From contig JAFUAD010000074.1 in NCBI GenBank assembly GCA_017460835.1, positions 1-34,697 of the forward strand: DNA of 34,697 nt, in the 5' to 3' direction. This document shows, piece after piece, positions 1 to 34,697 of this stretch. Under the pieces are notes generated by a model, which had not been told where the DNA came from, did no database searches, and was given only the letters and a program-made list of their open reading frames with translations. The first letter of the stretch is position 1. The number at the start of each line of letters is the position of its first letter. The stretch is from Oscillospiraceae bacterium. Lineage in GTDB: Bacteria > Bacillota > Clostridia > Oscillospirales > Ruminococcaceae. Both the position numbers and the translations under genes were made by a program.

Positions 1-141
1 ACGCTAGGGGAGTTTCGCCCGTTGCGACGGGCGACGAGGGCTCTGCCCTCGACCCGCGAGCTTTTTGAAAAAAGCTCGACCAAAAACTTCAAAAAGAGCT
101 CCGATTATGACTGAGTAAAAATCCCCGAAAAAGCCACTCTC
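1..141 (+). repeat. Dispersed multi-hairpin repeat, copy 1 (cut by window start)
   Basis: This is the 3' half of the repeat seen whole at 4172-4460 and inverted at 34485-34697. The first 80 or so bases are nearly identical to the third copy. It holds three hairpins in a row: CGCCCGT/ACGGGCG, GAGGGC/GCCCTC and GAGCTTTTT/AAAAAGCTC. A tail shared only with copy 2 (CTCCGATTATG and following bases) runs to about 141. The tail faces the 3' end of pglX. No reading frame of interest is present. Confidence 0.93.
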
Positions 142-219
142 CCGTGTCATTCTGTCCGATTTTGTCGAAATTGTGCACTGTGCAGAACCGCGCAAGAAGC
201 GCGCACCGCCTGCCGCTGC

Positions 220-253
220 AAAAAAACGCTGCCGCGAAAACAACGCAGCAGCG
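220..253 (-). terminator. Intrinsic terminator of the ybaK-pglX operon
   Basis: On the minus strand a 10-bp stem (CGCTGCTGCG with CGCGGCAGCG, one G-T wobble), a 7-nt loop and a run of seven T follow the pglX stop codon by about 10 nt. It is a textbook rho-independent terminator. Confidence 0.9.
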
Positions 254-263
254 GCTTTTCTGA

Positions 264-3200
264 TTATCCGATCGGTTCCAGCGCACCGGAGAGCTTTGCG
301 TAATTGACGCGCACGCCGTCATCCGGGTCGATGGCCGGCTCGTGCTGTGCTAAGCGCTGCAGCGTTTGCGCATAGTCTGTGAGCTCGGCAAGCTGCGCCC
401 TGAGCTTCTCCTGCTGCTTTTTCCGCATGTCCGGCTCTGTGATGCCGCCGGCCTCTGTGAGCGCGGCGCGGCAGTGCGGAAGCATCGCCTGCAAATAGTC
501 TCTGCAAACTGTCCCGACTGTTCCGGGCTGCCAGCGGTGCATGTAGACAAGCGCCTGAAACCCGTGCTGCTTTCCGGAGCTGAACATCCAGTAGATCGGG
601 CATTTCCGGTAGATTTTGCAGTGATCCGCGTAAAACCCGTTCTCAAAATAATGCGCGAGCACCTCCTGCGGGGTACCCTTTCCGCCGAGCGTCTCCGCGA
701 TAAAGCGAAGATTTTCAGCCAGCGTGTCCGCCCCGTATACGGCGCGGAGAAACGCGATGACGCGGCCGGTGATATTATCTGCAAAAACGCCCTCTCCGCC
801 GATCGGCAATATATTATTCTCCGCGGGCATGACCGTCCGGTACTTTGCCGCATCGGGTTCCCCGCCGGCACAGACCAGCCCGCCGCAGTCCGCGGAATAC
901 CGCCCGAACAGGCACCCGACGGCATAGCTCAGCAGGCTCTTGACCTCGCGTCTGCGGTCGGCGCGGCGCACGGAAATATTCCGGTCGGCAGCCTCCGGGC
1001 GCAGCTCGTTCTCCATCCCGTAAATCCCGATAAACAGGCGGTTCAGCGCCTCCTCGTTCTCCTTCAGCCTGCAAAAGCGCTGCGCACATTCCGCGTCCCA
1101 TTCCCGGTATGCATCGGCGATCAGCGTGCCTTGCCGCCCCTCTCCGGCATAATTCTTCGGGAGCAGCGGATGCCGCACAAAATCCCAGCTCGTCTCAAAG
1201 CTGTCCCAGTCCGTTTTGCACAGCGCGATGTTCTCCCGGACCAGCTCCTCGATCCGGGGCTTTTGGCTCAGATCGACAGCCAGCGGCAGATCGGCGATAT
1301 TGCCCGCCTGAAAATTGATCGTCGGGGCCAGCACGCGCAGCAGCTCCGCCACGACCGGCGAATTGGCAAAGCCGAGCAGATAATACAGCAGATCATCGCT
1401 GAAGCAGCTCATCCCGGCGATATCGAAAATGAAGCCGGGCGGCTTATAGCGAAACGCCGCGCTTGCAGAGGAAACCAGCGACCACGACACGGATTCGCGG
1501 AAATAATACTGTGTATTCTGCGGGCGGGAGCGCAGCCGCCCCTGTGCATTCCGGAAGCTCCGGATCTCTCTGCCGTCATGCTCCCAGTTGACCACAAAAT
1601 CGTGGTTTCCGTACCATTTCCGGAATTCGCCGCCTTTGTTGTAGGGGAACCACTTTTTCTGCGAGGCGGCAGCTTCTGCGGCAGAGTGTGCATCAAAGCA
1701 GATTTTCCCGGCGGGAACCTCATGCCACAGCCGGACAAATCGCGCATTGCAGCCCGTAGCGAGCCCCTGCCGCGGGCTTGCGAGCGCCCCGACCGACGGG
1801 TTCCCGAATGCGCGTGTAAGCCCCTCGCTGACCCAGTATGCGACCGGCTTTCCGGGGATTTTCAGGAAGCCGGCGGGGTCTGCCTCATAATAATAGCCGC
1901 AGTGCGGGTCTGCGATCGCCTCCAGCGTTTTTTGCCGCTGGATTTCCATGCCGCCGCGGAAATCGGTCAGGCGGATATAGCTGCCCTTTTTCTGCACGGG
2001 GCGGTTCCGCAGCACAAAGGCGCAGATCGGCACCGTCGCCTCCTCAAATGCGGAATACTCAAACTGAATCAGCGATTCAATCGCCGCATCGGCGTAGATT
2101 TTCCCGCGCAGCGTCTCGTAGGACTGAATGAACATCCAGACATACGGCGTGAGCAGCCCGGCAAAGCCTCCGGGCCTTGTCAGGCGCATGCAGCGCTCGG
2201 TAAATGCCGCAAACAGGTCGGATTTGCTGTCAGGGTAATGCGTGCGGACAAACTCCGAGAGCACGGGATTCATGCTGCTGCCTGCCATGTACGGCGGATT
2301 CGTGCAGACCGCGTCATAGCGCTGCGACAGAATCTGCGCAATCGCGATCATCGCAGAAAGCCTGCGCGGAGGCACGGCACCGGTGTATGCTGCCGCCTCC
2401 TCCCCGATGCCCTCCGGTGCGGTGATCTCCGCGAGCGAGCCAAAGGTGTCGGCATCGGCAAACTGCGAAGCCAGTGCGCGGAGATTTCCGGTGAGCTGTG
2501 CGGGAATTTCGCCCGCAGCATCGGCAAAGCAGGCGAGATTCGGCCGGATTCCGGCGCTGAAAATCTGCGGGTCATGCTCCCGCGCCTTCATCATCACCGC
2601 AAAACAGGCAAGCTGATATGCCCTGCGGTCCAGATCGAGCCCGAACAGATTGTGCCGCAGAATCAGCCTTGCGGCCTCGGGCTCCGGATAACCGCACGCC
2701 CTGTAAAGGTCCGTCAGCAGATCAAAGGCATAAACCAGAATATGCCCCGTGCCCATGCAGGGGTCAAGGAAGCGGAGCTGCTCCGGGCAGAGAGTCTGTG
2801 CATTGCCGCGCTGATCCTGCGGGGCGGCCTCCGGCTTCAGATAATACTGCCAGTCTGCGCCCGCAGGGATGCCGCAGCGCTCCGCCCAGAGCCTTCCGAG
2901 CGAATTTTCAACGAGATACCGCACAATCCAGTCCGGCGTAAAAATCTGCGTCGCCGCCGGAATGGATGCGGTCGGGATTTTGATATTTTGCTTTAATCCG
3001 GCGTTGATCTGCTCCTTTGCCTCGGTGTTGTAATACTGAAACAGCCAGCCGACGATCTGCACCTGCCCGCGCCAGTCCTCCTCCGGAATCTCTGCGGCCA
3101 TGCGCGCGATCACGCCGTCTTCATGAAAAAGCTGCGGGGGGCAGAGCAGGATCTCCCATTCCGTGAGAATCCCGAACAGTTCCGGCAAAACGGCATTCAG

Positions 3201-3554
3201 CGCATTGCACTGCGCGGCCAGCGAGGAAATCGCCGCCTCATCGCCGCCCTGTGCCATGAAATTCGCCGGGCAGAACGCGCCGGTCTCATCCGTGAAGATC
3301 CGCCGTCCGTCCGGCAGATAGCCGTTTGCCTCCAGATACCGCAGCGCGATGATGCGGCTGAACCATGCATATGCCGCCTCCTCCGCGGCCGCAGCAAGCC
3401 CCCGCTGTCCGATCTGCTCCGCCGGTGCGCCGCAATGCCCCGGCTCCGGCATTGTATGCTGTGTGATGCCGTATTCCGCTGCGCGCTGCGTGACGGCGCA
3501 AATCAGTGCTGCCCTTGCCGCAACCGCAAAATTTCTGATCGCTGTTTTATTCAT
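264..3554 (-). CDS. pglX: Orphan BREX-1 PglX-like adenine-specific DNA methyltransferase
   Basis: The 1096-residue protein is a large N6-adenine methyltransferase of the PglX/type IIL kind. The N-terminus (MNKTAIRNFAVAAR) matches the usual PglX opening. A helical segment with FTPDWIVRYLVENSLGRLW near 205-223 leads into the SAM-binding motif DPCMGTGH (264-271) and the catalytic NPPY (419-422). The C-terminal half would be target recognition. In BREX, PglX methylates host DNA and works with BrxA, BrxB, BrxC, PglZ and BrxL; none of these is in the window. The length is close to that of known PglX proteins (about 1200) and the frame is intact. It starts 8 nt inside the end of ybaK, so translation is probably coupled, and it has its own terminator. 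A stand-alone restriction-modification enzyme is possible, but I see no nuclease motif. The assignment to the PglX family is firm; its role without partners is open. Confidence 0.9.
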   Translation of the reverse strand: MNKTAIRNFAVAARAALICAVTQRAAEYGITQHTMPEPGHCGAPAEQIGQRGLAAAAEEAAYAWFSRIIALRYLEANGYLPDGRRIFTDETGAFCPANFMAQGGDEAAISSLAAQCNALNAVLPELFGILTEWEILLCPPQLFHEDGVIARMAAEIPEEDWRGQVQIVGWLFQYYNTEAKEQINAGLKQNIKIPTASIPAATQIFTPDWIVRYLVENSLGRLWAERCGIPAGADWQYYLKPEAAPQDQRGNAQTLCPEQLRFLDPCMGTGHILVYAFDLLTDLYRACGYPEPEAARLILRHNLFGLDLDRRAYQLACFAVMMKAREHDPQIFSAGIRPNLACFADAAGEIPAQLTGNLRALASQFADADTFGSLAEITAPEGIGEEAAAYTGAVPPRRLSAMIAIAQILSQRYDAVCTNPPYMAGSSMNPVLSEFVRTHYPDSKSDLFAAFTERCMRLTRPGGFAGLLTPYVWMFIQSYETLRGKIYADAAIESLIQFEYSAFEEATVPICAFVLRNRPVQKKGSYIRLTDFRGGMEIQRQKTLEAIADPHCGYYYEADPAGFLKIPGKPVAYWVSEGLTRAFGNPSVGALASPRQGLATGCNARFVRLWHEVPAGKICFDAHSAAEAAASQKKWFPYNKGGEFRKWYGNHDFVVNWEHDGREIRSFRNAQGRLRSRPQNTQYYFRESVSWSLVSSASAAFRYKPPGFIFDIAGMSCFSDDLLYYLLGFANSPVVAELLRVLAPTINFQAGNIADLPLAVDLSQKPRIEELVRENIALCKTDWDSFETSWDFVRHPLLPKNYAGEGRQGTLIADAYREWDAECAQRFCRLKENEEALNRLFIGIYGMENELRPEAADRNISVRRADRRREVKSLLSYAVGCLFGRYSADCGGLVCAGGEPDAAKYRTVMPAENNILPIGGEGVFADNITGRVIAFLRAVYGADTLAENLRFIAETLGGKGTPQEVLAHYFENGFYADHCKIYRKCPIYWMFSSGKQHGFQALVYMHRWQPGTVGTVCRDYLQAMLPHCRAALTEAGGITEPDMRKKQQEKLRAQLAELTDYAQTLQRLAQHEPAIDPDDGVRVNYAKLSGALEPIG

Positions 3555-4035
3555 TCTTCGTCGCTTGCAGATCGGCAGCGGTGCCGTTTGTTGCAGCGAG
3601 CAGCGTCTCCGGCGAAAGGAAAATCTGCGTGCCGAGCCTGCCGCCGCTTACGATGATCTCCTCATACTGCATCGCCGCTTCATCCAGAAAAACCGGGTAA
3701 TCCTTCTTCATCCCGATCGACGTACAGCCGCCGCGGATGTAGCCCGTCACCGCCTGAATCTCCTTCACCGGCAAAAGCTGCACCGACTTTTCGCCCGCCG
3801 CTGCCGCCGCCTTTCTGAGGTCCATCTCCGCGGTGCCCTGTATCACAAATGCATAATGCGCGCCGCTTCTGCCCGTACACATCAGCGTTTTGAAGGTGCG
3901 CTCCGGGTCCTGCCCGAGCATCTGCGCGATCTGTACCGCGTCCGTGAATTCGCTGCATTCGTAGTAATTGACCGTATGCGGCAGCTTCTTTTGCTCCAGT
4001 ATCCGCATTGCATTTGTTTTCTGCTGCTTTGCCAT
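3547..4035 (-). CDS. ybaK: Cys-tRNA(Pro)/aminoacyl-tRNA deacylase, YbaK/EbsC family
   Basis: The 162-residue protein has the compact YbaK fold expected for trans-editing enzymes that hydrolyse Cys-tRNA(Pro) in the cytosol. Recognisable pieces are the N-terminal TNAMRILEQKKLPH, FKTLMCTG near 50, the GYIRGGCTSIGMKKDYPVFLD segment in the middle and the EEIIVSGGRLGTQIFLSP segment near the C-terminus. The length is normal for the family. The start ATG is preceded by CAGGAGGAACAGGCA, a good ribosome site. It is the first gene of a two-gene unit with pglX, which overlaps its last 8 nt; a perfect-consensus promoter lies just upstream. The family call is strong; the exact tRNA substrate is inferred from the family. 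Confidence 0.92.
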   Translation of the reverse strand: MAKQQKTNAMRILEQKKLPHTVNYYECSEFTDAVQIAQMLGQDPERTFKTLMCTGRSGAHYAFVIQGTAEMDLRKAAAAAGEKSVQLLPVKEIQAVTGYIRGGCTSIGMKKDYPVFLDEAAMQYEEIIVSGGRLGTQIFLSPETLLAATNGTAADLQATKNE

Positions 4036-4068
4036 TGCCTGTTCCTCCTGATGCCGTTTTCTCCGTGT

Positions 4069-4097
4069 ATTATATCACAGTTTCCCCGCCCTGTCAA
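4069..4097 (-). promoter_or_regulatory. Consensus sigma-A promoter for ybaK-pglX
   Basis: Read on the minus strand: TTGACA (4097-4092), a 17-nt spacer and TATAAT (4074-4069). Both hexamers match consensus exactly. Transcription would start near 4062, giving a leader of about 27 nt before the ybaK ATG at 4035. Confidence 0.9.
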
Positions 4098-4106
4098 ACA
4101 CTGCAA

Positions 4107-4137
4107 GCGCCGCGGTGCTGTTCCTGCACCGCGGCGC
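4107..4137. other. Perfect 12-bp inverted repeat between ybaK promoter and repeat copy 2
   Basis: GCGCCGCGGTGC (4107-4118) is perfectly complementary to GCACCGCGGCGC (4126-4137) around a 7-nt loop. Neither side has a T-run, so it is not a standard terminator. It may be an old terminator stem, an operator or part of the insertion site of the neighbouring repeat. No gene lies between 4036 and 4459. Confidence 0.75.
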
Positions 4138-4171
4138 CTAAGAGTCTTGGTGATGCTGCCGGCTGCGTCAA

Positions 4172-4460
4172 AAGTATCCGCTGCGCGGATGCTATTTTGA
4201 ATGGGGATCTCTTTCGCCCATGTTTCGCAAAGTGAAACTGCGCTGTTTGCCTACGGCAAACATGGGATCCCCAAGCCCGCCGAGCTCTTTGCACGCTAGG
4301 GGTGTTTCGCCCGTTGCGACGGGCGGCCAGAGGCTCTGCCCAATGGTTTTGCTTCGCAAAACCGTGGGACTCACGCGAGCTTTTTGAAAAAAGCCCGACC
4401 AAAAACTTTAGAGACAGCTCCGATTATGGCTGCAAAAGCGCCCCCGAAAATGCCGCTCTC
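4172..4460 (+). repeat. Dispersed multi-hairpin repeat, copy 2 (complete)
   Basis: This is the only copy not cut by a window edge. In order it holds: the hairpin ATCCGC/GCGGAT; an outer stem GGGGAT/ATCCCC enclosing CCCAT/ATGGG, which itself encloses two hairpins (GTTTCGC..GTGAAAC and GTTTGCC..GGCAAAC), making a three-way junction; the hairpin CGCCCGT/ACGGGCG; an extra nested hairpin CCCA..GGTTTTGC/GCAAAACC..TGGG not found in the other copies; and the near-palindrome around GAGCTTTTT. The tail stops at the stop codon of the dockerin deacetylase. No convincing protein is encoded on either strand. Confidence 0.95.
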
Positions 4461-5731
4461 TATCTTTCCTGCATCAGCAGGCGCTTCAGCAGCGTCAGAT
4501 CGACTGCATTGAGCCTGCTGTTTCCGTCGAGGTCGGCCGCCGCGGCATCGGGAAGCGTCTGGCGCTCCGCCGCTAAATACTGCGCGAGCATCACGGCATC
4601 CGCGACCGTGCGCGCGCCGTCAGCATTGACATCCCCGGACAGTGCTTCTGCGCCGCCGCCCTTTACCAGAATCGAAACGCTTGTCATCTCCATGCTGCCG
4701 CTGTACGGCGCAATGCCGAGGCGGTCGAGCTCGGTCATGCCGACGCCGAGCGTATCGAGCGCTTCGAGAATGTCCTCTGCGAGGAAGCAGGCGGTGTCGC
4801 CGTTGAAATAGGCCGGCTGCACCGAATGCCAGATCGCCGTACCCGACCAGCGCTGCAAATTGAGCACAGGCTGGTTCGCGCCGGAATATTTCACCTCGAT
4901 CGCGAAGCTGCTGCCGAGCGCCTCCAGCTCCGCAGCATCCAGCACGCCCGCATCCTGCCAGACCGCCGCGCTCTGGTCTCCGGAGGCATTGCCGCTGAAC
5001 ACCGTCTTATGGAGCGTATACCCGCTGCACGGATATTTCGCGACGCGGGAATAGAGGATGTGCTCGCGCGGGGTCTCATTCTGCCGCGCAAAGAGCTCTG
5101 TCAGCGTCACGAACTCATAGCCCTGCTCGACAAGCTGCGGCATCACGATCTTCAGCGCCTCGACGGTCTGCGAATTGCCCGCGGCGTCGTGCAGCAGCAC
5201 GATCACGCCGTCCTTTGCGCCGTTCATGATATAATCCGCGCGCTGCTGCGCCGTGACATTTTCCATGTAATCCTGGCAGTCGATGCCGCAGATGAACGGC
5301 AGCCCGACCGCATCATAGAGCGCATCGCTCACATCAATGAACGGCGGGCGGAAGAACCGCGTCTTTTCGCCGGTGATCTGCTCGACCCATTCATCCACAT
5401 AGGCGATCTCCGCTTTCACCTTGTCGGCGTCCATCGCGGCCATATTGGAGTGCGTCTTGGAGTGGTTGTCGATCTCGCAGCCCATGTCATAGGCGCGCTT
5501 CACCGACACCGCGCTTTCGTCGTTGATATTGTCGCCGATCAGGAAAAAGGACGCCTTCGCGTTGTACTGCTCCAGGACATCGAGCACCTCATTGGTCGTC
5601 GTGGTATTCGGGCCGTCGTCAAAGGTCAGCGCGATCAGCTTCGGCTCGGCCTCCGCACTGCACGGCAATGCGGGCATTTGCAGCATCATCAGGAGCCCGC
5701 CGAAAAGCGCTGCTGTTTTTCTATGGTTCAT
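4460..5731 (-). CDS. Secreted NodB-family polysaccharide deacetylase with C-terminal dockerin
   Basis: This 423-residue exported protein should remove acetyl (or similar) groups from a polysaccharide outside the cell. A signal peptide covers about residues 1-26 (basic MNHRK, hydrophobic core, cleavage near CSAEA). The NodB domain (about 30-220) shows TFDDGP (36-41), the zinc-binding HSKTH (90-94), RPPF (128-131) and LLHD (179-182). Residues 235-360 look like a beta-rich, CBM-like module I cannot name. From about 365 there are two dockerin type I repeats, GDVNADG and ADLDGNSRLNAVDL, each with calcium-loop Asp/Asn. The ATG at 5731 is chosen because AAAGGAG sits 7 nt before it; the in-frame ATG at 5749 lies at the edge of that site. 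The dockerin implies attachment to a cohesin on a cellulosome-like scaffold. Substrate (xylan, chitin or peptidoglycan) is unknown. Confidence 0.92.
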   Translation of the reverse strand: MNHRKTAALFGGLLMMLQMPALPCSAEAEPKLIALTFDDGPNTTTTNEVLDVLEQYNAKASFFLIGDNINDESAVSVKRAYDMGCEIDNHSKTHSNMAAMDADKVKAEIAYVDEWVEQITGEKTRFFRPPFIDVSDALYDAVGLPFICGIDCQDYMENVTAQQRADYIMNGAKDGVIVLLHDAAGNSQTVEALKIVMPQLVEQGYEFVTLTELFARQNETPREHILYSRVAKYPCSGYTLHKTVFSGNASGDQSAAVWQDAGVLDAAELEALGSSFAIEVKYSGANQPVLNLQRWSGTAIWHSVQPAYFNGDTACFLAEDILEALDTLGVGMTELDRLGIAPYSGSMEMTSVSILVKGGGAEALSGDVNADGARTVADAVMLAQYLAAERQTLPDAAAADLDGNSRLNAVDLTLLKRLLMQER

Positions 5732-5781
5732 TCCGATTCTCCTTTGCATAATTTTATCTGATACAATCCTGCATCATATTC

Positions 5782-5811
5782 AGTATAGCACATCAGTTCG
5801 CCTTCTGTCAA
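5782..5811 (-). promoter_or_regulatory. Promoter for the dockerin deacetylase
   Basis: On the minus strand: TTGACA (5811-5806), an 18-nt spacer and TATACT (5787-5782), about 50 nt upstream of the chosen ATG. It is divergent from the TetR promoter at 5880-5908, with about 70 nt between the two -35 boxes. Confidence 0.8.
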
Positions 5812-5879
5812 TCACCCCCGGCATCCCGTTTATGTGCATTTGCGTCATTTCCGCAGCTCCGGCGGCGTCCCCTTTCAAG

Positions 5880-5908
5880 TTGACAAAATATTCCGGATTA
5901 TGTATAAT
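5880..5908 (+). promoter_or_regulatory. Consensus sigma-A promoter for the tetR-family gene
   Basis: TTGACA (5880-5885), a 17-nt spacer and TATAAT (5903-5908), both perfect. The leader of about 75 nt contains a small inverted repeat, GCCGG..CCGGC (5941-5960), that could be a hairpin or an autoregulatory operator. Confidence 0.9.
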
Positions 5909-5991
5909 AATAACAGAAGCGCATTCTCACAAAAGGCGATGCCGGCAGAAAATGCCCGGCGCCAGAAATCACAGTGTTCGGGGGCATCAGA

Positions 5992-6546
5992 ATGAAACGG
6001 AAAACGACCAAAGAGCTTTTAGCGGAATCATTTTTGGAGCTCACGGAATCCAAACGCATCGACAAAATCAGGATCAGCGATATCACCGATAACTGCGGCA
6101 TGTCTCCGCCGACCTTTTATCATCACTTCAGGGATAAGTATGATCTTCTTGTCTGGATACACACGAACCGTGTCAGCGGGATCATGTCAAAAATCGACAG
6201 GGACGGATACAAGTGGCGGGATACGCTCCTTGACGGGGCGAGATATTATTACGAAAACCGCAGCTATATCATCAATGCCCTGAAGCACACAAGCGGACAG
6301 GGCTCCTTTGTTGAATATGTTACAAGGAGCAATACAGAGCTGCTTGCAAAGGAGGTTCGGCGCAAGCTGATGACGGAATACCTGCCGCCCGAACTGTACG
6401 GGCTGATCAAGATGTATGTTTACGGCACGGTTTATTTTATGCTCGACTGGCTGCTGCATGATACCGGGCAGACCCCGGAGCAGGTCGCGCAGCTGTGGGA
6501 GGACGGGCTGCCGGAGCCGCTTCGGAAGCATCTTTGCGAAGCATAA
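5992..6546 (+). CDS. TetR/AcrR-family transcriptional regulator
   Basis: A 184-residue protein with a TetR-type N-terminal helix-turn-helix (about 8-50): ITDNCGMSPPTFYHHF is the recognition region, followed by the typical DKYDLLVWI. The C-terminal ligand/dimer domain is helical and resembles the short clostridial TetR_C type with aromatic GTVYFMLDWLL. The start is the ATG at 5992, with GGGGG about 8 nt upstream; a GTG at 5974 in the same frame is less likely. It is co-oriented with the metallo-hydrolase/rubredoxin gene, whose promoter carries a TGATAC-N7-GTATCA palindrome, so that gene is the natural candidate target (inference). The ligand is unknown. Confidence 0.9.
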   Translation: MKRKTTKELLAESFLELTESKRIDKIRISDITDNCGMSPPTFYHHFRDKYDLLVWIHTNRVSGIMSKIDRDGYKWRDTLLDGARYYYENRSYIINALKHTSGQGSFVEYVTRSNTELLAKEVRRKLMTEYLPPELYGLIKMYVYGTVYFMLDWLLHDTGQTPEQVAQLWEDGLPEPLRKHLCEA

Positions 6547-6600
6547 TTTTATAATTTCTCCAAAATATAAAATCGCTTTAGAAAATTCAGGTTTTGCCTC

Positions 6601-6629
6601 TGGACATTCCGCCGGTTTTCTGTTATGAT
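6601..6629 (+). promoter_or_regulatory. Promoter for the metallo-hydrolase/rubredoxin gene
   Basis: TGGACA (6601-6606), a 17-nt spacer and TATGAT (6624-6629). It starts 54 nt after the tetR stop. Initiation near 6636 would give a leader of about 290 nt. Confidence 0.75.
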
Positions 6630-6644
6630 ACAATTACGGTATCA
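6626..6644. promoter_or_regulatory. Operator-like palindrome over the -10 box and start site
   Basis: TGATAC (6626-6631), 7 nt, GTATCA (6639-6644). The perfect 6-bp arms overlap the -10 hexamer and the expected transcription start, the classic place for a TetR-family repressor site. It could also be the first hairpin of the leader RNA. Confidence 0.5.
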
Positions 6645-6926
6645 GACCGCAATCCTGATAACGGAGGTAGGAACAACGGCAGACAACCGGAAAATTACCG
6701 CAGGCTTGCAGGCAATCGTAACGGGGCTTTCCCGGCAGGCGATCGGACATGCGATCCAGTCGAAGCGTTTTTGCGGCGCAGAGCCGTTGACAAGGCAACG
6801 GCGGCCGTGAAAAAAGGCGGCCAGATTCGGTTCTCCCGTAAGATGCAAGCGGGAGCCGGCTGATAAGCAAACAAAAAAGGGCTGTCGTTCAGACATCGGC
6901 AGCCTTTGCTGTAAGAGGAGGTTTTT
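6637..6926 (+). ncRNA. Long structured 5' leader (candidate cis-acting RNA)
   Basis: The 290 nt between the promoter and the ATG at 6927 hold several strong hairpins: GCCGTTG/CAACGGC, GGCCG/CGGCC, CGG-TT-CTCCCG/CGGGAG-CCG, and near the end AAAGG-CTG-CG paired with CGGCAGCCTTT just before the GAGGAGG ribosome site. I do not recognise a known riboswitch consensus (TPP, FMN, cobalamin, SAM, c-di-GMP and T-box motifs were looked for by eye). Short reading frames across it have no ribosome site or recognisable product. Confidence 0.45.
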
Positions 6927-7868
6927 ATGGAGATCAAAGCAGTAAAATTCAGAAAAGACGGGTTTTATACACAGCCGTTTGTGTTCGGCGGCGAGGAGGG
7001 GATGGAACCGTTCGACAAAAACATCCGCTACCGGGGCAGCCTGCAAAACTATCTGATCGACACGGGGCGCGAGGTCATTCTGGTTGACACCGGGCTTCCG
7101 GCAGGCACGCCGGAGGAGGTGCCGGATGAGAACAGTATCCTCTACACCGGCAAGGATATTTGCAGCTATATGGAAGCGCTTGCGGCGCTCGGCTATCAGC
7201 CCGGGCAGGTCACAAAAATCCTGCTCACCCATAAGCACAACGACCATTCCGGCGAATTAAAATCGTTCCCGAATGCGAAAATCTATGTGAACCGCGATGA
7301 GATCGGCGCAGCGGAATTGCAGGGGCTTGAAAACCTTGTTCCCGTGGATTTCACCGACGGGGCCTATCACAATTTCCCGGAAAGCCAGAAAATTGCCGAG
7401 GGCATTTACCTCATCCGGGCAAAGGGTCACACCAACGGCAACAGCATCATCATCGCCGAACATGACGGTCTGTTCTATATGCTCCACGGCGATATCACCT
7501 ATGTGGATGAAGCGCTGTATGAGAATAAGCTGTCCGTGGTGTTTGAGGACAAGGACGCAGCCAGAGAAACGCTTGACCGCGTGAGAGAGTTTGTGCGCAG
7601 CAATCCGACTGTTTACTGCGGCACGCATACGCCGCAGGGCTATGAGAATCTCGAAGCAAAGCGCGTGATCGACCTTGACAATCCCGTGCCGACTGTTTTG
7701 GCAGAGGCGGATTTCTCCGAAAAGAAAGCATCCGGCAAGTACGTCTGCTCGATCTGCGGCTATGTCTATGACCCCGCGGAGCATGACGGCGTCGCCTTTG
7801 AGGATCTGCCCGATGACTGGAAATGTCCGCGGTGCAAGCAGGGCAAGGACAAGTTCAATCCGGCATAA
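6927..7868 (+). CDS. Metallo-beta-lactamase-fold hydrolase fused to rubredoxin
   Basis: A 313-residue cytosolic protein. Residues 1-250 form a metallo-beta-lactamase domain of the lactonase-like branch: HKHNDH gives ligands His102, His104, Asp106 and His107, with His168 (GHTNGNS), Asp189 (HGD) and His234 (GTH) completing a two-metal site. Residues 271-313 are a rubredoxin: [10 protein letters not shown] (Cys274, Cys277) and WKCPRC (Cys300, Cys303). Rubredoxin brings an electron-transfer iron, so the fused enzyme may be redox-active or oxygen-responsive rather than a plain hydrolase; unlike the oxygen-reducing flavodiiron proteins there is no flavodoxin domain. The ATG has GAGGAGG 5 nt upstream. 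It follows a TetR gene and a long leader, and ends at a bidirectional terminator. Substrate unknown. Confidence 0.93.
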
Positions 7869-7893
7869 AGGGCGCATTGCGTCCGGAACAAAC

Positions 7894-7935
7894 AAAACCC
7901 CGCCGTCTGCGATAATGCAGGCAGCGGGGTTTTTT
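7894..7935. terminator. Bidirectional terminator between convergent genes
   Basis: AAAACCCCGC (7894-7903) pairs with GCGGGGTTTT (7924-7933), followed by T on the plus strand and by AAAA/TTTT on the other. It ends the plus-strand rubredoxin fusion and the minus-strand psd, whose stop is at 7941. Confidence 0.88.
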
Positions 7936-7940
7936 CAGGT

Positions 7941-8900
7941 TTACAGAAGATCACCGCGGAATTTCGCGGGGTTCGCGGTTCCGATGCGGGCGCCGTAGCG
8001 CACGACAGTCTCGGCACCGTTCTCAGAATTTTTCAGGATTTGCTCATATAACTGCGCCGCGTCCCGTTCGAGCACCAGCACGATCGTCGAGCCGCCGAAT
8101 TCAAAATAACCTTTTTCGATGCCGCGCGCGACCTGCTCGCCGTGCGGGTGATTGACGATCTTCCCGACGAACATCGCACCGACCTCGATTTGCAGCACGC
8201 GTCCGAAATGCACGGTGTCGAGCATCGTGACGGTGCGGGTGTTGCGGTGATAGACCTTGACATATTTCGCGGAGACCGGATTGACCGTATGCAGCACGCC
8301 CTCGATCCGGCGGGTCTTGCCGATGCGGCAGTCATCCGGGTAGCAGTAGCGGTGATAGTCGTCCGGCGTCAGGCGGAAGATCAGGCACTGCCCGCCCTCA
8401 TAGCGTTTCGCGAGCCGCTTGCAGCCGAGGAACGCCGCAAGGCTGTAATCCGCACCCTTGACCGTAAAATGCGTCTCTGCGTCAATCGGCACGACGGTCA
8501 GCTTTGCGTCGCAGGGGGAGATCAGCGCCTCCGGCAGCCGGTCGATCGGCCTTGCCTCGGGCTTGATCGGTCTTGTGAAAAAAGCGTTGAAGCTGCGGAA
8601 TTTTTCCTCCGCAAAATCCTTCATTTGAATATGCTTTGTGAGGACAAAGGGCGGGATCGCGACCGTTGAGACCGGATGCTCCAGCGCCATCCCGGCGGCC
8701 TTCGAGACCACGGGCTTTGTCAGGATTTTCAGTGCAGCGCGGCCGGGTGCCGTCCCGTAGAGCAGCCCCAGCAGCTTACCCTGCTTTTCGCAGGAATCCC
8801 TGACCGGATTCCCCGCCATATCGCAGATCGAAGCGCCTGCCCCCGGAGCCTCCTCGGAGGATGCCTCCTGCTCCTTAACCGATTCCAGTTCCTCCGCCAT
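7941..8900 (-). CDS. psd: Phosphatidylserine decarboxylase proenzyme
   Basis: The 319-residue proenzyme converts phosphatidylserine to phosphatidylethanolamine at the membrane. The self-cleavage site is FGGST (about 268-272), whose Ser becomes the pyruvoyl group of the small alpha chain. Other family marks are FFTRPIKPEARPI, SPCDAK, the DDYHRYCYP segment, and NPVSAKYVKVYHRN. The ATG at 8900 has GAGGAGGT 7-8 nt upstream; an in-frame GTG at 8909 overlaps that ribosome site and is rejected. The first 35 residues are acidic and poorly ordered. It lies 29 nt downstream of pssA, with which it forms the complete two-step pathway from CDP-diacylglycerol. Confidence 0.95.
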   Translation of the reverse strand: MAEELESVKEQEASSEEAPGAGASICDMAGNPVRDSCEKQGKLLGLLYGTAPGRAALKILTKPVVSKAAGMALEHPVSTVAIPPFVLTKHIQMKDFAEEKFRSFNAFFTRPIKPEARPIDRLPEALISPCDAKLTVVPIDAETHFTVKGADYSLAAFLGCKRLAKRYEGGQCLIFRLTPDDYHRYCYPDDCRIGKTRRIEGVLHTVNPVSAKYVKVYHRNTRTVTMLDTVHFGRVLQIEVGAMFVGKIVNHPHGEQVARGIEKGYFEFGGSTIVLVLERDAAQLYEQILKNSENGAETVVRYGARIGTANPAKFRGDLL

Positions 8901-8929
8901 AGCAGGCACCTCCTCTCAGATTCCGGCGA

Positions 8930-9562
8930 TCAGCCGTGCTTGTGCTTGAAAATGAGCAGCGCAAGCTCCAGTGCGCCCGCGACGATGAACAGCAGCATCG
9001 TCCGCATGCCGGGCTTTTTGAGCGTGAACCGCGTGATAAATGCGCAGGCGATAATGGCGTAAATGACCGTACAGACGATCGGGAAGCTGCTCCCGAGATC
9101 CTTCCGGAATGCAAACAGCAGCGGAATGATCAGCGCGACGGATGTAACCGGCAGCCCCTCATAGACCTTTCTGCGCTCGGTCGTGACCTGCTGGCGCTCC
9201 TCCTCCGAGACATTGAAATAGGCAAGGCGGATGAGTGCCGCAAGGCTGAAGCAGCTGTAGACCGCAATGTTGATCGGCTTGCGGAGCGGTGCGCCGCAGC
9301 TGAAGGCGATCATCGGCGGCAGCAGCCCGAAGCAGACCATGTCTGAAAGCGAGTCGATCTGGATGCCGAAGCGCGATTCCTGCGGGGTGCGGTTCTTTTT
9401 GGTCTTTGCGACCTTTCCGTCAAACATGTCGCAGAAGCCCGCCAGCAGCAGCATGATAATCGCACCGTTGGTGCTGCCCTGCGAGGCGAAATATAATCCG
9501 AGCGAACCGCAGACAAATCCGACGTATGTCAGAATGACGGTGTAGCTGTAATATCCGATCAT
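8930..9562 (-). CDS. pssA: CDP-diacylglycerol-serine O-phosphatidyltransferase
   Basis: A 210-residue integral membrane enzyme that makes phosphatidylserine from CDP-diacylglycerol and serine. The CDP-alcohol phosphotransferase signature is DGKVAK followed by GIQIDSLSD. Compared with the textbook motif DG-x2-AR-x8-G-x3-D-x3-D it has Lys for Arg and a spacer of 12 residues instead of 8; I believe this is typical of a clostridial branch. About five or six hydrophobic segments are visible. The ATG at 9562 has AGGAGAAGGG upstream; the frame is open for another 72 codons but without homology. It is the first gene of the pssA-psd operon. Confidence 0.93.
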   Translation of the reverse strand: MIGYYSYTVILTYVGFVCGSLGLYFASQGSTNGAIIMLLLAGFCDMFDGKVAKTKKNRTPQESRFGIQIDSLSDMVCFGLLPPMIAFSCGAPLRKPINIAVYSCFSLAALIRLAYFNVSEEERQQVTTERRKVYEGLPVTSVALIIPLLFAFRKDLGSSFPIVCTVIYAIIACAFITRFTLKKPGMRTMLLFIVAGALELALLIFKHKHG

Positions 9563-9614
9563 AAATATTCCCTTCTCCTGATTTTCTGCACGTCTGTGCA
9601 AGCTCTCACTGCTT

Positions 9615-9643
9615 ATTATAGCATTTTTCAGAAGAATTTGCAA
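9615..9643 (-). promoter_or_regulatory. Promoter for pssA-psd
   Basis: On the minus strand: TTGCAA (9643-9638), 17 nt and TATAAT (9620-9615), about 53 nt before the pssA ATG. Confidence 0.85.
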
Positions 9644-9682
9644 CCCCTTTTCCCGATTTTCTGCCCGCAGATGTATCATATG

Positions 9683-9717
9683 CCGCAGAAACCCCCGGCA
9701 GCTCCGGTTTCCTGCGG
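9683..9717. other. Imperfect inverted repeat between the pssA and pfl promoters
   Basis: CCGCAGAAACC (9683-9693) pairs with GGTTTCCTGCGG (9706-9717) with a single bulged C. There is no T-run, and it lies 55 nt upstream of the pfl -35 box, so it may be a regulator site or the end of an undetected short transcript. The rest of this divergent intergenic region (9563-9858) holds only the two promoters. Confidence 0.5.
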
Positions 9718-9771
9718 GGCAGCTTTCCTGAAAAAAAGAATAAACTTGTGTTCCAAACAGACGTTTCCGCC

Positions 9772-9799
9772 TTGACAAATGCCGGAAAAGTAGTATAAT
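9772..9799 (+). promoter_or_regulatory. Promoter for the split pyruvate formate-lyase operon
   Basis: TTGACA (9772-9777), 16 nt, TATAAT (9794-9799); an overlapping TAATAT would give 18 nt. The start would be near 9806, leaving a leader of about 55-65 nt with the weak ribosome site AGAAAGGATG. Confidence 0.85.
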
Positions 9800-9858
9800 A
9801 TATTATATATCGGGATAATAAAGGAAGAAACGGAACAGACGGATATTCCGCAGAAAGG

Positions 9859-11949
9859 ATGATGTCAGGTATGTTCAGGCAGTATGCACAGGAATGGGAC
9901 GGCTTTGTGCAGGGCAAATGGAGCGATCACTCGGTCGATGTCCGCGATTTCATCTCAAAAAATTACACACCCTATGACGGCGACGAGAGCTTTCTGGAGG
10001 GGCCGACCGAGGCAACGAAGCAGCTCTGGGCGCAGGTCACGGAACTTTCCGCGAAGGAGCGGGAGGCAGGCGGCGTGCTGGATATGGACACGAAGATTAT
10101 CTCGACCGTGACCTCGCACGGCCCGGGCTATCTGAACAAGGAGCTTGAGAAAATCGTCGGGCTCCAGACGGATAAGCCCTTCAAGCGTGCGTTGCAGCCC
10201 TTCGGCGGCATCCGCATGGCACAGCAGGCCTGCAAGGAGTACGGCTACGAGGTCGATCCGGAGGTCGTCGAGATCTTCACAAAATACAGAAAAACGCACA
10301 ATCAGGGCGTTTTCGATGCATATACGCCGGAGATGCGCCTCGCGCGGAAATCCGCGATCCTGACCGGCCTCCCCGATGCCTACGGCAGAGGCAGAATCAT
10401 CGGCGACTACCGCAGAGTCGCGCTCTACGGCATCGACCGGCTGATCGAGGACAAGGAGCACCAGAAGGCGAACGACTACGCCCGCATGACCTCGCGAAAC
10501 ATTCAGCTCCGCGAGGAGCTCTCGGAGCAGATCCGGGCGCTCGGCGAGCTCAGAGAGCTCGGCAGAATCTACGGATTCGATATCTCGCAGCCGGCAAAGA
10601 ACGCGCAGGAGGCCGTGCAGTGGCTGTATTTCGGCTATCTCGCGGCGGTCAAGGAGCAGAACGGCGCGGCGATGAGCCTCGGCAGAACCTCGACCTTCCT
10701 CGATATCTTCATCCAGCGCGACCTCGACCGTGGCATCATCACCGAGAAAGAGGCGCAGGAACTCATCGACCACTTCATCATGAAGCTGCGCATGGTGCGC
10801 TTTGCGCGGACGCCCGAATACAATGCGCTGTTCTCCGGCGACCCGACATGGGTGACGGAATCCATCGGCGGCGTGTCGGTTGACGGGCAGCATATGGTCA
10901 CGAAAAATTCCTTCCGCTATCTCAATACACTGAACAATCTCGGCACCGCGCCGGAGCCCAATATGACTGTGCTCTGGTCAAAGAAGCTGCCGCTCAATTT
11001 CAAGCGCTTCTGCGCGAAAATGTCGATCAAGTCCTCGTCGATTCAGTATGAAAACGACGACCTGATGCGCGTCAATCACGGCGACGACTACGCGATCGCC
11101 TGCTGCGTGTCCTCGATGCGCGTCGGCAAGGAGATGCAGTTCTTCGGCGCGCGCGCAAACCTCGCGAAATGCCTGCTCTACGCGATCAACGGCGGCGTCG
11201 ATGAGGTCATGAAGATTCAGGTCGGGCCGAAATACCGCCCCGTCGAGGGCGATTACCTCGACTACGACGATGTGATGGACAAGTACGATCAGATGATGGA
11301 ATGGCTCGCGGGGCTGTATGTCAATACGCTGAACATCATCCACTATATGCACGACAAATACTGCTACGAGCGGCTGCAAATGGCGCTGCACGACCGCGAG
11401 GTCAAGCGCTATTTCGCGACCGGCATCGCGGGGCTTTCCGTCGTGGCCGATTCGCTCAGCGCGATCAAATACGCGAAGGTGAAGTGCATCCGCGATGAAA
11501 ACGGCATCGTCGTGGACTACGAGACTGCGGGTGACTATCCGAAATACGGCAACGACGACGACCGCGTCGATCAGATCGCCGTCGATATCGTGCGGCGGTT
11601 CATGAACAAGATCCGCAAGCACCACACCTACCGCGAGAGCATCCCGACGATGAGCATTCTGACGATCACCTCCAATGTCGTCTACGGCAAAAAGACCGGC
11701 AATACGCCCGACGGCAGAAAGCACGGCGTTCCGCTCGCACCGGGCGCAAACCCGATGCACGGCAGAGATACCCACGGTGCCGTCGCCTCGCTGAGCTCGG
11801 TCTCGAAGCTGCCCTTCCGCCATGCGCAGGACGGCATCTCCAATACCTTCTCCATTATCCCGGATGCGCTCGGCAAGAGCCAGACCGTGTTCTCCGGCGA
11901 TCTTGACCTCGACGCACTGCGGCAGGAGGCGGCAGATGAAGCCGAATGA
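9859..11949 (+). CDS. pflB: Pyruvate formate-lyase body lacking the glycyl-radical domain (split PFL)
   Basis: The 696-residue product is the barrel of formate C-acetyltransferase, which cleaves pyruvate plus CoA to acetyl-CoA and formate. Similarity to ordinary PFL runs from [19 protein letters not shown] at the N-terminus to [16 protein letters not shown] near 675. The two catalytic cysteines are present at 415-416 ([13 protein letters not shown]), as is [10 protein letters not shown]. It then ends with an unrelated acidic tail of about 20 residues. A normal PFL would continue with the domain carrying RVSGYAV; here that domain is the separate gene at 12179-12418. This is not a frameshift: the downstream pieces have their own ribosome sites. 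The start is either 9859 or the ATG at 9871, which is better spaced from AAAGGA. The 75-residue gene overlaps its end by 14 nt. Confidence 0.93.
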
Positions 11950-12163
11950 GCTGCCCGCGGATGCGGCGGAGCTGCACGACCCGGACGCGCTCGCCGAGAT
12001 GATCGACCGGCTCTTTGAAAGCGGCACACAGCATATCAATCTCGAAATCGGCGAGCAGACCGGCATCCGGACGGTGAACAGCACGGATTGCGGCGGAAAA
12101 CCGGGCGCCTGTGCCGTCCCGAATTTTCCGTATAATGATGAAAACAGCGAAGAAGCTGAATAA
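11936..12163 (+). CDS. 75-residue mini-protein resembling half a glycyl-radical domain
   Basis: It starts at ATG 11936, inside the end of the PFL body, with GCAGGAGGCG as ribosome site, and stops 15 nt before the glycyl-radical gene. Residues 16-37 ([20 protein letters not shown] and following) line up with residues 8-29 of the glycyl-radical protein ([20 protein letters not shown]): about 7 of 22 identical and most others conservative. It then departs into a segment with two cysteines (Cys52, Cys59, DCGGKPGAC) and an acidic tail; the radical motif RVSGYAV is absent. Its place between the two halves of the enzyme suggests a role in assembly or protection of PFL, perhaps occupying the dock of the radical domain. 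This is inference; I know of no named family. Confidence 0.8.
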
Positions 12164-12178
12164 ACGGGAGGTTTTCTT

Positions 12179-12418
12179 ATGGCAAACGATCAACAGGTAG
12201 ACAATCTGGTCGCGCTGCTCGACGGCTATGTCGAAAAGGGCGGACACCACCTCAATGTCAATGTATTCACGCGGGAAACTCTGCTTGATGCACAGGCACA
12301 TCCGGAAAAATATCCGCAGCTTACCGTGCGGGTCTCCGGCTACGCGGTCAACTTCATCAAGCTCACGAAGGAGCAGCAGGATGATGTAATCTCGCGTACC
12401 TTTCACAGCAGCATCTGA
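12179..12418 (+). CDS. Stand-alone glycyl-radical subunit of pyruvate formate-lyase (GrcA/YfiD-like)
   Basis: The 79 residues correspond to the last 80 of an ordinary [41 protein letters not shown] and [10 protein letters not shown]. The radical glycine is Gly54 in RVSGYAV, 25 residues from the C-terminus as in E. coli PFL. GGGAGG lies 8 nt before the ATG. E. coli YfiD (GrcA) is an autonomous domain of this type that rescues PFL whose own C-terminus has been cut by oxygen. Here the main protein has no such domain at all, so this gene should be an obligatory subunit. It is the third gene of the operon and is followed by a terminator hairpin. Confidence 0.93.
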
Positions 12419-12429
12419 TGCATTTTATT

Positions 12430-12466
12430 CAGCCCGCTGACAGTGCGCAGCGGGCTGTGTTTTTTG
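12430..12466 (+). terminator. Intrinsic terminator between the glycyl-radical subunit and pflA
   Basis: CAGCCCGCTG (12430-12439) pairs perfectly with CAGCGGGCTG (12448-12457) around an 8-nt loop, followed by TGTTTTTT. It begins 12 nt after the stop codon. No separate promoter for pflA is evident, so read-through would give less activase than enzyme. Confidence 0.85.
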
Positions 12467-12483
12467 AAAGGGGGGCAGGAATC

Positions 12484-13242
12484 ATGGAGGGACGGATTCA
12501 TTCGACAGAATCCTTCGGCACCGTTGACGGGCCGGGGGTGCGGTTCGTGATCTTTTTTCAGGGCTGCCCGATGCGCTGCCGCTACTGCCACAACCCCGAC
12601 ACATGGCAGCCGGGCGCGGGGCATCCCGAAACGGCGGAGTCGCTGCTCGAAGCCTACCGGCGCAATGCCGCATTTTATCAGAACGGCGGTATCACCTGCA
12701 CCGGCGGGGAGCCGATGCTGCAAATGCCCTTTCTCACCGAGCTGTTCACGCGCGCGAAGGCCGAGGGCATCCACACCTGCCTTGACACCTCCGGCATCTG
12801 CTATGCGCCGGAAAACGCGGAGGCCGTGCGCAAGCTGCTCTCCGTGACCGATCTGGTCATGCTCGATCTCAAGCACATCCGCGAGGACGCACACCGCGCC
12901 CTGACCGGTCACACAAACCGGAATATCCTGCAATTTGCGGCGTTGATCTCCGAATGCGGCGTGCCCCTCTGGATCCGGCATGTGCTGGTTCCCGGGCTGA
13001 CCGACGCGGAGGAGGACCTCGAAGCGCTCGGCTTTTTCATCGGCGGGCTGAAAACGCTCAAAGCGCTCGATGTGCTGCCGTATCATGACATGGGCAAGCA
13101 GAAATATGCCGCGCTGGGGCTCCCCTATCCGCTGCCCGATACCGCCCCCGCAACTGCGGAGGAGGCGGCAGGCGCCAAGCAGACCGTGCTCCGCGGCATC
13201 AAAAAGCGGCTGCTCTGTGATAATAAAAGCAGCCGAAAATGA
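12484..13242 (+). CDS. pflA: Pyruvate formate-lyase activating enzyme (radical SAM)
   Basis: The 252-residue activase abstracts hydrogen from the PFL glycine using SAM and a 4Fe-4S cluster. The cluster motif is Cys28-x3-Cys32-x2-Cys35 (GCPMRCRYCHNPDTW). The TCTGGEPMLQ segment binds SAM, and HVLVPGLTD and LPYHDMGKQKY are typical of PflA. The start is ATG 12484 with a GGGGGG-rich ribosome site; the open frame upstream is non-coding terminator. Its normal target is an intramolecular domain; here it would act on the separate 79-residue subunit, alone or docked. Confidence 0.95.
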   Translation: MEGRIHSTESFGTVDGPGVRFVIFFQGCPMRCRYCHNPDTWQPGAGHPETAESLLEAYRRNAAFYQNGGITCTGGEPMLQMPFLTELFTRAKAEGIHTCLDTSGICYAPENAEAVRKLLSVTDLVMLDLKHIREDAHRALTGHTNRNILQFAALISECGVPLWIRHVLVPGLTDAEEDLEALGFFIGGLKTLKALDVLPYHDMGKQKYAALGLPYPLPDTAPATAEEAAGAKQTVLRGIKKRLLCDNKSSRK

Positions 13243-13269
13243 AAAATATGCGGATATTTGCAATTTTAC

Positions 13270-13298
13270 TTGCATAACTTAGAAAAATATGCTACAAT
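13270..13298 (+). promoter_or_regulatory. Promoter for the LacI-like/GGDEF gene
   Basis: TTGCAT (13270-13275), 17 nt, TACAAT (13293-13298), about 50 nt upstream of the ATG. It lies directly after pflA; a hairpin CGGCTGCT/AGCAGCCG (13207-13235) spans the end of pflA but has no T-run on this strand. Confidence 0.8.
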
Positions 13299-13349
13299 AA
13301 GAGAAAGGATTTTGTACCGCAGTCTGCTTTAAGGGAGGTGTACCGGATC

Positions 13350-15269
13350 ATGCTGCATCCGATTATCGGCGTCTGCCTGTCTACTGTGCAGGAGGAGGAC
13401 CGGCTGTATTTTATCAGCGGGCTGAACCGCCATGCGGTCGAAAACGGCTACCGGCTGATGATCTTCCAGACCTGCTCCGATCTCTACCGCTCGAAGAATC
13501 CCAATGACGACGGCGAGATCACCGTGTTTCAGCTCATTCCCTATGAAAAGCTCTCTGCGATGATCATTCTGCCGCAGTTTCTGTTCAATCACCCTGTGCT
13601 CGATACCATTGTCGCCGAGTGCCGGAAGCGGGATATCCCCGTGATCTCCATTGACCGGCAGATCTTCGGCTGCACCTGCTTTTCCTTTGCCTATGCGGAT
13701 ATTTTCGAGCAGCTCTGCCGGCATGTCATTGACGTACACCGCGCGAAAAATCTGCTGATGATGGCGGGCACAAAGGGCAACAGCTTCTCCGAGAGCCGGA
13801 TCTCGGCCTTCCGGAAGGCGCTGGAGGAGAGCGGGCTGCGCTTTGATGAATCTATGGTCGGCTACGGCGACTTCTGGGCGGAGCCGACCGAGGCGACGAT
13901 GGAGCGCTGGTTTGAGATCGAAAAGCGGCCGTATCCCGATGCGATCATCTGCGCGAACGATTCTATGGCGATCGTCGTCAGCAGCTGGCTCCAGCTCCGC
14001 GGCGTCCGGATTCCGGAGGATGTCATCATCACCGGCTTCGACGGCATCCAGCAGTCGGAATACCACCTGCCGCACCTGACCACCTGTCATCAGGACTATG
14101 ACCGCATGGGCAGAGAGCTCGTCGCGGCCGTCAACAGGCTGCGGAGGGGCGAGCGCCAGCCCGTTTACAATGTCATCGGCTTCCATATCCGCCTGTCGCA
14201 GTCCTGCGGCTGCAAGCCGGTCGAGTTCCGCAATATCAATGATGCGATGAACCGGCTGTTCCAGCGCGTCCGGACGGTCAATAACCGGCAGGATCTGATG
14301 TGTACGCTTCAGGCCTCGATCTCGAAAATGGAGACGATCGAGGAGCTGCCCTCTGTCCTCATTGAGAAATTCGTGTTCCATACCAGTATCTTCGCGATCA
14401 ATGACGATATCTTCAAGCTGCCGGATTTCGGCCGCCATCACAAAAAGGACAAGGCATTCACCGAGAATGCGGATATCATGTATCACCGCTATTTCTGGTA
14501 TCAGAGGGAGCGCTGCACGGTCCCGCGCAGGGAGCTGATCCCGGATCTCGACCGGATGCTCGAACGCGAGGAGCCCATCATCGTCTGTGTGCTGCATCAC
14601 CTCGACCTCACGCTCGGATACTGTGTCTTTCAGACGGAGCTTGCCGTTGAGGAATACGAGAAGATTTACACCTTCATGAGCGCGGTCAATGCGTCTTTCG
14701 GCGCATTCCACAGCAAATTGCAGATTCAGGCGATCAATGACCAGCTCAAATCGGTCAATACCGAGCTGGAAAAGCTCTATGTTCACGACTACCTGACCGG
14801 TCTCTATAACCGCCGCGGATTTTACCGCGAGTTCCGGCTGATGCGCGAGGCGCAGAAAACGCCGGCGTTCGCGTTCCTGATCTCCGCAGACCTCGACCGG
14901 CTGAAATATATCAACGACACCTTCGGCCATCTTGAGGGCGATAATGCGATCTGTACCGTCGCGCAGGCTTTGCTGCATGCCGCCGGAAAGGACGATATCG
15001 TTGCGCGCTTCGGCGGAGATGAATTTGCCGTCGGCGGGATTCTGCCCGCTGCGGACGCAGAAGCGCATTATGCCGCATTCCGCGAGCATTTTCAGAATTA
15101 TCTCAAAAAATACAATGAGATTTCGCAGAATCCCTATCCGGTCGAGGCGAGCATCGGCTTCTATGCCGAGGCGCTCAACAGCGACTTTGACCTCGACAGT
15201 ATGATCAAGGTCGCCGATGACCGGATGTATGCCGAAAAGCTCGCCCACAAAAAAGCCCGGCTGGTCTGA
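13350..15269 (+). CDS. Cytosolic diguanylate cyclase with LacI-type ligand-binding domain
   Basis: A 639-residue protein. Residues 1-275 resemble the sugar-binding half of LacI/GalR regulators (HPIIGVCLSTVQ, PVISIDRQIFG, DAIICANDSMAIVVSSWL, EDVIITGFDGIQQSEY), but the DNA-binding helix-turn-helix is missing and there is no signal peptide or membrane span. A middle region (280-450) and a short coiled coil (INDQLKSVNTELEKLYVHD) lead to a GGDEF domain with DLDRLKYINDTFGHLEGDN and an intact GGDEF (555-559), so it should make c-di-GMP. The usual inhibitory RxxD site is not conserved (GKDD at the place). GGGAGGTG precedes the ATG at 13350; the GTG at 13338 lies within it. Likely role: coupling a small-molecule signal to c-di-GMP. 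Confidence 0.88.
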   Translation: MLHPIIGVCLSTVQEEDRLYFISGLNRHAVENGYRLMIFQTCSDLYRSKNPNDDGEITVFQLIPYEKLSAMIILPQFLFNHPVLDTIVAECRKRDIPVISIDRQIFGCTCFSFAYADIFEQLCRHVIDVHRAKNLLMMAGTKGNSFSESRISAFRKALEESGLRFDESMVGYGDFWAEPTEATMERWFEIEKRPYPDAIICANDSMAIVVSSWLQLRGVRIPEDVIITGFDGIQQSEYHLPHLTTCHQDYDRMGRELVAAVNRLRRGERQPVYNVIGFHIRLSQSCGCKPVEFRNINDAMNRLFQRVRTVNNRQDLMCTLQASISKMETIEELPSVLIEKFVFHTSIFAINDDIFKLPDFGRHHKKDKAFTENADIMYHRYFWYQRERCTVPRRELIPDLDRMLEREEPIIVCVLHHLDLTLGYCVFQTELAVEEYEKIYTFMSAVNASFGAFHSKLQIQAINDQLKSVNTELEKLYVHDYLTGLYNRRGFYREFRLMREAQKTPAFAFLISADLDRLKYINDTFGHLEGDNAICTVAQALLHAAGKDDIVARFGGDEFAVGGILPAADAEAHYAAFREHFQNYLKKYNEISQNPYPVEASIGFYAEALNSDFDLDSMIKVADDRMYAEKLAHKKARLV

Positions 15270-15325
15270 CCGCCGCATATGGCGCGGGCAAATCCGAATG
15301 CGCCCTCATATTCAAGAAAAAACAG

Positions 15326-15362
15326 AAATCGCACGCTTTTGCAGGAAAAGCGTGCGATTTTT
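15326..15362. terminator. Bidirectional terminator
   Basis: AAATCGCACGCTTTT (15326-15340) pairs perfectly with AAAAGCGTGCGATTT (15346-15360), then TT. It serves the plus-strand GGDEF gene and the minus-strand gene ending at 15373. Confidence 0.92.
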
Positions 15363-15372
15363 CATATTCCGG

Positions 15373-17082
15373 TTATCCGGCGACGGTGCTGTGCGTACCC
15401 TCGCTGCTCTTGAGCGTTTCGACAGACGATGCATACCATTTTCCGTCATCCGCCTTCACGAGCGTCCATCTCAGCGTACCGGCATAGTCATTGACCACGC
15501 GCTTCGTAAGCTGATACTCATAGCTCACCTCGCAGGTGCAGCAGTTTTCGGAATAGACTGCCAGATTGGACACAACGGTCGGGCCGTCCTTGCGGGCGGT
15601 GTAGGGGTTGTTCCAGCCCCATTCGTACATGTTTTCCGTCATGGCATTGTAGACGGTCGATTTCCGGACAAGATACTGCGCAAGTGCGTTGAAATTCCGC
15701 TGCTGCGCCTCATCCTTATTGATGACATAGTTGATATACGCCGCGGTCAGGTCGGTGATGCGCTGCGTCATCTCGTCGCTGATCTCCGCCTCATACGCCG
15801 GGGAATAGACGAGGGAGATGTGCTTTTCGCCCTCCTTCGGCTCCGCCTTCAGCGTGAGCGGTCTGCCGGAGGCGTCCTTCGCCTCCACGACCGGCGCGGC
15901 ATACAGCCCGGTGATCTTGCAGAGCTGTGCATCCGGCTGCGCTGCATATTTCAGCGCGGCTTCATCGAGCTTCAGCGGGGAATCCGCCGGGGCAACAGCC
16001 GTCGGTGCGACCTCGATGCCGTTGACGGTCAGCGTCGAGCCCGCCGGCATGATGACATTCAGGTCATACTCCGGCTCGGAGGCAACCTCCATCAGCGAGG
16101 TCACGGTGCCGACCTTCCAGAGAGTGAAGTCGTGCTTATCCGTGGTGCCGCCGCTGACGAGCTCGACCTGCGCGATCGCAGCCTCGCCGCAGTTGAGATA
16201 ATAGACCGGCTTGTCATCTTTATAGAGTCTGCCGTTTTTCTTCCATGAGAATTTGTAATCCGCCGGATCCTCAATCTCCAGTGTATTGTAGATGGATTCC
16301 GGTGTTTCATACTGCGAAAGCGGCAGGACATTGATCTTTTCCTTCATCAGATTCTGATAGAATGCCTCTCTTGCGGCGGCATCCTGACTGTTCAGCTCGG
16401 TGATATAGGAATCAATGGCATATTTCGGCTGCGAATCCTCATATTCCCGGCAGAGCACCCACATCCAGCGGGAAAGGAGCAGAATGCCGATAAATGCAAG
16501 GACAACATAGATTGTCATGCCGATGCGCCATGCGGAAAAGCCGCTCTTTTTGCCTGCGGTCCCCTCGGCAGCGGCATTTGCTGCCGGACGCTTCTGTGCG
16601 CTGCCGCTCCGCTTTACCGGACGGCGGCCGTCTGCCGGGCGGCGACCCTCTGCGGCTTTTTCATTCGCAAAACGGGTTCCGGCTGCTGCGGATTCACCCC
16701 ATACAAAAGCATCATTTCCGGGCTTTTCATCCGCAAAACGGGTACCTGCCGCTGCGGCGCGGGTTCTCTGCTGCTGACCGCTCGGTGCGGCAGCTCTTTT
16801 CTGCTGCTGATTGCTCGGTGCGGCAGTTCTTTTCTGCTGCTGACCGCTCGGTGCGGCAGCTCTTTTCTGCTGTTGATTGCTCGGTGCGGCAGTTCTTTTC
16901 TGCTGCTGACCGTCCGGTGCAGCGGGTCTTTTTCTCTGCTGACCGCTCGGTGCAGCGGATCTTTGCCGCTGCTGGCCGTCCGCCGATGCGGGACGTCTGC
17001 GCTGCTGCGGCGCGCTGCCGGAGGGTCTTGTCTGTTTGCGGTTCTCGTCCGGAAGCCGGACCTCCTGCTGTTCGTAATCCAT
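15373..17082 (-). CDS. Membrane-anchored protein with a cationic repeat tail, unknown function
   Basis: A 569-residue protein with no family I recognise. Residues 1-190 are disordered, rich in Gln, Lys, Arg, Ala and Pro, and include about six 11-residue repeats of the form QQQKRTAAPSN. One membrane segment follows (about 190-212, MTIYVVLAFIGILLLSRWMW), placing the cationic tail inside and a 350-residue mixed alpha/beta domain outside. The outer part has three cysteines near VYSENCCTCEVSYEY. Ala/Gln/Arg tails of this sort could bind nucleic acid or acidic proteins at the inner face (inference). It starts 21 nt after the stop of the phosphodiester glycosidase gene, with which it is probably co-transcribed, and ends at a strong terminator. 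Confidence 0.85.
   Translation of the reverse strand: MDYEQQEVRLPDENRKQTRPSGSAPQQRRRPASADGQQRQRSAAPSGQQRKRPAAPDGQQQKRTAAPSNQQQKRAAAPSGQQQKRTAAPSNQQQKRAAAPSGQQQRTRAAAAGTRFADEKPGNDAFVWGESAAAGTRFANEKAAEGRRPADGRRPVKRSGSAQKRPAANAAAEGTAGKKSGFSAWRIGMTIYVVLAFIGILLLSRWMWVLCREYEDSQPKYAIDSYITELNSQDAAAREAFYQNLMKEKINVLPLSQYETPESIYNTLEIEDPADYKFSWKKNGRLYKDDKPVYYLNCGEAAIAQVELVSGGTTDKHDFTLWKVGTVTSLMEVASEPEYDLNVIMPAGSTLTVNGIEVAPTAVAPADSPLKLDEAALKYAAQPDAQLCKITGLYAAPVVEAKDASGRPLTLKAEPKEGEKHISLVYSPAYEAEISDEMTQRITDLTAAYINYVINKDEAQQRNFNALAQYLVRKSTVYNAMTENMYEWGWNNPYTARKDGPTVVSNLAVYSENCCTCEVSYEYQLTKRVVNDYAGTLRWTLVKADDGKWYASSVETLKSSEGTHSTVAG
16768..16965 (-). repeat. Six 33-bp in-frame tandem repeats
   Basis: Units start at 16768, 16801, 16834, 16867, 16900 and 16933 with an exact 33-nt period, each coding for 11 residues around QQQKR-AAP. 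Adjacent units alternate between two sequence variants (CTGACCGCTCGG and CTGATTGCTCGG), showing that pairs of units were duplicated. Copy number may vary between strains. Confidence 0.88.
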
Positions 17083-17103
17083 CGTATCAGACCTCCCCTT
17101 CCG

Positions 17104-18138
17104 TCAGTTTTCCTGCGCAACCAGCCAGCATGTCGGCATCTTGCGCGGGCCGTAGAGCGACGAGCAGACCGTGACGAGCTCGCCGTCATAAATCATCATG
17201 GAGGAGCTGCCGCCGTCGAGGTTTGCGGCATTGACTGCGCCGTGCTCCAGCATCACCGAGATCAGATCGTCATAGGTCGCGCCGAGGGAGCCGGGCTGTC
17301 TGCCGTCGATGACGAGAATCAGAACCGTGCCGTCGGCGGTCTGGCCGATCGCGCTTCTGGGGTTGAAGCCGCCGCCGAGGTCCTTGTCCTCGTTGCAGGG
17401 GTTGCCGTTGACGATCAGCACCGGCCCGAAGCAGACCGCATCGCGGATGCCCGCATCAATCGCCTGCTGGCCGGTCATCGTGCCGACATGCAGGATATTG
17501 TTGTTGTCGAAGCCGATGACATCATAGGTGCTGCCGAGCGAGCCCCATTTCAGCTCACCCTGCGAAATGACCATTTCAAGCGGAACACCGCCGTTTCCGA
17601 CGCCGCCGTTATCGGCAAAGCCGCCGGCATTGATGCCCGCGAGGGCGCCGTAGCTCTGCACCATCTCTGCGACGCGCTTGCCCTCCTGATTATTGCCGAA
17701 GGCGCCCGAGATGCCGACAAACACGCGGGAAGGATCCGAGATCTTGAGGAGCTTGCCGCGGTAGGTCGAGCCGGTGATCTCCACGAGCTCGGTCGCGGGA
17801 CGGTCAACCGCCTCGCCGCCCTCATTTTCGTCTGCTCTTGCCGCGATCTTCACAAGATCGGGGTCGGTGACCTCATCGGTCGTATTGCTGCGGAAGGTGC
17901 CGATGTACTCCGCGATCTGCTCATCCGTATAGAACCAGTCGGCGAGGAATTTCACCGCACTGGTCTCCTTGACCGTACACACAAAGAGCTTCTGTGCCGT
18001 CGGGAAGGGTCCCTTTGCGATGACGAGCATCAACATCAGCAGCCCGAATACAATCAAAATCAGCGTCGTCAGAAGGACAATGAAGAACCGCCCGATTACT
18101 TTTCCGACGGTGAGTCCTTTTGCTTTTGCTTTAGCCAT
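17104..18138 (-). CDS. Membrane-anchored phosphodiester glycosidase (NAGPA family)
   Basis: A 344-residue protein: a basic N-terminus (MAKAKAKGLTVGK), one membrane span (about 17-42), then an extracellular phosphodiester glycosidase domain from about 125 to the end. Family marks are GALAGINAGGFADNGG, NPRSAIG, DGRQPGS and ANLDGGSSSMMIYDG. Members remove sugars in phosphodiester linkage (the animal homologue uncovers mannose-6-phosphate; bacterial ones act on cell-wall or exopolysaccharide material). The ATG at 18138 is preceded by AGGAAAGG; an upstream extension of 41 codons covers promoter sequence. A second family member is at 33013-34044. Substrate unknown. Confidence 0.88.
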   Translation of the reverse strand: MAKAKAKGLTVGKVIGRFFIVLLTTLILIVFGLLMLMLVIAKGPFPTAQKLFVCTVKETSAVKFLADWFYTDEQIAEYIGTFRSNTTDEVTDPDLVKIAARADENEGGEAVDRPATELVEITGSTYRGKLLKISDPSRVFVGISGAFGNNQEGKRVAEMVQSYGALAGINAGGFADNGGVGNGGVPLEMVISQGELKWGSLGSTYDVIGFDNNNILHVGTMTGQQAIDAGIRDAVCFGPVLIVNGNPCNEDKDLGGGFNPRSAIGQTADGTVLILVIDGRQPGSLGATYDDLISVMLEHGAVNAANLDGGSSSMMIYDGELVTVCSSLYGPRKMPTCWLVAQEN

Positions 18139-18219
18139 AAAAGCGCCAACATCCTTTCCTGTTTCTGTTTCCTGTTTCTGTGCGCCGCATCTGCAAAAGA
18201 GCCTGACGGCGCACCTTAT

Positions 18220-18248
18220 ATTGTAATGCAAAATGCGAAAAAAAGCAA
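18220..18248 (-). promoter_or_regulatory. Promoter for the phosphodiester glycosidase operon
   Basis: On the minus strand: TTGCTT (18248-18243), 17 nt, TACAAT (18225-18220). A short A-rich/T-rich inverted repeat just upstream (around 18236-18256) may terminate the preceding transcript. The rest of 18139-18375 shows no gene. Confidence 0.75.
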
Positions 18249-18375
18249 GCCTTTTTTGCATTTTCCGACATTTTCCTCATAGCAGCGGCATTTTTCGCCG
18301 TTTTTGTGTGCCAGATGACAAACGGAGCGCCCCCCGCCGGCATCGGCAGAAGGCGCGGTTTCATCCGGAGCCCGA

Positions 18376-19080
18376 TCACACCGGCTTCCGGATATTCTGT
18401 GCAAGATACGCTCTGGTCTGCGGGCTGTCGCCGATCGCACACTGCGGCGCAAAGGGCTGCACCAGATTGACAATGTAATCGACCTGCGCGGGCTTGCCGG
18501 TGAACTGGTAATCAATATGATCGCCGTAGCAGTTGTAGGCCGTGAGGAACAGTCCCGTCGGCTTGTTCGAGTAGATCGCCGAGGCGAGCAGAGCGCCGAG
18601 CAGCATGGCCATCGCCGCCTGCCCTCTGCGGTCCTCCTTGCAGACCAGCAGCAGGCACTTATTCGGGATAAACGTCGTAAAATCGCCCGGCTTCATGATG
18701 AAGGTCGGCGTCAGCATGAAGCGCTTGTCGGCATACTCGACCCGTCCGTAGGCCTCGTTGAAGGTCGCCGCAACGCCCTCCGCGCCGCCGTAGCGCTGAA
18801 ACACGAGATGCTTCTCCGGGTGCTTTTCCTTCCGGGATTTGACGAACGCAGCGATCAGCAGAATCAGCCCGAGAATGCCGAACATGATCGAAAAGCCGTA
18901 GACCAGCGCTTCCGCCCCAACTTTGTCCATCCCGGATAAGAGCGCCGCATAGACGATGATCGCCAGAAAGCATTGCATCACGATCAGGCCGATCAGCACG
19001 CCGTTGGTTTTCTTGGAATAAAACCTTGTCACATTTTCCAGTACATCTGCCGCAGAGAGCGGCTGAGAAATATCCTGCAC
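18376..19080 (-). CDS. Membrane protein of unknown function downstream of lon
   Basis: A 234-residue protein with two clear membrane spans near 28-47 and 60-82, then a soluble part of about 140 residues with a possible third hydrophobic stretch (AAMAMLLGALLASAIY). The soluble part contains RYGGAEGVAATFNEAYGR and resembles pleckstrin-like or bacterial PH-type membrane proteins only vaguely; I do not assign a family. The start is GTG at 19080 with AGGAAAGGCGG upstream. The gap to lon is 32 nt, so it is probably read from the lon promoter. Confidence 0.8.
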   Translation of the reverse strand: MQDISQPLSAADVLENVTRFYSKKTNGVLIGLIVMQCFLAIIVYAALLSGMDKVGAEALVYGFSIMFGILGLILLIAAFVKSRKEKHPEKHLVFQRYGGAEGVAATFNEAYGRVEYADKRFMLTPTFIMKPGDFTTFIPNKCLLLVCKEDRRGQAAMAMLLGALLASAIYSNKPTGLFLTAYNCYGDHIDYQFTGKPAQVDYIVNLVQPFAPQCAIGDSPQTRAYLAQNIRKPV

Positions 19081-19112
19081 AGTTTTTCCGCCTTTCCTCT
19101 TCAGGGGGCGTC

Positions 19113-21575
19113 TCAGGAGACGCTCCGGTTATTTCTGTGTGATTTTGCTGCCGGCATCGGTGACAGCATCACGGCCTCCTCCGGGAGCAGCGGTTCGAGC
19201 GTCATGTCGTATTCCGGCGGGATCAGCGCCGTATCGAGCACGGTCTCGACCGTCTCACAGGGGATAAAGTGGATCGCATTCCGGACGGTTTCGTCGAGTT
19301 CAGAGAGCTCCGGCTCATTGCCCGCGGGAATCAGAACCGTGCGGATGCCGTTTTTATACGCAGCCATGGACTTTTCGACCAGCCCGCCGATCGGCAGGAC
19401 TCTGCCGTGCAGCGTGATCTCGCCGGTCATGGCGATATCGTGCCGGACGGGAATGCCGCTCAGTGCGGACACGAGGCCGGTCAGCATCGTGACGCCGGCG
19501 CTCGGGCCGTCCTTCGGGACAGCGCCCTCCGGTGCATGGATGTGGATATCCTTCGATTTGAAATATTCGGGGTTGATGCTGTATTTTTTCGCGACCGAGC
19601 GCGTATAGGAGACCGCGAGCTTTGCGCTCTCCTTCATGACCTCGCCGAGCGAGCCCGTGAGCTGAATATCGCCCTTGCCGTCCATGATGAGCACCTCAAG
19701 CGGCATCAGCACGCCGCCGACGCTCGTCCATGCGAGCCCGTTGACCATGCCGACCGCATCGGATTTCGAGTAATAATCGCCGAGGAACTTGTGCGGGCCG
19801 AGTGCCGCTTCGACGGTTTCCGGCGTATATACGACCTTTTTCACATCGCCGGTCAGCAGCGACTTCGCACATTTTCTGCAAAGCGACGCGATATTCCGCT
19901 CGAGCGTGCGGACGCCGGCCTCCTTGCCGTAATAGTCGATCAGGTCATAGACCGCCGCGTCGGTCATCCGCATCTGCGATGCCTTCAGCCCGTTCGCCTT
20001 GAGCTGCTTCTTGACGAGATGCTCCTTCGCGATGTGGAATTTCTCCTCTCTGGTATAGGAGTTGATCTCGATGACGTCCATGCGGTCATAGAGCGGCGCG
20101 GGAATCGCGGAGGCATCGTTCGCGGTCGTCAGGAAGAGCACCTGCGAGAGATCGAACGGCACCTCGACATAGTGGTCGCGGAAGGCGTGGTTCTGTGCGC
20201 TGTCGAGCACCTCGAGCAGCGCCGCTGCCGGGTCACCCTTGAAGTCGCCGGAGAGCTTGTCGATCTCATCGAGCAGCACGAGCGGGTTCATGCTCTTGCC
20301 CTGCCGGACGGCATCAATCACTCTGCCGGGCATCGCGCCGACATAGGTCTTTCTGTGGCCTCTGATCTCCGCCTCATCGCGGACACCGCCGAGCGACACG
20401 CGCACATAGTTTCTGCCGAGCGCGCGCGCAACCGACTGTGCGATCGAGGTCTTGCCGACGCCGGGGGGGCCGACGAGGCAGATGATCTGCCCGGTGAGCT
20501 TCGGCTGAAGCGCATGCACGCTCATGGCTTCGAGCACGCGCTCTTTCACGCGTTTGAGCCCGTAATGCTCGCGGTCGAGCAGTGCCTCCGCCTTTTTGAT
20601 ATCGAGCTTCTCCTTCGTATAGACGCCCCACGGCAGGCCGAGCACGGTCTCCAGATAGTTGTTGATGACATATGCCTCCTGCGAGCCGGAGGGCATTTTT
20701 GTGAGCTGATTCGCTTCCTTCCGGAGCTTTTCCTTGATTTCGTCTGAGGCTGCGAGCTTGTCGATCTGCGAGAGATATTTCTGCACATCGTTGCCGTCGC
20801 CGTCGCCGAGCTCCTCCGAAATGACGCGCTGCTGCTCGCGGAGATACATCTCACGCTGTCCCTGGTCGATGCGGGACTGCACACTGTTTTGCAGCTCCGT
20901 CTCGATTTTCAGCACCTCATTCTCGCGGATGAGCACCGCATAGAGCATGGTCAGCCGGAGGAACAGGCTCCCCTCCTCCAGCATGAGCTGCCGGTCGTGA
21001 TAATCGAATTCGAGATTCGACCAGATGCCCTCAAAGAGCATCTCCGGGCTCTCCTCCGAGAGCACCATCTCCGCGAATTCCCGCGGCATTCTGCGCGAGA
21101 GCCGGCAGTTTGCCGCAAAGGCATCCTTCACGGAATTGACGATCGCCTGCATTTCAACGGGCGAGGATTTGACTCTGCTGTATGTCGGCAGCGGCTTGTA
21201 CTCCGCCTCCCAGAAGCCGTCCTCCTCCGGGGCATAGAGCTTCAGGAGCTTTGTCCGGGCAATGCCCTCGACAAGCACTCTTGTGCCCTCCCTTGCCCGC
21301 ATGACCTGCCGGATCTCGCAGATCACGCCGGTGCGGTAGAGGTCGCGGGCTTTGGGCTGCATGAGGCTCTGGTCGCGCTGTGCGACGAGGATGATGCGCC
21401 TGTCATTGCTGACGGCGGCATCGACGGCCTTTTTGGATTCGCTTCTGCCGATCTCAAAGTCCATGACCATATGCGGATATGCGACAAGACCGCGCAGCGC
21501 AACGAGCGGGAGTTTTGCGGCCTCCGGCTCCTGTACCTGTTCTGTATCGGGAGTGCGTTGTTCTTTCTCTTGCAT
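19113..21575 (-). CDS. lon: ATP-dependent protease Lon
   Basis: The 820-residue protein is full length. It has the N-terminal substrate domain (LPLVALRGLVAYPHMVMDF), a coiled-coil linker, the AAA+ module with Walker A GPPGVGKT (about 369-376) and Walker B LVLLDEIDKL, sensor regions, and the C-terminal Ser-Lys protease with PKDGPSAG (catalytic Ser about 690) and GGLVEKSMAAYKNG (catalytic Lys in EK). It degrades misfolded and regulatory proteins in the cytosol. The ribosome site before the ATG is weak (GGAAAAG). It has its own promoter downstream of clpX and is last of the tig-clpP-clpX-lon block. Confidence 0.97.
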   Translation of the reverse strand: MQEKEQRTPDTEQVQEPEAAKLPLVALRGLVAYPHMVMDFEIGRSESKKAVDAAVSNDRRIILVAQRDQSLMQPKARDLYRTGVICEIRQVMRAREGTRVLVEGIARTKLLKLYAPEEDGFWEAEYKPLPTYSRVKSSPVEMQAIVNSVKDAFAANCRLSRRMPREFAEMVLSEESPEMLFEGIWSNLEFDYHDRQLMLEEGSLFLRLTMLYAVLIRENEVLKIETELQNSVQSRIDQGQREMYLREQQRVISEELGDGDGNDVQKYLSQIDKLAASDEIKEKLRKEANQLTKMPSGSQEAYVINNYLETVLGLPWGVYTKEKLDIKKAEALLDREHYGLKRVKERVLEAMSVHALQPKLTGQIICLVGPPGVGKTSIAQSVARALGRNYVRVSLGGVRDEAEIRGHRKTYVGAMPGRVIDAVRQGKSMNPLVLLDEIDKLSGDFKGDPAAALLEVLDSAQNHAFRDHYVEVPFDLSQVLFLTTANDASAIPAPLYDRMDVIEINSYTREEKFHIAKEHLVKKQLKANGLKASQMRMTDAAVYDLIDYYGKEAGVRTLERNIASLCRKCAKSLLTGDVKKVVYTPETVEAALGPHKFLGDYYSKSDAVGMVNGLAWTSVGGVLMPLEVLIMDGKGDIQLTGSLGEVMKESAKLAVSYTRSVAKKYSINPEYFKSKDIHIHAPEGAVPKDGPSAGVTMLTGLVSALSGIPVRHDIAMTGEITLHGRVLPIGGLVEKSMAAYKNGIRTVLIPAGNEPELSELDETVRNAIHFIPCETVETVLDTALIPPEYDMTLEPLLPEEAVMLSPMPAAKSHRNNRSVS

Positions 21576-21666
21576 ATTTCTTTTCCAATCTGCCCTGCGC
21601 GGCGGTAGTGCTGCCCTGAGCCCGTGCGCAGCCGGAACAGGGTTTCAGTGCATCCGATATACCATC

Positions 21667-21695
21667 ATTATACCGGAAATACGCAAAAAAAGCAA
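21667..21695 (-). promoter_or_regulatory. Promoter for lon
   Basis: On the minus strand: TTGCTT (21695-21690), 17 nt, TATAAT (21672-21667). The -35 region lies within the T-run of the clpX terminator. No CtsR or CIRCE operator was seen. Confidence 0.78.
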
Positions 21696-21722
21696 GCGGA
21701 AAAATCCGTCAGCCTGCTTTTT
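21685..21722 (-). terminator. clpX terminator overlapping the lon -35 box
   Basis: On the minus strand AAAAAGCAGGC pairs with GCTTGCTTTTT (one mismatch) and runs into seven T. A second, stronger hairpin without T-run, GAATCTCC/GGAGATTC (21730-21761), lies just before it, right after the clpX stop. Confidence 0.75.
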
Positions 21723-21774
21723 CTGAAACGAATCTCCCGCAGATCGCTCCGCAGGAGATTCCGGATCGGTTGTA

Positions 21775-23043
21775 TTATGCCGTCTCCGGCAGCTTGCTCT
21801 CTCCGCAGACGACCTGTGGCGCCGTGCCGTTCCGGACGCAGTCCGCGGTAATGACGACGCGCCGGACATTTTCCTGCGAGGGCACATCGAACATCGTCTG
21901 CATGAGGATGCCCTCGAGAATGGCACGCAGGCCGCGCGCGCCGGTTTTCTGCTCGATCGCGCGCTTTGCGATCTCGACGAGCGCATCATGCTCTGCTTCC
22001 AGCTCGATATTGTCGTAACGGAACAGCTTTTTGTACTGCCTGAGCAGCGCATTCTTCGGCTCGGTGAGAATGCGGATCAGCGAATCCTCGTCCATTTCGT
22101 CGAGCGCGGTGATGATCGGCAGGCGGCCGACAAGCTCCGGCACGATGCCGAATTTCACGAGGTCCTGCGGAATGACCTTCCGGAAGATATTGGCAGTTTT
22201 CTCGGTTTTCGAGAGTACCGGCGCACCGAAGCCGAGCGCAGAGGACTGCGTTCTGTTAATGATATGCTTTTCGAGCCCGTCGAAGGCGCCGCCGCAGATG
22301 AACAGGATATTCTTTGTATTGATGTGGATGAACTCCTGATTCGGGTGCTTTCTGCCGCCCTGCGGCGGGACATTGGAAACCGTGCCCTCGATGATCTTCA
22401 GCAGCGACTGCTGCACGCCCTCTCCGCTGACATCTCTCGTGAGGGAGGTGTTCTCGGATTTGCGCGCAATTTTGTCGATTTCGTCGATATAGATGATACC
22501 GCGCTCTGCCGCCTCGACATCGAAATTCGCCGCCTGAATCAGTCTCAGCAGCACATTTTCCACATCGTCGCCGACATAGCCCGCCTCGGTGATCGTGGTC
22601 GCGTCCGCGATGGCAAACGGCACATCGAGGATCTTCGCGAGCGTCTGCGCGAGGTAGGTCTTGCCGACGCCGGTCGGCCCGAGCAGCAGCACATTGCTCT
22701 TTTGCAGCTCGACGTCATCGCCGTCGTCCTGCGAGAGAATGCGCTTGTAGTGGTTATAAACCGAGACAGAGAGCGAAATCTTCGCCTGCTCCTGTCCGAT
22801 GACATATTCATCGAGCACCTTTTTGATCTCGGCGGGCTTGAGCAGATTGATCTTCTTCTCGGATTTTCTGCCCCTGCCGTTCTTCTGGCTCTGCGGCTTC
22901 AGATCGAGATCGCCGTACAGCAGCTCATAGCAGTATGTCACGCATTCGTCGCAGATATTATTGTTTCCGGCAGAGAAGATGCTCTGCACCTTACTCTCCG
23001 GCTTTCCGCAAAAATTGCAGATTCGCATTCCTTTTTCCGGCAT
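21775..23043 (-). CDS. clpX: ATP-dependent Clp protease ATP-binding subunit ClpX
   Basis: A 422-residue AAA+ unfoldase that feeds substrates to ClpP. The N-terminal zinc-binding domain shows CNFCGK and ICDECV (four cysteines); Walker A is GPTGVGKT, Walker [11 protein letters not shown], and the loop and C-terminal parts (RNYD-like [18 protein letters not shown]) are intact. The ATG at 23043 has GGGAAAGGAGAG 5 nt upstream; earlier in-frame codons overlap that site. Separated from clpP by a zinc-ribbon/SHOCT gene, an unusual interruption of the clpP-clpX pair. Confidence 0.97.
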
Positions 23044-23094
23044 GTATTCTCTCCTTTCCCTCATTCAGATCAGAATCAGCGGATTCACAGCGAT

Positions 23095-23682
23095 TCAGTT
23101 ATTCAGTATGATTTTCTTCTGCTCCTGATATTCCTCGTCTGTCAGTGCGCCTTCATCGAGAAGCTCCTTCAGCGTATACAGTGCCTTGACCTTATCCGAT
23201 GTAGTGACTGCGCTCTCTTCGCCCGGGTCAATATGTGCAGCTTCCAGATACCCTTTCGGCACCTTGAATCTGTAGGCGACCAGCTTTCGGACATACTTCG
23301 GGTCACGCAGACGGTTCTGTGATTCTTCCAGCATCCGCTGCATGTTCTGCTTTCGGGAGCTGTATGTTGCGACTTCGATTCCGATTGTTATGGCAGCAAT
23401 CAAAAACAATACAACACCTACCGGTATCGAAACGGGTAAAGCCGCAGCGCTCAGCAGGGCAGAGATAATACCGCGCAGCGCCGCCTCTTTTCGCACGGTT
23501 TTACAAACATACTTTTTCGGCGGGACAAGAGCCGGTTCAATGAATTCAGTATCTCTGAATTCAAATCCGCAGTTTGGGCAAGTGACAAACGGATAACCGT
23601 ATTTCCTCCTGGGATACCAAGCGTGACGCTCATAAACCTTCATGCATTCAGGACATTTCTTTACAGTATAGATACGAGCCAA
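23095..23682 (-). CDS. Zinc-ribbon membrane protein with C-terminal SHOCT domain
   Basis: A 195-residue protein. The N-terminus holds two CxxC pairs (CPECMK near 9-14, CPNCGFEF near 35-42), a zinc ribbon. One or two hydrophobic segments lie at about 72-104 (ISALLSAAALPVSIPVGVVL and following), then a basic linker. The last 28 residues (LYTLKELLDEGALTDEEYQE and following) are a SHOCT motif, often found in membrane-linked proteins that oligomerise. The start is TTG (23682) with GGGAGTGAGGG upstream. Codon use is visibly more AT-rich than in clpP or clpX on either side, suggesting later insertion. Function unknown. Confidence 0.82.
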   Translation of the reverse strand: MARIYTVKKCPECMKVYERHAWYPRRKYGYPFVTCPNCGFEFRDTEFIEPALVPPKKYVCKTVRKEAALRGIISALLSAAALPVSIPVGVVLFLIAAITIGIEVATYSSRKQNMQRMLEESQNRLRDPKYVRKLVAYRFKVPKGYLEAAHIDPGEESAVTTSDKVKALYTLKELLDEGALTDEEYQEQKKIILNN

Positions 23683-23718
23683 TCGCCCTCACTCCCTCCC
23701 GCAGTGAAATCAATCGGA

Positions 23719-24324
23719 TTATCTTTTGGCGACGACCTTATCAATCAGTCCGTATTTGAGTGCTTCCTCAGCGGTCATGAAGTAGTCGCGCTCGACATCG
23801 CGCTCGATCTCCTCCAGCGCCTTTCCGGTATTCTCGGAGAGGATCCGGTTGAGGTTGCCCTTGGTGCGGAGCAGGTTGTCCGTGCGGATCTTGATATCGG
23901 TCGCCTGACCGGAGAGCCCGCCGCCCATAATCAGCGGCTGGTGAATCATGATCTCGCTGTTCGGGAGCGCCATGCGCTTGCCCTTCGCACCGGAGGAAAG
24001 CAGCAGCGCGCCCATCGAGGCGGCAAGGCCGATGCAGATGGTCGCAACGTCGCATTTGATATACTGCATGGTGTCATAGATCGCCATGCCCGCCGTCACG
24101 GAGCCGCCGGGGCTGTTGATATAGAGGGAGATATCCTTCTCCGGGTCCTGGCTCTCAAGGAACAGGAGCTGCGCAACGACAAGGCTCGCAGTCACATCGT
24201 TCACATCCTCGGAGAGCATGATGATCCGGTCATTGAGCAGGCGGGAGTAAATATCATATGCCCGCTCGCCGCGGTTTGTCTGTTCGATTACGGTCGGGAC
24301 AAGGCTCATGTTCATGTTCATCAT
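23719..24324 (-). CDS. clpP: ATP-dependent Clp protease proteolytic subunit ClpP
   Basis: A 201-residue serine peptidase that forms the ClpXP chamber. The catalytic Ser103 is in GLAASMGA, His128 in EIMIHQPL, and the Asp in the [11 protein letters not shown] region. The oxyanion Gly-rich YINSPGGSV and the N-terminal [20 protein letters not shown] are standard. The start ATG at 24324 has AAGAAAGGATGG 7 nt upstream; the open frame runs 31 codons further but lacks homology. It follows tig after a stable hairpin. Confidence 0.97.
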
Positions 24325-24390
24325 TCGTGTGCCATCCTTTCTTCGGCGGAAATCGCGGTTTTTCGGCAAATTCCCGTATAAAGCAATGTT

Positions 24391-24439
24391 CCGGCTCATG
24401 CTCTGCACAGAGTTCATCCTGTGCAGAGCAACAAGCCGG
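24391..24439 (-). other. Stable two-tier hairpin in the tig-clpP intergenic mRNA
   Basis: Inner arms GCTCTGCACAG (24400-24410) and CTGTGCAGAGC (24419-24429) are perfect over 11 bp; outer arms CCGGCT (24391-24396) and AGCCGG (24434-24439) add 6 bp. No T-run follows, so it should not terminate but may protect tig mRNA from 3' decay, be an RNase III site or tune clpP expression. Confidence 0.8.
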
Positions 24440-24459
24440 GGTATCAGTATGTGTGTGTA

Positions 24460-25812
24460 TTACTCGGCGGACTCCTCCGCAGCCTCAGCAGGTGCCTCCT
24501 CGGCGGCTGCATCCTCTGCTGCCTCGTTATCCACGACCGCATTGTTCTTGATCAGCTCGACGACCTTCTGCACGCGCATATCGGTGCGGTAGTCCTCGAC
24601 CGGAATTCTGGCCTTGACGAGCTCCAGCGGCGCATTGAGCTGAGCCGCGAATTCGCTGAGGCCCTCCTCAAGCTCATCGTCGGAGACCTGAATATCCTCT
24701 GTATCTGCGATCTTTTCGAGTGCAAGTCTCAGCATGACTTCCTTCTTTGCCTGCTCCTCATACTCATCGCGGAGCTGCTCAATCGTCATGCCGGTGAGCT
24801 GGAGGTACTCCTCGAGCTTCAGATCGCCGTACTGCTGCTGGAGCTGGTTCTCGAAGTCACGGATCCGCTGGTCGATGCGGCGGTCATAGAGCACCTGCGG
24901 GATGACGCCGTCCGCCCCGGCGACAACGGTGTCAAAAATCGAATTCTCGAATGCGGTCTGAGCCTGCTGCTCCGCAGTCTGGGTCAGGCGCTTTTTGATA
25001 TCCTCGCGCATTTCCGCGATGGTGTCGAATTCGGAAACATCCTTTGCGAATTCATCGTCTGCCTCCGGCAGATCCTGTGCGGTGATGCCGAGCAGCTCGC
25101 ACTTGAACACGGCTGCCTTGCCGGCATAGCGCTCCTCGGAGTAATCCTCCGGGAAGGTGACCTCAACATCGAACTTGTCGCCGATGTTCTTGCCGACGAT
25201 CTGATCCTCAAAGCCCGGAATGAACTGACCCGAGCCTAAGCGGAGCGGGTAATCCTCGCCCTTGCCGCCTTCAAATGCCTCGCCGTCGATGAAGCCCTCG
25301 AAGTTGATCTTGACCTCGTCACCCTTCTGCGCAGCGCGGTCGTCGATGTCGATAACTCTCGCCTGACGCTGACGGAGCATCTCGACCTGCTGGTCGATAT
25401 CCTCCTCGGTGATCTCGCGCACCTTCATCGGTGCATGGATGCCCTTATACTCGCCGACGGTGATCTCCGGCTTGGTGATGAGAGTTGCCTTGCAGACAGC
25501 GCCCTCTGCCTTTGAGCAGGAGACGAGCTCGACGGACGGGCGGTCGATGATGTTGATTTCCTTCTCGCGGATGATCGCATCGAGCTCACCGGGAATGATC
25601 TGGTTCACGGCATCCTCGAAGAAGACCTCCTCGCCGTAGAGCTTCTCGACCATCTTGCGCGGGACCTTGCCCTTGCGGAAGCCCTTGACCGCGATATCCT
25701 TTTTCTGGTGCTGATAGACGCGCTCGCAGGCGGCCTCGAGGTCCTCAGGGGAGATCGAGAACGTGACTTCTCTCATATTTACATCTGTTTTCACATCGGA
25801 TACTAAGCTCAT
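24460..25812 (-). CDS. tig: Trigger factor
   Basis: The 450-residue ribosome-bound chaperone is complete. The ribosome-binding signature is GFRKGKVPRKMVE in the N-terminal domain; the FKBP-type prolyl isomerase domain follows (GDEVKINFEGFIDGEAFEGG, GSGQFIPGFEDQ), then the helical C-terminal chaperone domain. The last 20 residues are an acidic Ala/Glu/Pro tail beyond the usual end. GGAGGA lies 8 nt before the ATG at 25812. First gene of the tig-clpP-(SHOCT)-clpX-lon block. Confidence 0.97.
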   Translation of the reverse strand: MSLVSDVKTDVNMREVTFSISPEDLEAACERVYQHQKKDIAVKGFRKGKVPRKMVEKLYGEEVFFEDAVNQIIPGELDAIIREKEINIIDRPSVELVSCSKAEGAVCKATLITKPEITVGEYKGIHAPMKVREITEEDIDQQVEMLRQRQARVIDIDDRAAQKGDEVKINFEGFIDGEAFEGGKGEDYPLRLGSGQFIPGFEDQIVGKNIGDKFDVEVTFPEDYSEERYAGKAAVFKCELLGITAQDLPEADDEFAKDVSEFDTIAEMREDIKKRLTQTAEQQAQTAFENSIFDTVVAGADGVIPQVLYDRRIDQRIRDFENQLQQQYGDLKLEEYLQLTGMTIEQLRDEYEEQAKKEVMLRLALEKIADTEDIQVSDDELEEGLSEFAAQLNAPLELVKARIPVEDYRTDMRVQKVVELIKNNAVVDNEAAEDAAAEEAPAEAAEESAE

Positions 25813-25891
25813 GGGTTTGTTCCTCCATATTTCAAATTCTTCTTGCATGCACCCGCCGCATTCCCTGCGCGGGGCATATGACAGACACTTT

Positions 25892-25920
25892 ATTATAGCA
25901 TAAAAGTCCGGATTTTTCCA
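25892..25920 (-). promoter_or_regulatory. Promoter for tig
   Basis: On the minus strand: TGGAAA (25920-25915, weak -35), 17 nt, TATAAT (25897-25892). No clear terminator separates it from the phosphoesterase gene ending at 25953. Confidence 0.7.
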
Positions 25921-25952
25921 GCGCTTTTCCCGCTTTCTTGGATTTTTACAGT

Positions 25953-26654
25953 TTACATGATCTTTTGTGGAATAAACTGTATATAATCCCCTGCGATCAG
26001 GTGATAGCAGATGCCGTCCCGTTCTCCGTTGATCGCGTATTTATGCTGCGATTTCCCGTGAACATGCCCGTACCAGCAGTCCTTGACCTGATGCTTCCAG
26101 AGCACATCGAGCATCTCATAGTTGCAGCCCGAGCCGTAGACCGGCGGATAATGCAGAAACGCGACCGGCTGAAGCCCCTGCTGCTCTGCGGCGGTCAGGG
26201 ACACATCGAGCCGCTGTGCCTCTCTTGCGCGGATTTTCGCATTCGCGGAGTCGTCGGCGTTTGCGTCCATATTGACCCAGCCGCGCGTCCCGCAGATGCC
26301 GGTGTTTTCATATGCATAGCAGTTGTTGTGCAGAATTCTCAGCGTATCCAGCCCGTTTTCCGCAAAAAACGTCTGCATCTTCTTCACAGTCACCCACCAG
26401 TAGTCGTGGTTGCCCTTGAGGATGATCTTCTCCCTTCCGGGCAGTGCATCGAGCCAGCGGAAATCGGGCAGCGCTTCACTGAGCGTCATGCCCCATGAGA
26501 TATCCCCCGCGAGCACGACTGTGTCCTCCGGCTGAATGAGCCTTGTCCACGCATCATGCAGCAGCTCCGTGTGATTTTCCCAGCCCGCGAAAATATCCAT
26601 CGGCTTTTCAACCCCGAAGGAAAGGTGGGTGTCCCCGATGACAAATAAGCTCAC
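25953..26654 (-). CDS. Calcineurin-like metallophosphoesterase
   Basis: A 233-residue cytosolic phosphoesterase. All metal motifs are present in order: GDTHLS (7-12), GDISWGM (about 50), GNHDYWW (about 81), LHYPP and YGHVHG (about 195). Substrate cannot be told from sequence. It starts with GTG that overlaps the TGA of thrC (GTGA), so translation is coupled. It is the last gene of the long rplS-to-phosphoesterase series. Confidence 0.92.
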   Translation of the reverse strand: MSLFVIGDTHLSFGVEKPMDIFAGWENHTELLHDAWTRLIQPEDTVVLAGDISWGMTLSEALPDFRWLDALPGREKIILKGNHDYWWVTVKKMQTFFAENGLDTLRILHNNCYAYENTGICGTRGWVNMDANADDSANAKIRAREAQRLDVSLTAAEQQGLQPVAFLHYPPVYGSGCNYEMLDVLWKHQVKDCWYGHVHGKSQHKYAINGERDGICYHLIAGDYIQFIPQKIM

Positions 26655-28144
26655 TGAATCCCCAGCTTTTCCTTGACATACGCGGGCATCTCATCGCCGG
26701 AAACGACGTCGGAGAAGCGCACGGTCTTGGTTTTGAGCTCTGCGAGCGCTGCCGGAATCTTCATGCCGGATTTTTCCTGAAGCCGGTCGAGAATCTCGTA
26801 TTCATCGGCACCGGTGTCGCCGCCGATCGCTTCGAGCACCGCCTTGCCGAACTTATAGGGGTTCGCGGTCGAGGCAATCAGCATCGGAAGCTGCTCCGCT
26901 GCCTTCGCGCTGTAATCCCGCGCCGCGCAGATGCCGACGGCGGTGTGCGTATCGCTGAGGTAGCCGTTCTCGGAGAAGACCTTGCCGATCATGTCCTTTG
27001 TCGCAGCATCATCCCAGAAGCTGCCGGAAAATTCCGCCTGAATGCGGTTTTTCAGCTCCTCCGGGATCTGATACTTCCCGTCTGTTTTCAGTGCGCCGAA
27101 CCACTCTCTGATCTGTGCATCGTCCTCGCCGGTCATGTGATAGAGCAGGCGTTCGAGGTTGCTGGAGATCAGAATGTCCATCGACGGCGAAACGGTCGCG
27201 TGGAAATCGCGGTTGCGGTCATAGATGCCGGTGTCGATGAAATCGGTCAGCACCTTGTTGATGTTGGAAGCGCAGACAAGATGCCGGATCGGCACGCCCA
27301 TCTGCTTTGCATACCACGCCGCGAGGATATTGCCGAAGTTGCCGGTCGGAACCGTCAGCGCAAAGCCCTGCCCCTCGCTGAGAATGCCCTTTTCGAGCAT
27401 GGTCACATAGGCGGACACATAGTACACGATCTGCGGGACCAGTCTGCCCCAGTTGATCGAATTCGCGCTGGAAAACTGCATGCCGTTTTCTGCGAGCGCC
27501 TTCTGCATGTCAGGGTCGGTGAAGATCGCCTTGACGCCGTTCTGGCAGTCGTCGAAATTGCCCTTTACCGCGCAGACACGGACATTTTCGCCCTCCTGCG
27601 TCTGCATCTGCCGCTTCTGCATGGAGCTGACGCCGTCCTCCGGATAGAACACCATGATCTTGGTACCGGGGACATCCCGGAAGCCTGCGAGCGCCGCCTT
27701 GCCGGTGTCGCCGGAGGTCGCGGTCAGGATGACCACCTCCCGGTCGATGCCGGTTTTCTTGATGGAGCGGGTCAGGAAGTGCGGAAGAATTTGCAGCGCC
27801 ATATCCTTAAAGGCACAGGTCGGGCCGTGCCAGAGCTCCAGCAGCATGGAGCCGTCTGCGAGCGTTGCGATCTCCTGCACATTCGGCGTCTCGAAGCTGC
27901 CGGTCTCATAGGCATTGTGCGTGCATTCGCGCAGCTCCTCATCGGTAAAATCGGTGAGATAGAGCTTGAACAGCCGTGCGGCGCGCTCGGCATAGGAGAG
28001 CCCCTTGAGCGCCTCGAAGTCCGCCGCGCTGAGCTCCGGAACCGATGCCGGAACAAAGAGCCCGCCGTCGGCCGAGATGCCCTGTGCGATCGCCTCTGCG
28101 CTGCTGACGCAGAGCGCCTTGTTTCGTGTGCTGTGATAGATCAT
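26651..28144 (-). CDS. thrC: Threonine synthase
   Basis: A 497-residue PLP enzyme that converts O-phosphohomoserine to threonine. It shows the long-form ThrC features: MIYHSTRNKALCVSSAEAI at the N-terminus, the PLP lysine in the LWHGPTCAFKDMALQ segment, TATSGDTGKAAL, and PTGNFGNILAAWYA. The ATG at 28144 has AAGGAGG 8 nt upstream. It is 52 nt after yraN and overlaps the phosphoesterase by 4 nt. Confidence 0.96.
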   Translation of the reverse strand: MIYHSTRNKALCVSSAEAIAQGISADGGLFVPASVPELSAADFEALKGLSYAERAARLFKLYLTDFTDEELRECTHNAYETGSFETPNVQEIATLADGSMLLELWHGPTCAFKDMALQILPHFLTRSIKKTGIDREVVILTATSGDTGKAALAGFRDVPGTKIMVFYPEDGVSSMQKRQMQTQEGENVRVCAVKGNFDDCQNGVKAIFTDPDMQKALAENGMQFSSANSINWGRLVPQIVYYVSAYVTMLEKGILSEGQGFALTVPTGNFGNILAAWYAKQMGVPIRHLVCASNINKVLTDFIDTGIYDRNRDFHATVSPSMDILISSNLERLLYHMTGEDDAQIREWFGALKTDGKYQIPEELKNRIQAEFSGSFWDDAATKDMIGKVFSENGYLSDTHTAVGICAARDYSAKAAEQLPMLIASTANPYKFGKAVLEAIGGDTGADEYEILDRLQEKSGMKIPAALAELKTKTVRFSDVVSGDEMPAYVKEKLGIQ

Positions 28145-28196
28145 ATGAAAATCCTCCTTGCAGATATCGTAACAGATTCCTCCGGCGGGGCGGTGT

Positions 28197-28574
28197 TCAG
28201 TACCCCGTCGCATCAAATGCGCCCGCGAGATATTCAATATGCCGGACAAAGCTGCCGGAGTATTCCACCTCGGCAACATCAAACCGCGGCTGAAGATCGC
28301 AGGGATACTTCAGCAGATACTGCTCTGCCGCACGGATAATGAACCGCTGCTTTTTCGCATCGACCGCCGCCGCGCCGGATGCCAGCGCACCGGGTCTGCG
28401 CGTCTTGACCTCAACAAAAAGCAGCAGCTCCCCGCTCCTTGCGATAATGTCGATCTCGCCGCCGCGAACCGTGAAATTCCGGCAGAGAATCTCAGCGCCC
28501 TGCGCTTTCAGCATCGCGCAGACGGCAGCCTCCCCGAGATCTCCGATTTTCCGTTTATTTCCCGTTCCGCTCAT
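28197..28574 (-). CDS. yraN: YraN/UPF0102 family endonuclease-like protein
   Basis: The 125-residue protein has the UPF0102 nuclease-like fold: GDLGEAAVCAMLKAQG, RGGEIDIIAR and LLFVEVKTRR, with the D and ExK residues of a PD-(D/E)xK core. Cellular role is not established. It overlaps the 3' end of rnhB by 20 nt, the common clostridial pairing. Confidence 0.93.
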   Translation of the reverse strand: MSGTGNKRKIGDLGEAAVCAMLKAQGAEILCRNFTVRGGEIDIIARSGELLLFVEVKTRRPGALASGAAAVDAKKQRFIIRAAEQYLLKYPCDLQPRFDVAEVEYSGSFVRHIEYLAGAFDATGY

Positions 28575-29187
28575 AGTATTTTTTCAGGAACGAGGGTCTG
28601 TGCGCGGGACACAGCCCGTATTTCGCAATCGCCTCGTAATGTGCCTTTGTGCCGTAGCCCTTGTGCGCCGCAAAGCCGTACTGCGGATACTGCTCATCGA
28701 GCTCGCGCAGTGCCGCGTCACGGGCAGTCTTTGCGAGGACGGATGCCGCCGCAATGCTCGCGGACTTCGCGTCGCCGTGAATGAGCGTGCCGACCGGCAT
28801 CGGCAGAACCGGCGGCTGATTGCCGTCCGCCAGCGCAAATTCCGGCTGAATCTCCAGCCCCTCGACGGCTCTGTGCATCGCAAGCAGCGCCGCCTGCAAA
28901 ATATTGAGCCGCTCGATCTCCTCAACGGTCGCATGTGCAATGCTCCATGCAAGCGCCTGCTCCCGGATGACCGGCGCAAGCGCCTCCCTGCGCGCCTCGG
29001 ACAGCTTTTTGCTGTCGTTGAGCCCGGGGATTGTGATATCGGGCGGAAGGATGACCGCCGCCGCATAGACATCGCCCGCGAGCGGCCCTCTGCCCGCCTC
29101 ATCGACGCCGCAGAAAACCGGAAAATGCGTCCGCACCTCCGTGTCAAAATCGAACAGCTCCTGATAAACGGTCAGTGCTCTTGCCAT
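28555..29187 (-). CDS. rnhB: Ribonuclease HII
   Basis: A 210-residue enzyme that removes ribonucleotides from DNA. The catalytic acidic residues are in CGVDEAGRGPLAGDV and in LADGNQ; NDSKKLSEARRE and GDAKSASIAAASVLAK are standard. The ATG at 29187 is preferred; a GTG at 29196 directly abuts the GGCGGG ribosome site. The C-terminus (HRPSFLKKYYERN) overlaps yraN. Confidence 0.95.
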   Translation of the reverse strand: MARALTVYQELFDFDTEVRTHFPVFCGVDEAGRGPLAGDVYAAAVILPPDITIPGLNDSKKLSEARREALAPVIREQALAWSIAHATVEEIERLNILQAALLAMHRAVEGLEIQPEFALADGNQPPVLPMPVGTLIHGDAKSASIAAASVLAKTARDAALRELDEQYPQYGFAAHKGYGTKAHYEAIAKYGLCPAHRPSFLKKYYERNGK

Positions 29188-29220
29188 CGGTGTCACCCCG
29201 CCTTTCTTCAGATGAAACAG

Positions 29221-29709
29221 TCAGTGGAGCGTCATCACGCTGTCGATATCCGCGTAATAGTTGTCATAGTTCTGCGGATCGACATAAACGCGAACCTGCC
29301 TTCCGGTCAGCGCCGGGGTCGGGTCAGCCATCACATTCCGGCTGTGGAACACATGCACCATACCGAGCGGATCGGTAAACTGAAACTCCGCCCTGTACGG
29401 GTTTCTGCCGTTGATCTGCACAGCCAAATTCAGGCTCGCGCTGACAAAATTTGCCATGATATAGTTTCCGGCAGCGATCAGTTTCTTGATTTTACTGTTC
29501 TCCTTGATTGACAGCGCAAGGAATACCGCGCCGAGCACAAGGAAAAGCCCGCCCACACCGCAGAATACGCCCTTGAAAACCGTGGACGACTCTTCAATGG
29601 CATCCGACGGAATCACGATTCCGAGAATCAGAAAAATCAGTCCGATCGGCGCAAAAATCAGCCCGATCAGTCCGAAAATGCCCAGTCTGAATTTATAATT
29701 GGTTTCCAT
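29221..29709 (-). CDS. Small DUF3592-like membrane protein
   Basis: A 162-residue protein with two N-terminal membrane spans (about 8-34 and 44-68) and a soluble C-terminal beta domain (NGRNPYRAEFQFTDPLG, GRQVRVYVDPQNYDNYYAD) like the DUF3592 group. AAGGAGAC lies 3 nt before the ATG. Located 9 nt after rbgA. Function unknown. Confidence 0.82.
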   Translation of the reverse strand: METNYKFRLGIFGLIGLIFAPIGLIFLILGIVIPSDAIEESSTVFKGVFCGVGGLFLVLGAVFLALSIKENSKIKKLIAAGNYIMANFVSASLNLAVQINGRNPYRAEFQFTDPLGMVHVFHSRNVMADPTPALTGRQVRVYVDPQNYDNYYADIDSVMTLH

Positions 29710-29718
29710 AATGTCTCC

Positions 29719-30576
29719 TTACGGTTTTTCAAGCGAAATGCGGCCGAGCTTTGCCGCACGGAATTCATCGAGCAGGGTAATAGCTGCCCGCTCGGTATTC
29801 GGGATGCCGCCCGGCAGCAGCATGCCGCGGTTTTTCGCCATGATTTCGAGCAGTGCAAAGCCCTCTGCATCCGTTTCCGGCGCGATTTTGTACCGCTCGC
29901 TGAGCGCCTGCGGGTAATTGGTTTTCAGCAGCGTCATCAGCCTTGCCGCGAGCGCTTCCTTGTCGAGAATATCGTCGCGGACAGCGCCGGTCAGTGCCAG
30001 CCGCACCGCGACCTCCTGATCGTCGAGCTTCGGCCAGAGCACGCCGGGTGTATCGAGCAGCTCCACGCCGTCCGTTGTTTTGATCCACTGCTGTGTGCGC
30101 GTGACGCCGGCTCTGTCCTCGGCCTTTGCGCGTTTTCCGCCCGCGAGCCGGTTGATCAGCGAGGATTTCCCGACATTCGGGATGCCGAGAATCATCACAC
30201 GGATCGGCCTGCCCTTCATGCCCTTCGCTTCATATTTTGCGAGCTGCTCATGCAGCAGATTCCGCAGTGCCGGCGCAAACTGCTTCACGCCCTTGCCGGA
30301 TTTGGAATCCGCCGTAATCGCCGCAAAGCCCATTTTCTGAAAATACCGGATCCACTGCGCCGTAATATCGGGATCCGCCATATCCGCCTTGTTGAGAATG
30401 ACAAGGCGCGGCTTTCTGCCTGTCAGCCGGTTCAGCTCCGGGTTCCGGCTGCTCAGCGGCAGCCTTGCGTCCAGCAGCTCGGCGGCTGCATCGACCAGCG
30501 GCAGGCTCTTGGAGATCATCCGTCTGGTTTTCGCCATATGGCCGGGGAACCACTGAATATCCTTCATATCTTCCAT
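29719..30576 (-). CDS. rbgA: Ribosome biogenesis GTPase YlqF/RbgA
   Basis: A 285-residue circularly permuted GTPase needed for late 50S assembly. The G4 motif NKAD (about 62-65) comes before G1 (GIPNVGKSS, about 130-138) and G3 (DTPGVL, about 175-180), as expected. The N-terminus IQWFPGHMAKTRR is diagnostic, and the C-terminal RNA-binding helical domain is complete. It starts 23 nt after the first signal peptidase gene; the ribosome site GAGGGAGC is rather far upstream. Confidence 0.95.
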   Translation of the reverse strand: MEDMKDIQWFPGHMAKTRRMISKSLPLVDAAAELLDARLPLSSRNPELNRLTGRKPRLVILNKADMADPDITAQWIRYFQKMGFAAITADSKSGKGVKQFAPALRNLLHEQLAKYEAKGMKGRPIRVMILGIPNVGKSSLINRLAGGKRAKAEDRAGVTRTQQWIKTTDGVELLDTPGVLWPKLDDQEVAVRLALTGAVRDDILDKEALAARLMTLLKTNYPQALSERYKIAPETDAEGFALLEIMAKNRGMLLPGGIPNTERAAITLLDEFRAAKLGRISLEKP

Positions 30577-30599
30577 AGCTGTACCTGATGCTCCCTCTG

Positions 30600-31424
30600 T
30601 TACTGTACCTTTCCGAACTTGGAAAACGGTGAGATCCGGAGCACGACCTTGCCGACGATATCCTCGACCGGCACCAGTCCGACCTGCGCAAACCGGCTGT
30701 CCGTTGAGACGATCCGGTTATCGCCGAGCACAAAGACATATCCCTCCGGGATGGTCAGCGGGTAATGGAACACGAGTGAGCCCATTTTCGTCGGGCTCGA
30801 TGTATACGGCTCGTCCAGCTTCACGCCGTCCACATAGACAGCGCCCTCCTCGATGTTGATGTTCACTTCCTGCCCGGCCTGTGCGATCAGCCGCTTGACG
30901 ATATTCTTGCTGCCGTCCTTGCCCACAAGGCCCTCGCCCTTTACGATATTGCCTTCCGCGTCGAGCGTATAGCCCGCCTCGTTGTTCACGATCAGGATAT
31001 CGCCGTTCTCATAGGTTTTCGTCAGCCGCGAGACCAGCAGGCGGTCGCCGCCCTGAAGCGTCGGCTGCATGGACGCGCCCTCGACATTCGCAATGCAGAA
31101 TAAAAATGTGAAAAACAGCATCACGACGAAGATCGAGGCGATGACGGACTCGACCAGATCGAGCAGATCGCCCAGAAACTTCTTGGTTTCCGCATCCTGC
31201 GCCGCCTTGTCCTGTGCCGCATCCTCTGTATCGGCATCCTCCGGCTCTGCGGGCACATCCTCTGCGGATGCTTCGCTTTCGGTGATGGTCTCTGCGGTTG
31301 ATTCTTCCGCGGGGGCTTCCTCCGCAGGTGCCTCCTCAGCGGGTTTCTCCTCAGCCGGATTCTCCTCCGGCTCCGTCTGCTCCGGTGCTGCTTCTCTTTC
31401 CTTTTCCTCCGGGATCTCTGCCAT
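30600..31424 (-). CDS. lepB: Signal peptidase I with long acidic N-terminal tail
   Basis: A 274-residue membrane protease that cleaves signal peptides outside the membrane. Residues 1-80 are a disordered tail of Glu, Ala and Pro (repeats like AEEAP), followed by one membrane span (about 91-112). The catalytic Ser118 is in VEGASMQP and Lys177 in NIVKRLIA; GDNR at 234-237 and STDSR follow. The ATG at 31424 has GGAGGGAG upstream. Second of two tandem signal peptidase genes, 55 nt after the first; the two are diverged paralogues. Confidence 0.93.
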   Translation of the reverse strand: MAEIPEEKEREAAPEQTEPEENPAEEKPAEEAPAEEAPAEESTAETITESEASAEDVPAEPEDADTEDAAQDKAAQDAETKKFLGDLLDLVESVIASIFVVMLFFTFLFCIANVEGASMQPTLQGGDRLLVSRLTKTYENGDILIVNNEAGYTLDAEGNIVKGEGLVGKDGSKNIVKRLIAQAGQEVNINIEEGAVYVDGVKLDEPYTSSPTKMGSLVFHYPLTIPEGYVFVLGDNRIVSTDSRFAQVGLVPVEDIVGKVVLRISPFSKFGKVQ

Positions 31425-31479
31425 TATACTCCCTCCGTTTCGCCGCAGCGCTGCGGGATTTCTGCAAGCACACGGCTCC

Positions 31480-32145
31480 TCAGAAGAGCCATGCAAATTT
31501 GTCCTTCCACGATTTGCAGCGCTCCTCCGACCTGCCGTACCGGAGCACTGCCGTTCCGATGACCTCATCCTCCGGAATCAGCCCGACGGGATCAAAGCGG
31601 CTGTCCGTACTGCCGGGGCGGTTGTCGCCCATCACAAACAGATAGCCCTCCGGCACGCGGAACGGGTATGTGAATGCATCGCCGGCATTCCGCGTCAGGT
31701 CCTTGATATAGCTCTCCTGAAGCTGCTTGCCGTCCACGGCGACCGTGCCGTTATCCGGGTCGATGTCGATCTCCTGCCCGCCGCGCGCGATCAGCCGCTT
31801 GACGAGCACCAGCGGCGTTCCGTCAGAATTCCGGAGCCCGTTCTGTTCGATCACAACGGTCTCGGCGTCATCGGCAAAATGCCCGCCGCGTTCGTCATTG
31901 ATGACAATGATATCGCCGTTTTTGGGGGTATACAGCGGGGCGAGAATCAGGATCTGATCGTCATCATACAAAGTCGGCTCCATAGAATGGCCGTCCACCG
32001 TCACCGGCCGCAGCAGGAACGTGAACACCATCAAAAAGACAAAAACGGTCGCGATCGCCGCCTCGACGACATCCATCAGGTCTCCCAGAAAGGCAAGACC
32101 TTCATTTTCCCGCTTTTCCTCAGCAGGATCAGTACGTTTTGCCAT
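31480..32145 (-). CDS. lepB: Signal peptidase I
   Basis: A 221-residue signal peptidase with one N-terminal membrane span (about 28-46), catalytic Ser54 in DGHSMEPTL and Lys116 in LVKRLIARGG, plus GDNRPGSTDSR. It lacks the acidic tail of its neighbour, carrying only a short charged start (MAKRTDPAEEKRENE). The ATG at 32145 has GAGGG upstream. It follows rplS after a terminator-like hairpin. Confidence 0.94.
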   Translation of the reverse strand: MAKRTDPAEEKRENEGLAFLGDLMDVVEAAIATVFVFLMVFTFLLRPVTVDGHSMEPTLYDDDQILILAPLYTPKNGDIIVINDERGGHFADDAETVVIEQNGLRNSDGTPLVLVKRLIARGGQEIDIDPDNGTVAVDGKQLQESYIKDLTRNAGDAFTYPFRVPEGYLFVMGDNRPGSTDSRFDPVGLIPEDEVIGTAVLRYGRSEERCKSWKDKFAWLF

Positions 32146-32220
32146 ACGCTGCCCTCTTTCACGGTTTGAGACAGCGCCGTCTGCTCTGTGCGGCGCCGCC
32201 CCTGAATTAACGGGTAAAGC

Positions 32221-32247
32221 AAAAGGGGACTGCGCCAGTCCCCTTTC
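32221..32247 (-). terminator. Terminator or attenuator after rplS
   Basis: On the minus strand AAAGGGGACT and AGTCCCCTTT form a 10-bp stem with a 5-nt loop, followed by TTGCTTT. It lies 13 nt after the rplS stop and before the first signal peptidase gene, so it would lower downstream expression relative to the ribosomal protein. Confidence 0.8.
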
Positions 32248-32259
32248 GCTTGTTTGCAA

Positions 32260-32604
32260 TCAACGAACCAGTCCCTTGACCTTTGCCGCTTTTCCGACTC
32301 TGCCGCGCAGATAGTAGAGCTTTGCTCTGCGGACAACGCCCTTGCGGACGATCTCGACCTTGTCAACAGCCGGGGAATGTACCGGGAACACGCGCTCGAT
32401 GCCGACGCCGTGTGCGACTCTGCGGACGGTAAAGGTCTCGCTGATGCCGCCGTGCTTCTTCGCAATGACGGTGCCCTCAAAAGCCTGAATACGGCTCTTG
32501 TCGCCCTCCTGAATGCGGACATGCACTCTTACGGTGTCACCGACGTTGATCTCCGGGACATTTTCCTTCATGCTGGACTTGCTGATTTGCTCCAGTGCGT
32601 TCAT
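32260..32604 (-). CDS. rplS: 50S ribosomal protein L19
   Basis: The 114-residue protein matches L19 throughout: [53 protein letters not shown]. It lies at the 30S-50S interface. AAGGAGG precedes the ATG at 32604. It has a consensus promoter and a leader of about 237 nt. Confidence 0.98.
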
Positions 32605-32841
32605 CTGAGGTTTCCTCCTTGATTTGTTTACGGATGTTCTTACATCGCCGCGCCTCAGATTATTCTGGTTTGCGGAATTTCCCGTATGATATGAGCGGCA
32701 TGATTTTCACTGCCGCGGGGGGATACTGTGCAGCGGACCATCCATGTGTCAGAATGTTTGACGGATCGCAGAAAGCAGCGCTCCCCGCACCCGTTCGGCA
32801 TCTTGACCTCGCCTGTCAAGGACAGGCGGATATTCAAATGC
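32605..32841 (-). ncRNA. Candidate rplS leader RNA
   Basis: The 237 nt between the promoter and rplS hold no recognisable gene; a 73-codon open frame overlaps the promoter and has no homology. Near the 5' end there is a perfect 8-bp hairpin, CGCCTGTC/GACAGGCG with a 3-nt loop (32810-32828). An autoregulatory L19 leader is known upstream of rplS in Firmicutes; I cannot confirm that this is that element. Confidence 0.4.
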
Positions 32842-32847
32842 TGTACT

Positions 32848-32876
32848 ATTATATCACATTTCATTCCAAAATGCAA
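32848..32876 (-). promoter_or_regulatory. Promoter for rplS and downstream genes
   Basis: On the minus strand: TTGCAT (32876-32871), 17 nt, TATAAT (32853-32848), the last with upstream TGTGA. The A/T-rich stretch at 32881-32900 could act as an UP element, fitting a ribosomal gene. Confidence 0.85.
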
Positions 32877-33012
32877 GTGTTTCTGAAAAAATTTTTTTCG
32901 GATTCCCGCAATATGAGCGGCAGATGAAACCTTTGTGAAAATTCGCGGGTTTTCATCTTATTTTCAGAATTGCCGATTATAATGTGGGCAAACAGAAAGG
33001 AGCGTGGAAATC

Positions 33013-34044
33013 ATGCGCGGACACAGAATTTTTGCCGCGGTATATGCAGCGGCGCTGATCGCATTCACAGGCTATATCGCGCTGGATACCTTTGTTCTGG
33101 AGGACGTCTATCAGACCGATACTACGGAAATGAACCTGACGATGTTTGCAGAGGAGAGCAGCAGCGCAGCCCTGCCGGAGCAGAGCACCCGGAGCGGCAG
33201 CACCGGCGGCGCGGGCGAGAGCCGGGTCTCGCGGCACAGCCGCAGCAGCGAGCGGAGCACCCAGCAGACGCAGACCGCGCCCGCCGAAAGCAGCACCGCA
33301 GACACCGCATCCGCATCCGTCTCATCGGAGAACAGCTACATGGATGACAACATCGCGGTCACGCTGAGCACCTACCGCGCCGCCGATACGACGGTCTATG
33401 CCGCGGATGTGCAGCTCAGCTCCGCGCAGTATCTGAAATCCGCCTTTGCCTATGACACCTACGGCAAAAACGTCACGGCGGCGACCTCGGAGACCGCGGC
33501 GGCACACAATGCGATCCTTGCAGTCAACGGCGACTACTACGGCGCACAGGAGCGCGGCTATGTCATCCGCAACGGCATCGTCTACCGCGATTCCTCAAAC
33601 GGCAAGGATCTGCTCTGCGTTTATGCGGACGGCAGCATGAAAATCGTGAATTCAGACGATTACAGCGCGGAGGAGCTCGTGGAGCAGGGCGTCTGGCAGG
33701 CATACTGCTTCGGGCCGGCGCTGCTCGAAAACGGCAGCATCAGCGTCTCGCAGAATGAGGAGGTCGGCCGGGCGATGGCGAGCAACCCCCGCACAGCAAT
33801 CGGCATCATCGACGACCTGCACTACGTCCTGATCGTCTCGGACGGCAGAACGGACGAGAGCACGGGGCTTTCCCTGTATCAGCTCGCGGAGTTCATGCAG
33901 CAGCTCGGCGTAAAAACCGCGTACAATCTCGACGGCGGCGGCTCCTCGACGATGTATTTTCAGGGGCAGGTCGTCAATAACCCGACAACAAACGGAAACC
34001 GGATTCAGGAGAGAGGAGTGAGCGACATTGTATACATCGGATGA
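33013..34044 (+). CDS. Membrane-anchored phosphodiester glycosidase (NAGPA family), second copy
   Basis: A 343-residue protein: membrane anchor or uncleaved signal at about 5-26, a Ser/Thr/Gln/Arg-rich linker at about 45-105, then a phosphodiester glycosidase domain with ILAVNGDYYG, NPRTAIGII, VSDGRTDEST and YNLDGGGSSTMYF. The ATG at 33013 has AAAGGAG about 11 nt upstream; a GTG at 33004 is too close to it. A TATAAT at 32978-32983 without a good -35 is the only visible promoter. It shares the domain but little linker sequence with the 17104-18138 protein. It overlaps the next gene by 17 nt. Confidence 0.88.
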   Translation: MRGHRIFAAVYAAALIAFTGYIALDTFVLEDVYQTDTTEMNLTMFAEESSSAALPEQSTRSGSTGGAGESRVSRHSRSSERSTQQTQTAPAESSTADTASASVSSENSYMDDNIAVTLSTYRAADTTVYAADVQLSSAQYLKSAFAYDTYGKNVTAATSETAAAHNAILAVNGDYYGAQERGYVIRNGIVYRDSSNGKDLLCVYADGSMKIVNSDDYSAEELVEQGVWQAYCFGPALLENGSISVSQNEEVGRAMASNPRTAIGIIDDLHYVLIVSDGRTDESTGLSLYQLAEFMQQLGVKTAYNLDGGGSSTMYFQGQVVNNPTTNGNRIQERGVSDIVYIG

Positions 34045-34456
34045 CAGAAGCCGTGTGCTGCATTATGTTTGCTATGATCTGATCGCGGCGGCGTTTTTTG
34101 CGCTGTTCGGTGCGGTTTATGAGCATTTCAGCCACGAGGTCTATTCCTATGCGATGATCTATGCATTTGCGGTGCCGCTGATCGCGGGGGCACTGCCGCT
34201 GACGCTGCTGCTCTGCCGGAAAAAGCCGGTGCGGCTGCCGGGGGCGGGCGCGCTGGTGCTCTGGCACGCGGGACTCGCGAGCTTTACCGTCGGGCTGGTC
34301 TTCCGCGGCGTGCTGGAGATTTACGGCACGACGAACAGGCTGATGCCGGTATATCCGGCAGCGGGCGGCATCCTGATTGCTGCCGCGCTGCTTGCGTATC
34401 TGATCGGGAAACCCGCCGTGCAGCGCCCGGAGGTACCGCAGGAGCGCAGTTTTTGA
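34028..34456 (+). CDS. Four-helix membrane protein coupled to the phosphodiester glycosidase
   Basis: A 142-residue protein with four hydrophobic segments (about 15-31, 41-62, 74-95 and 108-127) and a short Pro-rich cytosolic end. I do not recognise a family. The start is TTG at 34028, inside the end of the glycosidase gene, with GAGAGGAG 9 nt upstream, so the two are translationally coupled and probably work together at the membrane. The third copy of the dispersed repeat follows 28 nt after the stop. Confidence 0.8.
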   Translation: MYTSDDRSRVLHYVCYDLIAAAFFALFGAVYEHFSHEVYSYAMIYAFAVPLIAGALPLTLLLCRKKPVRLPGAGALVLWHAGLASFTVGLVFRGVLEIYGTTNRLMPVYPAAGGILIAAALLAYLIGKPAVQRPEVPQERSF

Positions 34457-34484
34457 AAGTCCCTGCACCTTCATTAGAACATAA

Positions 34485-34697
34485 TTAAAGTTTTTGATCG
34501 AGCTTTTTTCAAAAAGCTCGCGGGTCGAGGGCAGAGCCCTCGTCGCCCGTCGCAACGGGCGAAACTCCCCTAGCGTGCAAAGAGCTCGGCGGGCTTGGGG
34601 ACCCCATGTTTGCCGAAGGCAAACTGCGCAGTTTCGCTTTGCGAAACATGGGCGATAGAGGTCCCCATTCCAAAATAGCATCCGCGCAGCGGATACT
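34485..34697 (-). repeat. Dispersed multi-hairpin repeat, copy 3 (inverted, cut by window end)
   Basis: Read on the minus strand it matches copy 2 from the first hairpin (ATCCGC/GCGGAT) to CAAAAACTTTAA. Differences fall mostly in loops or keep pairing: the outer stem is GGGGAC/GTCCCC here against GGGGAT/ATCCCC in copy 2, and the hairpin GTTTCGC/GCGAAAC is perfect here. It has GAGGGC/GCCCTC, as in copy 1, where copy 2 has a different nested hairpin. Its tail faces the 3' end of the gene at 34028-34456. Confidence 0.95.

What the first reader, a model, noticed from the sequence alone, without database searches (positions are those of the whole stretch)
9859..13242. Pyruvate formate-lyase split into a body and a separate glycyl-radical subunit
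Seen: the body ends right after the SIIPDALGK segment and has no RVSGYAV; the 79-residue gene at 12179 starts with the LVALLDGY segment and carries it, with its own ribosome site. Known: PFL is normally one chain, and YfiD/GrcA is a spare part for damaged PFL. Inference: here the radical domain is an exchangeable subunit, so an oxygen-cleaved radical peptide could be replaced without remaking the 690-residue body.
Basis: partly seen in the sequence, partly recalled or inferred. Interest (0 to 1): 0.85.

Follow-up and report, generated by a model that had tools for sequence, protein, structure and literature searches.

The report
Pyruvate formate-lyase split into three genes
A group of gut and rumen bacteria makes the key fermentation enzyme pyruvate formate-lyase in separate pieces, with the oxygen-sensitive radical part as its own small protein and often a further small cysteine protein between them, which could show how strict anaerobes keep this fragile enzyme running.

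Summary
The body (9859-11949, 696 aa) is a PFL with its catalytic cysteines but no glycyl radical domain (GRD); a 79-aa GRD gene (12179-12418) and the activase follow. This is no assembly error: 25 of 30 genomes of the genus examined have the split, as do named isolates, and a quick tree gives one split clade (support 99) with one re-fused member. In 77 named split loci the cysteine pair sits in MID (44 of 44, none then in the body tail) or, without MID, in the body's own tail (32 of 33). All 74 split bodies aligned carry an extra Cys438. It is the only PFL found in this genome (88% complete). NCBIfam already names the GRD 'GrcA3', and two 2026 PDB chains look like such bodies, so the split itself is partly known; I found no description of MID or the cysteine rule. 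Best reading: body plus GRD is the working PFL, and MID or the tail is a dithiol placeholder for the vacant GRD site (inferred). Exchange of the GRD is untested.

The parts
9772..9799 (+). promoter-like site TTGACA-16-TATAAT, upstream of the cluster
   Evidence: 12 of 12 consensus match (5 sites found, 1.9 expected in shuffles); consensus only, not tested
9859..11949 (+). PFL body, 696 aa (true start may be the Met at 9871), no glycyl radical domain, ends in an acidic Cys-free tail
   Evidence: PF02901 742.6 bits; TIGR01255 1137.5 bits, cut-off 994.2; 67% identical to E. coli PflB
11101..11106 (+). catalytic cysteine pair C415-C416 (E. coli C418-C419)
   Evidence: 74 of 74 split and 20 of 20 one-chain PFLs (the one-chain rows were picked by this motif); sequence
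11170..11172 (+). Cys438, characteristic of the split clade (E. coli T441)
   Evidence: 74 of 74 split bodies; 1 of 20 one-chain PFLs, and that one (L138) lies inside the split clade
11936..12163 (+). MID gene, 75 aa: GRD-like helix and strand, then C52 (12089-12091) and C59 (12110-12112), then an acidic tail
   Evidence: ORF, ribosome site, conservation, dN/dS below 1, hhalign to GRD E 6.1e-6
12179..12418 (+). separate glycyl radical domain, 79 aa (GrcA3), radical Gly54 codon 12338-12340
   Evidence: PF01228 83.6 bits; NF038360 168.7 bits, cut-off 158
12430..12457 (+). terminator-like hairpin with T run between GRD and activase
   Evidence: 10 pairs, 8 G-C (7 sites found, 4.2 expected in shuffles); consensus only
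12484..13242 (+). PFL activating enzyme (radical SAM), 252 aa
   Evidence: TIGR02493 285.4 bits, cut-off 231.75

Best explanation
This is a naturally split pyruvate formate-lyase. Shown by sequence: a body with the catalytic cysteines but no radical domain, a separate 79-aa GRD, MID between them and a PFL activase, side by side; the split belongs to a single clade of PFL bodies. Inferred from E. coli PFL and YfiD: the GRD supplies the tenth barrel strand, the radical glycine loop and the C-terminal helix in trans; it docks in the body, the activase makes the glycyl radical, and the radical passes to C415-C416. Inferred: when oxygen cuts the GRD at its glycine, only the 79-aa subunit is lost and a new one can take its place. 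Inferred, my preferred reading of MID (about 0.35): MID, or the equivalent C-terminal tail in MID-less relatives, holds the vacant GRD site. Its helix and strand mimic the GRD's, and its dithiol reaches the exposed active site to keep C415-C416 reduced, perhaps through Cys438, as the C-terminal cysteine arm of class I ribonucleotide reductase does. The confidence given is for body plus GRD as the working PFL.
For: Only PFL found in the genome; split genus members 95-99% complete also have one PF02901 protein. Catalytic Cys pair in 74 of 74 split bodies. Body and GRD apart in 25 of 30 genus genomes, 23 of these with MID, and in 77 of 80 named loci, of which 44 with MID. One split clade, SH-aLRT 99, with one re-fused member. 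MID N-half against GRD: hhalign E 6.1e-6 over 27 columns; the MID model's first 41 columns or fewer hit GRDs of one-chain glycyl radical enzymes down to E 3e-6, and of frames confirmed as PFL by their cysteine motif down to 1.8e-5. Cysteine rule: MID present, 0 of 44 with a tail pair; MID absent, 32 of 33; Fisher p 7e-21, not corrected for kinship; 27 of 27 and 29 of 29 in two other, partly overlapping sets. Clade-specific Cys438. Tail motif CxxGxC in 18 of 33 MID-less bodies; E. coli NrdA ends CESGACKI. MID dN/dS below 1 in all 104 usable of 990 pairs. E. coli body 1-695 with YfiD is as active as wild type once activated (PMC8683613).
Against: No biochemistry. In E. coli, removing residues 696-733 made YfiD bind poorly, so a natural split must solve recognition some other way. 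MIDs are variable (35% mean column identity) and Cys spacing varies from 0 to 8 residues. One MID-less body (L177) has no tail cysteines. The Cys rule and Cys438 could partly reflect shared ancestry, although the MID label needs at least 8 changes on the tree, 3 of them forced by starred branches. Structure predictions were poor (mean pLDDT 61 and 57) and support nothing. An activase-like motif was found within 3 kb downstream in only 45 of 74 named loci.
Confidence: 0.8

Rival explanations
1. Constant heteromer: body and GRD are made together and stay together; the split is a historical accident and no repair by exchange happens.
For: One GRD gene next to the body gene, starting 15 nt after MID's stop; no second GRD copy found in the 88% complete genome; one member re-fused the parts (L138).
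Against: The split state persists over a clade whose record titles name several families, which suggests an advantage. The precedent YfiD is an exchange part (PMC8683613).
Confidence: 0.35
2. MID or the cysteine tail is a structural lid or assembly factor that binds a metal (zinc or iron) and orients the GRD or blocks the open barrel; it does no thiol chemistry.
For: 31 of 77 modules have three or four Cys, e.g. CGCCEGTCQ tails (22 have three, 9 four, 45 two, 1 none). Class III RNR has a zinc site that keeps its glycyl radical oriented (PMC5704485, passage). Benzylsuccinate synthase has [4Fe-4S]-binding accessory subunits, one of which governs thiyl radical formation (PMC12590467, passages).
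Against: 45 of 77 modules have exactly two Cys and spacing runs from 0 to 8, unlike a fixed metal site; 72 of 79 GRDs have no Cys that could complete one. Histidine or other ligands are not excluded.
Confidence: 0.3
3. The body is a decayed gene and a different PFL does the work.
For: None found; the genome is 88% complete, so a second PFL could be missing from it.
Against: Body 67% identical to E. coli PflB with the catalytic Cys pair; one PF02901 protein in the genome and in each split genus member searched; conserved across the genus.
Confidence: 0.03
4. A programmed +1 frameshift fuses body and MID into one chain.
For: In the window and many Ruminococcus-like loci MID overlaps the body end in the +1 frame.
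Against: Other loci have MID after a gap or with the frame closed soon after the body stop (for example L116, L134, L140); the window MID has its own AGGAGG site and 32 of 44 MIDs have a ribosome-site-like motif.
Confidence: 0.05

Closest known systems
Pyruvate formate-lyase PflB (TIGR01255; E. coli 1H16, 2PFL)
   Same: Body 67% identical, same catalytic Cys pair, same activase family.
   Different: One chain with its radical domain in PflB; here radical domain and MID are separate genes, and the clade carries Cys438.
Spare part proteins YfiD/GrcA (TIGR04365; 6OWR) and NCBIfam GrcA3 (NF038360)
   Same: Free-standing radical domain; the window GRD passes the GrcA3 cut-off (168.7 against 158).
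   Different: YfiD repairs an enzyme that has its own domain, and has a disordered N-terminus (PMC8683613); here no PFL with its own domain was found. The GRD fails the GrcA cut-off (96.4 against 170).
PDB entries 38LA and 38LB ('Formate acetyltransferase', 687 and 739 aa)
   Same: No radical domain hit in these chains. Both score higher against every one of 126 split bodies than against any of 19 one-chain PFLs outside the clade (best 78% and 75% identity). The aligned end of 38LB reads GECDMCEMK.
   Different: Titles, papers and coordinates not available here; whether natural split bodies or cut constructs is unknown; the last 39 residues of 38LB were not seen; no MID-like chain and no chain close to the window GRD from these entries turned up.
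Benzylsuccinate synthase and 4-hydroxyphenylacetate decarboxylase small subunits
   Same: Small cysteine-bearing partner of a glycyl radical enzyme.
   Different: Those hold [4Fe-4S] clusters (PMC12590467, passages); 40 of 44 MIDs have two or three Cys, and MID has a GRD-like helix and strand.
C-terminal cysteine-pair arm of class I ribonucleotide reductase (NrdA)
   Same: C-terminus with CxxGxC (E. coli CESGAC); could reach the active site of a radical enzyme.
   Different: Not shown to be homologous; PFL turnover does not consume thiols (general knowledge), so the job would be rescue, not turnover.

Membership tests
Pyruvate formate-lyase (PflB) | PFL-like domain and TIGR01255 above cut-off | tested here: met
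   742.6 bits (cut-off 24.3); 1137.5 (cut-off 994.2)
Pyruvate formate-lyase (PflB) | adjacent catalytic cysteine pair | tested here: met
   C415-C416, aligned with E. coli C418-C419; 74 of 74 split bodies
Pyruvate formate-lyase (PflB) | glycyl radical domain in the same chain | tested here: not met
   RVSGYAV lies in a separate ORF
Pyruvate formate-lyase (PflB) | cleaves pyruvate to formate and acetyl-CoA with a glycyl radical | not testable with these tools
   needs enzyme assay and EPR
GrcA3 (NF038360) | score above curated cut-off | tested here: met
   168.7 bits, cut-off 158
GrcA/YfiD (TIGR04365) | score above curated cut-off | tested here: not met
   96.4 bits, cut-off 170
GrcA/YfiD (TIGR04365) | repairs a PFL that has its own radical domain | tested here: not met
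   no PFL with its own domain found in the genome; genome 88% complete
Gly_radical domain (PF01228), for MID | Pfam match above cut-off | tested here: not met
   none for the window MID at E up to 1; 2 of 35 MIDs match at E up to 0.1, best E 0.033
Gly_radical domain (PF01228), for MID | partial similarity to the domain's first half | tested here: met
   hhalign E 6.1e-6, probability 85, 27 columns; hits to one-chain GRDs
RNR-type C-terminal redox arm | Cys pair near the C-terminus (of body or of MID) | tested here: met
   76 of 77 split loci; flexibility not tested
RNR-type C-terminal redox arm | reduces the active-site disulfide and is re-reduced by a redoxin | not testable with these tools
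   needs biochemistry

The most novel reading that the evidence does not exclude
MID is a radical-less double of the glycyl radical domain that carries a dithiol where the glycine loop would be. It closes the vacant barrel of the split PFL, keeps or restores the active-site thiols in the reduced state after air, and hands the site to a fresh GRD. This would be a redox arm, as known from aerobic ribonucleotide reductase, in a pyruvate-cleaving glycyl radical enzyme, provided either in trans (MID) or in cis (tail).
Probability: 0.3. Interest if true: 0.88.

Novelty: new variant of a known kind. Interest (0 to 1): 0.72.

Why it matters
Pyruvate formate-lyase feeds fermentation in many anaerobes and is destroyed by oxygen at its radical glycine. 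A clade in which the radical part is a permanent, separate subunit makes the 'spare part' idea a standing design, not an accessory. The conserved third protein and the cysteine pair that moves between gene and tail give a direct test of how such an enzyme is protected when its radical domain is absent. A 2025 paper says that most glycyl radical enzymes, PFL included, are homodimers of a single polypeptide and that further accessory subunits may remain unidentified or unannotated (PMC12590467, passages).

Tried and rejected
Decayed gene or assembly error: rejected. Programmed frameshift: unlikely. A first alignment of body, MID and fused rows misplaced the short MID rows and was dropped. AlphaFold2 of a type-B body read through its stop into the GRD gave mean pLDDT 61, and of the window MID read through into the GRD 57: too poor to use; the second model has a helix at MID 16-29 and strands at 34-38 and 42-46. 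Ten paper searches (one search was on ribonucleotide reductase) listed no paper that I recognised as describing a naturally split PFL or MID. Several lists were capped (20 of 112, 20 of 143, 25 of 38), one search was swamped by 'split green fluorescent protein' (20 of 358 shown), only open-licence papers are held, and no bioRxiv. A first comparison of the two PDB chains held only 4 one-chain PFLs; it was repeated with 20.

Full report
The region. On the plus strand the window holds, in order, a promoter-like site with 12 of 12 consensus bases (9772-9799), a PFL body of 696 aa (9859-11949), a 75-aa ORF that I call MID (11936-12163), a 79-aa glycyl radical domain (GRD, 12179-12418), a terminator-like hairpin (12430-12457) and a PFL activase (12484-13242). 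Pfam's Gly_radical model is cut at position 50: its first part ends the body, the rest is the GRD. The body keeps the catalytic cysteine pair (C415-C416) and is 67% identical to E. coli PflB. NCBIfam names body, GRD and activase formate C-acetyltransferase, GrcA3 and PFL-activating protein, each above its cut-off. The window MID matches no Pfam or NCBIfam family, and the MID profile no PDB chain better than E 0.48.

Is it real? The window lies in a 2.98 Mb genome, 88% complete. Of 30 genomes of the genus (own included), 25 have body and GRD as separate frames, 3 (G006, G013, G015) have a one-chain PFL, and 2 (G012, G018) have no match. 23 of the 25 have MID; G011 and G014 do not (which also holds two loci of other families, G047 and G056, both without MID). 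In this genome the other Gly_radical protein is the anaerobic ribonucleotide reductase NrdD, and there is one PF02901 protein. So the split PFL is the only PFL found; split genus members 95-99% complete (G002, G003, G004, G016) also have one PF02901 protein each.

How wide is it? Record titles name Ruminococcus, Oscillospiraceae, Lachnospiraceae, Erysipelotrichaceae and Gastranaerophilales, many of them MAGs; isolates include Claveliimonas bilis c-25 and Lachnoclostridium phytofermentans KNHs2131. A further 29 split loci, chosen from hits in the family and order, gave 16 with MID and 13 without. By the MID model MIDs are rare: in 394 order genomes the hits that cover most of the model are G000, G237, G124 and G227, and in 398 phylum genomes G000 and G814; the other hits lie within the first 42 columns, most of them in GRDs. 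The first of these models was trained on the genus only, so it undercounts.

History. A quick tree of 93 bodies (74 split, 19 one-chain) puts the split bodies in one clade of 75 (SH-aLRT 99, rooted on E. coli); several one-chain rows have long branches. The single one-chain member inside is L138, a 774-aa frame that joins body and GRD through a linker with three cysteines. So the split looks to have arisen once and been undone at least once. The MID label needs at least 8 changes on the tree, 3 of them forced by starred branches.

What MID is. Its first half aligns to the GRD's first helix and strand: hhalign E 6.1e-6, 27 columns. Independently the MID model hits GRDs of one-chain glycyl radical enzymes (best E 3e-6), among them frames confirmed as PFL by their cysteine motif (best 1.8e-5). 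Its second half has no glycine loop; 43 of 44 named MIDs carry [AP]C..P there (the pattern allowed one or two residues). It evolves as a protein: dN/dS is below 1 (median 0.51) in the 104 of 990 pairs that could be used, 0.32 for the window against L108; pairs outside dS 0.05-1.5 or with few sites were dropped.

The cysteine rule. In the 77 named split loci with a body, MID presence and a Cys pair in the body tail exclude each other: 0 of 44 with MID have a tail pair, and all 44 MIDs have at least two Cys; 32 of 33 without MID have a tail pair. The exception is L177. Fisher p is 7e-21, not corrected for kinship. The other two sets agree, 27 of 27 and 29 of 29, and overlap partly with the first. 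Some MIDs end in the motif of the tails: ACGSPTLFEGLD in L080 and ACSSPTLFEGLD in L082, against CGSGACSSPTLFEGLD in the tail of L105. So one module seems to be provided either as a separate protein or as a body extension. Besides, Cys438 is found in 74 of 74 split bodies, while 19 of 20 one-chain PFLs have another residue; the twentieth is L138. Seven positions show such a difference.

How it may work. In E. coli PFL the residues that here form the GRD include strand 10 of the barrel, the radical loop and the last helix, and YfiD's C-terminal half has the same fold (PMC8683613, abstract and introduction in part). A body without them is an open barrel. E. coli PFL cut at 695 is as active as wild type once activated, but YfiD binds it poorly and activation falls 32-fold; the stub 696-733 seems to be a recognition element (PMC8683613, first part of the Discussion). 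MID carries a copy of the preceding helix and of the strand that opens that stub, so it could act as stub or placeholder in trans. The dithiol suggests chemistry: in class I ribonucleotide reductase a C-terminal Cys pair on a flexible tail is believed to re-reduce the active site (PMC5704485, passages), and E. coli NrdA ends CESGACKI, close to the CxxGxC of 18 of 33 MID-less bodies. This is analogy only. A metal-binding lid or a plain assembly factor remains possible, and the structure predictions were too poor to decide.

What is known. Free radical-domain proteins (YfiD, T4 Y06I, NCBI's GrcA2 and GrcA3) are known. Two PDB chains, 38LA and 38LB, lack a radical domain hit and score higher against each of 126 split bodies than against any of 19 one-chain PFLs outside the clade; their papers and titles were out of reach. 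I found no text on MID, the cysteine rule or a natural split in the listings of ten searches of open papers, several of them capped. Verdict: a real, conserved variant of a known enzyme; the split is partly known, the third subunit appears new.

Noticed in passing
11170-11172: Extra cysteine (Cys438) fixed in the split bodies aligned and absent from the one-chain PFLs outside the clade; possible partner of the tail or MID cysteines.
   Followed up: partly
L138 (2437-4734): Re-fused one-chain PFL inside the split clade, with a linker carrying three cysteines between body and radical domain.
   Followed up: partly
L156, L168, L175, L176, L182, L184, L187: Records titled Gastranaerophilales or Melainabacteria hold a split PFL subgroup whose GRD itself ends in CGC or AC, with Cys-rich body tails where a body is seen.
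   Followed up: no
6927-7868: Metallo-beta-lactamase fold protein with a C-terminal rubredoxin domain, upstream of the PFL cluster; possibly an oxygen-related redox protein.
   Followed up: no
13338-15269: Sugar-binding-protein-like sensor domain joined to a GGDEF domain, right after the activase.
   Followed up: no
4460-5749 (-): Polysaccharide deacetylase with CBM65 and dockerin type I, so the host may have a cellulosome.
   Followed up: no
7941-9778 (-): Neighbouring phosphatidylserine decarboxylase and CDP-alcohol phosphatidyltransferase genes.
   Followed up: no
15373-17082 (-): 569-aa ORF with repeats of the type QQQKRTAAPS in its N-terminal part and no Pfam match at E up to 1.
   Followed up: no
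genome G051 (same order): Eleven Gly_radical matches in one genome, the most of the 61 genomes searched there.
   Followed up: no
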